Source of the DNA: an uncultured Flavobacteriales bacterium
GTDB taxonomy: Bacteria; Bacteroidota; Bacteroidia; Flavobacteriales_G; Salibacteraceae
Assembly (NCBI GenBank): GCA_913020435.1
Contig: CAJVZZ010000005.1
Coordinates: 1-64,000 of the forward strand
Direction: 5' to 3'
Length of the DNA: 64,000 nucleotides
Part shown: one piece after another, positions 1 to 64,000 of the stretch
How the letters are laid out: each line of letters begins with the position of its first letter
Position numbering within the stretch: the first letter of the stretch is position 1
Translations under genes and position numbers: made by a program
The notes under the pieces: generated by a model
Seen by the model: only the letters and a program-made list of their open reading frames with translations
The model's database searches: none
What the model was told of the DNA's origin: nothing

Positions 1-61
1 TTGCATGTGTTAAGCCTGCCGCTAGCGTTCATCCTGAGCCAGGATCAAACTCTTCGTTGTA
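1..61 (-). rRNA. rrs: 16S ribosomal RNA, 5' end only (partial)
   Basis: The reverse complement contains the conserved AGAGTTTGATCCTGGCTCAG start of bacterial 16S rRNA followed by the GATGAACGCTAGCGGC stretch typical of Bacteroidota. Only about the first 60 bases are inside the window; the gene continues leftwards off the edge. The exact 5' end is placed by comparison with the usual distance to the AGAGTTTGATC block and may be off by a few bases. Confidence 0.95.
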
Positions 62-504
62 TAAAAGTGTTTAATACTGACTCCATCTCAAAAAAATTTC
101 GTACAAAAAATATTCTACTATTCCTTATCCTTTTTATTATGCTTCCAATCTTTTCAAAGAACTTATAACTCAGCTTTCACCAAATCTGAAACTCACAAGT
201 AATTACCCGTTTCGTCTCTGTATATCTAAATGTTAATCGAACTTCCCAGTTAAATTAAGATTCTTGTAATATCGTTTTAGAACTGTTCCCGTTAATCGGG
301 GCGGCAAAAGTAATATTATTTTTAATTCAAACAAGAAAATAAAAATATTTTTTTTAACTGCTTTTGCTTAAGAACTATCCGCTTTTCAAACGGTGGGCAA
401 ATGTAAAGTTTTTATTAAAGATGAATTGCAGTTTTTGACTACTTTTTTATTGAAAAAATAAAGAAAATGCTCAGCTCCTATTATTCAATAACTTACAATC
501 AGAA
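62..504 (-). promoter_or_regulatory. rRNA operon leader and promoter region
   Basis: This 440-base AT-rich stretch contains no gene. It is the upstream and leader region of the leftward rRNA operon. On the minus strand, TTTG (332-329), a 17-base spacer and TACTTTTG (311-304) match the Bacteroidota -33/-7 promoter pattern. A second -7-like box, TACATTTG, lies at 405-398 without an obvious -33 partner, so tandem promoters are possible. The placement is motif-based only. Confidence 0.5.
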
Positions 505-1215
505 TTATGGAATCAGATTGTTCTTTTTAGGCTTTCCAGCAATAAATTCTTTCAAATAAAAGGGTTCGAAGTAAGCTTCGTCTTCAAATTTGCCGCTTAA
601 ATAATTCGAATTAAGTAACAAACCCATTCCAAGAACGGAAGGGAACACTTCAGTTATATGAATAAAACTACGAGCTAAATCATTTAATGACGCCAACTTA
701 TCGGAACCACTACCAAAACAATAGACATTTTTGTACTCACGAAGTTCTTGAAATCTACTATTATTTATGACCTGCGCTTCTGCCTTATTAATCGCTTCTC
801 CCCTGGTATTGTATATTTGAAAATAAACCTCATCTCGTCTTGCATCAACCAAACTAATAAGCACCTCTCCTAACTTCAACGTTAAGGATCGATTCTGCAC
901 AATCTGCATAGCCATATTTCTGAGACTATCGATTGCAATAAGCTTAATCGAATTTGAAAATGCAAGCCCCTTTGCAAAGGCGACTCCTATTCTCAAACCA
1001 GTATAAGAACCAGGGCCCTTACCTATTCCAATAGCCTTTATGTTTTTTAAGCTTAGGTTGTGTTTCTTTAAAAGATCATCAACTATAATGGCCAACACCT
1101 CTCCATGAGAATAACCTTCGTTAACCTCAAATAAATCAACTAAAGCAGCGTTCTTAAAAAGACCAACCGAACAGTTGGTTGAAGAAGTTTCTATACCTAG
1201 ATAAAGGTTATCCAC
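505..1215 (-). CDS. tsaB: tRNA threonylcarbamoyladenosine biosynthesis protein TsaB
   Basis: TsaB is the non-catalytic partner of TsaD in forming N6-threonylcarbamoyladenosine (t6A) at position 37 of ANN-decoding tRNAs in the cytoplasm. The 236-residue protein has the ASKHA-fold start IETSSTNCSVGLF and the family signature GKGPGSYTGLRIG near residue 70, with normal length. The start is GTG at 1215, overlapping the TAG stop of the upstream efflux adaptor by one base (TAGTG), so translation is probably coupled. It is the last gene of a tolC-hlyD-tsaB transcription unit; its function is unrelated to efflux, so the link is probably only transcriptional. The family assignment is secure. Confidence 0.93.
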   Translation of the reverse strand: MDNLYLGIETSSTNCSVGLFKNAALVDLFEVNEGYSHGEVLAIIVDDLLKKHNLSLKNIKAIGIGKGPGSYTGLRIGVAFAKGLAFSNSIKLIAIDSLRNMAMQIVQNRSLTLKLGEVLISLVDARRDEVYFQIYNTRGEAINKAEAQVINNSRFQELREYKNVYCFGSGSDKLASLNDLARSFIHITEVFPSVLGMGLLLNSNYLSGKFEDEAYFEPFYLKEFIAGKPKKNNLIP

Positions 1216-2507
1216 TATTTCTCCTTTTTTACTTCCTTAGAAATTTCTACAACGTCTTCATTATGCAGTTTCCTACTTACAGTTGCATAAGGCCCACTGA
1301 TCACTTCTCCAGACAAATCCTTTGGTGCTAAAATTTGAATATAATCATCATCTTGAATTCCTGTCTCGACGAAAACCCTTTTAACTTTCTCATTATCTAT
1401 TAAAAATATACACTCTTTGAGCTTATCCTGATCTATAGCAGAAAGAATCTCTCCCTTGTTAAAAGTATCTGGCCTGAGCACTACCGATTGAATGGGAACA
1501 CTTAAAACACCATTCTCTGTATTAGTTATTATATCAACTGTAGCAGACATCCCTGGACGAAGTGGATAAGTTTTACTACTGGCACTATCAACTAAGTCAG
1601 CATAACTAATATTGAGGATATGAATTTTTACTTCAAAAGTCGTTACTTGATCTGCTCCTCCCATATTGTCTTTTGCTGAACTAGCAATTTCGGAAACTTT
1701 CCCCTCAAATAGACGATCTAGATATGCATCCAATTCAATTTCAACCTCGTCATTCAATGAAACCTTAACAATATCGCTCTCATTAACCTCGACCGCTACT
1801 TCCATGTTATACATATCCGCAATTCGCAATAATTCGGTCCCTTCCATTTGAGCGGTACCAACAACGCGTTCCCCCTCTTCTACCGATAGTTTTGAAATCG
1901 TTCCATTTGTAGGGGCGTAAATTGACGTTCGTCCTAAATTATCATTTGCTTCTTTTACCGTAGCTTCCGCTGTCTTAACATTAAACTCTGCTGCTCTTAC
2001 ACTTTCTTGTGAAGCTTGAACATCAGCATCTGCGACTTCATAATTTGAAGTAATCTGATCCATTTCAGCTTGAGCTATAGCGCCACCTTTTAAAAGTTTA
2101 TTACTTCTATCGTATTCTTTTTGCGATTGATTGAATCTGGATTTTGCTTGTATAAGTCTTGCTTTGGAGTTCAAAAGATTTGCTTTACTCGAATTTAAAT
2201 TAGCGTTAGCTCTTTGGACAACAGCAGTAAGTAAATCAGGATTTATTCGTATAAGAAGATCTCCTTGCATTACTTTTTGACCTTCTGTAATATTTACTTC
2301 GATTAACTCACCGCTTACTTCAGAACTAATTTTGATTTCAGTTTCAGGTTGCACCTTTCCATTTGCCGCAACTTTTTCAACAATGATTCTTTTGTCAATC
2401 CTCTCAGACTCTACTTCAATACTCTCACCGCTTCTTCCTTTTATTATAGCTGCTGTTATCAAAACTAACAACACAATTACAGAACCAATAATAACTTTCT
2501 TGTTCAT
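1215..2507 (-). CDS. HlyD/MacA-type efflux periplasmic adaptor subunit
   Basis: This is a membrane fusion protein linking an inner-membrane transporter to an outer-membrane TolC channel. Seen in sequence: one N-terminal membrane anchor (about residues 4-24, VIIGSVIVLLVLITAAII), a biotinyl-lipoyl-like half (GKVQPETEIKISSEVSGEL), a long coiled-coil hairpin rich in Ala, Gln and Lys (about 95-195), the second lipoyl half (YAPTNGTISKLSVEEGERV), then a beta-barrel and membrane-proximal domain. It starts one base after the TolC stop, so they form an operon. No RND pump or ABC permease gene lies within the window, so the transporter partner and the substrate are unknown. MacA-like proteins of this length usually work with MacB-type ABC permeases, but that is inference. 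Confidence 0.88.
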   Translation of the reverse strand: MNKKVIIGSVIVLLVLITAAIIKGRSGESIEVESERIDKRIIVEKVAANGKVQPETEIKISSEVSGELIEVNITEGQKVMQGDLLIRINPDLLTAVVQRANANLNSSKANLLNSKARLIQAKSRFNQSQKEYDRSNKLLKGGAIAQAEMDQITSNYEVADADVQASQESVRAAEFNVKTAEATVKEANDNLGRTSIYAPTNGTISKLSVEEGERVVGTAQMEGTELLRIADMYNMEVAVEVNESDIVKVSLNDEVEIELDAYLDRLFEGKVSEIASSAKDNMGGADQVTTFEVKIHILNISYADLVDSASSKTYPLRPGMSATVDIITNTENGVLSVPIQSVVLRPDTFNKGEILSAIDQDKLKECIFLIDNEKVKRVFVETGIQDDDYIQILAPKDLSGEVISGPYATVSRKLHNEDVVEISKEVKKEK

Positions 2508-2508
2508 T

Positions 2509-3843
2509 CTAGTTTAAGCTTAATGGTTTGCCTTGATAAAACTCAAGGATTTTGAATTTGAAAAGATAATCGTACTTCGCCCGAACTAAATCAGCTTCTG
2601 CTCTTGCTAGATTAGTCTTAGATTGATTGTATTCAATGCCATTAATATTACCCACTTCATATCTTTTCGTAGCATATTTAAAAGACTCTTTGGTTGCATC
2701 TACTGCCTTAACGTTGGCATCATATTTTTTCTTAGAGGCATTGGCATCAAAGTAAGCTTGCTTTATCGTCTCATTAACTTGATTTTTAGCTTGCTGCAAT
2801 TCTAACTCACGTATTTCACGAGTAACCTTTGCTCTACTTACCGCAGTGTGCGTTGATAGTGAATTTAGAATTGGCATAGTTAAACTTACTCCTATTGATT
2901 GGTTAAAGTTATCCGTAACCTGCGTCCCAAAATCTTTTGTATTTCTAGTAACCAAGTCTAGATTTTTACCTGAATACCCAGAACCAAGACTTCCTCTTAA
3001 TGAAATGGTTGGGCTAATTCTACCCCGTTCTGCATTTAAACCACTGGAACTTGCTTCATACTTTATTTCTGCACTTTTTATTTCTGGTAAACTTTCTAAT
3101 GCTTTGTAATATATAAATGATGAAGTTGCTTCATTTCCTTTTAATAAACTAACATCCTGCGAAGGTCGTGTCACTGAAAACTCATCAATTGAATCCGCTC
3201 TCATTAATAACAAGAGTCGAAGCTTAGAAATATCTAAACTATTAGAGGCGTTAACCACATTCAATTCTTCTCTCGCCATTTGCGCAACCAAATCAAGCAA
3301 GTCGCCTTCAGCCGTTCTTCCAGCCTCAACAAATTTCTTGCTTCTATTTACCTGACCTTGACTTAGTCTAACTTGTTGTTCGGCAACTCGCAATAACTCT
3401 TCGTTAAAAAGAATTTGCAAGTAAGAGGAGGTAACAGAAAGTGAAACATCATTCCTCGCTTTATCCGAATCATAACGAGATGCTAAAACATTCATATTTG
3501 CCTGTTTATAGCGATTGTATCTACTAGCACCAGTAAAGACATCCCATCGACCTTGAATACCATAAGCATCAGAACGTACCTCATCAGTTGCAAAAGTGTT
3601 GGTGAAAGGATCAATTGTTCGTCCAAAATTTAAGTCACTATTAAGAAATAAATTTATTGATGGCAAATGCTGACCTTTTGCTCCTATGAAATCTTGTTCA
3701 GCCAGTTCCGCATTTAAATAAGCCCTTTGAACAGTCAGGTTATTCTTTAATGCAAGACCAATACAGTCTTCTAATGATAGTCTGACTTGTGTATTAGCTG
3801 CAAAACTTGAAACTAGAATTACGATTAGCGTGAGTATTCTCAT
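2509..3843 (-). CDS. TolC family outer membrane efflux protein
   Basis: Outer-membrane efflux channel of the TolC/OEP family, 444 residues, about the normal length. It has a signal peptide (residues 1-18, ending near AANTQ) and two long helical repeats with the usual pattern: LSLEDCIGLALKNNLTVQ after the signal and a second ELQQAKNQVNETIKQAYFD block around 340-360. It is the first gene of the unit with the HlyD-type adaptor and tsaB. A TAnnTTTG promoter box sits 9-16 bases upstream of the ATG. The exported substrate cannot be deduced. Confidence 0.92.
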   Translation of the reverse strand: MRILTLIVILVSSFAANTQVRLSLEDCIGLALKNNLTVQRAYLNAELAEQDFIGAKGQHLPSINLFLNSDLNFGRTIDPFTNTFATDEVRSDAYGIQGRWDVFTGASRYNRYKQANMNVLASRYDSDKARNDVSLSVTSSYLQILFNEELLRVAEQQVRLSQGQVNRSKKFVEAGRTAEGDLLDLVAQMAREELNVVNASNSLDISKLRLLLLMRADSIDEFSVTRPSQDVSLLKGNEATSSFIYYKALESLPEIKSAEIKYEASSSGLNAERGRISPTISLRGSLGSGYSGKNLDLVTRNTKDFGTQVTDNFNQSIGVSLTMPILNSLSTHTAVSRAKVTREIRELELQQAKNQVNETIKQAYFDANASKKKYDANVKAVDATKESFKYATKRYEVGNINGIEYNQSKTNLARAEADLVRAKYDYLFKFKILEFYQGKPLSLN

Positions 3844-3851
3844 ATATGCGA

Positions 3852-3886
3852 CAAAACTAAGTATAGAATTGGGTTTAGATAAGCAA
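3852..3886 (-). promoter_or_regulatory. Putative promoter of tolC-hlyD-tsaB
   Basis: On the minus strand TAGTTTTG (3859-3852) matches the Bacteroidota -7 consensus TAnnTTTG. A TTG at 3886-3884 lies 24 bases upstream as a possible -33 element. This would give a very short leader before the ATG at 3843. It is motif-based only. Confidence 0.45.
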
Positions 3887-3947
3887 TTTCAATGGATGGA
3901 AATATAGCTTGAGTTTTCGGGGTTTGAGAGTGATGATTGGTTTCTGA

Positions 3948-4823
3948 TTAATCGTGTTTTTTAAATTGCAAACTGAAATAATCCAAGGAATATTGATCCA
4001 AAGTTCCACAGCTCTCTAACTTTTGTTGTTCCTTCAAGCAATGTTGGAATAGCTCAGTATCATTATGTGCTGCTTTTAACGCTCGCGCATGTAAAAGAGC
4101 ATAAACGAAATTATTTGGATGAAGAGTTACTACAACAGAAGTATATTTCAAGGCTTCTGCAGAGTTCTCCTCTGATTCTAAATAAATTTTGCCCAAAAAG
4201 AAATTCGCTTCTGCCTTTACAGCGCTTTCACTAGTTCTCGCTAATGCTTTGAGATCAATCAATCCTTTTTCCATTGACCCTTCTGGATATGCCAATAAAA
4301 ATGGGCGCAAAAGGAAATAGTTTTGATAAGCAAAATCGTAGTAATAATTATACAATCCAGCGATGAGCTTAAACTCATCTAAATCATTATTGTTTTCTTT
4401 TAGCTCCTCTATGTATTTGAGGCATTTAACCATTCCAACAACTCCATCAAAATAATTCTCATCCATCAAATCAACTCTCGATTTAATTAGTAATGCCTCC
4501 AGAATATTTAAAGAAATACTAGTCGATTTATCAACCTCATTTAATTGCTCAAGTTGATTAACATATTTAGTAATCTGCTCTAAAGTACTGTCTGTATAAC
4601 CCTCATGTTCCTTATATCCAGAATTCAGTTTCCACCAATTTAAGTGTATACTCAGCAGTTCTAGCTTTTGCGGTGGAATCTTGTCTGGATTTTCTATTAA
4701 TACCCTGCTTGCTTTTAGAAGGTCTAAATCATACATGGGTATGATATATTGATCAAATCGATTTGTTTGAGCAATTAAACAGAATGTACCGAATTGCAAA
4801 ATCACAATTAAGTACGACTTCAT
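3948..4823 (-). CDS. Secreted helical (TPR-like) hypothetical protein
   Basis: I do not recognise a named family. The ATG at 4823 is preferred over an in-frame TTG 15 bases upstream, because AAGG precedes it and it opens directly into a signal peptide (MKSYLIVILQFGTFCLIAQ). The mature protein is about 270 residues, helical and acidic. One stretch resembles a tetratricopeptide pair (FLGKIYLESEENSAEALKYT, then LHPNNFVYALLHARALKAA, about residues 205-250). It starts about 40 bases after the metH stop, so it may be read from the same transcript, but nothing in it suggests a methionine-related role. Confidence 0.6.
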   Translation of the reverse strand: MKSYLIVILQFGTFCLIAQTNRFDQYIIPMYDLDLLKASRVLIENPDKIPPQKLELLSIHLNWWKLNSGYKEHEGYTDSTLEQITKYVNQLEQLNEVDKSTSISLNILEALLIKSRVDLMDENYFDGVVGMVKCLKYIEELKENNNDLDEFKLIAGLYNYYYDFAYQNYFLLRPFLLAYPEGSMEKGLIDLKALARTSESAVKAEANFFLGKIYLESEENSAEALKYTSVVVTLHPNNFVYALLHARALKAAHNDTELFQHCLKEQQKLESCGTLDQYSLDYFSLQFKKHD

Positions 4824-4863
4824 TACCTTAATTTTCAAAATTTATTTGTGATATCAAATTGCA

Positions 4864-7521
4864 TTAATAGTTCAAAATAGGCGACAACCACTTTTCAGCA
4901 ATTTCTATCGACCAATTTTTCCGTTGCGCATAATCAACAACTTGGTCTTTTCCTATTTTCCCTACATTGAAATAAGCAGCATCAGGATGCGCGAAATAGA
5001 AACCACTTACAGCAGCACCAGGCTGCATTGCCATAGATTCCGTTAGAATAATCCCCATCTTATTTGCACCTAACAATTTAAATAAAGTTTCTTTCTCTGT
5101 ATGTTCCGGACAAGCAGGATATCCCGGTGCTGGCCGTATTCCTTGATACTTTTCCTTAATCAGCTCCTCGTTACTTAAGTCTTCTTTAGTTTGATAACCC
5201 CAAGTTTCTGTTCGAACTTTTTTGTGCATAAATTCAGCAAACCCTTCCGCTAATCTATCCGCCAGTGCTTTAAGCATAATTGAAGAATAATCGTCATAAT
5301 CTTTTTCGAAGCGTTCCAAATGTTTTTCAATTCCAATGCCTGTCGTAACTGCAAATCCTCCAATGTAATCTTGACTAGATTCTTCTTTAGAAGCCACAAA
5401 ATCGACTAGACTCTTATTTGGTTTTCCTTTTGTAAATTCATTTTGTTGACGCAAGAAGTGAAATTTTTCAGTTCCTTTTTGATATTGAACCTTGATATCT
5501 TCTCCACTCTTTTCCGCCTCCCAAATACCAATAACACCATTTGCGGTTAACCACTTTTCATTAATTATTGTAGCTAACATTTTTTTAGCATCTGCAAATA
5601 ATTCCGTTGCTTGCTCACCGACGACCTCATCGGTAAGTATTTTAGGATACTTTCCAGCCAATTCCCATGTCTGGAAAAACGGTGTCCAATCAATATAAGT
5701 AGCGATTTCTTTAAGACTAACATTTTCGAAAGTCTTATTCCCAAGAAAGTTAGGTTTTGATATTTCCAAATTACCAAAATTCACTTTTAAAAAATTTGCT
5801 TTAGCATCCTCAATTCTCAAATACTTTTTTGCCGCTTGCCTTTCCAAAAACTGCTCACGCACCCTGTCGTATTCAATATTAATGTCCGAAACTAAAGCAT
5901 CTTTTCTGTCACCTAACAATTTTTCTACAATCGTTACTGATCTTGATGCATCTAATACATGGATAGATGGTGCCGAATAATGTCGATCAATTTTTACTGC
6001 AGTATGTGCTTTTGATGTTGTCGCTCCACCTATCAATAATGGAATATCTAATTTAGCGCGTTCCAATTCTTTTGCAACATGAACCATCTCATCTAAAGAC
6101 GGGGTTATAAGACCACTTAGTCCAATTACATCAACATTATGTTCAATAGCAGCCTCTAGAATTTTATTGGCAGGAACCATGACTCCCATATCAATCACTT
6201 CGTAGTTGTTGCAGCCTAAAACAACACCAACAATGTTTTTTCCAATATCATGAACATCACCTTTTACCGTAGCCATCAATATTTTTCCAGCAGTACTTTT
6301 GTCTCCCTCTCTTTTATCCGCTTCGATATATGGCAACAAATAAGCAACAGCTTTTTTCATTACTCGTGCGCTTTTTACAACCTGGGGTAAAAACATCTTC
6401 CCTGAACCGAATAAATCTCCAACGACATTCATTCCATCCATTAACGGTCCTTCAATTACGTGTAATGGTCGTTCAACAGAAAGTCTTGCTTCTTCGGTAT
6501 CTTCTTCAATAAATTCTGTAATGCCTTTTACCAAAGAATGTGTCATTCTTTCTCCAATAGGGGTCTCTCTCCATGATAAATCAGCACCTCTTTCTTTTGT
6601 CGTTCCCGAAACGGTTTCGGCTAAATCTAGTAAAGCTTGAGTCGCATTTGGATTTCGATTTAATAATACATCTTCAACTCTATCCAATAATTCTTTAGGA
6701 ATATCCGAATAAATTTCAAGAATGGCAGGATTAACGATCCCCATGTCCATTCCATTCTGAATTGCATGATATAAAAATGCAGAATGCATTGCTTCCCTTA
6801 CAGACTGATTTCCTCGAAACGAAAAAGAGACATTACTAACACCACCACTAACTTTTGCGCCTGGTAAGTTTTCTTTGATCCATTTAGTAGCCTTAAAAAA
6901 ATCAACTGCATAATTATTATGCTCTTCGATTCCAGTCGCTACAGGAAAAATGTTTGGGTCAAAAATGATATCCTGACAAGGAAAATTAACCTCGTTAACC
7001 AGAGTATAATAAGATTTTTTACAGATCTCGATTCTTCGTTCGTAGGTATCCGCTTGGCCATCTTCGTCAAAAGCCATTACGATTACTGCAGCACCATACA
7101 TTTTTAGTTTTGTGGCTTGCCTTAGAAAGGGTTCCTTTCCTTCTTTTAAAGAAATTGAATTGACGATACTTTTACCTTGAACACATTTCAATGCTTCCTC
7201 AATAATCTCCCATTTACTGGAATCGATCATAATTGGAATCCTAGAAATATCCGGCTCTCCTGCAATCAAATTCAAAAAGGTACGCATAGCCTCGACGCCG
7301 TCAAGCATACCCTCATCCATATTAATGTCTAAGATTTGAGCGCCTCCATCAACTTGATGACGAGCTACAGAGATTGCCGCTTCAAAATTCCCATCCTTTA
7401 TTAACCGGAGGAATTTTCGAGACCCAGTAACATTAGTCCGTTCACCAATATTTATAAAATTGGAACTCGAATTAATCACCAATGGCTCAAGGCCGCTTAA
7501 AATTAAAGGAGGAATATTCAT
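4864..7521 (-). CDS. metH: Methionine synthase, folate/cobalamin/activation half
   Basis: C-terminal part of cobalamin-dependent methionine synthase as a separate 885-residue protein. Domains in order: pterin-binding domain (about 10-290, with [14 protein letters not shown] and the DINMDEGML strand), cobalamin cap and B12-binding domain with the DxHxxG motif (DVHDIGKN, histidine near residue 424, the cobalt ligand), and the AdoMet-binding activation domain ([15 protein letters not shown], then [16 protein letters not shown]). It takes methyl from methyl-tetrahydrofolate and, with the homocysteine-binding half encoded upstream, makes methionine. The ATG at 7521 ([10 protein letters not shown]) leaves a 14-base gap after the QueF-like gene; an earlier in-frame start would overlap that gene. 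All key motifs are intact, so the split is not decay. Confidence 0.95.
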
Positions 7522-7535
7522 TTTGTTTCTCAAGA

Positions 7536-7970
7536 TTACATTATAACACTCCAATCGTCGATATTACTGTTTCCTGTCCAGTCTTTGAAGGTCTCCTTTC
7601 CTCCTCTAACTGCCCAATCACTATCAATAGCAAGTTTAGCAGAAATCCCTCCCCTAGGGTTACAAATCATTGAAAGTCTTAGTCTCTCCGGCTCATAGAC
7701 CTCCATAAGATCATCGTACATTATATTAATGAGCCGTTCATATGATACTACAATGTCTCTTAGGTGAAATGAATACATTTTCAAAGACTTAAGTTCAATG
7801 ATTTTATCACTTGGATACATCGTAATAAAAACAGTGGCAAAATCTGGCTGCTCACTTACCCCTAAGAAAGTAAACTCAGGTATTTTTACCTTAATTTCAT
7901 AAGCTTCCTTAGAAGGGTTTGGAATTGCCTTTAGTATACCTCTATCAATTTCTTTATATAGCTTCGCCAT
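7536..7970 (-). CDS. QueF-like T-fold protein lacking the catalytic cysteine
   Basis: A 144-residue protein clearly related to 7-cyano-7-deazaguanine (preQ0) reductase QueF: IPNP at 16-19, PEFT at 31-34, QPDFAT at 41-46, IELKSLKMY at 58-66 and NPRGGIS at 104-110 align with the family. The QueF nucleophile lies in a TSLCPVTGQPDFA-type loop. Here the loop is [12 protein letters not shown], one residue shorter, with Gly37 about where the cysteine should be. The usual FHE becomes SYE (Tyr77, Glu78). Asp43 and Glu78 are kept; the only cysteine is Cys103. It should therefore not make the thioimide intermediate of preQ0 reduction. The ATG at 7970 overlaps the upstream MetH half by 17 bases, and the MetH C-half follows 14 bases later. 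Its role is unknown; a pterin- or folate-related function is inference from the operon and from the T-fold family (which includes GTP cyclohydrolase I). Confidence 0.8.
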
Positions 7971-8976
7971 AATAATTTTCTTTTTTAGTTCGTGGTTTAT
8001 AATTTGCTGCTTTTTGTGCAATTGCGCTTATGTGCTCTGGAGTTGTTCCACAGCATCCGCCTACTATATTAAGCAAGCCTTCTTGTAAAAAATCTTCAAT
8101 TTGAGCTGCCATTTCACTCGGAGTTTCATCATATTCTCCAAATTCATTAGGTAATCCGGCATTAGGGTGTGCGGAAACTAAAAATGGTGCTTTTGAATCC
8201 AAAATCTGTAAATAAGGACGCAATTGCTTCGCCCCTAAAGCACAATTCAAACCAATACTTAGCAAAGGAACGTGCGACATTGATATTAAGAATGCTTCGG
8301 TTGTTTGACCAGACAATGTCCTTCCACTTGCATCAGTGATGGTTCCAGACACCATAACAGGAAGTTCAATATTGTGATCGAGATAATATTGTTGAATTGC
8401 GAATAAAGCAGCTTTAGCATTCAAGGTATCAAAAACCGTCTCAACTAATAGCAAATCAACGCCGCCATCAACTAATCCTTTTATTTGTTCTGTGTAGGCT
8501 TCTACTAATTGATCAAATGTTACGTTTCTAAAACCCGGATCATTTACATCTGGAGACAAGCCAGCCGATCTATTTGTAGGCCCTATTGAACCCGCAACAT
8601 ATCTTGGCTTAATAGGTTCTTCGGCTGTAAATTTATCTGCAGCTTTCTTGGCGATTCTTGCAGATTGATAGTTCAATTCATAAACAATATCTTCCAAAGA
8701 GTAGTCTGCTTGAGCTATTGAAGTTCCACTAAAAGTATTTGTTTCAGCTATATCAGCACCAGCTGCATAATATGCCTCATGAATTTCTTTAATTATATCG
8801 GGACGGGTTAGTGATAATAAATCGTTATTCCCTTTCAAACTTCCTGGACGATTTTTTAGTAGATCCCCTCTAAAATCATCTTCCTCCAATTTATATCTTT
8901 GGATCATAGTGCCCATTGCACCATCAAGCACCAAAATTCTTTCTTTTAATAATTCCCTAATGTCCGGTTTACTCAT
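7954..8976 (-). CDS. metH: Methionine synthase, homocysteine-binding half
   Basis: A 340-residue stand-alone homocysteine S-methyltransferase (Pfam S-methyl_trans) domain, equal to the N-terminal domain of full-length MetH. It starts with [20 protein letters not shown] and carries the zinc and homocysteine ligands: cysteine in [16 protein letters not shown] and the Cys-Cys pair in [11 protein letters not shown] (Cys308-Cys309). It needs the cobalamin protein encoded two genes downstream for turnover. It is the first gene after the SAM-I riboswitch and overlaps the QueF-like gene by 17 bases, so all three are probably co-translated. Confidence 0.95.
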
Positions 8977-9045
8977 AGCATTCGTATTTAAATGCTTAAA
9001 AGAAATTTGAAGGTGTTTGACAAGTTACGTTTCACGGAAACGTCT

Positions 9046-9146
9046 CACTTATCATAGCACTGGGCTAGGTTTTGGCACCTTGAATGTAGAATTTACAGGT
9101 TGCCAAGGTTTCAAAGGGCCATTCCCTCCACCTTTCTTTATAAGCG
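9046..9146 (-). promoter_or_regulatory. SAM-I (S-box) riboswitch upstream of metH
   Basis: Read on the minus strand the element starts CTTATAAAGAAAGGTGGAGG, continues with GAATGGCCCTTTGAAACC and TTGGCAACC, then AAGGTGCCAAAACC, a TAGC/GCTA hairpin, and closes with GATAAG. These are the conserved core and junction sequences of the SAM-I aptamer: the GAGGGA-like core, GGCCC, TGAAACC, GGCAACC and GGTGCCAA. CTTAT at the start and ATAAG at the end form P1. It lies about 70 bases upstream of the first metH half and should turn expression down when S-adenosylmethionine is plentiful. A 7-bp hairpin (9043-9027) between aptamer and gene has no U-tract, so control of translation is at least as likely as termination. 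Confidence 0.93.
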
Positions 9147-9149
9147 ATA

Positions 9150-9157
9150 CAAATGTA
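9150..9157 (-). promoter_or_regulatory. -7 box of the metH operon promoter
   Basis: TACATTTG on the minus strand fits the Bacteroidota -7 consensus TAnnTTTG. Transcription from here would start at about 9143-9146, exactly at the 5' edge of the SAM-I aptamer, which supports both calls. No clear -33 TTG was found at the usual distance. Confidence 0.6.
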
Positions 9158-9193
9158 ATTAGAATATTACCTGAAAAAAACAGAATTTTGCAA

Positions 9194-9421
9194 CTATTTA
9201 CTAAAACTCTTTCTAAATAGAACTACACCACCCAATAAAAGTAGAATATAAGGAATGCCCATAATGTACATTATTCCACCATTTAGACCTCGTCCTATTT
9301 CAGAGCCACTCTGATAACTGTTTTCTGCCATGAGCTTACACATACTACATTGTGCTTCTAATATAGCGGGAAGCAAAATAATTGAGCCAAAAATCAGTAT
9401 TGTTAAAATTCTCTTAAGCAT
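9194..9421 (-). CDS. Small membrane protein with CxxC motif in the oxidase operon
   Basis: A 75-residue protein of no family I can name. The ATG at 9421 overlaps the DUF420 stop by 8 bases. It has an N-terminal hydrophobic signal or anchor (about 2-22), then AQCSMCKLMAENS with a CxxC at about 25-28, and a second membrane segment (MYIMGIPYILLLLGGVVLF). The basic tail RKSFSK suggests a cytoplasmic C-terminus and puts the CxxC just outside the membrane. As the last gene of a cytochrome oxidase assembly operon, metal or heme handling is plausible, but only by association. Confidence 0.7.
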   Translation of the reverse strand: MLKRILTILIFGSIILLPAILEAQCSMCKLMAENSYQSGSEIGRGLNGGIMYIMGIPYILLLLGGVVLFRKSFSK

Positions 9422-9932
9422 AATAAGGAGCCAAAAACAAATAGACAATTACACCTGTAAATGTTACGTATAGCCATATAGGATAGACGAAGCGTACCAT
9501 TCTTTTGTGCTTAACCAAATTACCAATAAATCCGTAGTAATATGCCAATAATATAAATGGTAAGGATAAGCCCGCTAAAAAAATATGAGTAACTAAAATG
9601 AATATATATATTCCCTTAAAATCACCCAAATACTCGGTATCGCCGGCAAAATAGTGGTAAACAACATAGCTCAGCAAGAATACGACTGACAAAAGCATCG
9701 CTAAGGAGTTCAATCTCTTATGCATTTGCACGTTCCCTTTTTTGATAAAAGTAAGTGACGCTATTAAGAGAATAAAACAAGTTCCGTTAAGAGAGGCATG
9801 CAATAGGGGCTGAAAAGAAGTGAAAGCCGGCGCAGATTCGGCACCTGGCAATTCGTGTAATATTATCACCAATGCATAAACAATTGCTGAAAAAATATAA
9901 ATCCCCCAGACTATAGGTTTACTCGGCTGCAT
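9414..9932 (-). CDS. DUF420 family membrane protein (oxidase operon)
   Basis: A 172-residue integral membrane protein resembling DUF420 (CtaM-like) proteins found beside heme-copper oxidases. It has about five membrane spans with conserved histidines (HASLNGTCFILL, HKRLNSLAMLL, THIFLAGLSLPFILL, VKHKRMVRFVYPIWLY). The ATG at 9932 (MQPSKPIVWG) overlaps the SCO-like gene by 14 bases; the longer frame upstream is the Lys-rich tail of that gene read in another frame. CtaM is needed for heme-copper oxidase activity in Bacillus and Staphylococcus, so an assembly role is reasonable. Confidence 0.8.
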   Translation of the reverse strand: MQPSKPIVWGIYIFSAIVYALVIILHELPGAESAPAFTSFQPLLHASLNGTCFILLIASLTFIKKGNVQMHKRLNSLAMLLSVVFLLSYVVYHYFAGDTEYLGDFKGIYIFILVTHIFLAGLSLPFILLAYYYGFIGNLVKHKRMVRFVYPIWLYVTFTGVIVYLFLAPYYA

Positions 9933-10578
9933 CTTTTTTCTTTTTCTTTTTAGGAATAAACTCCTCTGCTTTGAGAATTTTAATATCGTCAATTAAGGCT
10001 TTTTCTTCCACATACTGAACTGCATCGCGATAGGTTCTAATCCGTCCTTTATTATCTACTAATACAAACAAGTTAGTCCATTGGTTCTCTTTCAATTCTT
10101 CAGGGATATTAAGTATAAATTTCTCCCTCAACATCTCTTTATCAGAATTAAAACCTACGACTTGCCACTGGTCACTAGCTAGTTCGTACTCCCTTTGAAA
10201 GTGGCACACTTGAGAGGCTTCACCTAAAACAATTGAGACAATTTTAATGTCTTTTTTTTCTTTAAAACGATCATGAAGTGCAATGAGCTGGCTAGCTTTT
10301 CGTTTTTCTAAAACGGAGTCTTTATTTTCAATGAAATGGTATAATATTATACTATTCTGGAAAGACGAAAGCTCTATTTGTTGCGAATTACAATCATCAA
10401 AGCTTAATCCACTTAGCTTATAATATATTGAATCTCCATCAGCCGATAGAACCTTTGGCCCATAAACGGGTCTTTTAATGAAATTGTGAGAGCCTGTAGA
10501 TAAAACTACATAAAGCAAGGAGGGGAACAAAAGAATGATCAGTAACATAAGTGACCTAGCATTCAATATTTTTTTCAT
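9919..10578 (-). CDS. SCO1/SenC-like thioredoxin-fold protein lacking CxxxC
   Basis: A 219-residue protein with one N-terminal anchor (about 10-27) and the start of flavobacterial SCO proteins (KRPVYGPKVLSADGDSIYY). SCO proteins deliver copper to the CuA site of oxidase subunit II through a CxxxC motif and a distal histidine. Here the segment where FFTSCPTICP would be expected reads LYHFIENKDSVLEKR, so both copper cysteines are absent. Two unrelated cysteines remain (DDCNSQQ, SQVCHFQREY). The C-terminal IRTYRDAVQ...LIDDIKIL part still aligns with SCO. The frame is intact and overlaps the next gene, so it is a divergent protein, not a pseudogene. The C-terminus is strongly Lys-rich. Copper insertion by this copy is doubtful. 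Confidence 0.72.
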   Translation of the reverse strand: MKKILNARSLMLLIILLFPSLLYVVLSTGSHNFIKRPVYGPKVLSADGDSIYYKLSGLSFDDCNSQQIELSSFQNSIILYHFIENKDSVLEKRKASQLIALHDRFKEKKDIKIVSIVLGEASQVCHFQREYELASDQWQVVGFNSDKEMLREKFILNIPEELKENQWTNLFVLVDNKGRIRTYRDAVQYVEEKALIDDIKILKAEEFIPKKKKKKDAAE

Positions 10579-10585
10579 AATTCTG

Positions 10586-10945
10586 TTAAGTCAACAAGTC
10601 TGGAACTAATGCATTTCCCTCAAAAAAGAGTAAAAACAAAAGATATAATATGAAAATTGCATAAGGCATTAAAATAAAATATTTCATCAATTTACGTTCA
10701 TCACCTAAATGCATAAACACCATAACTATATAGCCTGCTTTTACCATTGTCATTACAATGAAAGCAAACTTTACTACCGTCCACTCGAGACCCATACTCG
10801 ACCAGAACACACCCAACAAAACTTCAACTAAAGTTACAATTGAAAGTAATGCCGTTACAAACCAAATCTTTTTTCTAATAATCTTACCTTCTTCTTCGCT
10901 GTGTCCAGCTCCCAGAGAGTATTCTATTATGTCGTCTCTTTTCAT
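10586..10945 (-). CDS. Cytochrome c oxidase subunit IV-type protein
   Basis: A 119-residue inner-membrane protein with three predicted spans (IWFVTALLSIVTLVEVLLGV, VKFAFIVMTMVKAGYIVMVF, KYFILMPYAIFILYLLFLLF) and the FMHLGDERK loop typical of bacterial oxidase subunit IV (COX4_pro/CyoD-like). It is structural and non-catalytic. It lies between the subunit III genes and the SCO-like gene with 21- and 7-base gaps. Confidence 0.85.
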   Translation of the reverse strand: MKRDDIIEYSLGAGHSEEEGKIIRKKIWFVTALLSIVTLVEVLLGVFWSSMGLEWTVVKFAFIVMTMVKAGYIVMVFMHLGDERKLMKYFILMPYAIFILYLLFLLFFEGNALVPDLLT

Positions 10946-10966
10946 AATTTCTTCAATTTAGGTCGA

Positions 10967-11701
10967 TTACACCAAGTAATAAAAAGTAAAAACAAAAACC
11001 CATACAAGATCAATAAAGTGCCAGTATAAACCAACTTTTTCTACCATTTCGTAATGACCAACACCTTCATACTTACCTTTTAAAACATTCAAAAGAATAA
11101 TGAAATTAAGAATTACTCCACTCACCACATGAGTACCATGAAACCCTGTAACAAAAAAGAAAAATTGAGAATATTGCGCTGGCGCAGCAATGGGACTGTC
11201 AGGACCAAAACCTCTTCCGTAAAAGTTTTGAGTTAGAGTAGCATTGTCTGCCCATGTGCTAATATCACCATCAGGTCCAGCAATAAATGTTGACCATTCC
11301 CAAGCTTGTGAACCAACGAAAATAAGGCCACCAATAACAGTCCAAAATAGCCACTTAGTAACTCCATTTCTATCCATTCTATGTCCAGCCTCAACAGCAA
11401 GAACCATTGTAACTGAACTTACAATTAAAATGAAAGTCATTAGTGCAACGTACAATAAAGGATAGTGAGCGTCAGGTCCATGCAGAAGCGGCATGTGTGT
11501 AAAGATTGCCTCACTTATTGGCCAAGAGTCAATGTATTTATGACGCATAAACCCCAACGCGCCCAAAAGGCTTCCAAAGGTAAGTGCATCTGAGATAAGG
11601 AAAAACCACATCATCATTTTACCATAACTAACGCTGAACGGAGAACGTCCACCTTCCCACAACGTTTTTTGATCAAATACCTTAGTTACCTCTCCCGACA
11701 T
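10967..11701 (-). CDS. ctaE: Cytochrome c oxidase subunit III
   Basis: A 244-residue subunit III of the heme-copper oxidase. It has the N-terminal GKMMMWFFLISDALTFGSLL span, then VALMTFILIVSSVTMVLAVEA, and the conserved C-terminal pair FFFVTGFHGTHVVSGVILN and LYWHFIDLVWVFVFTFYYLV. It has no metal centres; the family stabilises subunit I. It is encoded directly after a second, shorter subunit III-like protein and away from subunits I and II (41491-44449). Confidence 0.92.
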   Translation of the reverse strand: MSGEVTKVFDQKTLWEGGRSPFSVSYGKMMMWFFLISDALTFGSLLGALGFMRHKYIDSWPISEAIFTHMPLLHGPDAHYPLLYVALMTFILIVSSVTMVLAVEAGHRMDRNGVTKWLFWTVIGGLIFVGSQAWEWSTFIAGPDGDISTWADNATLTQNFYGRGFGPDSPIAAPAQYSQFFFFVTGFHGTHVVSGVILNFIILLNVLKGKYEGVGHYEMVEKVGLYWHFIDLVWVFVFTFYYLV

Positions 11702-11712
11702 TACTTATTTAA

Positions 11713-12312
11713 TTACCTGATATACAATAAGAAAAAGAATAAATAGACCCATAAAAGCCCTAAAAAATGCCAATACAATGAACATAATTCTAATCCAAGT
11801 TTACCATTAGAATTGTACTTCCCTTGCGTTGCCTTAGCAAATGTATAAATCAAACTGAGAAATCCAGCAAAAAGGTGAGCCAAATGCAGTCCTGTTATTA
11901 CATACATAAATGAACCCGCAGCATTGCTTTCATTTCCGGCAAAAAAGACGTCTTGAACTTTTAGTTGATTCCATCCCTCGAATTGGAAATAAGTAAAAGC
12001 TAGTCCTAACACGAGCGTAAAGATTAATCCTAATTTTACTCCGCTATGGTTATTGCTATTGGCACTTTTATTTGCCCAAATAAGACCTAAACTACTCAAA
12101 ATAATGAAAAGAGTGCTTAAATAGAAAGCATTGGGAATGTCAAACACTAACCATTGTCCTTCTGCCTGTCTCACGATATACGCACTTGTTAGACCAGCAA
12201 AAAGCATAATAATGCTCAAAATACCTACCCATAAGATATTCTTAGATGCCTTTTGACGAACCTCTCTTTCTTCAATCTGCCTTTCTAAATCAGTTATTTC
12301 TGCTGTTTCCAT
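11713..12312 (-). CDS. Second cytochrome c oxidase subunit III-like protein
   Basis: A 199-residue membrane protein of the subunit III family, with spans ILWVGILSIIMLFAGLTSAYIV, LGLIFTLVLGLAFTYFQFEGW, LHLAHLFAGFLSLIYTFA and the terminal LYWHFLGLLWVYLFFFLLYI. It is shorter than its downstream neighbour and lacks some loop sequence. Paired subunit III-like genes are common in Bacteroidota oxidase operons; whether both enter the same complex is not visible here. It follows ctaB by one base. Confidence 0.87.
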   Translation of the reverse strand: METAEITDLERQIEEREVRQKASKNILWVGILSIIMLFAGLTSAYIVRQAEGQWLVFDIPNAFYLSTLFIILSSLGLIWANKSANSNNHSGVKLGLIFTLVLGLAFTYFQFEGWNQLKVQDVFFAGNESNAAGSFMYVITGLHLAHLFAGFLSLIYTFAKATQGKYNSNGKLGLELCSLYWHFLGLLWVYLFFFLLYIR

Positions 12313-12313
12313 T

Positions 12314-13201
12314 TTAAAAACTCATTAAATATGCCAGCTGTACAACCGGTAAATAAATAAAAGTGCTAAACATAAGAACAGTCGCACTTTTCATGTCTCT
12401 TCTTAAGAACAATCGGCCAGCTAAAATGGCTAAAACGATTCCTGAAATCGAAACAATTGAAATCCCTGCCCAGCCGCCAACTCCAAACCAAAATGGAGCA
12501 AGGGAAATTGGAATTAAAAATAAAGAATAAATTACAACTTGCATTGCACTAGCTTTATCTCTCTTACGTGTTGGCAGTAATTGATATCCTGCTTTTGCAT
12601 AATCGTCATGAAGCCTCCATGCAATACTCCAAAAATGAGGGAATTGCCAGATAAACTGTGTAGCGAATAACAGGCCAGGGATTAAGCCAAAGGTTCCCGT
12701 TTCAGCGACATAACCTAGCATTGGCGGAATAGCACCTGGAAAAGCGCCTACAAATACTGCAACAGGGCCCTCTTTTTTTAGTGGAGTGTAAAGAAAAACA
12801 TAGATAAATAAGCTCAGTGATGCTAATATTCCACTTAACGGATTTAACCCAAACCAAATTAGAGCAATTCCTAGAATACCCCAAATTGAAGCCATAATGG
12901 AAGCTTCGGTAATATTCATTCTACCTGCAGGAAGCGGTCGATCGCTCGTACGGCTCATCTTTCTATCCGCATCTCGCTCAAGCACTTGATTAAATGCATT
13001 TGACGATCCTGTCACTAAAAAACCTCCAATTATTAAATATGTCAGGCTAGTGTAGTTTATCGAATTGGCAGCCATGAAATAGCCAAAAACAGCACCTAAA
13101 ACTACCAAAGAAGCTAATCTAAGCTTTGCTAACGCTAAGAAATCCTTAACCTTCGAATGCGATTTTGCGCCTTCTAATACTGCTATGTTTTCGTTACTCA
13201 A
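12314..13201 (-). CDS. ctaB: Heme O synthase (protoheme IX farnesyltransferase)
   Basis: UbiA-family prenyltransferase that adds a farnesyl group to heme B to make heme O, needed for the oxidase heme. The 295-residue protein has about nine membrane spans and both prenyl-diphosphate binding motifs: NQVLERDADRKMSRTSDRPLP (NxxxDxxxD) near 70-90 and the second Asp-containing loop WRLHDDYAKAG near 190. The start is TTG at 13201; the first in-frame ATG would remove the first span. It is the first gene of the oxidase accessory operon. Confidence 0.93.
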   Translation of the reverse strand: MSNENIAVLEGAKSHSKVKDFLALAKLRLASLVVLGAVFGYFMAANSINYTSLTYLIIGGFLVTGSSNAFNQVLERDADRKMSRTSDRPLPAGRMNITEASIMASIWGILGIALIWFGLNPLSGILASLSLFIYVFLYTPLKKEGPVAVFVGAFPGAIPPMLGYVAETGTFGLIPGLLFATQFIWQFPHFWSIAWRLHDDYAKAGYQLLPTRKRDKASAMQVVIYSLFLIPISLAPFWFGVGGWAGISIVSISGIVLAILAGRLFLRRDMKSATVLMFSTFIYLPVVQLAYLMSF

Positions 13202-13220
13202 ATTGCTTGAAATTAGTCTG

Positions 13221-13253
13221 CAAAAATACTAATGTTTCTAGCTTGTTTTACAA
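13221..13253 (-). promoter_or_regulatory. Putative promoter of the ctaB operon
   Basis: TTG at 13253-13251, a 22-base spacer and TATTTTTG at 13228-13221 on the minus strand match the Bacteroidota -33/-7 pattern. The implied leader before the TTG start at 13201 is only about 13 bases. Confidence 0.5.
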
Positions 13254-13273
13254 TCTGAACATACAGATTTATT

Positions 13274-14884
13274 CTAAATATCAGAGTATCTATTGGTAAT
13301 AGACGAGCGAATGCCCAATGAAAGAAAGATATCAGTTCTTTTGGTTATCCAATTTTGATTTCGAATAGTAAAATCTGCAAACAAACGAAGATTCGATTCA
13401 GGAATGATTATATAATTATAACCAACACCTATTGCACTTATAGTCCTAGCAATGCCCTGACCAGTGTAGTGACCATATTCGCGACTTCTTGACCGATAAG
13501 TCTGAAAAACATCCTCCCCAAAATTTGTAGAGTCTGTACTATGTCCTTGTTGAAAAAACTGCATTTTAACCTCAAGTAATGAATTACCAAACTGATAACT
13601 TATAAATGAAATGGATTCATAAAAATTTGAACCTAGAGGATGAGCTAAAGAACGATTTAAATGACCGAAATTCTGTATCGAATTACCATGAGAATAGGTG
13701 AACGGACGAGCTAAATTAAACTCTGACTGGACCCCTAGCCCACTAACACCAAATATATTATGAGATTTTACTCCCAGTTGAAACGCATATTTATTTGCCC
13801 ACCAACCACTTATTCTTGCAGGATCTGGTTTAACTAAATCTTTAACGTCTGCTTGCAATTCGCTTAATAAGAACTCGTCTAAAACCAACTGACTATAAAT
13901 AGTCCAACCACTTTCTGGCTTAAAATTGAGTGCAATGCCGAGCAATGAATTATCTGAAGATCCAGTAGAGTATTCAACTGGACGCATAAAAATAACTGGA
14001 TTCAAATAATTCGGATCATAACCACGATCTAACAGTGTATCTCTACCCGGCCAAACAACTGATTCAAAAAAGCCTAAATTAAACCACTTATTAATGTTCC
14101 AGCTCAAATAGTGAACTGTGGTAAATTTATTATCGAAATCTTGATAGTTATGATCTTTATTGGCACCTTGATCCTTTAAATGAGCGTATAAAACCATATA
14201 CTTCAACCTCCAAATATCTGCTGTTATGCGACCGTAACTATAATTTCCAGCATTATCGGATAACATCATAGAGCGATACCCTTCTCCAATAAAGTTTCGA
14301 CCATGACCTATTCTAAAGTCGAATACTTCACCTGGCCTATAATCCAAAAAACCATTTAAATTAGTACTATGGTATCCATTACTTTCTTGATGCCAGAGCT
14401 GTCCATCGGCACCAACAGAGGTACGTTCAACTTCTCTTTTCAAATAATCGGGATATTGAAATTTACTACCAGTAAATTCAATACGTGCATTAAATTTTTC
14501 ACCTGCCTGAACAACTGCAGCAGCTCCAATTCCCATATTGTAGGCAACAGTATCTACAACATCAGAGACGGCAGTTCCTGAGAGTTCAATCAAAGGGAAA
14601 AACCTCACCTGAACTTTTGATTTATGACCTTCTACTTCTTTACTATTAAACCCTTTAAATGGCACACCAAATTCATACCCAACTTTCCCCTTTTTTATGT
14701 CATAATTATTTAGGGGTTTTATGGAAGAGTGAAAACTAACATCTTGTTTATTTAAGTAAGATTGGAATTTGTAATCATAATTCCTACTCAAAAAAACTTC
14801 ACGATTCTGAGCAACCACAGAATGGAAAAAGATCAGAGCAAAGCAGCAAAAAAAGAACCTTAAACTATGATTTAGCCTTTTCAT
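13274..14884 (-). CDS. Wzi-like capsule assembly outer membrane protein (copy 1)
   Basis: A 536-residue outer-membrane beta-barrel. The ATG at 14884 (MKRLNHSLRFF) begins a signal peptide ending at VVAQ and overlaps the WecA-like gene by 20 bases. The segment FRIGHGRNFIGEGYRSMMLS at about 190-210 is shared, with small changes, by the second barrel gene of this operon and matches the Wzi-like capsule assembly family, which helps hold or thread capsule at the cell surface. The rest alternates polar and aromatic residues as in barrels. It is the last gene of the polysaccharide operon. Confidence 0.72.
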   Translation of the reverse strand: MKRLNHSLRFFFCCFALIFFHSVVAQNREVFLSRNYDYKFQSYLNKQDVSFHSSIKPLNNYDIKKGKVGYEFGVPFKGFNSKEVEGHKSKVQVRFFPLIELSGTAVSDVVDTVAYNMGIGAAAVVQAGEKFNARIEFTGSKFQYPDYLKREVERTSVGADGQLWHQESNGYHSTNLNGFLDYRPGEVFDFRIGHGRNFIGEGYRSMMLSDNAGNYSYGRITADIWRLKYMVLYAHLKDQGANKDHNYQDFDNKFTTVHYLSWNINKWFNLGFFESVVWPGRDTLLDRGYDPNYLNPVIFMRPVEYSTGSSDNSLLGIALNFKPESGWTIYSQLVLDEFLLSELQADVKDLVKPDPARISGWWANKYAFQLGVKSHNIFGVSGLGVQSEFNLARPFTYSHGNSIQNFGHLNRSLAHPLGSNFYESISFISYQFGNSLLEVKMQFFQQGHSTDSTNFGEDVFQTYRSRSREYGHYTGQGIARTISAIGVGYNYIIIPESNLRLFADFTIRNQNWITKRTDIFLSLGIRSSITNRYSDI

Positions 14885-15926
14885 TTTTTTGCTTTCGATA
14901 AACCAGATATGAAGGAAGCTGAGCAAGCAAAACAATTATTACTGTCATGAAAATAAACTTCCGATTAGCTTCCATAACCAACAAAACGACTTGACTTATT
15001 ACTAATAGAGTGTAAGTATAGATTATTGCCACCGCTGCTCTATGAGATAAGCCTAAGTCAATTAACTTGTGGTGAATGTGATTCCTATCGGCCGAGAAGG
15101 GGCTTCTCCCTCTGAATGTCCTGTATATAAATATCCGCAGCGTATCCATTAATGGATAAACTATTACAGACATTGCAAATATTGGTTTTGAAATAAGCAA
15201 CAATTCAACAGGAAGCTTATTGGTGTCGTACTCAATAACTTTAATCGCTAATACCGAAACCACCAAACCAATAATTAGAGACCCTGAATCTCCCATAAAA
15301 ATCTTTGCCGGTTCAAAGTTGAATACTAAAAAACCCAATAGAGCGCCAGCCAAAGCAAACCCAAGAATAGCATTTTCGATTGATCCAGCCAAATAAAACC
15401 AGATACCATAAGCAACACAAGATATAGTAGCCACTCCTGCTGCTAGCCCATCAATTCCATCAATAAGATTGAATGCATTAACTACCACGGTATATGTAAA
15501 AACTGAGAGCAATATACTAGCCCAATCTGGCAACTCGTACACACCAAAAAGACCATACATATCAGTTATTCTAATGTCTGCCATAATGACCAAAATAAAG
15601 GCAACCGCCAAGTGACCAATTAGTTTTTTAACCGGAGCGGTCCCTACTAAATCATCTTTGATCCCTATAAAAAACAAAATCAGCATACAGGCAGCGATGT
15701 ATTTGAAATCTGCGTTTTCTACTACAGGAAACCATAGCAGATAGGAAAACAAGGTACCTCCAAATATGAGGATTCCGCCTATTGTTGGAATATGGCGTTT
15801 ATGCACTTTACGTTCATCACCTGGTGCATCAACTAGCTTTTTAAGATAAGCTACTCGAATAAGTGCAGGAGTTGCTATTAAAACAACTATAAAGGAGGTC
15901 GCTATTGCTAATAATATCTTAATCAC
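14865..15926 (-). CDS. WecA/MraY-family undecaprenyl-phosphate sugar-1-phosphate transferase
   Basis: A 353-residue polytopic enzyme of the glycosyltransferase 4 family that starts lipid-linked glycan synthesis by moving a GlcNAc-1-phosphate-type group onto undecaprenyl phosphate. Motifs seen: HKRHIPTIGGILIFGG, GIKDDLVGT (the DD pair), NAFNLIDGIDGLAAG, FMGDSGSLIIG and the histidine-rich loop ADRNHIHHKLIDLG typical of WecA rather than MraY. About ten membrane spans are visible. The start is GTG at 15926. It lies between two Wzi-like barrels and downstream of GDP-fucose genes, which points to surface polysaccharide. The sugar specificity is not proven. Confidence 0.9.
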   Translation of the reverse strand: MIKILLAIATSFIVVLIATPALIRVAYLKKLVDAPGDERKVHKRHIPTIGGILIFGGTLFSYLLWFPVVENADFKYIAACMLILFFIGIKDDLVGTAPVKKLIGHLAVAFILVIMADIRITDMYGLFGVYELPDWASILLSVFTYTVVVNAFNLIDGIDGLAAGVATISCVAYGIWFYLAGSIENAILGFALAGALLGFLVFNFEPAKIFMGDSGSLIIGLVVSVLAIKVIEYDTNKLPVELLLISKPIFAMSVIVYPLMDTLRIFIYRTFRGRSPFSADRNHIHHKLIDLGLSHRAAVAIIYTYTLLVISQVVLLVMEANRKFIFMTVIIVLLAQLPSYLVYRKQKNEKAKS

Positions 15927-15956
15927 AACTTTGAATTCAAATAAAAATCAAATGTA

Positions 15957-17489
15957 TCAAAAATCAAAGTATAGGTTTTGTAACTCCGTTCGAAAAGCTA
16001 AATAAAACCATTGTGATTCATTAGTTATGGCTGAGATTTCTAAATTGCGTTGTTGCATACCTAGAAGAAGCATCATATTGTTGGTTGGGTTTAGCAGGTA
16101 TCCCAATTCAAATGAAGTAATAGATACGTTTTGACTAACATTGGAAACTACTGAAACCGTTCCTGATGTTTTTGTAATACCTACCGTTCTTTTTTGATTA
16201 TTATACTTAAATCGAAAAAACACATCATGCCATGAATAATTGACTCTGGCAATAAACTCTTCAGTACCTTGAATCGAAAAGTTACCTAAACCTTCATTAT
16301 AGTGAGAGTAATCAAAACCCGAATTTGAATTTGAGTATAACCCATTCTCAATAGTATTGTATTCGACCTGAAAAAACAAGTTCTCAAGTTTAAAAGCATC
16401 AAACCATTTGGCTCCAAATTGGCTGCCTAAGCTACTTCCGTTACCCTCACTTAAAGCTACTTGAGTATATAGTGCCAGTTTCTTTATTGGATTTAATCTA
16501 ACATTTAGACCAACAACTCCTTTGTAATTATTTGATTGTAACCCATTAATCCCAGAATTCATAAACAGAATTGGTACATAAAAGTTTACAGGTAGCTTCA
16601 TTGTTCCATTCGTGTCCCAATTTTTCCAAACACCACCTTCGAAAAGACCAATCTCTAATTTGGAATTGGGCTGGAAATTCAAAACATGAAATGTACCCGC
16701 TTTTCTTTGAAACTGAGCCTCTGCCGCACCTGTTGCTGGTAATCGTGTTAACTCTTGTAAACTAGCAATGGACGGCTGGTACAATAATTTACCTCCAAAT
16801 AATGAAACTCCAACTTTTAAATACGGATAATTAAATGCGAAATCAGATAAAAGGATACTTCGATAGCCATTACCATAGAAATTTTTTCCGTGCCCTGCCT
16901 GAATATTTAACCACTTTTTAGGCTGATAATATAACACTGCACTAGCCCTTGCATAATCAAAACCAGTTTTCTTAAACGGTTTCGTCCGTCCTTGCCCAGG
17001 AACCACTCTATTTACATTAACATAATTTGAAAGATAATTTGGGAAAAATGATTGATTTTCCCAAACCGAGGTATAGAAACTAAACTTTTTACCAACCGCA
17101 CCTTCGACCAGGATTCCTCTTGAATTTGTACTTAAATTTTGGTTGGAAGCATCAGATAAGTCCGACCCTACTTGAAAATTTACCAATGGATTGATTCTCA
17201 AAGAAAAATTTGATGTATCAATAGAAATCAAGTCTTCATTCCAGAGTTTTCTTCCTATCCATTTTTCATAACGACGTTTTTGCCATCGTTCATGATCTAG
17301 TTCACGCAATGTATCATCTGAAAAATGAACAACCCATTGATGAACGCTTGGATGATTTACGATTTGATATTCATAAATTTTACGTTCTAAATTTAAATTG
17401 GAATTGTGCTGAAAAGGCGAAATATTAACCTGAGCATTCGCGAGTGGAATACTGCACAGAAAAATCAAAACAATTAATAAGAAGCGCAC
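15957..17489 (-). CDS. Wzi-like capsule assembly outer membrane protein (copy 2)
   Basis: A 510-residue secreted beta-barrel with a signal peptide (MRFLLIVLIFLCSIPLANAQ, start GTG). It shares with copy 1 the block IQAGHGKNFYGNGYRSILLS followed by DFAFNYPYLKV at about 215-240, so the two are paralogues flanking the WecA-like gene. Its N-terminal 100 residues (HQWVVHFSDDTLRELDHERW and following) have no counterpart in copy 1. It follows fcl by 8 bases. A role in surface display or retention of a fucose-containing polysaccharide is inferred from the family and the operon. Confidence 0.72.
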   Translation of the reverse strand: MRFLLIVLIFLCSIPLANAQVNISPFQHNSNLNLERKIYEYQIVNHPSVHQWVVHFSDDTLRELDHERWQKRRYEKWIGRKLWNEDLISIDTSNFSLRINPLVNFQVGSDLSDASNQNLSTNSRGILVEGAVGKKFSFYTSVWENQSFFPNYLSNYVNVNRVVPGQGRTKPFKKTGFDYARASAVLYYQPKKWLNIQAGHGKNFYGNGYRSILLSDFAFNYPYLKVGVSLFGGKLLYQPSIASLQELTRLPATGAAEAQFQRKAGTFHVLNFQPNSKLEIGLFEGGVWKNWDTNGTMKLPVNFYVPILFMNSGINGLQSNNYKGVVGLNVRLNPIKKLALYTQVALSEGNGSSLGSQFGAKWFDAFKLENLFFQVEYNTIENGLYSNSNSGFDYSHYNEGLGNFSIQGTEEFIARVNYSWHDVFFRFKYNNQKRTVGITKTSGTVSVVSNVSQNVSITSFELGYLLNPTNNMMLLLGMQQRNLEISAITNESQWFYLAFRTELQNLYFDF

Positions 17490-17497
17490 AATGCAAA

Positions 17498-18430
17498 TTA
17501 AGCGAATTCAGATTGCTTAAATTCCGAATAAACACTCTCAATACCTTCTTTCAATTCTAATTTATGTTTCCAGCCTAATTTATGAAGCCTTGATACATCC
17601 ATTAATTTTCGTGGAGTCCCATCTGGCTTGGAGCTATCGAATATCAATTCACCTTCAAACCCAACAATATCTTTAATTAAAAGTGCTAAATCTTTTATGG
17701 ATATATCATCTCCTGTTCCAATGTTCAACCAATCTTCTCCATTATAATCGGTCATCAGGAAAACACAGGCTTCAGCAAGATCACTAACATGTAAAAACTC
17801 TCTTTTTGGTGATCCACTTCCCCATATTTCTACACTAGAATGATTGTTCTTTTTAGCCTCGTGAAATTTTCGCAGTAATGCTGGTAAAACGTGCGAATTC
17901 TGTAGATCGTAATTGTCATTTGGTCCGTACAAATTGGTTGGCATAGCTGAAATAAAATTAGCATCGTATTGTCTTCTGTAACTTTCGCAAAGTTTTATAC
18001 CTGCAATTTTCGCAATAGCATATGGCTCATTGGTTTGCTCTAATTCACCTGTAAGGAGATAATCTTCACTCATTGGTTGCGGAGCTAATTTTGGGTAAAT
18101 ACACGACGAACCTAAAAACAATAACTTTTCAACTCCTGACTTATAAGCTGAATCAATAATATTAGCTTCAATCATAAGGTTATCGTACAAAAATTCTGCA
18201 CGATAAATATTATTTGCTTGAATTCCTCCAACCTTAGCCGCAGCTAAAAAAACATAATTTGGTTTTTCCTCATTAAAAAAATCAGTTACCGCTTGCTGAT
18301 TTCTGAGATCAAGCTCCTTGGATGACCTTCCAACGATGTTTTCGTAACCTAATGATTTCAATCTTCTTACTATAGCCGAACCCACCATGCCATTGTGGCC
18401 TGCTACATATATCTTATCTGAAAATTTCAA
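17498..18430 (-). CDS. fcl: GDP-L-fucose synthase
   Basis: Short-chain dehydrogenase/epimerase that converts GDP-4-keto-6-deoxy-mannose to GDP-L-fucose. 310 residues, normal length. It has the N-terminal nucleotide-binding [14 protein letters not shown], the catalytic serine region [17 protein letters not shown], and YxxxK in PYAIAKIAG with [10 protein letters not shown] following. The start is TTG at 18430, one base after the gmd stop. It works directly after Gmd in the same operon and supplies activated fucose for a surface glycan. Confidence 0.95.
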
Positions 18431-18431
18431 A

Positions 18432-19520
18432 TTATTCTTGACTTAAATTTACGTTGTGACCACCTTCCATAAGGTATTTTTTTTGTCCAAAATGATCCAT
18501 GTCTGCTTTAACCATTTCTTTCACCAAAGCGTTAATATCATGCTTTGGGTCCCAACCCAACTCAGTTTTAGCCTTAGTGGGATCACCAATCAATAATTCT
18601 ACTTCAGTTGGACGATAATAGCGTGGGTCAACCTCAACTAGTACTCTTCCCGTTTCCGAACAAGTACCTTTTTCATTTTCTTCTTTTCCTGTCCATTCTA
18701 GAGTAATTCCTACTTCTTTAAAAGACCTGTTTACAAAGTCTCTTACCGAATACATTTTACCCGTAGCAAGTACATAGTCATCCGGTGTATCTTGTTGTAG
18801 CATTCGCCACATACCTTCTACGTAATCTTTAGCATGCCCCCAATCTCTTTGAGCATCCATGTTTCCTAGAAATAGTTTTTCAGATAAACCTAGCTTTATT
18901 TGAGCTGCTGCTCTAGTAATTTTTCGAGTTACGAATGTTTCTCCTCGTAATGGGCTTTCATGATTGAACAGTATTCCATTACAAGCAAACATTCCATATG
19001 ATTCACGATAATTTTTTATAATCCAGAATCCGTATAACTTTGCCACTCCATAAGGGCTTCTTGGATAAAAAGGTGTCGTTTCAGTTTGTGGTATCTCTTG
19101 AACTTTTCCGTAGAGTTCTGAGGTTGATGCTTGATAAAGTTTAGTTTTTTGCTCCAACCTTAAAATTCTAATTGCTTCTAGAATTCTCAATGTTCCAATA
19201 CCATCGGCATTCGCAGTATACTCAGGCATATCAAAACTTACCTTGACATGACTCATTGCCGCTAAATTGTAAATTTCATCAGGTTGAGTTTCTTGAATAA
19301 CCCGAATCAAGTTCGTAGAATCAGTTAAATCTCCATAATGGAGAAAAAACTTCACCCCTTTTTTATGGAAATCTTGATATAAATGATCAATTCTATCGGT
19401 ATTAAAAAGCGAACTTCTTCTTTTTAATCCGTGAACGGTATATCCTTTTTCAAGTAATAATTCCGCTAAATATGCGCCATCTTGACCCGTTACGCCTGTT
19501 ATTAAAGCAACTTTATTCAT
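18432..19520 (-). CDS. gmd: GDP-mannose 4,6-dehydratase
   Basis: Converts GDP-mannose to GDP-4-keto-6-deoxy-D-mannose, the first step to GDP-fucose. 362 residues. It has the [19 protein letters not shown] Rossmann start, the [19 protein letters not shown] loop, [20 protein letters not shown], the active-site YxxxK in [12 protein letters not shown], and [19 protein letters not shown]. It is the first gene of a five-gene operon (gmd, fcl, Wzi-like, WecA-like, Wzi-like) with its own promoter upstream. Confidence 0.96.
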
Positions 19521-19527
19521 ATGAATA

Positions 19528-19560
19528 CAAAGTTATTCATTTTCGATTTCTCAGAATCAA
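19528..19560 (-). promoter_or_regulatory. Putative promoter of the gmd polysaccharide operon
   Basis: TTG (19560-19558), a 22-base spacer and TAACTTTG (19535-19528) on the minus strand fit the Bacteroidota promoter pattern, with the same spacing as the candidate upstream of ctaB. The -7 box ends 8 bases before the ATG, so the leader would be very short. Confidence 0.5.
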
Positions 19561-19858
19561 TTTATAGAAACAAAGAATGTTTTTTGGAAAATGAAATAAA
19601 AATTACTACTCTTTAGGCTGCTGCACTTCTAGCTATTGGTTTTAAATTATACAAAAAATATTTTACTTGTGATTGCAGCGCTATCATAACTAATTCTTCT
19701 TCTAGTAGTTATTCATAAAGGATAAAGAAACTGATGCAAAGTAAGGCTGTTCAGCAATCGATAAGAGAACTTCTACAACTGGAAATGACAGCGCTGGTAA
19801 GTAAACCGAAACCTCTTAAATTAGGTGTCCAATTATAAAAAAGTGATTAAAAAAAGCG
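19561..19858. other. Intergenic stretch with a 34-codon open frame and an inverted repeat
   Basis: No established gene. A plus-strand frame 19734-19838 (MQSKAVQQSIRELLQLEMTA...) has a purine-rich AAAGGATAAAG upstream and is followed by the terminator at 19859. A short minus-strand frame contains MIALQSQVKYFLYNLKPIAR. The 12-base sequences CAGCGCTATCAT (from about 19677) and ATGACAGCGCTG (from about 19788) form an imperfect inverted repeat of 11 matches. It could be a tiny gene or remnants of a lost one. Confidence 0.3.
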
Positions 19859-19888
19859 AGGGCTAAATCAATGATTTGGCCCTTTTTC
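19855..19888. terminator. Bidirectional rho-independent terminator
   Basis: AGGGCTAAATCA and TGATTTGGCCCT (19859-19883) form a 12-bp stem with one G-T pair and a 1-2 base loop. It has CCTTTTTCTT on the right-hand side and, on the minus strand, CGCTTTTTTT. It lies just after the stop of the truncated aldehyde dehydrogenase gene (leftward) and can also stop rightward transcription. Confidence 0.75.
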
Positions 19889-19891
19889 TTG

Positions 19892-20764
19892 TCAATAGCT
19901 CGAACCAACGGCTCCTACCTTCTCTATGGGATGCCAAGTTGTTTTTACCTCGTTTAAAGTCTTAATAAAATATGGAGACTCTCCACTGTCAGATAAAATA
20001 GCATCTGTTGAATAATGAGCAATTCGTTTTAAGTTATCAGCTGATTTTTCTTTTAAATCAATAATTACTTTCTTATCTGAGCCGCAATAAACCAACGCAT
20101 TTACATCCATATGTTGAACAATGTGTGGCAACAATTCGTCTTTATTTCCGGTAAGAATATTAACCACTCCTCCAGGAACGTCTGAATCGTTTAAAACTTC
20201 AGCCAACGTAACACTGCACAAAGGTTTTGATTCTGAAGCAATAGCAATTAAAGAATTACCCCCAGCAATAGCCGTCGCAATAATTGTAGAAATCCCTAAT
20301 AGAGAACTTTCTTCTGGTGCTGTTGCTGCAACAACTCCCATTGGTTCTAAAACTGAAAAGTTGAAATGATTAGACGCAACAGGATTTACTGAACTAAAAA
20401 TCTGTTGATATTTATCACACCAACCTGCATAATAGACCCATCTATCGATAGTTGCATTCACTTCTTCATCTGCTTGTTTTTTAGAAGAACCTTGTAATTC
20501 CAATTCGCTGATAAATTGAGCTCGACGCCCTTCCATTATTTCAGCGATACGATATAATATTTGAGCCCTATTGTAAGCCGACCGTCCTGCCCATGCTGGT
20601 TGAGCAGCTCTAGCTACAACAACAGCATTTCTAAAATCCTTACGAGAACTTTTGCAAACATTTACGTCTATTCCTTTTGGGTTATAAAATCTACCCGATT
20701 CTGTTCTAGGAAACTTACCGCCGATATATATCTTATATGTTTTTTTAATTTCCAATCGTGCCAT
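19892..20764 (-). CDS. C-terminally truncated aldehyde dehydrogenase-like protein (ALDH16 C-domain type)
   Basis: A 290-residue protein covering only the NAD-binding part of an aldehyde dehydrogenase (YKIYIGGKFPRTESGRFYNP, then GVVAATAPEESSLLGISTII and DVPGGVVNILTGNKDELLPH). The catalytic domain with its cysteine and glutamate is absent; after about residue 230 it runs into a short tail ending HPIEKVGAVGSSY. It starts one base after the full-length dehydrogenase. Full plus truncated ALDH in this order is the architecture of the fused ALDH16 family, so this is best read as its non-catalytic C-terminal half made as a separate chain, not a decayed gene. It probably binds the catalytic partner. 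Confidence 0.8.
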   Translation of the reverse strand: MARLEIKKTYKIYIGGKFPRTESGRFYNPKGIDVNVCKSSRKDFRNAVVVARAAQPAWAGRSAYNRAQILYRIAEIMEGRRAQFISELELQGSSKKQADEEVNATIDRWVYYAGWCDKYQQIFSSVNPVASNHFNFSVLEPMGVVAATAPEESSLLGISTIIATAIAGGNSLIAIASESKPLCSVTLAEVLNDSDVPGGVVNILTGNKDELLPHIVQHMDVNALVYCGSDKKVIIDLKEKSADNLKRIAHYSTDAILSDSGESPYFIKTLNEVKTTWHPIEKVGAVGSSY

Positions 20765-20765
20765 C

Positions 20766-22220
20766 TTAGTCGTTAAATTTTAAATACGATTCCAATCCAT
20801 GAACTCCACCTTCTCTTCCAAACCCACTTTCCTTGTATCCACCAAATGGACTAGTTGGGTCGAACTTATTAAAGGTATTGGCCCAAATTACTCCAGCTCT
20901 TAATTGCTGTGTAAGGTTAAATATTTTAGAACCTTTATCCGTCCAAACTCCTGCTGATAAACCGTAAGGAGTATTATTTGCTTTTTGAATAACTTCTCCA
21001 ATAGTTCTAAAGGTTTGAACTGCTAATACAGGTCCAAATATTTCGTCTTGAACAATTCTGCTGCTCTGAGCTGCTCCCGTGAAAATAGTTGGTTTACACC
21101 AGAATCCTTTTGAGGGAACTGAGCAACTGGATTGGAACATTTCTAACCCTTCCTCTTTTCCGATCTTCAAATATTTATTAATGGTTTCTAATTGGCTTTT
21201 CGAGTTAATCGCACCAATATCAGTGTTCTTGTCCATTGGATCACCAACCACTAAATTTTCGATTCGAGCTTTTAGTTTTTGAATCACCTCATCATGAACT
21301 GATTCTTGAACAAATAATCGGGACCCAGCGCAACATACATGTCCTTGATTAAAATAAATGCCATTTATTATTCCTTCTACCGCTTGATTAATTGCAGCAT
21401 CTTCAAAAATTATATTCGCAGCTTTACCACCTAATTCTAGCGTGAGTTTTTTATCTGTGTTTGCAGTTGCACGTTGAATAATTTTACCGACTTCAGTAGA
21501 GCCTGTAAAGGCAATTTTATTCACCTTAGGGTGATTCACAATAGCCGCGCCAGTTGCTCCAGCACCTGTTACAATATTTACAACTCCTGGTGGAAATTCA
21601 GCTTCTTCAATTATCTCTGCCAGTTTCAAAGCAGTCAATGGAGTAGTTTCAGCGGGCTTTAAAACAACAGTATTACCACAAGCTAATGCAGGAGCTAGTT
21701 TCCAAGCTGCCATAAGCAATGGGAAGTTCCATGGAATTATCTGTCCAGCGACTCCTAATGGTTCTGTTTTTCGATTTGGAAAAGCATATTCTAATTTATC
21801 TGCCCAACCTGCATGATAAAAGAAATGTGCCGCTGCCAAGGGAATATCAATATCTCGAGATTCTCGAATAGGTTTTCCTCCATCAAGAGTTTCTATGACA
21901 GAAAGTTCTCTAGCTTTTTCTTGAATCAATCGCGCTAAACGGAACAAATACTTCCCTCTTTCTTTACCCGATAAAGAAGACCAACCATTAAATGCTTTTT
22001 CTGCAGCGGAAACAGCCGCATCAACATCAGTCTTGCTTGCTTCTGCAACTTGGGCTATTACTTTTTCATTAGACGGATTTATGGTCTTAAAATACTTTCC
22101 ACTTTTCGGCTTTGTCCATTTACCATTTATGAATAACTCGTATTGATCTTTTAATTGAATATGACCTGCACTTTCTAGAGCAGGAGAAAAGTCAAACACA
22201 TTTTTATTTTTTACTGCCAT
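20766..22220 (-). CDS. NAD(P)-dependent aldehyde dehydrogenase (ALDH16 N-domain type)
   Basis: A full-length 484-residue aldehyde dehydrogenase with the catalytic cysteine in NQGHVCCAGSR (Cys296), the general-base glutamate in LELGGKAAN (Glu262), PWNFPLLMAAWKLAPALACG and FTGSTEVGK for cofactor, and the terminal PFGGYKESGFGREGG. It is encoded between deoC and the truncated ALDH with gaps of 3 and 1 bases. Since DeoC releases acetaldehyde, oxidation of acetaldehyde to acetate is the obvious proposal, but the substrate is not proven by sequence. Confidence 0.92.
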   Translation of the reverse strand: MAVKNKNVFDFSPALESAGHIQLKDQYELFINGKWTKPKSGKYFKTINPSNEKVIAQVAEASKTDVDAAVSAAEKAFNGWSSLSGKERGKYLFRLARLIQEKARELSVIETLDGGKPIRESRDIDIPLAAAHFFYHAGWADKLEYAFPNRKTEPLGVAGQIIPWNFPLLMAAWKLAPALACGNTVVLKPAETTPLTALKLAEIIEEAEFPPGVVNIVTGAGATGAAIVNHPKVNKIAFTGSTEVGKIIQRATANTDKKLTLELGGKAANIIFEDAAINQAVEGIINGIYFNQGHVCCAGSRLFVQESVHDEVIQKLKARIENLVVGDPMDKNTDIGAINSKSQLETINKYLKIGKEEGLEMFQSSCSVPSKGFWCKPTIFTGAAQSSRIVQDEIFGPVLAVQTFRTIGEVIQKANNTPYGLSAGVWTDKGSKIFNLTQQLRAGVIWANTFNKFDPTSPFGGYKESGFGREGGVHGLESYLKFND

Positions 22221-22223
22221 TTC

Positions 22224-23120
22224 TTAGTCTATTGAAAAATAATCAGAAGATTGATAAGCACCTGTTTGAGCCTTTGCGTATTGCATTAAAAGATCGTTAG
22301 CCAAACTAGAAGCTCCAAAACGAAACCACTCATTACTTAGCCATTGATCTCCTAAGACTTCTTTAACCAACATTAGATAATGTAACGCCAGTTTTGATTT
22401 TGATATCCCCCCTGCAGGCTTCATGGCTATCATTTTACCTGTTTCAAGATAATAATCACGAATAGCTTCTAACATCACACAAGTAACTGGAAGTGTTGCT
22501 GCTTTTGGGATTTTTCCAGTTGATGTTTTTATAAAATCAGCTCCAGAATAAATTGCAATATCACTTGCTTTTCTGACCTGATCAAGACTTCCTAGCTCTC
22601 CGGTCTCTAGAATTACCTTTAAACGTGCTTTACCGCAGGCCTCTTTTATTGTAGAAATTTCATCAGCGACAAAATCATATTCTCCTTGCAAGAATTTGCC
22701 ACGAGAAATCACCATATCAATTTCATCAGCGCCATTGTCTAATGCCATTTTAGTATCGAGCAACTTTACTTCCAAAGAAGACTGTCCTGAAGGAAATGCT
22801 GTTGCAACAGAGGCTACTTTAATACCTGATTTACCAAGTGCCTTTTTGGCTACACCTACCATTGAAGGATATACGCAGATTGCCGCGACACTGGGCAATT
22901 CAGGATACTCATTGCAAAGATATTGGGCTTTTGTACAAAGCTGCGTTACTTTCCCATTTGTATCAGCTCCTTCCAAAGTGGTTAAGTCTATCATGCTGAT
23001 GGCCATTTGCAGTCCTGCAAGTTTCATATCAGATTTTATGCTTCGAGCGGTTACACGTGCAATTCTATCTTCAATTCCAACTTGGTCTACTGGTGGTGAA
23101 TTTCTATTTACCAATTGCAT
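22224..23120 (-). CDS. deoC: Deoxyribose-phosphate aldolase
   Basis: Class I aldolase that splits 2-deoxyribose-5-phosphate into glyceraldehyde-3-phosphate and acetaldehyde in deoxynucleoside breakdown. 298 residues, longer than the E. coli enzyme, as for the eukaryote-like/actinobacterial subtype. It has VAICVYPSMVGVAKKAL, the GADEIDMVISRG strand, the Schiff-base lysine region DFIKTSTGKIPKAAT and the proton-relay lysine MKPAGGISKSK. It is the first gene of a deoC-ALDH-ALDH operon. Confidence 0.94.
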   Translation of the reverse strand: MQLVNRNSPPVDQVGIEDRIARVTARSIKSDMKLAGLQMAISMIDLTTLEGADTNGKVTQLCTKAQYLCNEYPELPSVAAICVYPSMVGVAKKALGKSGIKVASVATAFPSGQSSLEVKLLDTKMALDNGADEIDMVISRGKFLQGEYDFVADEISTIKEACGKARLKVILETGELGSLDQVRKASDIAIYSGADFIKTSTGKIPKAATLPVTCVMLEAIRDYYLETGKMIAMKPAGGISKSKLALHYLMLVKEVLGDQWLSNEWFRFGASSLANDLLMQYAKAQTGAYQSSDYFSID

Positions 23121-23167
23121 ATAAATTGTTTATGAAGTAAAAGTATAAAAAGGGTAATGCTATAAAC

Positions 23168-23198
23168 GAAAAAACCCCAATGCTTTTCAGCATTAGGG
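23168..23198 (-). terminator. Rho-independent terminator after the TonB-like gene
   Basis: On the minus strand CCCTAATGC and GCATTGGGG form a 9-bp stem (one G-T pair) around TGAAAA, followed by TTTTTT (23198-23168). It lies 22 bases beyond the stop codon at 23221 and ends that single-gene unit before deoC. Confidence 0.88.
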
Positions 23199-23220
23199 TA
23201 TTAATTATTTCTATATTAAT

Positions 23221-23898
23221 TTAACTCAATCTAAATCGAACAGGCAAGTTAAATTGAACGCGAACAGCTTTTCCTCGTTGTTTACCCGCATTCCATTTAG
23301 GCATTTTCTTGATAGCATTTACCGCAGCGTCATCACAACCACCGCCTAAGCCTCTAAGAATCTTGATGCTTGTAATTATTCCCGTAGGCTCTACTACAAA
23401 TGTCACATAAACGATACCTTGAATTCCAGCATCTTGTGCCATTTTAGGATACTTCAAGTTTTCACCTAAGAACTTATTCATGGCAGATTCTCCTCCAGGG
23501 AATTGAGCGTTTTCCTCAACAATTGTAAAAATCTCTAGCTCTACATACTCTTCCTCTTCTTCAATTTCTTGCATTTGGATTTCAGTATCTTCATCAGCTT
23601 CAGTATCATCTATCTCTAGCTCATCCTCAATTTCCTCATCATCTTCTACAATATCAATAATTGTAGTTTGTGGTGGTGGTGGCGGAGGTGGAGGTGGTGG
23701 TGGTGTTTGTTGAGTTAGCGGAATCATTTCCTCTTCTTCAATATCTAAATTAAGTGATCCTAAGTCAGAATTGGTTTTGTCAAAAATAGCCCACTCAAAA
23801 CTTACTAAAACTAATCCAAGAGCAAAAACCATCCCCACTTGAAACAACAGACCTTTTCTTTTCTCAAGGTCAACTGAAGGGTTCTTTTTATTATCCAT
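23221..23898 (-). CDS. TonB family energy transducer
   Basis: A 225-residue TonB-like protein. A cytoplasmic Lys-rich start (MDNKKNPSVDLEKRKG) precedes one membrane span (about 14-38, VGMVFALGLVLVSFEWAIF). A run of 11 prolines follows near residues 66-76, then an acidic linker (EDDEEIEDELEIDD and more) and a C-terminal TonB domain (FPGGESAMNKFLGENLKYPKMAQ, GIQGIVYVTFVVEPTG, VNAIKKMPKWNAGKQRGK). It would pass proton-motive energy to outer-membrane receptors. The acidic linker replaces the usual Pro-Lys stretch. It is monocistronic with its own terminator. Confidence 0.9.
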   Translation of the reverse strand: MDNKKNPSVDLEKRKGLLFQVGMVFALGLVLVSFEWAIFDKTNSDLGSLNLDIEEEEMIPLTQQTPPPPPPPPPPPQTTIIDIVEDDEEIEDELEIDDTEADEDTEIQMQEIEEEEEYVELEIFTIVEENAQFPGGESAMNKFLGENLKYPKMAQDAGIQGIVYVTFVVEPTGIITSIKILRGLGGGCDDAAVNAIKKMPKWNAGKQRGKAVRVQFNLPVRFRLS

Positions 23899-23970
23899 TT
23901 TTTTAAAAATTTAATTAAAGATAGCGATAAAACGTGTAGTACACATTTCTTGCCAAATCTTTACATATTC

Positions 23971-24351
23971 TTAACCTACTAAACTCATATAATCATCTGC
24001 TGAAAGAAGACTCTCTAACTGACTATCATCGCTCGGTTTGATTTTAACCATCCAACCATCAGAGTAAGGATTTGCGTTTACTGTTTCGGGGGCTCCTTCT
24101 AATTCACTATTGAATGAAAGTATCTCTCCAGAAATTGGCATAAATAAATCAGAAACAGTTTTTACTGCTTCAATCGTTCCAAAAACTTCTTCCTGGTCCA
24201 ATGTTTCTCCTTCAGTTTCAATTTCTACGTATACAATATCACCCAATTCTCCTTGAGCAAATTCTGTGATACCAACTGTAACTGATCCATCACTTTCAAG
24301 TCTAATCCACTCGTGATCTTTAGTGTATTTTAAGTCTGCTGGAATATTCAT
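23971..24351 (-). CDS. gcvH: Glycine cleavage system H protein
   Basis: Lipoyl-carrying protein that shuttles the aminomethyl group in glycine cleavage. The ATG at 24351 ([16 protein letters not shown]) gives 126 residues, the normal length. The lipoylated lysine lies in [19 protein letters not shown] at about residue 63. A TATATTTG -7 box (24386-24379) stands upstream. No other glycine cleavage genes are in the window; gcvH beside sprA and ruvA is an arrangement I associate with Bacteroidota. Confidence 0.96.
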
Positions 24352-24378
24352 TTTCTTTCTCAATTTTAATAAGGTGGA

Positions 24379-24386
24379 CAAATATA
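24379..24386 (-). promoter_or_regulatory. -7 promoter box of gcvH
   Basis: TATATTTG on the minus strand fits TAnnTTTG and sits 28 bases upstream of the gcvH ATG, inside the 75-base gap after sprA. No -33 TTG is evident. Confidence 0.4.
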
Positions 24387-24426
24387 AATTTTATGCTAGA
24401 ATGCTACGCTTGTGGTTGATAAATTG

Positions 24427-27400
24427 TTAGCCGATTGTAAATCTAAAACTTACACCGAAGTTAGTATTTGTTGTTTTGAAGCTATTAGATATAACGGGAA
24501 TGTTAAGTACGTAGTCATAAAACAAGCGTAAATTCAAATTATTTGATAAGGCGTAATCGGCTGTAATTTTCAATGATAATACGTTCTGACCAGACGTTGG
24601 AGTATGCTCATCTTCTGCTATTCGGCGAACTATAGCCCTATTTTCTCTATAACTTCCGTCAGCACGAAGCTTTAAATCTGAATTTAGTTTCTTGCCATTA
24701 ATTGACCAAGGAAGCTCTAAAGGAAAACTGTAACCAGCTCCTATAGTGTAAGTTTTATTTTTTTGTTCCATTATTTGACCCGTTCCAACGTTAAGTGCTG
24801 CAGTTCTTCCCGTTTTATATTCAACTCGAGTACTTATTCCATTTTTCCATTGAAAATCTAAATTTATAAGTGGTGAAAATTGTTCGGAGAGTGTTACACT
24901 ATTAAATTGATATTTACCAATGAAGTTACTGTCTAAATCCCTTTCGATAATATCAGCAAGCTGCTGCCTCTGCAGCTCTTCACTTATCTCATCTGCCGAT
25001 TTAAACCGTTGATTATTTGTATAGCCACCTACCGTAAGATTCGATGTATAACCTGTACTCGTTGTAACCGTTTTGAAATACTTCTTAAACGCAGCAATTT
25101 TACTTAATCCGTTATAAGATATTCGCCAATTGAGTTTTGGTAATTCGTTCAATATGTTTAGCTTTTGCTGATTTGGATCTTTGCCGGAATAGGCTGCCAA
25201 AAACGCTGGAATGAGAACATCAGCTGAAGTTGGACCATAACCTTGGGCATATCCTGGATATTTTTCATGCTCACCATCTATAAACTCTGACAATTCAGAA
25301 TTTGCAGCAATTCGATCAGATATAACTTCTCGATACTTGAGCATGTTATCAAAAATCACATTCCCATTTGTTTCTTTATCATCTCTAATCAAACTGGTTC
25401 TAATCATATTGTAAGACACGCTATAATTTCCTGAAGTAATTGGAGATTGCTCATTCCAATCCCATTCATTGGTCAATGAATCGCGACCATATCGATAAAA
25501 TAGAACCGTATTCTGCGTATTATTATAACTTCCAGAAAAATTAATTCGTAGGTCTTTAATTGGTTGAGCTGTTGCCCTAAAGGTGAGTCTATTGCTACTC
25601 AAGTTTGATACTTGATTATTTATGTTTGGGTTTCGAACTAGCCATTCTTTTTCTGATGCATATTCCCAGAATTGCGTTCCTTCAGTTCCTCCAAAATCAG
25701 TTTGTTTTCCGAATAAAAAGCCTACACCAGGTGCACCTTCTCCACCATATTCATCCCAATCACCTCCCACATATTGACTGTTTGGCCTAAAGCCAGGAAT
25801 CATCATTCCCTTACCTAAACCATAGGTAACATTGGCATTTGTAAAGCTCATAAGAAGCTTCGCTCCTCTATCTATAATGGTATATTTATTTGGATCTCTA
25901 GTTTTTGATTTTCCATCATCTGATTCTTCGCCATTAGCGTTTTCCGTAATCTCTTTTTCCACTTCTCTATTTCGGGTTGCTCTATCCCTAGCCTTTTGTT
26001 GCAAATATCTTCGCTGGCGTGTTTGCACTCCTTTCAAATAATCTGATTTCCCATACAACTTTCTCATATTGAAGCTACTTGAAAAATTTATGGTGTTGTT
26101 ATTTTGAATCGTGTTTCCAATTTCACCTGAAGAATCTACCACTTGATCATGTGGGATTTCGACTCCCCTTCCCAGCGGACCTCTAGTCCATGTATAGCCA
26201 GAGGAATAGTCAAGAGACGAGTTTATCCAGTCTGTTGCTGGAATTTTATCTAGAGGAATTTTATAATTAAATCTAGAATTATGGTTATAATTCATATTTA
26301 CACCAAGCGCTAAAATATTGGTCCATACTGTATCTTTCCAATGATCCCAATAACCATTTTCAAATCCTGGTCGATTATCATTTCTAGATTTTTCCGCAGG
26401 CCCATTAAGCGGCTCCATAATTAATGCATTGTTGTTGGCGGTATAGGTATAATTGAGGTTTTTGGTAATATCATACTTAAAATTGTAAGACCTATTCCAT
26501 GTGAAATTTTTATTATAAAATTCAGGAAGCCTTGCCGTTAGGCCTGGATTATTATTTCTGATTTTATAGGCATTATACATTCTATTCATACTAGAGGTCA
26601 TTGAAAAGGACTTTGGTAATAAATAGAAGTTCATTTCACGAGCAAGCTTCATATAATCTGACTCTTTTAGCATTTTAACTTTACTCAGTGGTTTAACTGG
26701 TTTAGGCGCTAGAGCATATTGGTACGTTAAAGCTAGTTTTTGATTTCTCGTTAATTCACGCTCCACTTCAAAATTAGTTCTTACTTCTTCAGACCAAGCA
26801 TAGGTTGCAGAAAAATTAGAAATATCATAGGGCATTGATTTTTTATCTTTACTCGCCGTTTTTTCTTTTCGTACGTTAGTGAAATTTACAGAACGTCTGA
26901 CCAATCGATCTTGAGTTATTTTCTTAACAGAATCTTTTTGTTCTCTAGTTTCCCATGCCTCAACATAATCATCAAATTCAATATCTGGAGCAAGCGGTGA
27001 ATAACGCGGTTCTTCAATTTCAATTCCGTAGCTAGCATACATTGGAACTCTTATCCCCCAATCCTTAGGTAAAAACTTATCTAAATTCATTGCCGCTGTT
27101 GTGCTGAAATGTTTTTTAGTCTCCTGCTGGCGCTCTGCTACCTTCTTATCCAAACTTCCCCAACCGGGAGTGCTCATTCCACTAGTTACATTGAAATTGA
27201 CCAAATCTGCCATTTTCAAGTTGGCATTTCCAATAGTTGCCCAACCCTTCGTCTTGTCAAAATTGGACATCCGCAATTCATTCACCCAAATTTCTGCACA
27301 CTTAGGCATACCATCATCATTAGATGTTGTTTGGGTTTGCCTTGGATTTCGAATTCCAATCATAATTGTTTTAATCTCACCCATATTAGGATTACCAACA

Positions 27401-30400
27401 ACATATAAGGTTCCGTTTCCGGTAGATCCGAAAAATCTTCTTTTGCGATTTGTTTCTGAACCACCATCCAAGATGACTTTATCCCTCGCAATTTTTAAAT
27501 CGGTAAGATCTTTAAGGTCAAATTCTATATTATTTATTTGTGGCCATACTTGTAATTGACTCGAAACAACATCATTATTATAACGGCCCGGAGCAGTGAC
27601 TAATAATGGTAATTCATATTCGTAATAATGATCTGTAAAATCAGTTCCTAAACGAATAAAGATATTAACGTCGCCGTTTTCTATTGGATCATTATCCGCC
27701 AATGACTCAGCATGAACAAACATTTTTAGTGTGCCGTATTGTCTTAGATCTAAATCAGTCGTTCTGAAACTTGAAACTGCTTGACCGTCATCCAACCCGC
27801 AAACGGTTAATTGCAAAGCTTGTTCATTTATTTGCTGCAGGTTTGTAGTGTTTATATTTTGCTCTCTATTAATTTCTGGAGGAAGCACATAGTTCACAGG
27901 TATTTTACTCGCATTTTCTTCAATATTGACAGCACCTATATTAAAGTCAATTTCAGAATCCGTGGTTATTCCTTCTGGGTTATTATCAATTTCTCCTAAA
28001 TATTTCCTCCATTCTCCACGAACTAACTCAAGGCGAGCAAACCTTAGGTGCATTGGATCTGAGAATCCTTTCATATACATTCTCATAAATCGGATTGAAC
28101 GAAAATCATTGATTTCACCATGACGTGTTTTTCTTGGAGTTCTAACTGGAATCCTGAATTGATACCAAGTAATCTCTCTCTTTTTGCCATCATTTGTAGA
28201 AACTGTAGTGGTTAATATATCAGAAATAAAGTTTGACCCAACATTTTCTGGACTTAAAGCTCCCTGCGATATATTCACTGCATACTGATAATAAGCTTCA
28301 ACTGGATTTACAATGTTGTCAGCATTAATATCTTCTTTATCAGGGCGAATTGATGCAGCGGTTGAATAGCCTCCTGCATTTTGAGTTCGATATTGTTCTT
28401 CGGTTGGCGAGTTTCCTTCAGTGCCGTTGAAATTTTTATAGCGTTCCAAAATATTAAATGATCCTGCATCATAATCATCATCTCGAAAGTAATTGTAGTT
28501 ATCCGAGGATGGATCTAACTGCAATCGAGCAAGTTCTTCAGCATTTCCTGTAACAATAAGTGTGATTTCATCTATAAAGTCTTGATAAAACTGTAGCTCT
28601 GGACCACCTGCCAGACCATCCAAACCAGCATCTTGATACTGTCTTGAGCCTGCAAGATTATCAAACCCATCAGCAAATGGAGTTCCTCTTGTCGTTCTTC
28701 CCCAAACCGAAGAGGTATCATTAATTACAGTATTTGCCGCAACTTCATTATCAGGCAACAATTGTTCGTATAGGTTAAGTCCATCGGTCATAACATCCTC
28801 AGAAATATTTCCTAAATTGAAGTACAAATTACCACTGGCGGAGGGCACTCCTTCATAATCTTCATTAAAAGGGTCCATCATCCAAAATTGTATGTATTCA
28901 ACATTAGCCGCCTCAAAATCATTCTGATCAATTCTTCTGGTAATACCACCCCAACGAGTTTCAGGATCATTCAGAGTTCCATCGGCATTTGTACCTGCAG
29001 AAAAACGCCTTCCTAATCTATCTAATCCATCTGTGTCATAATTGTACATACCACGTTCTTGAGGATAAATAGAAAGATCTAATACCGTGGTGTTTACTGG
29101 TTGTCCGGCGGCAATTTCTTTATTAGGAAAAATCTCAGTTTCTAGCACTTGTCGCATAAAGTGATTTGATAAGGTTACCTCGTCATTAGCACCTTGAGGC
29201 GCAGAATTTGTATAGAAAACTGGATCAACAATTCTCCACGAAAGCTTGGCTCTATTAAATCCTGAGGCACGATTATTAAATAAATCTCCCTCTGGAAATG
29301 AACTCGGCTGAAACTTTGGAGTGGCTGCCAAAAACCAAGTATTAAAAGATCGAAGGTCAATTGTATTCTGACTTCCTTCAAAATCGTCGATATATGCGTT
29401 TCCTTCTTTTCCAATTGCACTGGAATGCCCCGGTAAAATTTGAGCAAATTCTGCCGTTGCGGAAAAAGTTGACATGACTTTAGTGTCAATTAAAGGAATT
29501 GCATCTACCATTCTAGTAATAAATGGAACCTCCGTATTATACGTTGCATCAATACCATAAATCCAGTTTGAAATAGGCTCATATCCAATATCGACCTTTT
29601 GAGAAAGAGGGCGCTCCCACAAATGCAATAAACTACCTCCAATAATGAAATTATCTGCGACCTTAAAGTCCATTCTCTGACCAAAGAAATTCTTTTGTTG
29701 CTGAGCAAATAACTGATTACTTTCAAGTGCGACTTTTACTGGGACACCAGACTCAATAATAGATTGATTGATGATTTTCACTCTACCTAAAGTGTAATCT
29801 ACAGTATAATCCTGATTTTCGGTAAGCTGCCTTCCCCCTGCTGTAACAGATACTGAACCATCAGGCACGTTGAGTGCATTTAAAGAAATTTCATTGCTCG
29901 ATTCAGACTGATATTGTCCTTTTAAGCTAAATCTATTGCGCTCTGGCCAGCGCACTTTGGCATCTGCTTGAGTATTATCATAAAGACTATCAAAACCATA
30001 AATTTCCATCAGTTCATCAACCCTAGCTAAATTTCCAATTTTATCCGTCATCCCCTGCCTCATACCATCTCCAAACGGTTCTAGTCTAGGAATAATTACG
30101 CGACCTGTATTTGTATTTATCGTGATATTCGGAACAAAATCAAAGACTCCATCTTGCTGCGGCTGTCCATTAAAATTAACAACGTCCATTCCTAAAAGTT
30201 GCACCAAGCTATTGTCATTTAATTCTGGTTGTGGAATAAAGTTTATATCTACTCCCTTTTCTTGATCTAAGTACCAAACATTGAACTTGAACCCGTCTTT
30301 TTTTACTCGATATGCTCCAATAGAATAGATGTTTTTCATCATTAAATCCCACATTGGAACCTTTGTATTTAGCTCTGTACTTTTAAGCATTTTCACTAGA

Positions 30401-31941
30401 AGAGGTTTAGGTTGCGCGACCTCATTGGAGAATTCTCCAACTCTAAAAACTTCGCCTTGGAACGAGTATTCATAGGCAACAGAGAGTACTTGGTTAGAGT
30501 TAATTTGCTGTTTAAGCGAAATGTAACCTAATTGTGCATTTAAATCAAAGTCATTGGGTCCGAGCAATCTTGCTAGTTCTACTTTTTGAAAGTCTAACCT
30601 TGGGTCCAGTCCCATTCGAGATTGTAGAATAGGAATAGTAGATTCGATAGTTCTTCCGTCTATTCCACCAAAATTCCTGAATACGTCTGCGTACAAGTTA
30701 TTTGCTTCATTACGAACAATTCCATTAGAACGAGAAGTTGGAGCAACAACATAATTTGTAGTTTGTGAAGGATTATTAATATCTCGATAGATAAAATCTG
30801 GATTTGCCGTCCCTAAATCTTGAAAAGCAATAACATCTCGGGCTGTTGGATCTGTTCGCGTATTTGTTACCCAAACTTCAATTCGAGTAACGACAAAGGC
30901 AGATTGAAGATAAAGCGGATCGGCGATTGCAGTTTCATAATTATTCCTGAAAAGTTCATTCAAGAAGAAATGTTTATTTGCTTCATAATTATCCGCTTGC
31001 ACCTCAAACTCGCTAATTTGGGCGCCCCCTTTTGACTCAACCTCACTCTTCTGCCCTCTATCTTGAGACAAGACAGTGGTCATGGAAAGTCTTCCAAACT
31101 TTGTCTTTACCTTAACACCAAATAAACTTTGGCTACCGGTAATCAGTTGACTGTTTAGAGGCATGGAGACATTACCAAGTTCTATTTTTTGTAAAATCTC
31201 ATCCTCATAACCTGTATATTCAATCTTGAATTGGTTTTGGAAATCGAAAGTAGCTTGAGTGTTATAATTAGCACTAACCTTCAATTTATCTCCGATGTTT
31301 CCGATAAGATTTAGCTGCATATTTTGATCAAATTGGAAGGTTGTCATTCTTCTGCTTCTAATTGGAATTACTGGATTATCCGTTTTTGAAATTCTACCTC
31401 CAAATGAAACTTCGGCAGAACCAGATGGTCGTATATCAATATTATTTCCACCAAAGACTCTGTCAAATGCTTTGGATTTTATCTTTAGTTGCGGTGCAAA
31501 AGGGGTCTTTCCTTCTTCCTCAAACTCCTTTTCTGCAGACTTTTTATCCTTCCAATAATCTGAAAGGCTTTTTTTTCTCTGTATTTCTAGATATTCATCA
31601 AAATCGAGATAAGTAGGTGGTTTGTAATTTATCCGGTCACCCATTTTTTGAGAAATTTCATACTTCCCAGTGACAGGATTATATTTTACATCAGATTTAA
31701 TGTTTGAAGGATCACCGAGATCCATTTTGGAAGATTCATTTCCTGCTGAAGTTGCAGGTGAATTTGAAATCGGATATTTAAGATCAATTTCGTCGGAATC
31801 ACCTGAATCAATCGGCAGTATGAGATACTCTAGAGCTAGTGCATAATTCTCCCTTTTTGCCTCAGAACCAGTCCAGCCAAATAAAAATAAGGGCATTATG
31901 CCCAATAATAGAAGTGCGCTTTTACGCCAGTTTACCCACAC
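24427..31941 (-). CDS. sprA: SprA, outer membrane translocon of the type IX secretion system
   Basis: A 2504-residue protein with a signal peptide (start GTG, WRKSALLLLGIMPLFLFGW) and a very large outer-membrane beta-barrel, the size and type of SprA (Sov in Porphyromonas), the extracellular translocon of the Bacteroidota-specific type IX secretion system and a gliding motility protein. Visible landmarks: the early GKYEISQKMGDRINYKPPTY block, PRSGSAEVSFGG-like segment near 170-185 (DIRPSGSAEVSFGGRISKTD), repeated GxxxPxLxxFxxWFLAATP-type segments, and a terminal amphipathic strand ending FGVSFRFTIG. Cargo export and adhesin secretion depend on it. ruvA and the malic enzyme gene lie directly upstream. 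Identification is by size, composition and synteny plus recognisable segments. Confidence 0.93.
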   Translation of the reverse strand: MWVNWRKSALLLLGIMPLFLFGWTGSEAKRENYALALEYLILPIDSGDSDEIDLKYPISNSPATSAGNESSKMDLGDPSNIKSDVKYNPVTGKYEISQKMGDRINYKPPTYLDFDEYLEIQRKKSLSDYWKDKKSAEKEFEEEGKTPFAPQLKIKSKAFDRVFGGNNIDIRPSGSAEVSFGGRISKTDNPVIPIRSRRMTTFQFDQNMQLNLIGNIGDKLKVSANYNTQATFDFQNQFKIEYTGYEDEILQKIELGNVSMPLNSQLITGSQSLFGVKVKTKFGRLSMTTVLSQDRGQKSEVESKGGAQISEFEVQADNYEANKHFFLNELFRNNYETAIADPLYLQSAFVVTRIEVWVTNTRTDPTARDVIAFQDLGTANPDFIYRDINNPSQTTNYVVAPTSRSNGIVRNEANNLYADVFRNFGGIDGRTIESTIPILQSRMGLDPRLDFQKVELARLLGPNDFDLNAQLGYISLKQQINSNQVLSVAYEYSFQGEVFRVGEFSNEVAQPKPLLVKMLKSTELNTKVPMWDLMMKNIYSIGAYRVKKDGFKFNVWYLDQEKGVDINFIPQPELNDNSLVQLLGMDVVNFNGQPQQDGVFDFVPNITINTNTGRVIIPRLEPFGDGMRQGMTDKIGNLARVDELMEIYGFDSLYDNTQADAKVRWPERNRFSLKGQYQSESSNEISLNALNVPDGSVSVTAGGRQLTENQDYTVDYTLGRVKIINQSIIESGVPVKVALESNQLFAQQQKNFFGQRMDFKVADNFIIGGSLLHLWERPLSQKVDIGYEPISNWIYGIDATYNTEVPFITRMVDAIPLIDTKVMSTFSATAEFAQILPGHSSAIGKEGNAYIDDFEGSQNTIDLRSFNTWFLAATPKFQPSSFPEGDLFNNRASGFNRAKLSWRIVDPVFYTNSAPQGANDEVTLSNHFMRQVLETEIFPNKEIAAGQPVNTTVLDLSIYPQERGMYNYDTDGLDRLGRRFSAGTNADGTLNDPETRWGGITRRIDQNDFEAANVEYIQFWMMDPFNEDYEGVPSASGNLYFNLGNISEDVMTDGLNLYEQLLPDNEVAANTVINDTSSVWGRTTRGTPFADGFDNLAGSRQYQDAGLDGLAGGPELQFYQDFIDEITLIVTGNAEELARLQLDPSSDNYNYFRDDDYDAGSFNILERYKNFNGTEGNSPTEEQYRTQNAGGYSTAASIRPDKEDINADNIVNPVEAYYQYAVNISQGALSPENVGSNFISDILTTTVSTNDGKKREITWYQFRIPVRTPRKTRHGEINDFRSIRFMRMYMKGFSDPMHLRFARLELVRGEWRKYLGEIDNNPEGITTDSEIDFNIGAVNIEENASKIPVNYVLPPEINREQNINTTNLQQINEQALQLTVCGLDDGQAVSSFRTTDLDLRQYGTLKMFVHAESLADNDPIENGDVNIFIRLGTDFTDHYYEYELPLLVTAPGRYNNDVVSSQLQVWPQINNIEFDLKDLTDLKIARDKVILDGGSETNRKRRFFGSTGNGTLYVVGNPNMGEIKTIMIGIRNPRQTQTTSNDDGMPKCAEIWVNELRMSNFDKTKGWATIGNANLKMADLVNFNVTSGMSTPGWGSLDKKVAERQQETKKHFSTTAAMNLDKFLPKDWGIRVPMYASYGIEIEEPRYSPLAPDIEFDDYVEAWETREQKDSVKKITQDRLVRRSVNFTNVRKEKTASKDKKSMPYDISNFSATYAWSEEVRTNFEVERELTRNQKLALTYQYALAPKPVKPLSKVKMLKESDYMKLAREMNFYLLPKSFSMTSSMNRMYNAYKIRNNNPGLTARLPEFYNKNFTWNRSYNFKYDITKNLNYTYTANNNALIMEPLNGPAEKSRNDNRPGFENGYWDHWKDTVWTNILALGVNMNYNHNSRFNYKIPLDKIPATDWINSSLDYSSGYTWTRGPLGRGVEIPHDQVVDSSGEIGNTIQNNNTINFSSSFNMRKLYGKSDYLKGVQTRQRRYLQQKARDRATRNREVEKEITENANGEESDDGKSKTRDPNKYTIIDRGAKLLMSFTNANVTYGLGKGMMIPGFRPNSQYVGGDWDEYGGEGAPGVGFLFGKQTDFGGTEGTQFWEYASEKEWLVRNPNINNQVSNLSSNRLTFRATAQPIKDLRINFSGSYNNTQNTVLFYRYGRDSLTNEWDWNEQSPITSGNYSVSYNMIRTSLIRDDKETNGNVIFDNMLKYREVISDRIAANSELSEFIDGEHEKYPGYAQGYGPTSADVLIPAFLAAYSGKDPNQQKLNILNELPKLNWRISYNGLSKIAAFKKYFKTVTTSTGYTSNLTVGGYTNNQRFKSADEISEELQRQQLADIIERDLDSNFIGKYQFNSVTLSEQFSPLINLDFQWKNGISTRVEYKTGRTAALNVGTGQIMEQKNKTYTIGAGYSFPLELPWSINGKKLNSDLKLRADGSYRENRAIVRRIAEDEHTPTSGQNVLSLKITADYALSNNLNLRLFYDYVLNIPVISNSFKTTNTNFGVSFRFTIG

Positions 31942-31962
31942 AACGATAGAATCGTAGTCTTT

Positions 31963-32547
31963 TTATAATTGCCTTAAAGCCTCTTTAATCACCTGTTCTA
32001 CAGATAGTTCAGATGAGTTTCCGCTATAGATTTTCTGCATCACTTTAGCACTCCGATTTCGATCGAAGCCAAGAACTGCAAGAGCGGATAACGCCTCTTC
32101 CTTAGTTGTATTGTCTTGAAGTGACGAAATTTCTAGTTGTGGTAAGTCTTTAGCAACTTTATCTTTAAGGTCAATTACAATTCTTTGGGCCGTTTTTGCT
32201 CCAATACCTTTTATGCTTTTTAAAAGATCAATGTTTTCAGTAGCAATTGCCGAAAAAATATCTTCAGATTTATAAGAAGACAAAATAATTCTAGCTGTAT
32301 TAGGCCCAATTCCTGAAACCGAGATCAAATTCCGAAACAACTGACGTTCTTGAGGCTCCGAAAATCCAAATAATGAATGAGCATCTTCCCTCACTACCAT
32401 ATGAATGAATAATTTACAAGACTCCGTTGCACCCATTTTTTCAAATGTCTGTAACGAAATATTTACGTAATAGCCTACTCCATTGCAATCTATAACCGCA
32501 TAGGCAGGGTTTTTTTCTATCAACCTTCCATTAAGAAACTCTATCAT
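31963..32547 (-). CDS. ruvA: Holliday junction branch migration protein RuvA
   Basis: Binds four-way DNA junctions and loads the RuvB helicase. 194 residues, normal length. Domain I starts MIEFLNGRLIEKNPAYAVID, the helix-hairpin-helix pair reads LISVSGIGPNTARIIL and LKSIKGIGAKTAQRIVIDLK, and domain III (EALSALAVLGFDR) binds RuvB. Its ATG overlaps the malic enzyme stop by 4 bases (ATGA-type coupling). The partner ruvB is encoded 8 kb away (40380-41402), not adjacent as in proteobacteria. Confidence 0.97.
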   Translation of the reverse strand: MIEFLNGRLIEKNPAYAVIDCNGVGYYVNISLQTFEKMGATESCKLFIHMVVREDAHSLFGFSEPQERQLFRNLISVSGIGPNTARIILSSYKSEDIFSAIATENIDLLKSIKGIGAKTAQRIVIDLKDKVAKDLPQLEISSLQDNTTKEEALSALAVLGFDRNRSAKVMQKIYSGNSSELSVEQVIKEALRQL

Positions 32548-34853
32548 AAAACTGTTCTCTTTGTTTTTTTATACTCTTGGATTTTGTGACTTCTTTGTTG
32601 TGCATCCACTGCCGCAATTGTTACCATGTTCACGATTTCTCTTACCGAGCTGCCTATTTGAAGAACGTGTACTGGTTTTTTCATTCCCAATAATATAGGG
32701 CCCATAGTTTCAATATCACTTATCTGCTGCATAAGTTTATAGGCAATATTTCCAGAAGCTAAATTTGGAAATATGAGCGTATTTACTCTGTGCTTTGCCA
32801 GTAATGAAAACGGAAAGAACTCTCCTGTTAATTCTTGATTCAAGGCAAAGTTTGCTTGAATTTCACCGTCAACAATAATGTCAGGATGATTCTTGTGCAG
32901 AATCCTTACTGCTTCTTGAACCTTTTTAGAATCCTCTCCTATTGAAGAACCAAAATTTCCGTAGCCTAACATAGCAATTCTAGGCTTCAACTTATAGCCT
33001 CTTATTGCCTCAGCAGTTAGTACTGTAATATCAACTAATTCCTGAGCTGTCGGATTGAAATTAATAGTCGTATCTGCTAAAAATAATGGACCTTTTTTAG
33101 TGTTGAGAATATACATTCCTGCAATATTCTTCTGTTTTGAATTTGCACCAATTATTTGCAATGCTGGACGGAGTGTATCTGGATAGTTTCTGGTAATTCC
33201 AGAAATAAACGCATCAGCTTCTCCCCACTTAACTAGGGCTGTTCCAAAGTAATTACGCTCTCGCATTATTTGTTTGGCTTCAAATAATGTGTAACCTTTT
33301 CTTTGTCTTAATTCATAAAAATTCTGAGCGAATTTATCTCTAAGCGCTTCTTGTTTTCGACTTCTTGGATCAAGAATTGAAACATCACCTAGATCTAATT
33401 CATAGGTTTCAATCATTTCTTTTATTCGCTCAACTTTTCCTAATAAAATTGGAATGGCAATTCCTTCATCTTTTACAATTTGTGCTGCTTTAAGAATCTT
33501 ATAATTATCTGCTTCAGCAAAAACTACTTTCTGAGGATCTTTACGAGCTCTATCCACCAGACTGGTTACGATTTTATTGTCTAATCCAAGTCTTTGCTCC
33601 AGCTCTTCTTGATACTTCTCCCAGTTTTCAATTGGTTTTTTTGCAACTCCTGATTCCATAGCAGCTTTTGCAACAGCTGGTGAAACTCGGGTTATTAGAC
33701 GATGGTCCATTGGCTTTGGAATAATGTAATCCGTTCCAAAAGACAAGATTTTTTCTTTATAAACTATATTAACCTCCTCAGGAACCATCTCTTTGGCCAA
33801 CTCAGCAATAGCCTTAACTGCTGCCAGTTTCATTTCTTCATTTATAGCAGTAGCTTGCACATCAAGTGCACCTCTAAATATAAAAGGAAACCCTAAAACA
33901 TTATTCACTTGATTTGGATGATCTGACCGGCCAGTAGCCACAATAACATCTTCCCTTGCCGCCATCGCTTCTGCATAAGGTATTTCTGGATTTGGGTTAG
34001 CAAGGGCAAATACTATGCAGTCTTTAGCCATACTTTGAACCATGGGTTTATCCACTAAATCTGCTCTGGATAATCCAAGAAAAACATCTGCGCCTACCAT
34101 TGCCTCTGCTAAGGTGCTTTGTGTTACTTCATTAGCAAATAACGACTTATATTCATCTAAACCTCCTCGAGATGGTTTTATAACTCCTTTGCTATCACAC
34201 ATTATAATATTGGAGCGAGTTGCTCCCAGTGCCACATATAAAGAAGCACAAGAAATAGCACTTGCGCCTGCTCCACTTACCACAATCTTAACTTCTTCAA
34301 TTTTCTTATTGCTAAGTTCTAACGCATTCAATAACGCTGCTGATGAAATAATCGCAGTTCCATGCTGGTCATCGTGCATAACAGGGATATCTAATTCCTC
34401 TTTTAATCGCTTTTCTATTTCAAATGCTTCAGGCGCCTTAATATCCTCAAGATTAATTCCCCCGAAGGTCACCGCAATGTTTTTTACTGTGTTTACGAAT
34501 TCATCAACATTGGTTACATCCACCTCAATATCAAAAACATCTATATCAGCAAAAATTTTAAATAGTAATCCCTTACCTTCCATTACAGGTTTAGAAGCAG
34601 CAGCTCCAATATCCCCCAATCCAAGCACAGATGTTCCATTTGAGATAACCGCAACTAAATTTCCCTTTGCAGTATATTCAAATACTAGTTCAGGGTTTGC
34701 AGCAATTTCAAGGCACGGTTCTGCAACTCCTGGAGAATATGCCAGGCTTAAGTCTCGTTGTGAGGAATAAGGTTTAGTAGGTTTTACTTCAATTTTACCT
34801 TTTCTTCCTTGTGAGTGATAATCAAGAGCTTCTTGCTTTCTTGTTTTTCGCAT
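32544..34853 (-). CDS. maeB: NADP-dependent malic enzyme with phosphotransacetylase-like domain
   Basis: A 769-residue MaeB-type enzyme that decarboxylates malate to pyruvate with NADP reduction. N-terminal malic enzyme domain (SLAYSPGVAEPCLEI, the Asp-rich VMHDDQHGTAIISSAALLNA, VVSGAGASAISCASLYVALG for NADP), then from about residue 430 a phosphate acetyl/butyryltransferase-like domain (RKDPQKVVFAEADNYKILKA, GKILNTKKGPLF-type region, MLGYGNFGSS). In MaeB the second domain is regulatory, binding acetyl-CoA, rather than catalytic. The length is typical. It overlaps ruvA downstream and is divergent from the sirtuin gene. Confidence 0.94.
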   Translation of the reverse strand: MRKTRKQEALDYHSQGRKGKIEVKPTKPYSSQRDLSLAYSPGVAEPCLEIAANPELVFEYTAKGNLVAVISNGTSVLGLGDIGAAASKPVMEGKGLLFKIFADIDVFDIEVDVTNVDEFVNTVKNIAVTFGGINLEDIKAPEAFEIEKRLKEELDIPVMHDDQHGTAIISSAALLNALELSNKKIEEVKIVVSGAGASAISCASLYVALGATRSNIIMCDSKGVIKPSRGGLDEYKSLFANEVTQSTLAEAMVGADVFLGLSRADLVDKPMVQSMAKDCIVFALANPNPEIPYAEAMAAREDVIVATGRSDHPNQVNNVLGFPFIFRGALDVQATAINEEMKLAAVKAIAELAKEMVPEEVNIVYKEKILSFGTDYIIPKPMDHRLITRVSPAVAKAAMESGVAKKPIENWEKYQEELEQRLGLDNKIVTSLVDRARKDPQKVVFAEADNYKILKAAQIVKDEGIAIPILLGKVERIKEMIETYELDLGDVSILDPRSRKQEALRDKFAQNFYELRQRKGYTLFEAKQIMRERNYFGTALVKWGEADAFISGITRNYPDTLRPALQIIGANSKQKNIAGMYILNTKKGPLFLADTTINFNPTAQELVDITVLTAEAIRGYKLKPRIAMLGYGNFGSSIGEDSKKVQEAVRILHKNHPDIIVDGEIQANFALNQELTGEFFPFSLLAKHRVNTLIFPNLASGNIAYKLMQQISDIETMGPILLGMKKPVHVLQIGSSVREIVNMVTIAAVDAQQRSHKIQEYKKTKRTVL

Positions 34854-34949
34854 AATACTAGCGTGAAATTAAGGCGGTAAAAGTAATACATTGGCAGTTT
34901 TAAAGCCTCTAAAAGAGCAGTACTAATAGCATAATTTTAGTTTCAAAAT

Positions 34950-35657
34950 ATGGAAATTATAATTTTTAGTGGCGCAGGTATTTCTGCAGAAAGTGGTATT
35001 GCTACTTTCAGAGATTCTGGTGGGCTTTGGGAACAACACAAAATAGAAGAAGTCGCAACCCCTGAGGCATTTCACAAGAACCCGAAATTGGTTCTAGACT
35101 TTTACAATCAGCGACGACAAAACATTCAAAATGCTGTTCCTAATGAAGCCCATAGAAAAATACCACTACTTGAATCAATTGGAAATGTGAATGTCATTAC
35201 TCAAAATATTGATGATTTGCATGAAAGAGCCGGCTCTGCACAGGTGATTCATCTTCATGGTTGTATTACTCAAGCTAAAAGTAGCAGGATAGATGATTTC
35301 ATTGAAGAAATTGGGTATCTGGATATAAATGTTGGTGATTTAGCTAAAGATAAGTCTCAACTCAGACCACATATTGTTTGGTTTGGCGAGCCCGTGCCTG
35401 CTATGGATCTAGCAATTGATCTTGTTAAAAATGCAGATATAATGATCACAATTGGTAGTTCACTTAATGTATATCCAGCCGCAAGTTTAGTTTTAGAAAC
35501 TTCAACAAAATGTCAGCATTTTGTAATCGACCCAAATGTTCAAGATCTGAATCTGCCCGAAAATTATACTCTGATAAAGGAACAGGCATCCGAAGGCTTG
35601 AATAATTTGGTACAGCATTTGACTAATCGTCAAAAAAAACCGTTAAAATCAGAATAA
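34950..35657 (+). CDS. cobB: Sir2-family NAD-dependent deacylase without zinc cysteines
   Basis: A 235-residue sirtuin with GAGISAESGIATFRDSGGLW, TQNIDDLHERAG, the catalytic histidine in VIHLHG, and IVWFGEPVP and ITIGSSLNVYPAASL for NAD. Tyr52 and Arg55 (FYNQRR) match the Y-x-x-R pair that marks desuccinylase/demalonylase sirtuins (SIRT5/CobB class III). The zinc tetrad expected between HGC and LRPHIVWFGE is missing; the segment AKSSRIDDFIEEIGYLDINV has no cysteine. The frame is intact, so this looks like a zinc-independent subtype. It removes acyl groups from lysines with NAD use, presumably in the cytoplasm. Confidence 0.87.
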   Translation: MEIIIFSGAGISAESGIATFRDSGGLWEQHKIEEVATPEAFHKNPKLVLDFYNQRRQNIQNAVPNEAHRKIPLLESIGNVNVITQNIDDLHERAGSAQVIHLHGCITQAKSSRIDDFIEEIGYLDINVGDLAKDKSQLRPHIVWFGEPVPAMDLAIDLVKNADIMITIGSSLNVYPAASLVLETSTKCQHFVIDPNVQDLNLPENYTLIKEQASEGLNNLVQHLTNRQKKPLKSE

Positions 35658-35711
35658 CTATTTTCGGTTAATTTGAAATCATTAAATTCGCTGGTTCACT
35701 TAATTTTACTC

Positions 35712-36218
35712 ATGAAAAACTTAATTCTTGTTACCACTCTTATCTTAAGCACTTTAGTTGCTTTTGGTCAAACCAGAACCATTCCTTCTGTCGATCTAGT
35801 TGATATTGATGGAAATTCGTTTAATTCTTCAGAAATATTAAACGAAGGAAAGCCTATCCTAATAAATTTTTGGGCTACTTGGTGCAGTCCATGCAAAAGA
35901 GAGCTGAATAATATTGCTGAAGTTTATGATGACTGGATAGAAGAAACAGGTGTAGTTGTTTATGCTATTTCTATTGATGATGCGCGCAATGCGCCTAAAG
36001 TTAAGCCATATGTTGATGGTGTTGCTTGGGACTATAAGGTGTTATTGGACGTAAACTCTGACTTTAGAAGACAGTTAGGCGTAGTAAATGTGCCGCATTC
36101 TTTCTTAGTGGATAACAACGGGAAAATTGTTCATCAGCATACTTCATATCAAGAAGGTGATGAAATTGAACTCTATGAAAAAATTAAAAAATTAGCAAAC
36201 GGAGAAGTCCTAGACTAA
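35712..36218 (+). CDS. TlpA-like thioredoxin-fold protein, exported
   Basis: A 168-residue redoxin of the TlpA/AhpC-TSA type. The ATG at 35712 begins a signal peptide (MKNLILVTTLILSTLVAFGQ); an in-frame TTG 39 bases upstream would bury it. The active site is WATWCSPCKRE (Cys58, Cys61), followed by VYAISIDDARN and a cis-Pro region VVNVPHSFLVDNNGKIV. It probably acts as a thiol reductant in the periplasm. It is the first gene of a four-gene rightward set with a DUF6029 barrel, an Omp28 lipoprotein and a small barrel, and is probably functionally tied to them. Confidence 0.9.
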   Translation: MKNLILVTTLILSTLVAFGQTRTIPSVDLVDIDGNSFNSSEILNEGKPILINFWATWCSPCKRELNNIAEVYDDWIEETGVVVYAISIDDARNAPKVKPYVDGVAWDYKVLLDVNSDFRRQLGVVNVPHSFLVDNNGKIVHQHTSYQEGDEIELYEKIKKLANGEVLD

Positions 36219-36248
36219 TAAAATTCTATCCTGCTATAAAAACTGCAA

Positions 36249-37922
36249 ATGCTCAAGCCGAAACAATTACTTCTTATTCCTTCCATATTATTCCTAACCA
36301 ACGCACTTCATTCTCAAAATGTATTTCAAGAAGCGGCAAAAGATCCTCTTGAAATTCACGGAAATTTCAACTTAAATAGTCAGTATTACTTAACTGACAG
36401 TGTTATTGCTGCACCAACTGTTGCAGAAAAATTCCTTATGAACGGGTATGCCAATGTAATTGCTACAAAAGGAGCTTTTTCAGCAGGGGCACGCTATGAA
36501 AGTTACGAAAATGCATTGCTAGGTTTTGACCCAAGATACAAAGGAAGTGGTTTTCCTTATCGCTATTTTTCATTTGAAAATAAAGGATTGAATGTCACCG
36601 TTGGTAATTTCTATGAGCAATTTGGAACAGGAATGCTACTAAGGTCATACGAAGAAAGAGACCTGGGACTTGATAATGCGATGGATGGTATTAGAGTGAA
36701 ATATGATCTAGGAAACGGAATTCGTGTTAAGGGATTGGTTGGCAGGCAGCGCTATTTTTTCGCTAAAGGTGACGGTATAGTTAGAGCTATTGATGGAGAG
36801 GTGAATCTGAATGAGGCTATTGAAGGGTGGAAAGACAATAAACTAAAGCTTTTAGTTGGCGCCAATTTTATCAGTAAATTTCAAGAGGACAATAATCCTG
36901 ACCTTGTTTTACCTGAAAACGTAGGAGCATACAGCGGAAGGATTACTGCAAGGTATGCTAACTTCTCTTTGACAGGAGAATATGCATTTAAAGAAAATGA
37001 TCCATCTGCTGATAATAGGAATATATATAAACCTGGCCAAGGGCTCTTCGTAAGTGCTTCTTATTCAAAAAAAGGTTTTGGAATTAATTTATCTGCAAAA
37101 CACATTGATAATATGAGTTTTAGGTCAGACCGAACGGAAGGCTTTAATAATCTAACAATTAATTATTTACCTGCATTAACCAAACAACATACCTACAATC
37201 TAGCAGCAACCTTATACCCATATGCCACTCAACCTACGGGAGAAGTTGCTTTTCAAGGAGATATCGTTTTTCGTCTAAAAAAGAAGACTTGGTATGGAGG
37301 TAAATATGGTACTCGAATTCTTATTAATAGCTCATTGGCTTTCGGTTTAGATTCTACTGGAATAAATGACCAAAAAACAACTCGTCAGGGGTATTCAGCC
37401 AAATTTTTCTCTCCGGGACAACAAGCATACTTTCAAGATATAAACGTTTCTGTTGAACGGAAACTAAATAAGACATTCAAGGTTAAGGCGATGTATATGA
37501 ATATGATGGTTAACAACCTCATTACTAGATATGCAGGTCTTAATGGGTCCTTCAACGGTAAAATATATGCAGATATAGCTGTGTTAGATGTTCTGTATAA
37601 AATCAGACCGAAACATGCACTGAGAGCCGAGTTTCAGGCTTTATGGAGTGATCAAGATATGGGTGATTGGGGAACAGTCGTATTAGAGTACACCTACTCT
37701 CCACATTGGTTTATTGCAATAATAGATCAGTACAATTATGGTAATAGCGTTGAAAAAAATCAGATACATTATCCATATGGAACATTTGGTTACATAAATG
37801 GTGGCAACCGTGTTTCCTTAGGGTTTGGAAGACAAAAGGCTGGCCTATTTTGTGTGGGAGGGGTTTGCAGAGTAGTTCCCGCGTCAAATGGACTTACAAT
37901 AACCGTAACTTCAAGTTTTTAG
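36249..37922 (+). CDS. DUF6029-type outer membrane beta-barrel protein
   Basis: A 557-residue protein with a signal peptide (ends LHSQNVFQEAA) and beta-barrel-like alternation throughout, ending in aromatic Phe (TSSF). I associate it with DUF6029, barrels found beside TlpA and Omp28 genes in Bacteroidota. Segments such as GNFYEQFGTGMLLRSYEERD and GKYGTRILINSSLAF look well ordered. Near the C-terminus it has two cysteines, AGLFCVGGVCRVVPAS (Cys535, Cys540), which could form a disulfide and would be a candidate target of the neighbouring thioredoxins. The function is not known to me. Confidence 0.72.
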   Translation: MLKPKQLLLIPSILFLTNALHSQNVFQEAAKDPLEIHGNFNLNSQYYLTDSVIAAPTVAEKFLMNGYANVIATKGAFSAGARYESYENALLGFDPRYKGSGFPYRYFSFENKGLNVTVGNFYEQFGTGMLLRSYEERDLGLDNAMDGIRVKYDLGNGIRVKGLVGRQRYFFAKGDGIVRAIDGEVNLNEAIEGWKDNKLKLLVGANFISKFQEDNNPDLVLPENVGAYSGRITARYANFSLTGEYAFKENDPSADNRNIYKPGQGLFVSASYSKKGFGINLSAKHIDNMSFRSDRTEGFNNLTINYLPALTKQHTYNLAATLYPYATQPTGEVAFQGDIVFRLKKKTWYGGKYGTRILINSSLAFGLDSTGINDQKTTRQGYSAKFFSPGQQAYFQDINVSVERKLNKTFKVKAMYMNMMVNNLITRYAGLNGSFNGKIYADIAVLDVLYKIRPKHALRAEFQALWSDQDMGDWGTVVLEYTYSPHWFIAIIDQYNYGNSVEKNQIHYPYGTFGYINGGNRVSLGFGRQKAGLFCVGGVCRVVPASNGLTITVTSSF

Positions 37923-37928
37923 ATTACT

Positions 37929-38843
37929 ATGAAAAAATATTTTTATATACTTTTTGTTTCTTTTATTGGACTAAATAGTTGCGATAAAATTGAAGATCCC
38001 TATGAGGGAATTGAAAAACCTGTAATAATTGTGGATACAACTACATTCTGTGGGTTTGCTGAATATGATAGTGAATTAAACGATACCACCTATAACGACA
38101 CTACTTCAAATATCCGTAAAGTGTTATTAGAAGAATATACAGGTCATCTGTGTGGATTCTGTCCTCCTGAATCAAAAAGATTGGTTGCTAAAACGGAAAA
38201 TGAGCTTAAAGGAAAGGCAATTGTGATGAGTATTCATGCAGCTAATTTTGCATTCTTAGTCCCTTCTAAAGGTTACAATACAGATTTCACTACACCAGAA
38301 GGAGATGATTTACATGAAAGATATAAAGGAGGAAATAGCGCTCCTAGTTTAATGATGAATCGAACAAATACTCCAGCATCTGCAAGTCAATGGAATGGAA
38401 TGTTAGATTCATTAGATAAATCCGGTTATTATAATGACCCTGTAGTAAAATTCAAAGTGAGAAATATTTATAATGAGACGATTAAAACAGGTAGAGTTGA
38501 TCTTGATATCGAGTTTTTAAAAGCTTTTTCAGGGACCAATTTTGTTGTTGGTGTTTATATAACTGAGGACCATATTTTAGCTAAACAAAAATATTACGGT
38601 GAAAGCCCTGAAGACGTCGATAACTACGATCATAGACATGCTATAAGAACTGCAGCCACACCAACCTTTGGCGCAAGCTTTGTTACTGATGATCTTGTTA
38701 TAAACCAAAAAGAGAGTTCCTCTTTCTGCTATGAAATAACGGATGAATGGAATGCTGACAATTGCAGTATAGTAGTTTTTATCGGCAATTCTGATAACAA
38801 TCAGATCTATCAAGCAGAAGAAGTTCAAGTAAAAAGTGAGTAA
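37929..38843 (+). CDS. Omp28-related outer membrane lipoprotein with CxxC
   Basis: A 304-residue lipoprotein (lipobox LNSC, Cys18). After an acidic linker comes a thioredoxin-like block, VLLEEYTGHLCGFCPPESKR, with a CxxC at Cys75-Cys78, and VMSIHAANFAF and GNSAPSLMMNRTNTP, as in the Omp28 family. This part carries the fold; the second half (FKVRNIYNETIKTGRVDLDI...) is beta-rich. It starts 7 bases after the DUF6029 gene and its stop overlaps the next ATG (TAATG). Omp28 proteins are abundant in Bacteroidota, but their role is undefined; a surface thiol protein is an inference from the CxxC. Confidence 0.85.
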   Translation: MKKYFYILFVSFIGLNSCDKIEDPYEGIEKPVIIVDTTTFCGFAEYDSELNDTTYNDTTSNIRKVLLEEYTGHLCGFCPPESKRLVAKTENELKGKAIVMSIHAANFAFLVPSKGYNTDFTTPEGDDLHERYKGGNSAPSLMMNRTNTPASASQWNGMLDSLDKSGYYNDPVVKFKVRNIYNETIKTGRVDLDIEFLKAFSGTNFVVGVYITEDHILAKQKYYGESPEDVDNYDHRHAIRTAATPTFGASFVTDDLVINQKESSSFCYEITDEWNADNCSIVVFIGNSDNNQIYQAEEVQVKSE

Positions 38844-39460
38844 TGCATAAAGCTGGATTTTCGATTTTCCTCCTTTTATTTTCCTTAACTCTTTATACTC
38901 AAGAAGGCTCTAAATCATCTTCTTTTAAAGCAGGAATAAAAGCAGGAATAAATACCTCTCAAATGGACGGTGATGGCTATGCTGGATTCAATAAAATAAA
39001 CCCACAAGCTGGTTTTTTTCTGCAGAAAAAGCTCAGTAAAGTCGCGCAACTTCAATTCGAAATTATCTACATTCAAAAAGGCTCTAGGTATCCTGGTGAT
39101 CCTGATAATGGGATTTTTACTACCTATAGAGTTCAGATGGATTATATGGAAGTACCCATTTTATATCAACACGAATGGCGTAAATTTATTTTTGAGATTG
39201 GGCCTGGTATAGGATTCTTATTCAATACAAAGGAAGAAGATTCATTTGGTATTGTTCCTCAAAGTGGATTCAAATGGAGACCATGGGAACTGGATGCAAT
39301 GCTTGGTGTAAATTACTATATAACTGAGAAGGCCTTTATAAATATTAGAATCCACCGATCGTTAGTTTCAACTGTAACAACCGTTGCAATTACTCCTTAT
39401 GGTACTTTTGGAGGAGCGTTCAATTCCGTAATTGGAACCAGTTTTAATTGGACATTTTAA
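38843..39460 (+). CDS. PorT/OmpA-type small outer membrane beta-barrel
   Basis: A 205-residue protein with a signal peptide ([20 protein letters not shown]) and an eight-strand-type barrel of the outer-membrane beta-barrel family seen in Bacteroidota ([38 protein letters not shown] and [11 protein letters not shown]), ending in Phe (GTSFNWTF). Its ATG overlaps the Omp28 stop, so it belongs to the same unit. It converges on queG with a 4-base overlap of the 3' ends. The ligand or partner is unknown. Confidence 0.78.
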
Positions 39461-40380
39461 TTTCCAATAAATTTTAAATTTCGTTTTAGCCCTTCAAATT
39501 TGGTTCTTTTAACAGCTGATCTTTTAAATATTTCCTTAAAAACGTCTTCACTTAGTTCCTCCCAATCTTTCCCTGTAAATGAAAGTAATTTCGGATTTGG
39601 GCTAAAAGCTTCCTCAGAATGTGGTTTACTGAATTTGTTCCAAGGACAAACATCTTGGCAGATATCACAACCGAAAGCCCATTTTTCAAACTTACCTTGT
39701 TGTTCCATAGGAATATCCGATTTCAACTCGATAGTGAAATATGAAATGCACTTGCTTCCATCCACAACATAAGGTTCTACTATTGCACCAGTGGGACATT
39801 CATCAATACATTTAGTACAAGTACCACAATAATCATTGATTGGATTGTCATAATCCAACTCAACGTCCAAAACAATTTCAGCAACAAAAAAGAAGGAACC
39901 CTTCTTCGGATGAATCAAATTGGTGTTCTTACCAACCCAACCCAAACCAGATTTCTCAGCCCATACCTTGTCCATAATAGGAGCACTATCAACAAATGCT
40001 CTCGCATTGATATCTCCCACCTCTAGACCAATTATTTTAATAAGTTCTTTTAGCTTTCTCTTTATTACAAAGTGATAATCTTCCCCATAAGCATACTTGG
40101 AAATTTTAGGAGCATCAGACACCTGGACTTCCTCAGGATAATAATTGAGAGTGCAACTTATTATGGATTTAGCCCCTACCAAAAGTTCCGTAGGATCAAT
40201 TCTTTTATCAAAATGGTTTTCCATCCAGGACATTGTTCCATGATAACCACTTTGAAGCCACTTTTCGAGCCTTGGTGCCTCTTTTTCAAGTCTTACCGCC
40301 TTTGATATACCAACTTGTTCGAAGCCTATCTCTTTTGCCTTAGATTTAATTAAATGTGTTAAGCGTGTTTGCTTAAGCAT
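39457..40380 (-). CDS. queG: Epoxyqueuosine reductase QueG
   Basis: Last step of queuosine synthesis: reduces epoxyqueuosine to queuosine in tRNA, using cobalamin and two [4Fe-4S] clusters. 307 residues, with HYHF-type cobalamin-binding region ([16 protein letters not shown]), the catalytic-region [19 protein letters not shown], and cysteine clusters [14 protein letters not shown] and [14 protein letters not shown]. The ATG overlaps the ruvB stop by one base. It shows that the organism handles queuosine; the QueF-like gene at 7536 is not a normal queuosine enzyme. Confidence 0.96.
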
Positions 40381-41402
40381 TAAAATAAAGTGTTTTGTGA
40401 CGCTTGTGGAGAAATACCCAAATGCAAATAAGCCTTTTCAGTAACTTCTCTTCCTCTTGGAGTTCGCATTAAAAATCCTTCTTGAATAAGAAACGGTTCA
40501 TACACCTCTTCTATAGTACCTGAATCTTCACTAACAGCAGTAGCAATCGTATTCAGACCGACAGGTCCACCTTTAAATTTTGTAATAAGTGTAACCAAAA
40601 TTTTATTATCCATCTCATCTAATCCTGATTGATCAACATTTAATGCTTCAAGAGCATAATGAGAAATTTTTTGATCTATATGACCATCTCCTTTTATTTG
40701 AGCAAAATCGCGAACTCTTCGCAAAAGGGCATTGGTTATTCTTGGTGTACCCCTGCTCCTACTTGCGATTTCTTTAGCTGCTAAATCTTCAATTTCAATG
40801 CCTAATATTTGAGAACTGCGTTTAATTATTTTAGTTAAAATCTTGGAGTTGTAATATTGCAATCTAGAATTAATACCAAATCGCGCTCTTAGGGGCGATG
40901 TTAATAAACCGGATCTAGTTGTCGCTCCTATGAGGGTGAATGGTTCCAAATCAATCTGGACGCTTCTTGCATTCGGTCCAGTATCAATCATAATATCAAT
41001 TCTATAGTCCTCCATAGCTGAATATAAAAACTCTTCAACGATAGGACTTAATCGATGTATTTCATCAATAAATAGAACATCATTCCTATCAAGGTTAGTC
41101 AATAAGCCAGCAAGATCTCCTGGCTTATCTAAAACCGGGCCTGAAGTTACTTTTATTCCAACACCGAGTTCATTTGCAATTATAAGAGCCAGCGTAGTTT
41201 TACCAAGTCCCGGAGGTCCATGCAATAAGACATGGTCAAGAGCCTCCTCTCTTTGAAGTGCAGCCTCAACAAATACTTTAAGGTTATCTAAAACCTTTTC
41301 TTGCCCAGTAAAGTCACCGAAACGATTTGGTCTTAATACTTTCTCTATATCCTTATCAGTGGAGTTTAGATGCTCAGATTCTGGATTTAAATTATCATTC
41401 AT
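40380..41402 (-). CDS. ruvB: Holliday junction DNA helicase RuvB
   Basis: Hexameric AAA+ motor for branch migration. 340 residues, normal length. Walker [21 protein letters not shown], Walker [12 protein letters not shown], sensor 1 [20 protein letters not shown] and the C-terminal winged helix ([35 protein letters not shown]). It overlaps queG by one base and is encoded away from ruvA. Confidence 0.98.
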
Positions 41403-41430
41403 GGCAATTCTTGGAAACCAAATTTAAGAC

Positions 41431-41466
41431 AAAAAAAATGCCCTAAATCTAAGTAGATTAGGACAT
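41431..41466 (-). terminator. Rho-independent terminator after the ACIII-oxidase operon
   Basis: On the minus strand TGTCCTAATCT and AGATTTAGGGCA form an imperfect 11-12 bp stem with loop ACTT, followed by eight T residues. It lies 25 bases beyond the coxA stop and closes the long act-cox operon before ruvB. Confidence 0.88.
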
Positions 41467-41490
41467 TTTAAATAATTTTTTCATTAGCAA

Positions 41491-43272
41491 TCAATGACCC
41501 TCACCATCAATTTCACCCTCTTCTAAAGGAACAGTTTGTGGTACAAAGTCTTGTCCGGGAATCCTATAGTCAGTACCATCTTTACTTGGTTTACTATAAT
41601 CATATGCCCATCTATGAACAACGGGTAACTCTCCAGGCCAATTTCCATGAACATGCTCTACAGGAGTTGTCCATTCCAAAGTATTACTTCCCCAGGGATT
41701 TTGAGGAGCCTTAGGACCATTGAACATTGAATAAATCAAATTGAATAAGAAAATAAATTGAGCTAATCCGCCAACCATTGCAAACATTGTCACCATATAA
41801 CTGATATCACTAAGACCATCAAATAAAGGGAATTCCGTATTTGCGTAATACCTTCTAGGTACACCAGCTAAACCTTGAAAATGCTGAGGGAAAAACACAC
41901 CATATGCCGTAATAAAGGTCAGCCAAAAGTGAACATAACCCAATTTCTTATTAAGCATTCTTCCCCACATCTTAGGAAACCAATGGTAAACACCGGCAAA
42001 CATTGCCATTACTGCAGAAAGCCCCATAACAATATGGAAGTGAGCAACAACAAAATAAGTATCATGAAGATTTATATCTAAAGCCGCATCAGCTAGAATG
42101 ATACCAGTTACCCCACCTGTTATAAAAGTAGACACCATTCCTATTGAAAACATCATTGCAGGAGTATAACGAATTGATCCTTTCCAAAGCGTAGACAGAT
42201 AATTAAATGCCTTTACTGCAGATGGAATTGCAATTAATAAAGTTGTAAAAGTAAACACGGCACCAACAAATGGATTCATTCCCGTAACGAACATGTGATG
42301 TCCCCAAACTATAAATGAAAGAAAGCCTATTGCCAATATAGAACCTACCATAGCTCTGTAACCAAAAATTGGCTTTCTTGAATTTGTAGAAATCACTTCG
42401 GAACTAATACCTAATGCAGGTAGAATGATGATATATACTTCTGGATGACCTAAAAACCAAAATAAATGCTGAAACAGCAATGGGCTACCTCCAGTATGAT
42501 CTAAGGCTTCGCCTGCAATATAAATATCAGATAAATAAAAAGAAGTTCCGAATGTACGATCGAATATTAATAACAACACAGCAGCAAATAATACAGGGAA
42601 TGACAAAACACCAAGTATAGCTGTAACGAATAATGCCCAGATTGATAAAGGTAATCTAAGCATATTCATCCCTTTAGTTCTTAAATTAATTACTGTTACG
42701 ATATAATTAATTCCACCTAATAGTGATGACACAATGAAAAAAGACATACTAACTAACCAAAGGGTCATTCCAGTTCCTGAACCTGGCATTGCCTGAGGCA
42801 ATGCACTTAACGGCGGATAAATTGTCCAGCCTGCAGAAGCAGGGCCACTCTCCACGTATAATGACGCAATCATTACGACTGAGGATAAGAAAAAGAACCA
42901 ATATGAAAGCATATTCATCATTCCAGAGGCCATATCTCTTGCACCAATCTGCAATGGAATCAATAAATTAGCGAAAGTTCCGCTCAATCCTGCTGTTAAT
43001 AGGAAAAACACCATTATGGTTCCGTGAATCGTTACTAGAGCCAAATACATGTTCGGATCCAATACTCCACCTGGAGCCCACTTATCTCCTAGAAAAAAGT
43101 TAAGTACTGCAAAACTTTCCCCAGGGAAAGCCAATTGAAGTCTAAATAATAACGACATGGCCATACCAATAAAGGCCATCGTTGTTCCCGTCAATAAGAA
43201 TTGACGAGAAATCATCTTATGATCGTAACTAAATAAATACTTTGTAATAAACGTCTCTTTATGTCCAGCCAT
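41491..43272 (-). CDS. coxA: Cytochrome c oxidase subunit I
   Basis: Catalytic subunit of the heme-copper oxidase that reduces O2 to water and pumps protons. The ATG at 43272 (MAGHKETFITKYLF) is preceded by a GGAAAGAAG-type site; the longer frame upstream overlaps subunit II. 593 residues, 12 spans, with heme and CuB histidines in LALVTIHGTIMVFF, WFLGHPEVYIIILPALG (XGHPEV motif of A1-type oxidases), IVWGHHMFVTGMNP and HDTYFVVAHFHIVMG. It follows coxB by 22 bases and is the last gene of the act operon, so the oxidase is probably physically joined to ACIII. Confidence 0.96.
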   Translation of the reverse strand: MAGHKETFITKYLFSYDHKMISRQFLLTGTTMAFIGMAMSLLFRLQLAFPGESFAVLNFFLGDKWAPGGVLDPNMYLALVTIHGTIMVFFLLTAGLSGTFANLLIPLQIGARDMASGMMNMLSYWFFFLSSVVMIASLYVESGPASAGWTIYPPLSALPQAMPGSGTGMTLWLVSMSFFIVSSLLGGINYIVTVINLRTKGMNMLRLPLSIWALFVTAILGVLSFPVLFAAVLLLIFDRTFGTSFYLSDIYIAGEALDHTGGSPLLFQHLFWFLGHPEVYIIILPALGISSEVISTNSRKPIFGYRAMVGSILAIGFLSFIVWGHHMFVTGMNPFVGAVFTFTTLLIAIPSAVKAFNYLSTLWKGSIRYTPAMMFSIGMVSTFITGGVTGIILADAALDINLHDTYFVVAHFHIVMGLSAVMAMFAGVYHWFPKMWGRMLNKKLGYVHFWLTFITAYGVFFPQHFQGLAGVPRRYYANTEFPLFDGLSDISYMVTMFAMVGGLAQFIFLFNLIYSMFNGPKAPQNPWGSNTLEWTTPVEHVHGNWPGELPVVHRWAYDYSKPSKDGTDYRIPGQDFVPQTVPLEEGEIDGEGH

Positions 43273-43294
43273 CTTCTTTCCGCCTATATAATTC

Positions 43295-44449
43295 TTATTG
43301 TGCTTGCGCAACGTTGAACTTTGGTTGCTCTGCCAACCATTTGTTATACTCTTCTTCTGTTTCAACAATAATATTCATCTGCATATTGTAATGTGCAGCA
43401 CCACAAATTTTATTACATAAAAGTAAATAATCAAAATCTGGGTTTCCCGTGATCTTTTTCATTTCCTTAGTAGTGATAATTGGTGTAAAATAAAAGTGTG
43501 TTATTACACCCGGCACTGCATTCATCTGAGCCCTGAAATGAGGCATATAAGCTGAATGAAGTACATCTTGACTGCGTATTGAAAAATTCACCGATTTATT
43601 TACAGGAATATGAAACTCCACCTTCGTTATGATATCATCATTTGCAATATCGAAATTTTCATTTTTACTTTGTTCTTCATATTGAAGCACCGCAGCTCTA
43701 TTTTTCTTTACAAGAATAATATTATCAAGGATTTCATCATCACTTACACCACCGGGGAAAACCTTTTCACGACTAGCTTCTAATTCAAATATTTTATCAT
43801 CATATTCGTTTAATCTGTCATCTATTGATGAACTATTAATGACACCTAACGCATTCGTTGTAGATATCATTCTAAAGTTCGCTTTACCCAGCTGATTATC
43901 TTCACCTGCATAACGTGCTGTCCAATCAAATTGTCTAGCATAAAGCTCAATATTAATAGAATCTTCAGGTTTATCCATTAACATAGAGTTCCATGCTGAA
44001 ATTCCATAAATAACGATTATTGTGAGGACAACTGCTGGAGTTGTAGTCCAAATTAATTCTAGCCTATTATTGTGAGTTACAAATGTTGCTTTTGGACTAA
44101 CATTTTTAGCATATTTGAAAATAAACACCATTAGAAGGATGTGAGTAAGTCCAGCTGCAGTAATGATTATAATCATATTGAGATCCATCAACCAATCATA
44201 CTCTAAACCGTGTAAAGAAGCTGATTGTGGTAATAATTGATCACCATACGACGCAACTAAATAAATGAAGAATGCAAAAAATCCTAAGAAAAACACAACA
44301 AATGCCCAACGGATATTATTGGTTTCTTGATCGTTTACTTGGATCTCATCAGTGCCTTTAAGCGCATTCGATAAATCAAATACTCTTAGCATTTGAACTA
44401 TAGATACGATTCCAACAATAATGACTAAGGAAAATAACAGTGCAGTCAT
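43295..44449 (-). CDS. coxB: Cytochrome c oxidase subunit II
   Basis: Carries the CuA centre that takes electrons from cytochrome c. 384 residues with three hydrophobic segments in the N-terminal part (about 3-22, 48-68 and 95-115) and a C-terminal cupredoxin domain. The CuA ligands are visible in LLCNKICGAAHYNMQM (Cys345, Cys349, His353, Met356) with the distal histidine in VLHSAYMPHFRAQM. The usual C-x-E-I-C glutamate is lysine here. An insert of about 75 charged residues (SSSIDDRLNEYDDKIFELEA and onward) splits the cupredoxin domain after FRMISTTNALG, which explains the extra length. Confidence 0.93.
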   Translation of the reverse strand: MTALLFSLVIIVGIVSIVQMLRVFDLSNALKGTDEIQVNDQETNNIRWAFVVFFLGFFAFFIYLVASYGDQLLPQSASLHGLEYDWLMDLNMIIIITAAGLTHILLMVFIFKYAKNVSPKATFVTHNNRLELIWTTTPAVVLTIIVIYGISAWNSMLMDKPEDSINIELYARQFDWTARYAGEDNQLGKANFRMISTTNALGVINSSSIDDRLNEYDDKIFELEASREKVFPGGVSDDEILDNIILVKKNRAAVLQYEEQSKNENFDIANDDIITKVEFHIPVNKSVNFSIRSQDVLHSAYMPHFRAQMNAVPGVITHFYFTPIITTKEMKKITGNPDFDYLLLCNKICGAAHYNMQMNIIVETEEEYNKWLAEQPKFNVAQAQ

Positions 44450-44481
44450 GTCTATTTTTATTTTTAAGTCTTAACCGTTAA

Positions 44482-45768
44482 TTAATGAATTTCATGATGA
44501 ACACTTTCATCAAAGAATGGATGATTCTTAGGAACAAGAGGCGCTTTAGCAAGTGTTCTTGTAATTACAAAAGCAAATAATCCAACAAAGCCAATAGCCA
44601 TTCCTACCTCTAATAAACCTATATATCCATGTTGTTTCATAGTGCCCGGAGTAACCAGCATATAAACGTCTACCCAATGTCCGCAGAAAAGTATTATACC
44701 CATTATCGTTAACATCATTCTATTTCTTTTCTTATCTCTATCCATTAAGGCAATCATAGGGAATATAAAGTTCACGAAGAACATGCCCCAATACAATAAT
44801 GGATAAGCATTTATTCTAGCTTGAAAGTAAGTTACCTCTTCTGGAATGTTTGCATACCAGATCAACATAAACTGGGAGAAGAATAAATACGACCACAAGA
44901 ACGAGATTGCGAACATCCATTTTCCCAAATCGTGGATGTGACTATCATTAACCTCTTTCAATTCTCCTATACTCTTCAGCCATACAACCATGAGAATTGC
45001 GACAATCATTGCACTTAACCACAAACCTGAGAACACATACCACCCAAATAAAGTTGAGAACCAGTGCGTATCAATTGACATGATCCAATCCCAAGGGACA
45101 AATGTCGAAATAGGGTATCCAAATGCAACTAAAAATATAGCCGAATCTCTAACATTCTTAAAATGACGACCACGCTCGAAACCCAAATCTTCCTCTAACG
45201 ATCTTGTTCTGAAACGCTTCCACATATAAATCCAACCACCCATAATCAACAATTGCCGAATTATCATAAACGGCACATTAAGATATGCAATTTTACCAGC
45301 AATTATTTCATCGAAATCAGGATTTACAATGGCCCCTTCTACAGGCTCTGAATAATAAGTTATTCCTTCTGCCGTTTTAACCATAAAATCGCTGTAGACC
45401 GAAGCATCCATCCAATGATATAGATGATGCATATGAAATGCACCAGCAATTAGCACAATAAATAATGCTACTGCACCATAAGGCATAAAACTTCCAATTG
45501 CCTCTAAAATCCGTTTAATCACAACCCACCACCCTGATTCAGCCGCATAATTTACAGCCATAAAAAACGTGGCACATGCCGCAATCCCAAAAAAGAAAAA
45601 GCCATTTATTAATAAATTTGACCAAAACCTTGCTACCGCGTGATGGTGTGCATGTTCATCACCAGCCATAAACAATGAGGCAATACCCATGATTAGCGCA
45701 AGTCCGCCTATGGCCATGAAAATCATTGACCATCTTTTGACTTTGTTCGGTATAGTAAATTGTTCCAT
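44482..45768 (-). CDS. actF: Alternative complex III subunit ActF
   Basis: A 428-residue membrane protein with about ten spans, the quinol:cytochrome c oxidoreductase quinone-binding subunit 2 of alternative complex III (NrfD-like). Typical segments: KRWSMIFMAIGGLALIMGIA, FFFFGIAACATFFMAVNYA, FVPWDWIMSIDTHWFSTLFG and MLTIMGIILFCGHWVDVYML. ACIII oxidises menaquinol and passes electrons to the adjacent oxidase. A histidine-rich end (HHEIH) is present. Confidence 0.94.
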   Translation of the reverse strand: MEQFTIPNKVKRWSMIFMAIGGLALIMGIASLFMAGDEHAHHHAVARFWSNLLINGFFFFGIAACATFFMAVNYAAESGWWVVIKRILEAIGSFMPYGAVALFIVLIAGAFHMHHLYHWMDASVYSDFMVKTAEGITYYSEPVEGAIVNPDFDEIIAGKIAYLNVPFMIIRQLLIMGGWIYMWKRFRTRSLEEDLGFERGRHFKNVRDSAIFLVAFGYPISTFVPWDWIMSIDTHWFSTLFGWYVFSGLWLSAMIVAILMVVWLKSIGELKEVNDSHIHDLGKWMFAISFLWSYLFFSQFMLIWYANIPEEVTYFQARINAYPLLYWGMFFVNFIFPMIALMDRDKKRNRMMLTIMGIILFCGHWVDVYMLVTPGTMKQHGYIGLLEVGMAIGFVGLFAFVITRTLAKAPLVPKNHPFFDESVHHEIH

Positions 45769-45782
45769 TGAAAAAGCGCTTT

Positions 45783-46424
45783 TTATTTAGATTCTTCTTG
45801 TTCTTTATTATCCTCAGCTTTCGCTGATGTTCCACCCAGCTTTTGCAATGTCTGTACATACAAAATCACATTCCAACGTTCAGTTTTCGTCATCTGAGAT
45901 GCGTGAGAACCCATTAAATTTTTTCCGTAGTTAAGCGTGTGAAATATTTTACCCTCAGGTAAATCCTTCAGAGCCCCAGAATATGAAGGTGGTTGAGGAT
46001 ATTCACTGTTTGTCGGTACGGTTCCATCACCCAGTCCTTTTTTTCCATGACAATGAACACAATACCTTGTGAAAAGTACTTTGGCGTCAGCTAAACTCAG
46101 TTCTGTTGCTTCAAGAGGATTCTTCAAATTTACTCCAGCCGCTTCGTAGCCCTCAATCGTATTTGGATAGGGGTAAGGTAAGTTATCAGAACCTCTTGCT
46201 ATTGTATTATTAGCAGGAAGCCGAGCACTCATTATTTTAGTTCCTGAAATCTCATTCTCACCATAAGTTTCAAATGTTGGAGATCGATACATATCAGGCA
46301 TGTACTCAACTCCTGGACTATTTGGATCTGACTGGCATGCTCCTAAAAGTACGCCTGCAAATAAGATCATTAAGAAAACTCTTAATGCTTTGCTAACTGT
46401 AATTGTATAATTTACTCTTGCCAT
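45783..46424 (-). CDS. actE: Alternative complex III cytochrome c subunit ActE
   Basis: Membrane-anchored monoheme cytochrome c of ACIII. The ATG at 46424 (MARVNYTITVS) is better than an in-frame TTG upstream that would overlap actD. A lipoprotein signal ends LLGACQSD, so the protein is lipid-anchored. The heme motif is RYCVHCHGKKGLGDGTVP with a later axial Met (GKNLMGSHASQM). 213 residues with an acidic C-terminal tail. It passes electrons on to the oxidase. Confidence 0.94.
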   Translation of the reverse strand: MARVNYTITVSKALRVFLMILFAGVLLGACQSDPNSPGVEYMPDMYRSPTFETYGENEISGTKIMSARLPANNTIARGSDNLPYPYPNTIEGYEAAGVNLKNPLEATELSLADAKVLFTRYCVHCHGKKGLGDGTVPTNSEYPQPPSYSGALKDLPEGKIFHTLNYGKNLMGSHASQMTKTERWNVILYVQTLQKLGGTSAKAEDNKEQEESK

Positions 46425-46428
46425 GTTC

Positions 46429-46959
46429 TTATTTTTCAAAAACTTCTACGGTTCCAGTTTCTTTCAATAAATTCTGAATTTCTTCAACGCTCATTGACGT
46501 ATTTTCACTAGGATCAATTTCCATTGCGAAATGATCATCGGTAGTTCTAGGATGTGGATTCTTAGCTGAAACACCTGGAAGCGTCCAGTTTCTAAGGAAG
46601 TATGTCAAAGCCATTCCATGTGCAGCACACAGGACTGTAAATTCGAACATTATTGGAACGAATGAAGGCATATTCTGAAGAAAGTAATTGTTAGGCTTCC
46701 CTCCAATATACATCGGCCAATCTACAATCATCATATAATACATCCCCGAAATAGCTAGTGCCAATCCTGTTATACCATACATGAAGGCACAAATTGCGAT
46801 TCTAGTCCATTTAATTCCAATTATCCTTTCGATACCATGAATAGGAAATGGTGAGTAAGTATCACTTACTTTAATTCCCTTGGCAACAACAACTTTTGCT
46901 CCTTCAATTAAGATAGCATCATCGTTGTATAAAGCATATATTTTCTTTCCAACACTCAT
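46429..46959 (-). CDS. actD: Alternative complex III subunit ActD (DUF3341)
   Basis: A 176-residue DUF3341 protein, the small membrane subunit ActD of ACIII. It has an N-terminal soluble part (KKIYALYNDDAILIEGAKVV), the YSPFPIHGIE motif, then two spans (AICAFMYGITGLALAISGMY and FVPIMFEFTVLCAAHGMALT). It is encoded between actC and actE with short gaps. Confidence 0.95.
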   Translation of the reverse strand: MSVGKKIYALYNDDAILIEGAKVVVAKGIKVSDTYSPFPIHGIERIIGIKWTRIAICAFMYGITGLALAISGMYYMMIVDWPMYIGGKPNNYFLQNMPSFVPIMFEFTVLCAAHGMALTYFLRNWTLPGVSAKNPHPRTTDDHFAMEIDPSENTSMSVEEIQNLLKETGTVEVFEK

Positions 46960-46973
46960 TTTGAATTCAAATT

Positions 46974-48347
46974 TTAATGTTGTTGTTTTTTATAATTATC
47001 ACCTGAAGACTTTAAAATAGACTTCAACTCATTCAAAGCTAACACAGGAAAAGTTCTCGCATACAAAAGAAAAAGAACGAAGAAAATCCCTATAGTTCCA
47101 ATAAAAATTCCAATATCTACAAAAGTAGGGTGAAACATTGTCCAGTTTGATGGAATGTGATCTCTATGCAGAGATGTAACGATGATAACAAAACGCTCGA
47201 ACCACATACCTATGTTTACGAAAATCGAAATGATAAATGATATTACAATACTTTTTCTAACTTTTTCTACAAAATAAATAAGTGGTGTTACCACATTACA
47301 CGTCATCATCATTGCATAAGCCCACCAATAAGGACCGGTTGCTCTGTTTAAAAAGGCATATTGCTCAAACTCAACACCTGAATACCATGCAATAAATAAC
47401 TCAGTTAAATAAGCTATTCCTACCATAGACCCTGTAATTACAATTACAATATTCATTGATTCTATGTGTTTTCTGGTTATATAAGACTCCAGACTAACAA
47501 CCTTTCTAACAATAATAAGAAGAGTTTGCACCATCGCAAAACCAGAGAATATTGCACCAGCCACAAAGTACGGTGGAAAAATTGTAGTATGCCAACCAGG
47601 AACAACAGACGTTGCAAAATCCATAGATACAATTGAGTGTACTGAGAATACTAGTGGAGTAGCCAACCCAGCAAGCACCAATGAAACCTCTTCAAATCGA
47701 ATCCATTGCTTTGCTTTACCACTCCATCCAAATGCGAGAATTGAATAAATAGATTTAGGTATAATTCGTGTTGCTCTATCTCGTATAGTAGCAAAATCAG
47801 GAATTAAGCCTATATACCAGAATACTAAAGAAACTGAAAAATATGTAGAAATGGCAAAAACATCCCAAAGTAAAGGTGAATTAAAGTTTACCCAAAGTGA
47901 GCCGTATTGATTCGGAAGTGGAAGTACCCAATACGCCATCCAAATACGCCCCATATGGATCCCTGGAAACAAAGCCGCCATCATTACAGCGAATATTGTC
48001 ATTGCCTCAGCAGAGCGGTTAATTGCCATTCTCCATTTTTGACGGAATAATAGAAGTACTGCTGAAATAAGAGTACCGGCATGACCAATACCTACCCACC
48101 ATACAAAATTTGTAATATCCCAAGCCCACATAACTGTGGTATTCAATCCCCAAACACCAATACCTCTTCCGACGGTATACATAATACAACCTAAGCCCCA
48201 AAGTGCAACGACTACAGCAATTGTGAAACAAACATACCATAGTTTGTTTGCTCTTCCTTCAACCGGAGCGCAAACATCCTCAGTAATCTGATGATATGTT
48301 TTGTCTCCGATTATAAGCGGATATCTTATTTCTGATTCCTTATGCAT
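46974..48347 (-). CDS. actC: Alternative complex III subunit ActC (NrfD/PsrC-like)
   Basis: A 457-residue polytopic quinol-binding subunit of ACIII with about ten spans, NrfD/PsrC family. Recognisable segments: WAWDITNFVWWVGIGHAGTL, FRQKWRMAINRSAEAMTIFA, PGIHMGRIWMAYWVLPLPNQ, SVHSIVSMDFATSVVPGWHT and WFERFVIIVTSLHRDHIPSN. Together with ActB it forms the main electron entry of the complex. Confidence 0.96.
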   Translation of the reverse strand: MHKESEIRYPLIIGDKTYHQITEDVCAPVEGRANKLWYVCFTIAVVVALWGLGCIMYTVGRGIGVWGLNTTVMWAWDITNFVWWVGIGHAGTLISAVLLLFRQKWRMAINRSAEAMTIFAVMMAALFPGIHMGRIWMAYWVLPLPNQYGSLWVNFNSPLLWDVFAISTYFSVSLVFWYIGLIPDFATIRDRATRIIPKSIYSILAFGWSGKAKQWIRFEEVSLVLAGLATPLVFSVHSIVSMDFATSVVPGWHTTIFPPYFVAGAIFSGFAMVQTLLIIVRKVVSLESYITRKHIESMNIVIVITGSMVGIAYLTELFIAWYSGVEFEQYAFLNRATGPYWWAYAMMMTCNVVTPLIYFVEKVRKSIVISFIISIFVNIGMWFERFVIIVTSLHRDHIPSNWTMFHPTFVDIGIFIGTIGIFFVLFLLYARTFPVLALNELKSILKSSGDNYKKQQH

Positions 48348-48383
48348 CGATTATTGTTTTTCTAAATTCTATTATGCTAAATT

Positions 48384-51300
48384 CTAAGTATTTCTCACCT
48401 TCGTCATATACGCAACATTAGGCTGAGTACCGACTTCTTCAATTAAATGATAAGATCTATCATCATCAAAATTGCCTTTAACTTTAGACTTACCATCATT
48501 CAAGTCACCAAACTGAATAGCATTGGTTGAACATGCTTCAGAACAAGCACTTACAACATCACCATCCTGAACTGGTCTACCTTCCTTTTTAGCAACCAGT
48601 TTACCCGATTGTATTTTCTGAACACAAAAACTACATTTTTCAATAACACCTCTTGAACGAACAACAACATCAGGATTCAATACCATTCTTTGCAACTCAT
48701 TTTGTGCCGGATTGATTCCAGTAAATTTCGTGTCTTTATTATAATTAAACCAATTGAATCTTCTTACTTTATATGGGCAGTTATTTGCACAATATCTAGT
48801 ACCAACACAACGATTATATGTCATTTGATTTAGTCCCTCTTCACTATGTGTAGTTGCAGCAACTGGACAAACGGTTTCACAAGGTGCGTGATTACAATGC
48901 TGACACATTATAGGCTGAAATACAACTTGTGGATACGCCGAAGCATTTTCCATTTGTTTATATGTGCTAACAATACCTACACCCTCTTCTTTACCTTTTT
49001 CTTTGTTCATGTCACTGGTGAAGTATCGATCTACTCTTAACCAGAACATACTTCTAGTTCTACGAATTTCATCTTTACCCACAACAGGAACGTTATTTTC
49101 AATATGACAAGCAGTAATACATGCCCCGCAACCCGTACATGAATTTAAGTCAATTGACATTCCCCACCTATGACCTAAGTCAATAGCATGATCTTCCCAA
49201 AGATTTAATTCCTTGATTGGCTTTACATCGCCAAATGCATCAGGTAAAACGTTGTCTTTATTCCACCCATTAGATTTATCGTTCTTATCGATAGATTTAA
49301 ACGTAGCTAAACTCGTTTCATTAACAATCTTTCTTCCCATCATAGTATGATGAGTTTGGACTGATGCTATTTGGTAAGTCTTACCAGCATCCGCTATGGT
49401 AACATTTGAACTACTGTAAGAGGCGTTTCCATCAGTTATTTCTAATGCAGGATAGGCGTTTACACCCGTTTGACCAACCTTACCCGTTACTGTTCTACCA
49501 TACCCTAATGCAATTCCTATGGTTCCTAATTTCTGTCCTGGTACAGCGACTACTGGCAATTCCATAGTGTAACCGTTTACTGTCACAGACACCATATCTG
49601 CCGGCGTGGCTTGAGCGGTACGAGCCTCGTATTTCCCTTCCATATCAGAAGGATTCATCGTCACATAATTATCCCATGATACCTTTGATATTGGATCAGG
49701 CATTTCTTGTAGATGAGGATTGTTTGCCTGAGCGCCATTACCAACTGAATGTTTAGTATAGAATTTAACTTCTAACTCAGCTGACTTAGAAGTTAGATTT
49801 CCAGCAGCGTTTATAGAATTATCTGTATAAACGATCTCAACTCTATCCTTACTTTTAGGAGCTATGTAAACTCCAGATTGAACTGCTTGATTCCATTTGT
49901 TTTCAACTGAAACCGCATCAATTGCGGCAAAAGCAGTGGAATACCAATTGCTCTTTATATAATCGTAATAAGAGGTCTCAACACCCGACCAATTTAAGAG
50001 TGATTCTTGAGAGGCTCGTGTTTTGAATAATGGACGTATTACAGGTTGTTGCATTGTAAAAACGCCATCGTAAGGCTGATGATCATTCCAAGCTTCTAAA
50101 TAAAAATGATTAGGACATACAAAATCACAGAGAGCACTAGTTTCATCAGGTCTATCAGATAGCGAAATTTTCAGTCCTACTTTAGCTATGGAAGCAGCAA
50201 ATGACGCATTCGAATAAACTGGATTTGCATCCATAAATATTATCGCATCTACCTTAACATCGTTCATTGACTTTGTAAGATCAGTCATTGAATGATTCAA
50301 TTGAACAGCATTATACGCTCGATCCATTCTAACAGTGTTACCAAAATTCCCCAACATGTTGTTGATACCGTTAACTACCTGCTGAATATTAACATCATTA
50401 GAACCACAAACTACCAGTGACTTTCCTCTAGAAGACCAAAGTGACTTAACAGCCATCTCTATCTTCTTCGATACTTCGTTATCGTCGCTAACAATAGAAC
50501 CAGTAGCCCCTGAACCACCAGCTAATTTAGCAATCGCTCCATGTAACATTTTAGCGACATTTGCAAGATCTGAGGGCTTAATAGCACCCCTGACATCTGC
50601 ATTGGCCCCAGATAATGTCATATTGGTTTCAAACTGAAAATGCTTAGACATCCAATCTCCATCTGGGTTCCTTCTTTGGGTATAACCCTTAGAATAAGTT
50701 ACATTGTCCAACCAATCTCCTATAAAATCTGCATCTAAAGAAACAACAGTCTTAGCTTTAGAAAAATCGTAAGTTGGGATAATAGCTTGACCAAAATCAG
50801 CCTTATTAGCTTTTAAAATTCCATTGTAGTTAATTGGATCGTAAGTTACAACACAACTTTCTTTTAAAGTTTGAATACCTGTTACATCACCGTTTTCATC
50901 GAATATCTCAACGTCTACATCCGAAGAATACATTTCATCAAACTTCGCAAGCGCTGCTTTAGTACTTGGAGAACTTGTTGACTCAGCAACAACCTTAATT
51001 ACACCGCCCTTTGACTTGATAGCAGCCAGTTGTGATTTAATATCCTTGTCTGCGTCAGACCAGCTTAAACTAGCACCACTCTTTTGAGCAGATTGAAAAC
51101 GATTATCATCGTATAATTCAATAACAGAGGCATTGACTCGAGCAGTAACACCACTCATTGCCCCTGGATAAGCCTTATTGGGTTTAATAAAAATCGGTCG
51201 ACCTTCTCTTGTTTTAACTAAAATACTTGCGAAATCACCACCTCTTCCGTAAGAAGATGCATACCAATTGGGGACTCCTGGGGTTACGACCTCAGGCTTT

Positions 51301-51539
51301 ACAACGTAAGGTATAGACTTCACTACAGGTGTTTCACATGCTGCTAAGGTAGCGGCACCCAAACTAAATCCCATAAATTTCAGGAAGTCTCTTCTCGACG
51401 AGGACGTATCTGTCAAATTAGATTTACTTAAAAAATCCTCTACAGGCACCGCCTCAGAAAACTCTTTTTGCGCTTCTTCTAAAAATTGAGGAGTTTCCTC
51501 TAATTGATCTAAACTATTCCAATATTTCTTATCACTCAT
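48384..51539 (-). CDS. actB: Alternative complex III subunit ActB (molybdopterin oxidoreductase-like/FeS fusion)
   Basis: A large periplasmic ACIII subunit of about 1051 residues. The N-terminus begins MSDKKYWNSLDQLEE and carries a twin-Arg signal, SSRRDFLKFMGFSLGAATLA, with a cysteine directly after (AACETP) as in lipoproteins. A long molybdopterin-oxidoreductase-like domain without cofactor ligands follows (about 100-740), then an iron-sulfur ferredoxin-type domain with clusters in SCTGCGACITACHIENNVPV, CQHCNHAPCETVCPVAA, CVGTRYCANNCPYKVRRFNW and CSFCVQKIQSGK. This is the ActB1-ActB2 fusion found in Bacteroidota. The ATG at 51539 was chosen; an in-frame start 39 bases upstream overlaps actA. 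Confidence 0.95.
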   Translation of the reverse strand: MSDKKYWNSLDQLEETPQFLEEAQKEFSEAVPVEDFLSKSNLTDTSSSRRDFLKFMGFSLGAATLAACETPVVKSIPYVVKPEVVTPGVPNWYASSYGRGGDFASILVKTREGRPIFIKPNKAYPGAMSGVTARVNASVIELYDDNRFQSAQKSGASLSWSDADKDIKSQLAAIKSKGGVIKVVAESTSSPSTKAALAKFDEMYSSDVDVEIFDENGDVTGIQTLKESCVVTYDPINYNGILKANKADFGQAIIPTYDFSKAKTVVSLDADFIGDWLDNVTYSKGYTQRRNPDGDWMSKHFQFETNMTLSGANADVRGAIKPSDLANVAKMLHGAIAKLAGGSGATGSIVSDDNEVSKKIEMAVKSLWSSRGKSLVVCGSNDVNIQQVVNGINNMLGNFGNTVRMDRAYNAVQLNHSMTDLTKSMNDVKVDAIIFMDANPVYSNASFAASIAKVGLKISLSDRPDETSALCDFVCPNHFYLEAWNDHQPYDGVFTMQQPVIRPLFKTRASQESLLNWSGVETSYYDYIKSNWYSTAFAAIDAVSVENKWNQAVQSGVYIAPKSKDRVEIVYTDNSINAAGNLTSKSAELEVKFYTKHSVGNGAQANNPHLQEMPDPISKVSWDNYVTMNPSDMEGKYEARTAQATPADMVSVTVNGYTMELPVVAVPGQKLGTIGIALGYGRTVTGKVGQTGVNAYPALEITDGNASYSSSNVTIADAGKTYQIASVQTHHTMMGRKIVNETSLATFKSIDKNDKSNGWNKDNVLPDAFGDVKPIKELNLWEDHAIDLGHRWGMSIDLNSCTGCGACITACHIENNVPVVGKDEIRRTRSMFWLRVDRYFTSDMNKEKGKEEGVGIVSTYKQMENASAYPQVVFQPIMCQHCNHAPCETVCPVAATTHSEEGLNQMTYNRCVGTRYCANNCPYKVRRFNWFNYNKDTKFTGINPAQNELQRMVLNPDVVVRSRGVIEKCSFCVQKIQSGKLVAKKEGRPVQDGDVVSACSEACSTNAIQFGDLNDGKSKVKGNFDDDRSYHLIEEVGTQPNVAYMTKVRNT

Positions 51540-51558
51540 AATTCTAGGTGATCTATGT

Positions 51559-52809
51559 TTAATAATGACATTTTCCACATTCTAATCCGCCAATATGCTC
51601 GACAGTGAATGCGTCAATTTTTTCATCCTTGTATCGCTCCAATAATTCATTATGAATTTTGGTGTAATACTCATTTCCTTCCATTGCAACAGTAGTTTCC
51701 CTGTGACAGTTTATACACCATCCCATGGTCAATTCTGAATACTGCTTCATTGGGTAACCATACTCACTCACTTCGCCATGACAAGTTTCACATTTCTGCT
51801 TCCCTACAACTACGTGTTGGGAATGATTGAAATATGCAAAATCCGGTAAGTTGTGTATTCTAATCCATTTAATCGGCTTTTCTACGCCGGTATAAGATTG
51901 ATCTTCAGCATCCCACCCAGCAGCTTCATAAATTTTCGCAATCTCAACGGTACCATCAACCTTGCCTTCTGAAATTCCTTCATGACAATTCATACAAACA
52001 TTTACTGAAGGGATTCCCGCATTTTTACCCTTATATGCAGAATGGTGACAGTAGGCACATTCAATTGCATTGACTCCTGCATGAATTTTGTGAGAAAACT
52101 TTATAGGCTGCTCAGGAGCATATCCCTGATAAACTCCAATACTTTTAAGTGCATACCAACCTTTAACCGAGAACGAGGCTAGAATCAATACAACAATCAA
52201 AACTGTATACCTCTTGTTGTTAATAGTCCAATGTTTCAAACCTTCAATAAAACTTTTAGGCTTGAGGATTTCCTTTCCTTCTGAAAGCAATTTAACCGTC
52301 GCTAAACTGCTTCTAACTCCTGAGAGTATTCTAGCTACAATAACTAAAATAATGACTATACCAAACAACCAGTATGTTGAATTATCTTCTGCGGGAGCTG
52401 CATTTTCATTAACCGCTAATTGAGCTGGCGGAGCCTTGTCAGCTGGCGGATTTGCTATGTAATCCAATATAGCACCTATCTCAGCATCAGAGACAGCTTG
52501 CGCAGTCATTACAGACTTATTGTACTCTAAAAATAATTCTTGAGCATAAGAATCTCCCGGATTCTTTTTTAAATAGTCCTGTGAGTTTTTTATCCAAGCA
52601 TACAATGCTTCCTGGTCTTCCCAACGCTCTTGAACACCTGAAAGGGCAGGACCTATAAGCTTTTTGTTTAGCTTGTGACACGATGAACAGTTTGCTTTGA
52701 ATAGCTTCTCTCCATCTTGCGCTGCCGCGGAATTCGAAAGCAAAAACGTAAATAAAACAACTGAAAGTGAGTAGGTTACAACCCTAAACATCCTCTGAAA
52801 TTTGCTCAT
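51559..52809 (-). CDS. actA: Alternative complex III multiheme cytochrome c subunit ActA
   Basis: A 416-residue membrane-anchored cytochrome. The ATG at 52809 opens a signal peptide (FRVVTYSLSVVLFTFLL, ending SNSAAAQ). Six CxxCH motifs are visible: CSSCH in an N-terminal monoheme domain (about 30-125), then CAYCH, CMNCH, CETCH, CINCH and CGKCH in the pentaheme ActA domain. Two hydrophobic segments lie between (YWLFGIVIILVIVARILSG and YTVLIVVLILASFSVKGW). The extra N-terminal monoheme domain is a fusion relative to the basic pentaheme form. It is the first gene of the actABCDEF-coxBA operon. Confidence 0.95.
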   Translation of the reverse strand: MSKFQRMFRVVTYSLSVVLFTFLLSNSAAAQDGEKLFKANCSSCHKLNKKLIGPALSGVQERWEDQEALYAWIKNSQDYLKKNPGDSYAQELFLEYNKSVMTAQAVSDAEIGAILDYIANPPADKAPPAQLAVNENAAPAEDNSTYWLFGIVIILVIVARILSGVRSSLATVKLLSEGKEILKPKSFIEGLKHWTINNKRYTVLIVVLILASFSVKGWYALKSIGVYQGYAPEQPIKFSHKIHAGVNAIECAYCHHSAYKGKNAGIPSVNVCMNCHEGISEGKVDGTVEIAKIYEAAGWDAEDQSYTGVEKPIKWIRIHNLPDFAYFNHSQHVVVGKQKCETCHGEVSEYGYPMKQYSELTMGWCINCHRETTVAMEGNEYYTKIHNELLERYKDEKIDAFTVEHIGGLECGKCHY

Positions 52810-52867
52810 ATTTTTTAATGTTTTCAACCAGAATTTACTTTACTTAATCCCAATTTTACTTAAGGTG

Positions 52868-52875
52868 CAAATTTA
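52868..52875 (-). promoter_or_regulatory. -7 box of the act-cox operon promoter
   Basis: TAAATTTG on the minus strand, 59 bases upstream of actA, fits TAnnTTTG. The 220-base gap (52828-53047) between actA and the divergent SPOR gene holds no other feature that I can support. No good -33 TTG was found at the normal spacing. Confidence 0.4.
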
Positions 52876-52997
52876 TAACAAACGTTACGTAAACGCTCAG
52901 TGCCTTATTGTTTTTGAATTACTCGTTTTAATTTAGAACCGTTCTAAATTAAAAAGTCCTCAAGTGTTTCAAATTCAATATAATGAAAAAGGAATGG

Positions 52998-53025
52998 TTT
53001 GTGTTTCGTTAAAAAACTACTTTCG
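52998..53025 (+). promoter_or_regulatory. Putative promoter of the SPOR-domain gene
   Basis: TTTG (52998-53001), a 16-base spacer and TACTTTCG (53018-53025), one base off TAnnTTTG, precede the ATG at 53048. It is motif-based only. Confidence 0.4.
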
Positions 53026-53047
53026 TTTTTAGTTAAAACACTTTGCT

Positions 53048-53506
53048 ATGATTAAAATATTGATTTCATTCCTAATTCAAACCCTATTTTTAAGTGCTTC
53101 TTCACAAGTTCCAGGCAATAATTCCGAAAAAATAACTGTTGAAAAAAACGAGTCATATCAAGTGATTAGCGACAAACGATTGAAGGAATTAGAAAATCGT
53201 ATCATTGCAATTAACGAGAATAAAAAAACCATTGAAGGATATAGGCTTCAACTATTTTCTTCTTCAGGACCGAACAGTTTTAATCAAGCCAACGCAGTCC
53301 AAACACAATTTTTAACCATATACAACGATGTACCCGCATACGTCGTACATAAAAAACCTGCATTTAAAGTTCGTGTAGGTGATTTTAGAACCCGACTCGA
53401 GACTGAACGTTTCTTTATAGAATTGAGAGAAAATTTTCCAGATGCTTTTATAGTAAAAGACGATATAAATTTACCGCGGTTAAACTCAGGAGAAACTAAA
53501 AAATAA
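53048..53506 (+). CDS. SPOR domain-containing exported protein
   Basis: A 152-residue protein with a signal peptide (MIKILISFLIQTLFLSASSQ) and a C-terminal SPOR-like domain (EGYRLQLFSSSGPNSFNQAN, then AYVVHKKPAFKVRVGDFRTR and LRENFPDAFIVKDDI). SPOR domains bind denuded peptidoglycan glycan strands, often at the division site. It is a single gene, divergent from actA and converging with infB with only 2 bases between stops. Confidence 0.85.
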   Translation: MIKILISFLIQTLFLSASSQVPGNNSEKITVEKNESYQVISDKRLKELENRIIAINENKKTIEGYRLQLFSSSGPNSFNQANAVQTQFLTIYNDVPAYVVHKKPAFKVRVGDFRTRLETERFFIELRENFPDAFIVKDDINLPRLNSGETKK

Positions 53507-53508
53507 GA

Positions 53509-56286
53509 CTAATTAAGAGTCTGTTTTACCTCAATCTCTTCAAATCCTTCAATAATATCGCCTTCTCTGATATCATTATAATTTTCGATATTCAATCCAC
53601 ATTCAAACCCTTTCTTAACTTCTTTTACATCGTCCTTGAAGCGTTTTAAAGAGCCTAGAGATCCAGCATAAACTACAACGCCATCGCGTATCAACCGAAT
53701 TCTAGTATTTCTAGTAACTGTACCACTTTGCACTATGCAACCTGCGATAGTTCCAACTTTGGAAATCTTGAATGTTTCTCTAACTTCAATATTGCAAACA
53801 ACTCGCTCTTCAACTTTAGGCTTCAACATACCCTCCATTGCTTGTTTCACTTCATCAATTGCAGCATAAATTATAGAGTAGAGTCTAATATCGATTTCTT
53901 CTTTCTCTGCTAGTGCTCTAGCGGATATTGATGGTCTTACTTGGAATCCGATAATAATCGCATTAGAAGCAGAAGCTAACAATACATCAGATTCACTTAT
54001 TTGACCAACCGACTTATGCAAAATATTTACTTGAATTTGTTCCGTAGATAAATTCAATAAAGAGTCGGATAATGCTTCAATTGAACCATCCACATCACCT
54101 TTTACAATTATATTCAATTCTTGAAAATCACCGATAGCAATTCGTCTACCAATTTCATCAAGTGTGATATGCTTTTGAGTTCTAACACCCTGCTCACGCT
54201 GCAACTGAGAACGTTTTTGAGCAATTGTTCTTGCTTCACGCTCATCTTCCATTGCAGTAAACTTATCGCCTGCACTTGGAGCACCATTAAGGCCTAAAAC
54301 ACTAACTGGCGTTGAGGGACCCGCTTCTTCTATATTCACGCCACGCTCATTAAACATCGCTTTAATTCTACCAGTATGAGCTCCAGCCAAGAATATGTCT
54401 CCGATTCGAAGTGTACCACCTTGGACTAGCAAAGTAGAAACATAACCTTTTCCTTTATCAAGAGAAGCCTCAATCACGGTTCCAGTAGCTCGTTTCTTAG
54501 GATCTGCTTTCAATTCAAGCAATTCCGCTTCAAGTACTACTTTCTCCATCAGTTCGGCGACATTAGTTCCATTCTTAGCAGAAATATCTTGTGACTGATA
54601 TTTACCCCCCCAATCTTCAACTAATAAATTCATTGAAGCTAATTCTTCTTTAATCTTCTCAGGGTTTGCGCCATCTTTATCAATCTTATTGATTGCAAAG
54701 ATGATTGGTAATTCTGCAGCCTGAGCATGATTAATAGCCTCTTTTGTTTGAGGCATAATTCTATCATCTGCTGATATTACGATTATCGCAATATCCGTTA
54801 CTTGGGCACCTCTCGATCGCATTGCGGTAAAGGCTTCGTGTCCAGGTGTATCTAGAAAAGCAATTGTATTACCACTTTCTAATTGAACTTTATAAGCACC
54901 AATATGCTGAGTAATACCCCCTGCTTCTCCAGCAATTACATTCTCACGTCTAACATAATCTAACAATGACGTTTTCCCATGATCAACATGTCCCATAACA
55001 GTAACAACTGGTGATCTGGTAACCATGTTTTGTTCGTTATCTTCTTCAAATAAATCACCTTCTTCAGCCTTATCTGAAGTAAATTCAATTGTAAAACCGA
55101 ATTCATCTGCAACAACTGTTAGTGTTTCCGCATCTAGTCTTTGATTGATAGACACAAAGAGTCCAAGAGACATACAAGCAGAAATAATATCATTGACAGT
55201 AACATTCATTAGCGTTGCCAATTCATTTGCCGTAACAAACTCTGTAACTCTTAAGATACTCTTCTCTTCTTCAGCCTTAATTAATTGTTCTTCAGCATGC
55301 TGACTAACGGCGCTTCTTTTAGCTTTTCTAAATTTGGAAGATTTTGATTTTCCACCACCACCACTTAACCTAGCAAGAGTTGCTTTAATTTCTTTTTGAA
55401 TTGCTTCCTGAGTAACTTCTGCTGGCGGTTCGGCTTTTCGAGCTTTTCCTCTTACTCCACGTGTATCCTTTCTATGTTTTTCGGACTGAATTACATTTGG
55501 TTTGCCAACTTGAATACGCTTCCTTCTTTTCTTTTTACCAGCTTCAGTATCTTTATCTTCATTAGAAGATGCTACCGGTTTCGCTTTTTTCGGTTTAATA
55601 AACTTACTGAGATCAATTACTTGACCTGTATGTTTTGGACCAGCAAGTTTCTCTACTTTCGTTTCGATTCTTTGTGGTTTATCGTCTGCCTTCGGAGCTT
55701 TCTTTTCTACAATAGGCTCAGGTTTCTTTACCTCAACAGGTTTCTTTACCTCAACCGGCTTCTTTACTTCAACTTTTGGCTTTACTACAACTTTAACTTT
55801 AGGCTCTTCTTTTTTCTTTTTGGAAGGTCTAGTTTTTTGATTGATAGAAGACAGGTCGATTTGCCCCAAAACTTTTGGGCCACCGTCACTAGATTCCTCT
55901 TCAACTTTAGGTTCTAGTTTAACTTCAGGAGCAAGCTCTTCTTCTGGCTTTTCCACCTTGGGAAGATCTACAACCGGCTTTACTTGGGTATTTGTTATTA
56001 CAATCTCGTCTACATCTTCAAAACGCTCTTCTTTCGCATCTTGCTTTTGATCTTCAATCGTAATTGTTACACGTTCTTCGCGGTTTTGGGCTAGCTCTTT
56101 TGACTTTTCCTTTGTCTTCTTATCTGTTGAATATTGATCAAGAAGAAGGTTGTAAGCATTTTCATCAATCTTGGCCGTAGGTCTTCCATCACATTCTACT
56201 CCATTTTCATTAAGAAAATCTGTAATTGTGTTTACGCCTACTCCCAGCTCTTTTGCTACCTTACTTAATCTGTGCGCTACTGCCAT
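53509..56286 (-). CDS. infB: Translation initiation factor IF-2
   Basis: GTPase that brings initiator fMet-tRNA to the 30S subunit. 925 residues. N-terminal IF2_N domain ([20 protein letters not shown]), a long disordered Lys/Glu/Pro region (about 60-300) with short repeats of VEVKKP, then the G domain with G1 [33 protein letters not shown] and [15 protein letters not shown], and C-terminal domains ending in [17 protein letters not shown] and [14 protein letters not shown]. The long repetitive linker is typical for Bacteroidota. It is the third gene of rimP-nusA-infB. Confidence 0.98.
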
Positions 56287-56366
56287 ATAAAACTTTTCCG
56301 ATACTTGTTAAGCTTTCGCTAATACCTATTGTTGCAAATATAAAACTCTGTTCAAATGCTACTCAT

Positions 56367-57605
56367 CTAGTATTCGAATTCCGATCTCAAGACTTTAATA
56401 ACATCCTCTACGGTTTCTACTTCTAAATCAGCTCTTTTCACAATATCAGCAGGGTCCTGATCTAAAACGCTTCTGGCCGTATCTAAGCCAATACCTTTTA
56501 ATTGATCAATCACCCATCCTTCTATTTCATCAGAGAATTCATCAAGGTTCACATCATCAGCATCAATATCTGACTCTCTGTAAACATCAATCTCGTACCC
56601 TGTTAACTTACTAGCTAATTTGATGTTAAACCCACCCTTTCCAATTGCTAGAGAAACTTGGTCTGCATTTAAAAAAACATCAGCTTTTTTATTCTCTTCA
56701 TCAAACGTGATGTTCGAAATTTTCGCTGGACTTAAAGACCTAGTAATGTATAATGTTGGATTAGACGTGTAGTTGATTACGTCAATATTTTCATTCCTTA
56801 GTTCTCGAACAATACCGTGAATCCTCGAACCTTTCATGCCTACGCATGCTCCGACTGGATCAATTCTATCGTCGTATGATTCAACTGCTACTTTTGCTCT
56901 ATCACCGGGCTCTCTAACGATATTTTTGATAGTAATCAAACCGTCAAAAATTTCCGGAACTTCCATTTCGAATAGACGCTCTAGGAATGCAGGAGATGTT
57001 CTAGAAAGAACAATAATTGGTGAACTATTTCGCATTTCAACCTTAGTAACAACCGCTCTTACAGTATCACCTTTTTTGAAATAATCAGAAGGAATTTGTT
57101 CTGTCTTTGGAAGCACTAATTCATTGCCTTCGTCATCCAACAAAAGAATTTCTTTTTTCCAAATCTGATAAACTTCACCTGTAACGATATCGCCAACACG
57201 GTCTTTATACTTCTTATAAATACCATCTTTTTCAAGATCGTGAATACGTGCCGCTAAATTTTGCCTAAGCGCTAATACCGCTCTTCGGCCGAAGTCTTCA
57301 ATTTGAACCTCTTCTGAAACATCCTCATCAACCTCAAAATCCGGCTCAATTTTGCGTGCATCGGTCAGTGAAATTTCTGAGTTAGGCTCTTCTACCTCAC
57401 CATCTGGCACGATGACTCTGTTGTGCCAAACCTCAAGATCACCCTTATCTGGATTAATGATTACATCGAAATTATCAGCATCACCAAATTGCTTTGCAAG
57501 CACACTTCTGAACACATCTTCTACAATGTTCATCATTGTTACTCTGTCTATGTTTTTTAAATCCTTGAAATCCGAAAAGGACTCGATTAATTCAATGGTA
57601 TTCAT
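56367..57605 (-). CDS. nusA: Transcription termination/antitermination protein NusA
   Basis: RNA polymerase-binding factor for pausing, termination and antitermination. 412 residues: N-terminal domain (MNTIELIESFSDFKDLKNID), S1 domain (RVGDIVTGEVYQIWKKEIL), KH domains (DRIDPVGACVGMKGSRIHGI and VSLAIGKGGFNIKLASKL), then a short C-terminal helical repeat. The start is ATG at 57605, 11 bases after rimP. It may bind the hairpin in the operon leader, as NusA autoregulates its operon in E. coli; this is inference. Confidence 0.97.
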   Translation of the reverse strand: MNTIELIESFSDFKDLKNIDRVTMMNIVEDVFRSVLAKQFGDADNFDVIINPDKGDLEVWHNRVIVPDGEVEEPNSEISLTDARKIEPDFEVDEDVSEEVQIEDFGRRAVLALRQNLAARIHDLEKDGIYKKYKDRVGDIVTGEVYQIWKKEILLLDDEGNELVLPKTEQIPSDYFKKGDTVRAVVTKVEMRNSSPIIVLSRTSPAFLERLFEMEVPEIFDGLITIKNIVREPGDRAKVAVESYDDRIDPVGACVGMKGSRIHGIVRELRNENIDVINYTSNPTLYITRSLSPAKISNITFDEENKKADVFLNADQVSLAIGKGGFNIKLASKLTGYEIDVYRESDIDADDVNLDEFSDEIEGWVIDQLKGIGLDTARSVLDQDPADIVKRADLEVETVEDVIKVLRSEFEY

Positions 57606-57616
57606 AACATCCTAAT

Positions 57617-58081
57617 TTAGAATTCTATAACCAATTTTGTTTCTAATATATTCTCTCTAAGGATTTCCACATCCTCAATGATTTCAACTTTCTTCTTCTT
57701 TTTTTCCAATCGCTCTTTACGAAAGGTCTGTACGCAAATTTTAATGCTGTCAGCATGGGTAAGCATCCCATTAATCTTTTCTCCTTCAATAAGCTTTACT
57801 TCTACAAGCTTATTCAAGTTTTTCAAATACTGTCTTGTTAACAAGAAAGGTTTATTTAAACCAGGAGAACTCACTTCAAGTGAAAAATCCTCAACTTCCC
57901 TATCCAAATTACCTTCAATTTGTCTGCTAAAATTTATACACTCACTGATAGGAAACCCATTATCACCGTCCATCTCAACTGAAATTTTGTTAGCAGTTGA
58001 AATATCAATACTCACGACAAAAAAGTGGGTGTCTACCAACTTTTCCTCTATTAATGATTCTATTTTCTCTTTTGTAATCAA
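57617..58081 (-). CDS. rimP: Ribosome maturation factor RimP
   Basis: 30S subunit assembly factor, 154 residues. N-terminal alpha-beta domain with DREVEDFSLEVSSPGLNKPF (the conserved EVSSPG motif) and a C-terminal SH3-like domain (QYLKNLNKLVEVKLIEG). The start is TTG at 58081; no better ATG lies upstream in frame. It is the first gene of rimP-nusA-infB, the conserved bacterial order. Confidence 0.95.
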   Translation of the reverse strand: MITKEKIESLIEEKLVDTHFFVVSIDISTANKISVEMDGDNGFPISECINFSRQIEGNLDREVEDFSLEVSSPGLNKPFLLTRQYLKNLNKLVEVKLIEGEKINGMLTHADSIKICVQTFRKERLEKKKKKVEIIEDVEILRENILETKLVIEF

Positions 58082-58099
58082 ACCAGACTTTTATCCAAT

Positions 58100-58126
58100 A
58101 AAAAAGAGGGAAAAAAACCCTCTTTT
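58100..58126 (-). terminator. Hairpin terminator, also in the rimP leader
   Basis: On the minus strand AAAAGAGGG and CCCTCTTTT form a 9-bp stem with a T7 loop and further T residues (58126-58100). It can end the YwqK-type gene (stop at 58188). The candidate rimP promoter lies upstream of it at 58161-58154, so the same hairpin would also lie in the rimP-nusA-infB leader. Confidence 0.8.
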
Positions 58127-58153
58127 AATTATTGACTTAGTGTTTTAACGCTA

Positions 58154-58161
58154 CAAATGTA
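58154..58161 (-). promoter_or_regulatory. -7 promoter box of rimP-nusA-infB
   Basis: TACATTTG on the minus strand matches TAnnTTTG. Transcription would begin near 58147, leaving a leader of about 65 bases that contains the terminator-like hairpin. No clear -33 TTG stands at the usual distance. Confidence 0.5.
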
Positions 58162-58187
58162 CAATTTTTCTTGAATGTTTTTAACCC

Positions 58188-59759
58188 TTAATTACTGATT
58201 TTCTTGCCGTTCTCATACTTAATCGTTTTTAAAACAGATCCATCTTCTTTAAAAATTTCCCAAGTACCATTCTGTTTGCCTGATTTGTAAAAATTAATTG
58301 CCATAATACTTCCTCCTGAATAGTATATTTCTGTTTTACCATCAAGCTTTCCCTTTTTATAGTTCATCACTCTTTGAAGCTGTCCATAATCTAGGAAGTA
58401 CTTCCACTCTCCTATTTGACGATTGTACTTATGCGGTCCTTCTTGCCTTACGCCACCTTTTGGGTAGAAGTATTGCCAATGACCATCTTTAAATCCATTT
58501 TCATACCCACCTTTTTCTCGCTCTCTACCTGACGAAAACCAAAACGCCCAGTCTCCTTCTTTTAGTCCATTCTCTATATCACCTTCATAATTCATCTTAC
58601 CGTTTTCATACCAACCTTTCCAATGGCCTTCCATTAAACCAGCTTCAAAATTTCCTTCATCCTTCTTTGCACCTGAGTCATACCAACTTGTCCAAATCCC
58701 TTGCTCTTTACCATTTTTATAGTTTCCTTCCTGTAGTTTTTGACTCGATTCAAACCAGGTTGACCAAAGTCCATTTTTCTGTCCACTAGAATACATTCCT
58801 TTTCGCCAGACTTCGCCCGTTCGATACCAAAACCTCCATTCTCCATTTTTCTTTCCATCCTTAAAGTTACCTTCTGACTCTTTTTGACTACTATTTTCAT
58901 AGAAATAAGTCCAAGTGCTGTCTTGTAAATTTTTAAGGAAAAATCCTTTCATATAAATCTTGTTGTTATCACTCCAAAATTTCCAAAACCCATTTTTCTT
59001 TCCAGCAATGTAGACTCCTGCGACTCTTGGCTCTCCACCTTCAAAAAACGCCTCCATTTTCCCTTGGCGTTCACCATTAAGGAAAGTCTCGAACCTTTTG
59101 ATTTGACCAGACGCATAATAAACCTCCCATTCTCCATCTTTTAAGCCGCTTACATAAGAGCCCTTTTCCTTTTTACTTCCAGTTTGAAAGTAAGATATGT
59201 ATTCACCATTCAAAGCACCTTTTGAATAATTCGAAACTGAAATAATTTCTTCTCCAACATACTTATTTACAAGACCATTCCCTTCAGTCAAAGTTATTGT
59301 ACCATCTAATGCTCTAGCTTCAACTACTTTTACATTTCGCTTATCCCAAAGTTCTTGTTTGTAGAGCTTTCCATTTGGAAAATAATAATTCCAAATACTA
59401 TCTTTAAACCCATAATCAAACTGACCAATCGATTTGATTTTACCGTCAGTAAACCAAGAGATATATGCGCTATCTTGAATATTGAAACGAAAAAAGCCTT
59501 CATTTTGAGCTTGACCGTTATTGAACCAGATTTTCACAGATCCATTTAACTTTCCTTCGATATAGTTTGCTTCCTCTCTAATCTTACCATCCTTATACCA
59601 GTATTTCCACAAACCCTCTTCCAATCCATAAAAATAAGTTCCTTGACTTCGTTTTATAGTACTGTCCATATCATGGAAATCAGTAAATTTAAAAACCGAT
59701 TGCGCATTAGATATTTGAGCCATAAAAACCAAAACAAGTAGGAGCATTAATTTATTCAT
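58188..59759 (-). CDS. YwqK/MORN-type repeat protein, exported
   Basis: A 523-residue protein with a signal peptide (MNKLMLLLVLVFMAQISNAQ), then an almost continuous array of about 18 repeats of roughly 23 residues. The core is W-x-x-W-[YF]-x-x-G-x-x-x-x-E-G-x-[YF]-x-x-G-x-[KR]-[ND]-G, for example GIWTSWYDSGAKKDEGNFEA and GHWKGWYENGKMNYEGDIEN. This matches the MORN-like YwqK repeat; related proteins are sometimes labelled antitoxins, but nothing here supports a toxin-antitoxin role. It probably forms an elongated beta-sheet structure in the periplasm or on the surface. It is monocistronic with its own terminator. Confidence 0.85.
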   Translation of the reverse strand: MNKLMLLLVLVFMAQISNAQSVFKFTDFHDMDSTIKRSQGTYFYGLEEGLWKYWYKDGKIREEANYIEGKLNGSVKIWFNNGQAQNEGFFRFNIQDSAYISWFTDGKIKSIGQFDYGFKDSIWNYYFPNGKLYKQELWDKRNVKVVEARALDGTITLTEGNGLVNKYVGEEIISVSNYSKGALNGEYISYFQTGSKKEKGSYVSGLKDGEWEVYYASGQIKRFETFLNGERQGKMEAFFEGGEPRVAGVYIAGKKNGFWKFWSDNNKIYMKGFFLKNLQDSTWTYFYENSSQKESEGNFKDGKKNGEWRFWYRTGEVWRKGMYSSGQKNGLWSTWFESSQKLQEGNYKNGKEQGIWTSWYDSGAKKDEGNFEAGLMEGHWKGWYENGKMNYEGDIENGLKEGDWAFWFSSGREREKGGYENGFKDGHWQYFYPKGGVRQEGPHKYNRQIGEWKYFLDYGQLQRVMNYKKGKLDGKTEIYYSGGSIMAINFYKSGKQNGTWEIFKEDGSVLKTIKYENGKKISN

Positions 59760-59868
59760 AACTACAAATTTAGAAGGAAGGCATTGGTTACGCTAATCTT
59801 AAAAAAGAAAAAGTAAACATTACTTCTAGGAAAACTAACACAGTACTTCTTTATAAAAAAAAGATAAC

Positions 59869-60511
59869 TCAATTATTGACTTTCCACAAATACAAAGTAA
59901 AAGCGACTTTGCGATGCCAAATTAATAGAAAAGAATTTCTTTCACATTTCCTTGCACTAACCGTTTGCCTTTGAAAAGCAATAAACATATACATCATATT
60001 TTTGTCGATCTGCTTTATCCTTAAAGTCAAAGTTTCCCATAATCACCAAAGAATCATTAAAACTTTTTAGCTTTTAGAAATTATCTTTCCAAACCGATAA
60101 ACCTTAATCTTCCCACTCTGTAAATCTTACCTTTTTGTTTTTAAACTAGTTTGATAATTAAAAAGTTTACGATCTAACTCAAATGTTTAGGTAAAACACC
60201 CGATATCATGTTTGCACATCAAGACTTCAATTTCTTTTAAAAAATCAGCAGGCACTTTAACAGCGGCATGCAAAAACAACAAGGCACCCCTCTTGATCAG
60301 CAATTGCACCCAAGTTCATTTGATTGGCACGTTAAGAAGCTGGTGAACTTATAAACAGAGCGTTATATTCTGCCGTAATAAATCCAGTATCATCGTTGCT
60401 CTCTTCGTTACAAACAATTATTTCTATAGAATCTGAATTTTCACGGATAGATTCAAGACATTTATCCAGAAAACCTGGTTCACTAAACTTAGGAATTATT
60501 ATACTCAGCAC
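59869..60511 (-). pseudogene. Decayed TIGR04283-type (arsenosugar) glycosyltransferase
   Basis: Between the YwqK-type gene and the DUF547 gene the minus strand encodes, in shifting frames, most of a GT2 transferase of the rSAM-associated TIGR04283 kind. In order: VLSIIIPKFSEPGFLDKCLE (from 60511), SIEIIVCNEESNDDT, SSPAS, an in-frame TAA at 60334-60332, RANQMNLGAIADQEG, a frameshift, LLFLHAAVKVPADFLKEIE to a stop at 60187, then GLSVWKDNF, stop, KLKSFNDSLVIMGNFDFKDK, a frameshift, and VSARKCERNSFLLIWH to a stop at 59869. Intact relatives have GRAKQMNLGA, FLHAD and a C-terminal SARKYEKNS-like segment in this order. At least two internal stops and two frameshifts are present, so no functional protein is made. 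The remnants keep nearly full length (643 bases), which suggests recent decay. Confidence 0.85.
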
Positions 60512-60534
60512 TTTTTACTTGTTTGTATGATATA

Positions 60535-60568
60535 TTGCAAGAAGGCAAACAAAACAAATTTAGGTTTG
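60535..60568 (+). promoter_or_regulatory. Putative promoter of the DUF547-arsS unit
   Basis: TTG (60535-60537), a 23-base spacer and TAGGTTTG (60561-60568) fit the Bacteroidota pattern and lie 19 bases upstream of the ATG at 60587. Confidence 0.5.
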
Positions 60569-60586
60569 CACAAATTATTTAAAATA

Positions 60587-61312
60587 ATGAAACTGCTAGC
60601 AATTGTACTTTTTGGATTATTTACGGTCAACCTATCGGCACAAATTTCTCACAAACAATGGGATGAATTAGTAAAGGAGCATGTTACCGAATCTGGCAAA
60701 GTGTATTACGAAGGTTTTTTAAAAGATAGAGAACATTTAGATGCTTACCTTACTCTTTTATCTAACAACCCTCCAAAGTCCTCCTGGACAAAAAACGAAA
60801 CATTGGCATATTGGATTAATGCTTATAATGCATTTACAGTTCAACTTATTGTTAAACATTATCCCGTTAAAAGTATAAAGGATTTGGGGGGGGCAATCTA
60901 TAAGGTAAATACGTCATGGGATATAAAATTCATTAAAATTGGCAACGAGGAACTAGATCTAAATAATATTGAACATCAAAAAATAAGAGGTCAATTTAAC
61001 GAGCCTAGAATCCATTTTGCAGTAAACTGTGCTTCAGTTTCTTGCCCTAGGCTAAGAAATGAAGCTTTTACTGCAAATAATCTCGAAGTTCAATTGACTG
61101 ATCAAACAGAGTATTTTTTGCAGTATAAAATTAAAAACGATCTTTCTGACCCCAAAAACCCTAAGGTGAGCAAACTATTTAATTGGTATTCCGCAGATTT
61201 TAAAATTGATGGGAAAACGGTAACCGATTTCATTAACAAATATTCTACTTCTAAAGTTCCAGAAGGGACGAGCTTGGATTATTTAGATTATAATTGGAAC
61301 CTAAACCATTAA
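60587..61312 (+). CDS. DUF547 domain protein, exported
   Basis: A 241-residue protein. The ATG at 60587 starts a signal peptide (MKLLAIVLFGLFTVNLSAQ); the longer frame upstream does not look like coding sequence and would include the promoter box. DUF547 hallmarks: ETLAYWINAYNAFTVQLIVK, YPVKSIKDLGG and RIHFAVNCASVSCPRLRNEA. The biochemical role is unknown; in other genomes I associate such proteins with arsenosugar-type rSAM loci. It is followed 4 bases later by the peroxidase-like gene. Confidence 0.88.
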   Translation: MKLLAIVLFGLFTVNLSAQISHKQWDELVKEHVTESGKVYYEGFLKDREHLDAYLTLLSNNPPKSSWTKNETLAYWINAYNAFTVQLIVKHYPVKSIKDLGGAIYKVNTSWDIKFIKIGNEELDLNNIEHQKIRGQFNEPRIHFAVNCASVSCPRLRNEAFTANNLEVQLTDQTEYFLQYKIKNDLSDPKNPKVSKLFNWYSADFKIDGKTVTDFINKYSTSKVPEGTSLDYLDYNWNLNH

Positions 61313-61316
61313 AAAA

Positions 61317-61655
61317 ATGAGTTCAAAAAGTTACTACGATCCAGAAGATTTAAAAAACTTTGGAAAAATCACAGAGTGGAATAAGAATTTAGGCGATAAG
61401 TTTTTCGATTGGTACGGTGATGTGTTCAAACCAGGCGCCTTAACTGCAAGAGAAAAATCATTAATAGCATTAGCTGTTTCCCATGCGGTACAGTGCCCAT
61501 ATTGCATTGACGCTTATACTGTTGATACCTTAGAGAAAGGCTGCAACGAAGAAGAAATGATGGAGGCTGTGCATGTGGCTAGTGCAATACGAGGAGGGGC
61601 TACTCTTGTACATGGAACTCAAATGATGAAAAAAGCCAAGAAACTGAGTATGTAA
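61317..61655 (+). CDS. Arsenosugar biosynthesis-associated AhpD/peroxidase-like protein
   Basis: A 112-residue carboxymuconolactone decarboxylase/AhpD-type protein with a redox CxxC at Cys60-Cys63 (VSHAVQCPYCIDAYTVD) and a histidine-rich helix (EAVHVASAIRGGATLVHGTQ). It matches the small peroxidase-like protein (TIGR04169 type) that accompanies arsS. It could reduce or handle arsenic or peroxide intermediates with its CxxC; this is inference from the family. It lies between DUF547 and arsS with 4- and 27-base gaps. Confidence 0.88.
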   Translation: MSSKSYYDPEDLKNFGKITEWNKNLGDKFFDWYGDVFKPGALTAREKSLIALAVSHAVQCPYCIDAYTVDTLEKGCNEEEMMEAVHVASAIRGGATLVHGTQMMKKAKKLSM

Positions 61656-61682
61656 GCTCTTGAAAATGTAAGCAAAATATTT

Positions 61683-62738
61683 ATGATCAAATCCTTAAAG
61701 GCTAGAGAACATCATTTTTCAGCTACTGAAAAACAATTACATGTTCTGAATGGTGGAGCTTTTGAAGAAGGCACCTTAAATTCTTTTCAAACGCACTTAC
61801 AAGAAATAAATCAATGGCCTCTAAAGCCTAATGATTTGGAAGTATTTCAAGTAAATGTTGGCTATATGTGCAACCAAGTTTGCAAGCATTGTCACGTTGA
61901 TGCTGGTCCTGATCGTAAAGAAATTATGACTAAAGCAACTATGCAGGAGTGCATTGAAGTTATTGCTAGTAATAACATACACACGCTTGACCTAACTGGT
62001 GGTGCACCCGAAATGAATCCAAACTTCCGTTGGTTTGTTGAAAGTGCGGTTGCAGCAGGAGTCAAGGAGGTTATTGTAAGGTCTAATCTCACTATAATTT
62101 TAGCCAATCCAAAATATCACGATCTACCAGAGTTTTTTGCAAAAAATAGAGTTCGGGTGGCTTCTTCTTTACCTTATTATCAAAGAGGAAAAACCGATAG
62201 ACAGCGAGGAGACGGTGTCTTTGACAAGTCGATTAAAGCTTTACAAATGTTGAATAAAGTGGGTTATGCAAATCCAGAAACCGGACTTTTTCTTGATTTA
62301 GTTTACAATCCAAGTGGAGCATTTTTACCTGGTGACCAAGACCAGTTGCAAATGGAATTTAAATCTGCGCTAAAAGAAGATTTTGATATTGAATTCAATA
62401 ACCTTTTTGCTATAACCAATTTACCCATATCAAGGTTTCTAGATTACTTAGTAGCTTCGGAAAACTACGAGGATTATATGGAGAAATTAGTTGGCGCTTT
62501 TAATCCCTTAGCAGTTGATGGCCTTATGTGCAAGAATACCGTTTCAATTGATTGGAAAGGATACATGTACGATTGTGATTTTAACCAAATGCTAGAAATG
62601 AAAACTGCGGGTGAAGGCAGTCAACACATTTCGGAATTCAATCTTGAGGCATTAAAAAAACGAAATATTTTAGTAAACAATCATTGTTTTGGTTGCGCCG
62701 CAGGAGCTGGAAGTAGTTGTCAGGGAACAGTAGCTTAG
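61683..62738 (+). CDS. arsS: Arsenosugar biosynthesis radical SAM protein ArsS
   Basis: Radical SAM enzyme proposed to transfer the 5'-deoxyadenosyl group of SAM to dimethylarsenite, making the precursor of arsenosugars. 351 residues. The [4Fe-4S] motif is YMCNQVCKHCH (Cys63, Cys67, Cys70), followed by DLTGGAPEMNP. The C-terminal domain (DUF3641-like) ends CFGCAAGAGSSCQGTVA with Cys335, Cys338 and Cys346. Some relatives carry selenocysteine in this tail; here it is cysteine and the frame is ordinary. The associated glycosyltransferase on the other side of the locus is a pseudogene, and no arsM (arsenite methyltransferase) is in the window. Confidence 0.93.
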   Translation: MIKSLKAREHHFSATEKQLHVLNGGAFEEGTLNSFQTHLQEINQWPLKPNDLEVFQVNVGYMCNQVCKHCHVDAGPDRKEIMTKATMQECIEVIASNNIHTLDLTGGAPEMNPNFRWFVESAVAAGVKEVIVRSNLTIILANPKYHDLPEFFAKNRVRVASSLPYYQRGKTDRQRGDGVFDKSIKALQMLNKVGYANPETGLFLDLVYNPSGAFLPGDQDQLQMEFKSALKEDFDIEFNNLFAITNLPISRFLDYLVASENYEDYMEKLVGAFNPLAVDGLMCKNTVSIDWKGYMYDCDFNQMLEMKTAGEGSQHISEFNLEALKKRNILVNNHCFGCAAGAGSSCQGTVA

Positions 62739-62744
62739 CTTATT

Positions 62745-63248
62745 CTCCGATAGTGATTTCGTAAAATGCGCCTCAAGTTTCAAGGAAAATCCTACATAAG
62801 AGACTGAGCCAAATTCATTTGAATTTTTATTAATACTAACTTACCAGTTTTAATCATCCCTTAGTAATGGAGACATTTGGGTTGAGTTTGTTCCACTGTT
62901 TCTGAAATGGCAGTGCGAGCAACAAAGATTGATTTGTCTGTAATTCGTTCTCGCATTCAACTGGCGCGAAGGAAATTCCCTTTGTAAAGAGTTCTTCAAA
63001 AGCTCCATTTCCAATTACTGAATTGGAAACTTCCTTTGTGATTTTTATTGAAATTGGGGAACTACTTCCTTAAAGATCCAAAACATTAACTGACCAGTAG
63101 TATCCATATTAAAAACACATACGCCCTTATCTTAATCGGCTTTAGAATCATAATTTTCATTAGCTTTCTCAGTGCAGCCCTCAGAAATACAACTAGAAAT
63201 TAAAACTGAAAGAATTGCCCCAAAAAATAAAAATTCATGCTTTGTGTT
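62745..63248 (-). pseudogene. Decayed coding remnant of unknown family
   Basis: Opposite strand to arsS. Read on the minus strand the interval opens with a lipoprotein-like start without ATG (HEFLFFGAILSVLISSCISE, 63239 down), then KANENYDSKAD, a stop (63134-63132), then in the same frame DKGVCVFNMDTTGQLMFWIF to a stop at 63047. A shifted frame gives VSNSVIGNGAFEELFTKGIS and ALPFQKQWNKLNPNVSITKG to a stop at 62856, and another frame gives NEFGSVSYVGFSLKLEAHFT. These pieces read like one broken lipoprotein or barrel gene. I do not recognise the family. It could alternatively be chance open frames; the long low-stop stretches in series argue against that. Confidence 0.5.
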
Positions 63249-63303
63249 TTAACAAGTTTGCAATGCAGTTATAAAACTAATTCCCTGAAAACTAACACAA
63301 AAG

Positions 63304-63375
63304 TGCCCCCAGTAAGAATCGAACTTACATCTAAAGTTTAGGAAACTTTTGTTCTATCCATTGAACTATGGGGGC
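63304..63375 (-). tRNA. tRNA-Arg (anticodon CCU)
   Basis: The minus strand folds as a cloverleaf: acceptor GCCCCCA/TGGGGGC, D-arm GTTC-AATGGATA-GAAC, anticodon arm AAAGT/ACTTT with loop TTCCTAA (anticodon CCT), T-arm GTAAG-TTCGATT-CTTAC, discriminator A. It reads AGG codons. CCA is not encoded, as is usual in this phylum. It lies 41 bases past the metG stop on the same strand. Confidence 0.95.
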
Positions 63376-63416
63376 TTTTAAACCTCAAGCAGAGACTCAA
63401 ACTAAAGACTTTTAGA

Positions 63417-64000
63417 CTAACTTATAGCGGATCCACTTTCTACGTCTTTCTCTGGCGAAACAAAGCTGAGTTCGCCTTCTGCATTTTCAGCCATTAGAAT
63501 CATACCCTGAGACTCAACACCTCGAATTTTACGTGGTTCAAGATTCAATAAAATACTTACCTTTTTTCCAATAACCTCTTCAGCTGAATAATGTTTGGCA
63601 ATACCACTTACAACAGTTCTTTTATCTATTCCCGTATAAACTAATAATTCCAGGAGCTTATCTGCTTTTGGAACTTTTTTTGCTTCTAATATAGTTCCTA
63701 CCCGAATATCCAATTTAGTAAAGTCCTCGAAATTTATTGCAGGCAATTGGCCTGCTTTTTCAGGTTCTGGTTCATTCATTATTTTGCTATTTGCTAATTT
63801 TTCAATTTGAACTTCGATGTCTTTATCCTCAATTTTCTGAAAAAGTAATTCTGGCTTAGCTAGCGTTTTTCTATCGTTCAAAAGCGAATTCAAACGATTA
63901 GATGTCTCCGGCAAAAATGGCCTGAACGTTTCCGATAACATTGAAACTAATTCAAGAGCCAAAGTCATTGTAACCTTAACTTTTTCTGGATCTGTTTTAA
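63417..64000 (-). CDS. metG: Methionyl-tRNA synthetase, C-terminal part (partial)
   Basis: The frame is open to the right window edge, so only the last 194 or so codons are present. Seen: the end of the anticodon-binding helical domain (LVSMLSETFRPFLPETSNRL), a linker with EPEPEKAGQLPAINFEDF, and the C-terminal tRNA-binding (EMAP II/Arc1p-like) domain (FTKLDIRVGTILEAKKVPKADKLLEL, broken here only for length; VSILLNLEPRKIRGVESQGM). An internal ATG at 63968 is not the start. It charges tRNA-Met. Confidence 0.95.
   Translation of the reverse strand, partial: KTDPEKVKVTMTLALELVSMLSETFRPFLPETSNRLNSLLNDRKTLAKPELLFQKIEDKDIEVQIEKLANSKIMNEPEPEKAGQLPAINFEDFTKLDIRVGTILEAKKVPKADKLLELLVYTGIDKRTVVSGIAKHYSAEEVIGKKVSILLNLEPRKIRGVESQGMILMAENAEGELSFVSPEKDVESGSAIS

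Follow-up and report, generated by a model that had tools for sequence, protein, structure and literature searches.

Beside an intact arsS unit in an uncultured Flavobacteriales bacterium, a gene for a TIGR04283-type family 2 glycosyltransferase (GT) has decayed into a pseudogene (positions 59841-60511, minus strand, of the window, i.e. the whole 64,000-nucleotide stretch of DNA that was analyzed), and a second TIGR04283 gene, which on tree and identity grounds is of a different, anciently separated subtype, stands intact elsewhere in the same genome. We hold it highly probable that the lost gene, here assigned to subtype A, was ancestrally divergent to the arsS unit, that the second gene, of subtype B, made its loss tolerable and that the arsenosugar pathway, judged from its gene complement, is complete.

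Results

The remnant consists of scattered family 2 GT pieces between a MORN-repeat gene (58188-59759, minus strand; Pfam MORN_2) and a DUF547 gene (60587-61312, plus strand). In a frameshift-aware alignment, residues 1-227 of the intact GT of G003, a member of the same genus, matched window positions 60511-59841 with 44.1% identity over 220 codons. The match is broken by four frameshifts and four in-frame stops and scored 382, whereas 60 shuffles averaged 34.5 (sd 6.1, maximum 56) and the opposite strand reached 52. Similarity to the TIGR04283 family therefore extends over the full length of the gene. A TIGR04283 profile search of the window's own genome (G000) retrieved the remnant with 60.5 bits (E 2.6e-16) and internal stops, the count of which mixes frames; this is below the curated cut-off of 182 bits, the frames being broken. 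With neither an open reading frame nor the full set of conserved motif residues, the remnant is a pseudogene and not a working member of the family. In a 60-row tree, it was the sister of the G003 GT (100/98), on a long branch whose exact length is unreliable. The interval 59841-60511 is thus the decayed orthologue of the intact G003 gene (L072:6656-7342, minus strand) and a true pseudogene of a known family. No RNA family was found by Rfam in 59600-60700, and matches to the sigma-70 consensus were fewer than expected by chance and are uninformative. A preliminary description of this DNA had proposed a broken TIGR04283-type GT on the basis of peptides, all of which are present in minus-strand stop-to-stop frames, and the alignment and profile match bear this out; of the interval it gave (59869-60511), the 60511 end holds, but the 3' end is about 30 bases off.

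As that description had also stated, the unit on the other strand is intact throughout. It comprises the DUF547 gene (241 aa from an ATG shared within the genus; Pfam PF04784, 100.5 bits), whose orthologues in G001-G003 are 78-84% identical, a gene for a TIGR04169 arsenosugar biosynthesis-associated peroxidase-like (CMD/AhpD) protein (61317-61655, plus strand; 183.7 bits, cut-off 120) and arsS, encoding the arsenosugar biosynthesis radical SAM protein (61683-62738, plus strand; TIGR04167, 437.1 bits, cut-off 300), which is the single over-cut-off copy in the genome and carries the radical SAM CxxxCxxC motif as CNQVCKHC. The MORN-repeat gene, which forms the second syntenic boundary of the slot, occupies the same position in G001, G002, and G003. 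It is of note that a second pseudogene lies on the other flank of arsS (62772-63236, minus strand), with the remains of a small secreted or lipoprotein-like gene whose counterpart is intact in G002 (L073:9112-9945) and G003 (L072:9593-10423) and broken in G001 as well. DUF547 genes adjoin TIGR04283 or arsS in many Bacteroidota (L077, L080, L113, L127, L136, L208-L213, L217, L218, and L220) and lie at most 4 kb from TIGR04283 in 29 of 80 TIGR04283 loci, a figure that comes without a background rate. Divergent DUF547/TIGR04283 pairs occur in G006 and G033.

The intact TIGR04283 gene is found on contig C30 (12128-12823), where it encodes an open frame of 231 aa that scores 197.5 bits, over the cut-off, and sits among pathway neighbors in an operon with the order Usp-TIGR04282-TIGR04283-purine nucleoside phosphorylase (PNP), of which TIGR04282, TIGR04283, and PNP are intact. 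Aligned with the remnant, its product fared far worse than the G003 GT (score 150, 31.8% identity). An origin of the C30 gene by recent duplication of the window gene is rejected on these identities (31.8% versus 44.1%) as well as on the tree. Subtypes A (G003 and the window) and B (C30 and G002) are 33-34% identical and are separated in the 60-row tree by a 100/99 branch, A clustering with Saprospiraceae and Maribacter/Cerina genes and B with Flavobacteriaceae, Chlorobiaceae, and other genes, which are in many cases linked to arsS or TIGR04282. Of the genomes reached through subtype A loci, three (G061, G062, and G064) hold more than one TIGR04283 gene, with both subtypes included, so coexistence of A and B is real.

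The preliminary description had advised looking for an intact paralogue and for arsM elsewhere in the genome. The former is the C30 gene; for the latter, there is a candidate on contig C14 (L103:1162-2214, minus strand), a 350-aa methyltransferase that stays under every curated ArsM cut-off (172.5 bits to PRK11873, cut-off 263; 89.5 bits to AsSugarArsM, cut-off 400). All four genus members have an ArsM-like gene of like score, and the candidate probably belongs to a subtype outside the coverage of the models. In the flavobacterial clusters L135, L138, L153, L182, and L191, TIGR04282, PNP, arsM-like, DUF547, and TIGR04283 genes stand in this order in one run, some of these clusters carrying arsS at the edge of the locus.

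Within the genus, G003 has an intact 228-aa TIGR04283-type GT in the equivalent slot, between the same MORN-repeat gene and the same DUF547-TIGR04169-arsS flank, its 181.1 bits being 1 bit short of the cut-off. In G001 and G002, no GT was detectable in the slot, where gaps of 287 and 280 bp remain. The Usp-TIGR04282-TIGR04283-PNP operon is intact in G000 (on C30) and in G002; in G003, no TIGR04283 gene lies between TIGR04282 and PNP, and PNP follows TIGR04282 directly. Because the operon order with TIGR04283 recurs in G005, G008, and G014, which represent three further genera of the family, B is taken as ancestral, and its absence from G003 is best read as a loss. From the G001 assembly, which is 83% complete, the C30 region is missing entirely, flanks included, so that this genome is not usable to judge B. 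Each of the three judgeable genomes therefore has one subtype, A in G003 and B in G000 and G002. By gene identities and a concatenated (unrooted) tree, G000 and G001 are closest, G003 being the most distant by identities. Two genes that separated long ago and seem redundant have clearly been lost differentially within this genus, which, as a kind of event, is ordinary gene loss under redundancy.

Across 60 relatives, arsS was over its cut-off in 24, with a distribution of 9 of the 10 GT-positive and 15 of the 50 GT-negative genomes (Fisher p 0.00065, kinship ignored). Fifteen of the 24 arsS-bearing relatives thus lack a TIGR04283 gene over the cut-off, a count that treats G003 (1 bit under) as positive and is to be read with the incompleteness of some genomes and possible other GTs beyond the model in mind; from this, the GT gene appears dispensable for the retention of arsS. 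These figures also bear on whether the pseudogene might have been a GT of another pathway, such as one for a polysaccharide, that came to lie beside arsS by chance. The score of the G003 orthologue, just under the family cut-off, and the abundance of family 2 GTs (17 matches in the window's own genome, mostly weak) would suit such an origin, but the runner-up family for the G003 protein reaches only 55 bits, each of the five genomes to which subtype A GTs led encodes an over-cut-off arsS, and TIGR04283 and arsS co-occur as given above; we therefore regard a chance neighbor as very unlikely.

The extent of the decay speaks both to its age and to its reality. Eight lesions lie within the 671 bases of the remnant, and 10 of 29 family-invariant residues, defined from ten intact relatives, have been altered by substitution, among them D36, D84, G134, G135, and E160 of conserved motifs. 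The assembly is a draft of 50 contigs, and an error of sequencing or assembly in a gene that is really intact might be suspected; the neighboring genes, however, are open frames, the remnant is 44% identical to its G003 orthologue as against 72-96% for the neighbors, and because sequencing errors would leave conserved motifs uneroded, the loss of motif residues argues against this explanation, which is hardly credible. Between G000 and G003, differences at the three codon positions were 0.405/0.323/0.532 for the remnant, 0.151/0.068/0.481 for arsS, and 0.220/0.170/0.514 for the MORN-repeat gene. Intact TIGR04283 genes diverge faster than their neighbors (72% identity between G000 and G002, versus 82% for TIGR04282), so identity alone overstates the decay, which is more safely gauged from the lesions and the lost invariant residues. 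If neutral, the loss of 10 of the 29 residues amounts to some 0.19 changes per site, and hence to an age of about 0.64 (0.30-1.18) of the part of the G000-G001 synonymous divergence (dS 0.589) that falls to G000. This is a rough value, with neutrality and one uniform rate as its assumptions and G001 as the nearest relative compared. The decay would then be about as old as the split of G000 from that relative, within 0.3-1.2 of the branch as a rough estimate, and the gene cannot be called freshly broken, as it had been in the preliminary description.

Discussion

In the literature consulted, no paper was found that names TIGR04283 or assigns the late, post-ArsS steps to tested enzymes. ArsS and ArsM together carry out the first steps (PMC8552651), and a passage of a review citing Cheng et al. 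2021 describes ArsS as adenosylating arsenic in oxo-arsenosugar biosynthesis (PMC12159101). By family names and gene neighborhood, the route in this bacterium may run as follows: the ArsM candidate would methylate arsenite, ArsS would then attach the 5'-deoxyadenosyl group, PNP, to judge by the company it keeps, would remove adenine, and TIGR04282 together with the intact TIGR04283 protein would, on the same grounds, perform the later sugar or aglycone transfers. Given that arsS, the TIGR04169 gene, and the TIGR04282, TIGR04283, and PNP genes on C30 are all intact and that an arsM candidate is present, the arsenosugar pathway is probably complete here and a broken one unlikely. Of the outcomes that the preliminary description had allowed for, a pathway that has lost a step thus finds no support, since an over-cut-off TIGR04283 gene persists intact in the operon and the decay of the GT next to arsS is not in itself evidence of a lost step; use of a second copy is what the genome points to, although that copy is of another subtype and might, as the third outcome has it, make a different product.

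The ancestor of the genus would have carried a subtype A GT divergent to the DUF547-TIGR04169-arsS unit and, in addition, a subtype B gene in the Usp-TIGR04282-TIGR04283-PNP operon. With two genes for presumably one step, the loss of either would have been possible; A is inactivated and B retained in G000, G002 retains B without A, and in G003 A is retained and B lost. The retention of one or the other in three genomes suggests that A and B perform the same step. On the other hand, the two are deeply separated, at only 33-34% identity, and both are kept in some genomes, as might be expected if the pathway had truly been altered, with the loss of the arsS-linked GT changing the end product and the subtype B enzyme of C30 doing a different step. 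Against such an alteration, which we consider unlikely, stand the presence of exactly one subtype in each judgeable genome of the genus and the position of B inside a TIGR04282-PNP operon, the same pair being found in G003 with A alone. A related proposal, that A and B are alternatives at one step, that the retained subtype sets the type of arsenosugar or arsenolipid and that members of the genus switched product by losing the arsS-linked subtype, is likewise doubtful. Tolerated loss of subtype A in the presence of B is the reading that we favor.

The remnant is homologous over its full length to the NCBIfam TIGR04283 arsenosugar biosynthesis glycosyltransferase family, to which the G003 gene and the C30 copy score close to or over the cut-off, but differs from it in being dead, with its stops, frameshifts, and lost motif residues. 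The arsS-centered arsenosugar clusters of Bacteroidota have as common partners arsS, TIGR04169, DUF547 (which may be an unrecognized protein of the pathway), TIGR04282, PNP, arsM-like, and TIGR04283 genes, whereas in this genome they are split among no fewer than three places (C5, C30, and C14) and the arsS-adjacent GT has been lost. The pattern resembles differential (reciprocal) loss of redundant copies, in that one of two copies remains per genome in three genomes, with one visible remnant; the copies here, however, are ancient subtypes and not recent duplicates. Together, these data caution against equating a dead GT next to arsS with a dead pathway. The genus amounts to a natural complementation experiment, with A in one species and B in others alongside the same arsS, TIGR04282, and PNP genes, and this pattern of retention suggests that the subtypes are interchangeable and offers a matched gene set for testing the step.
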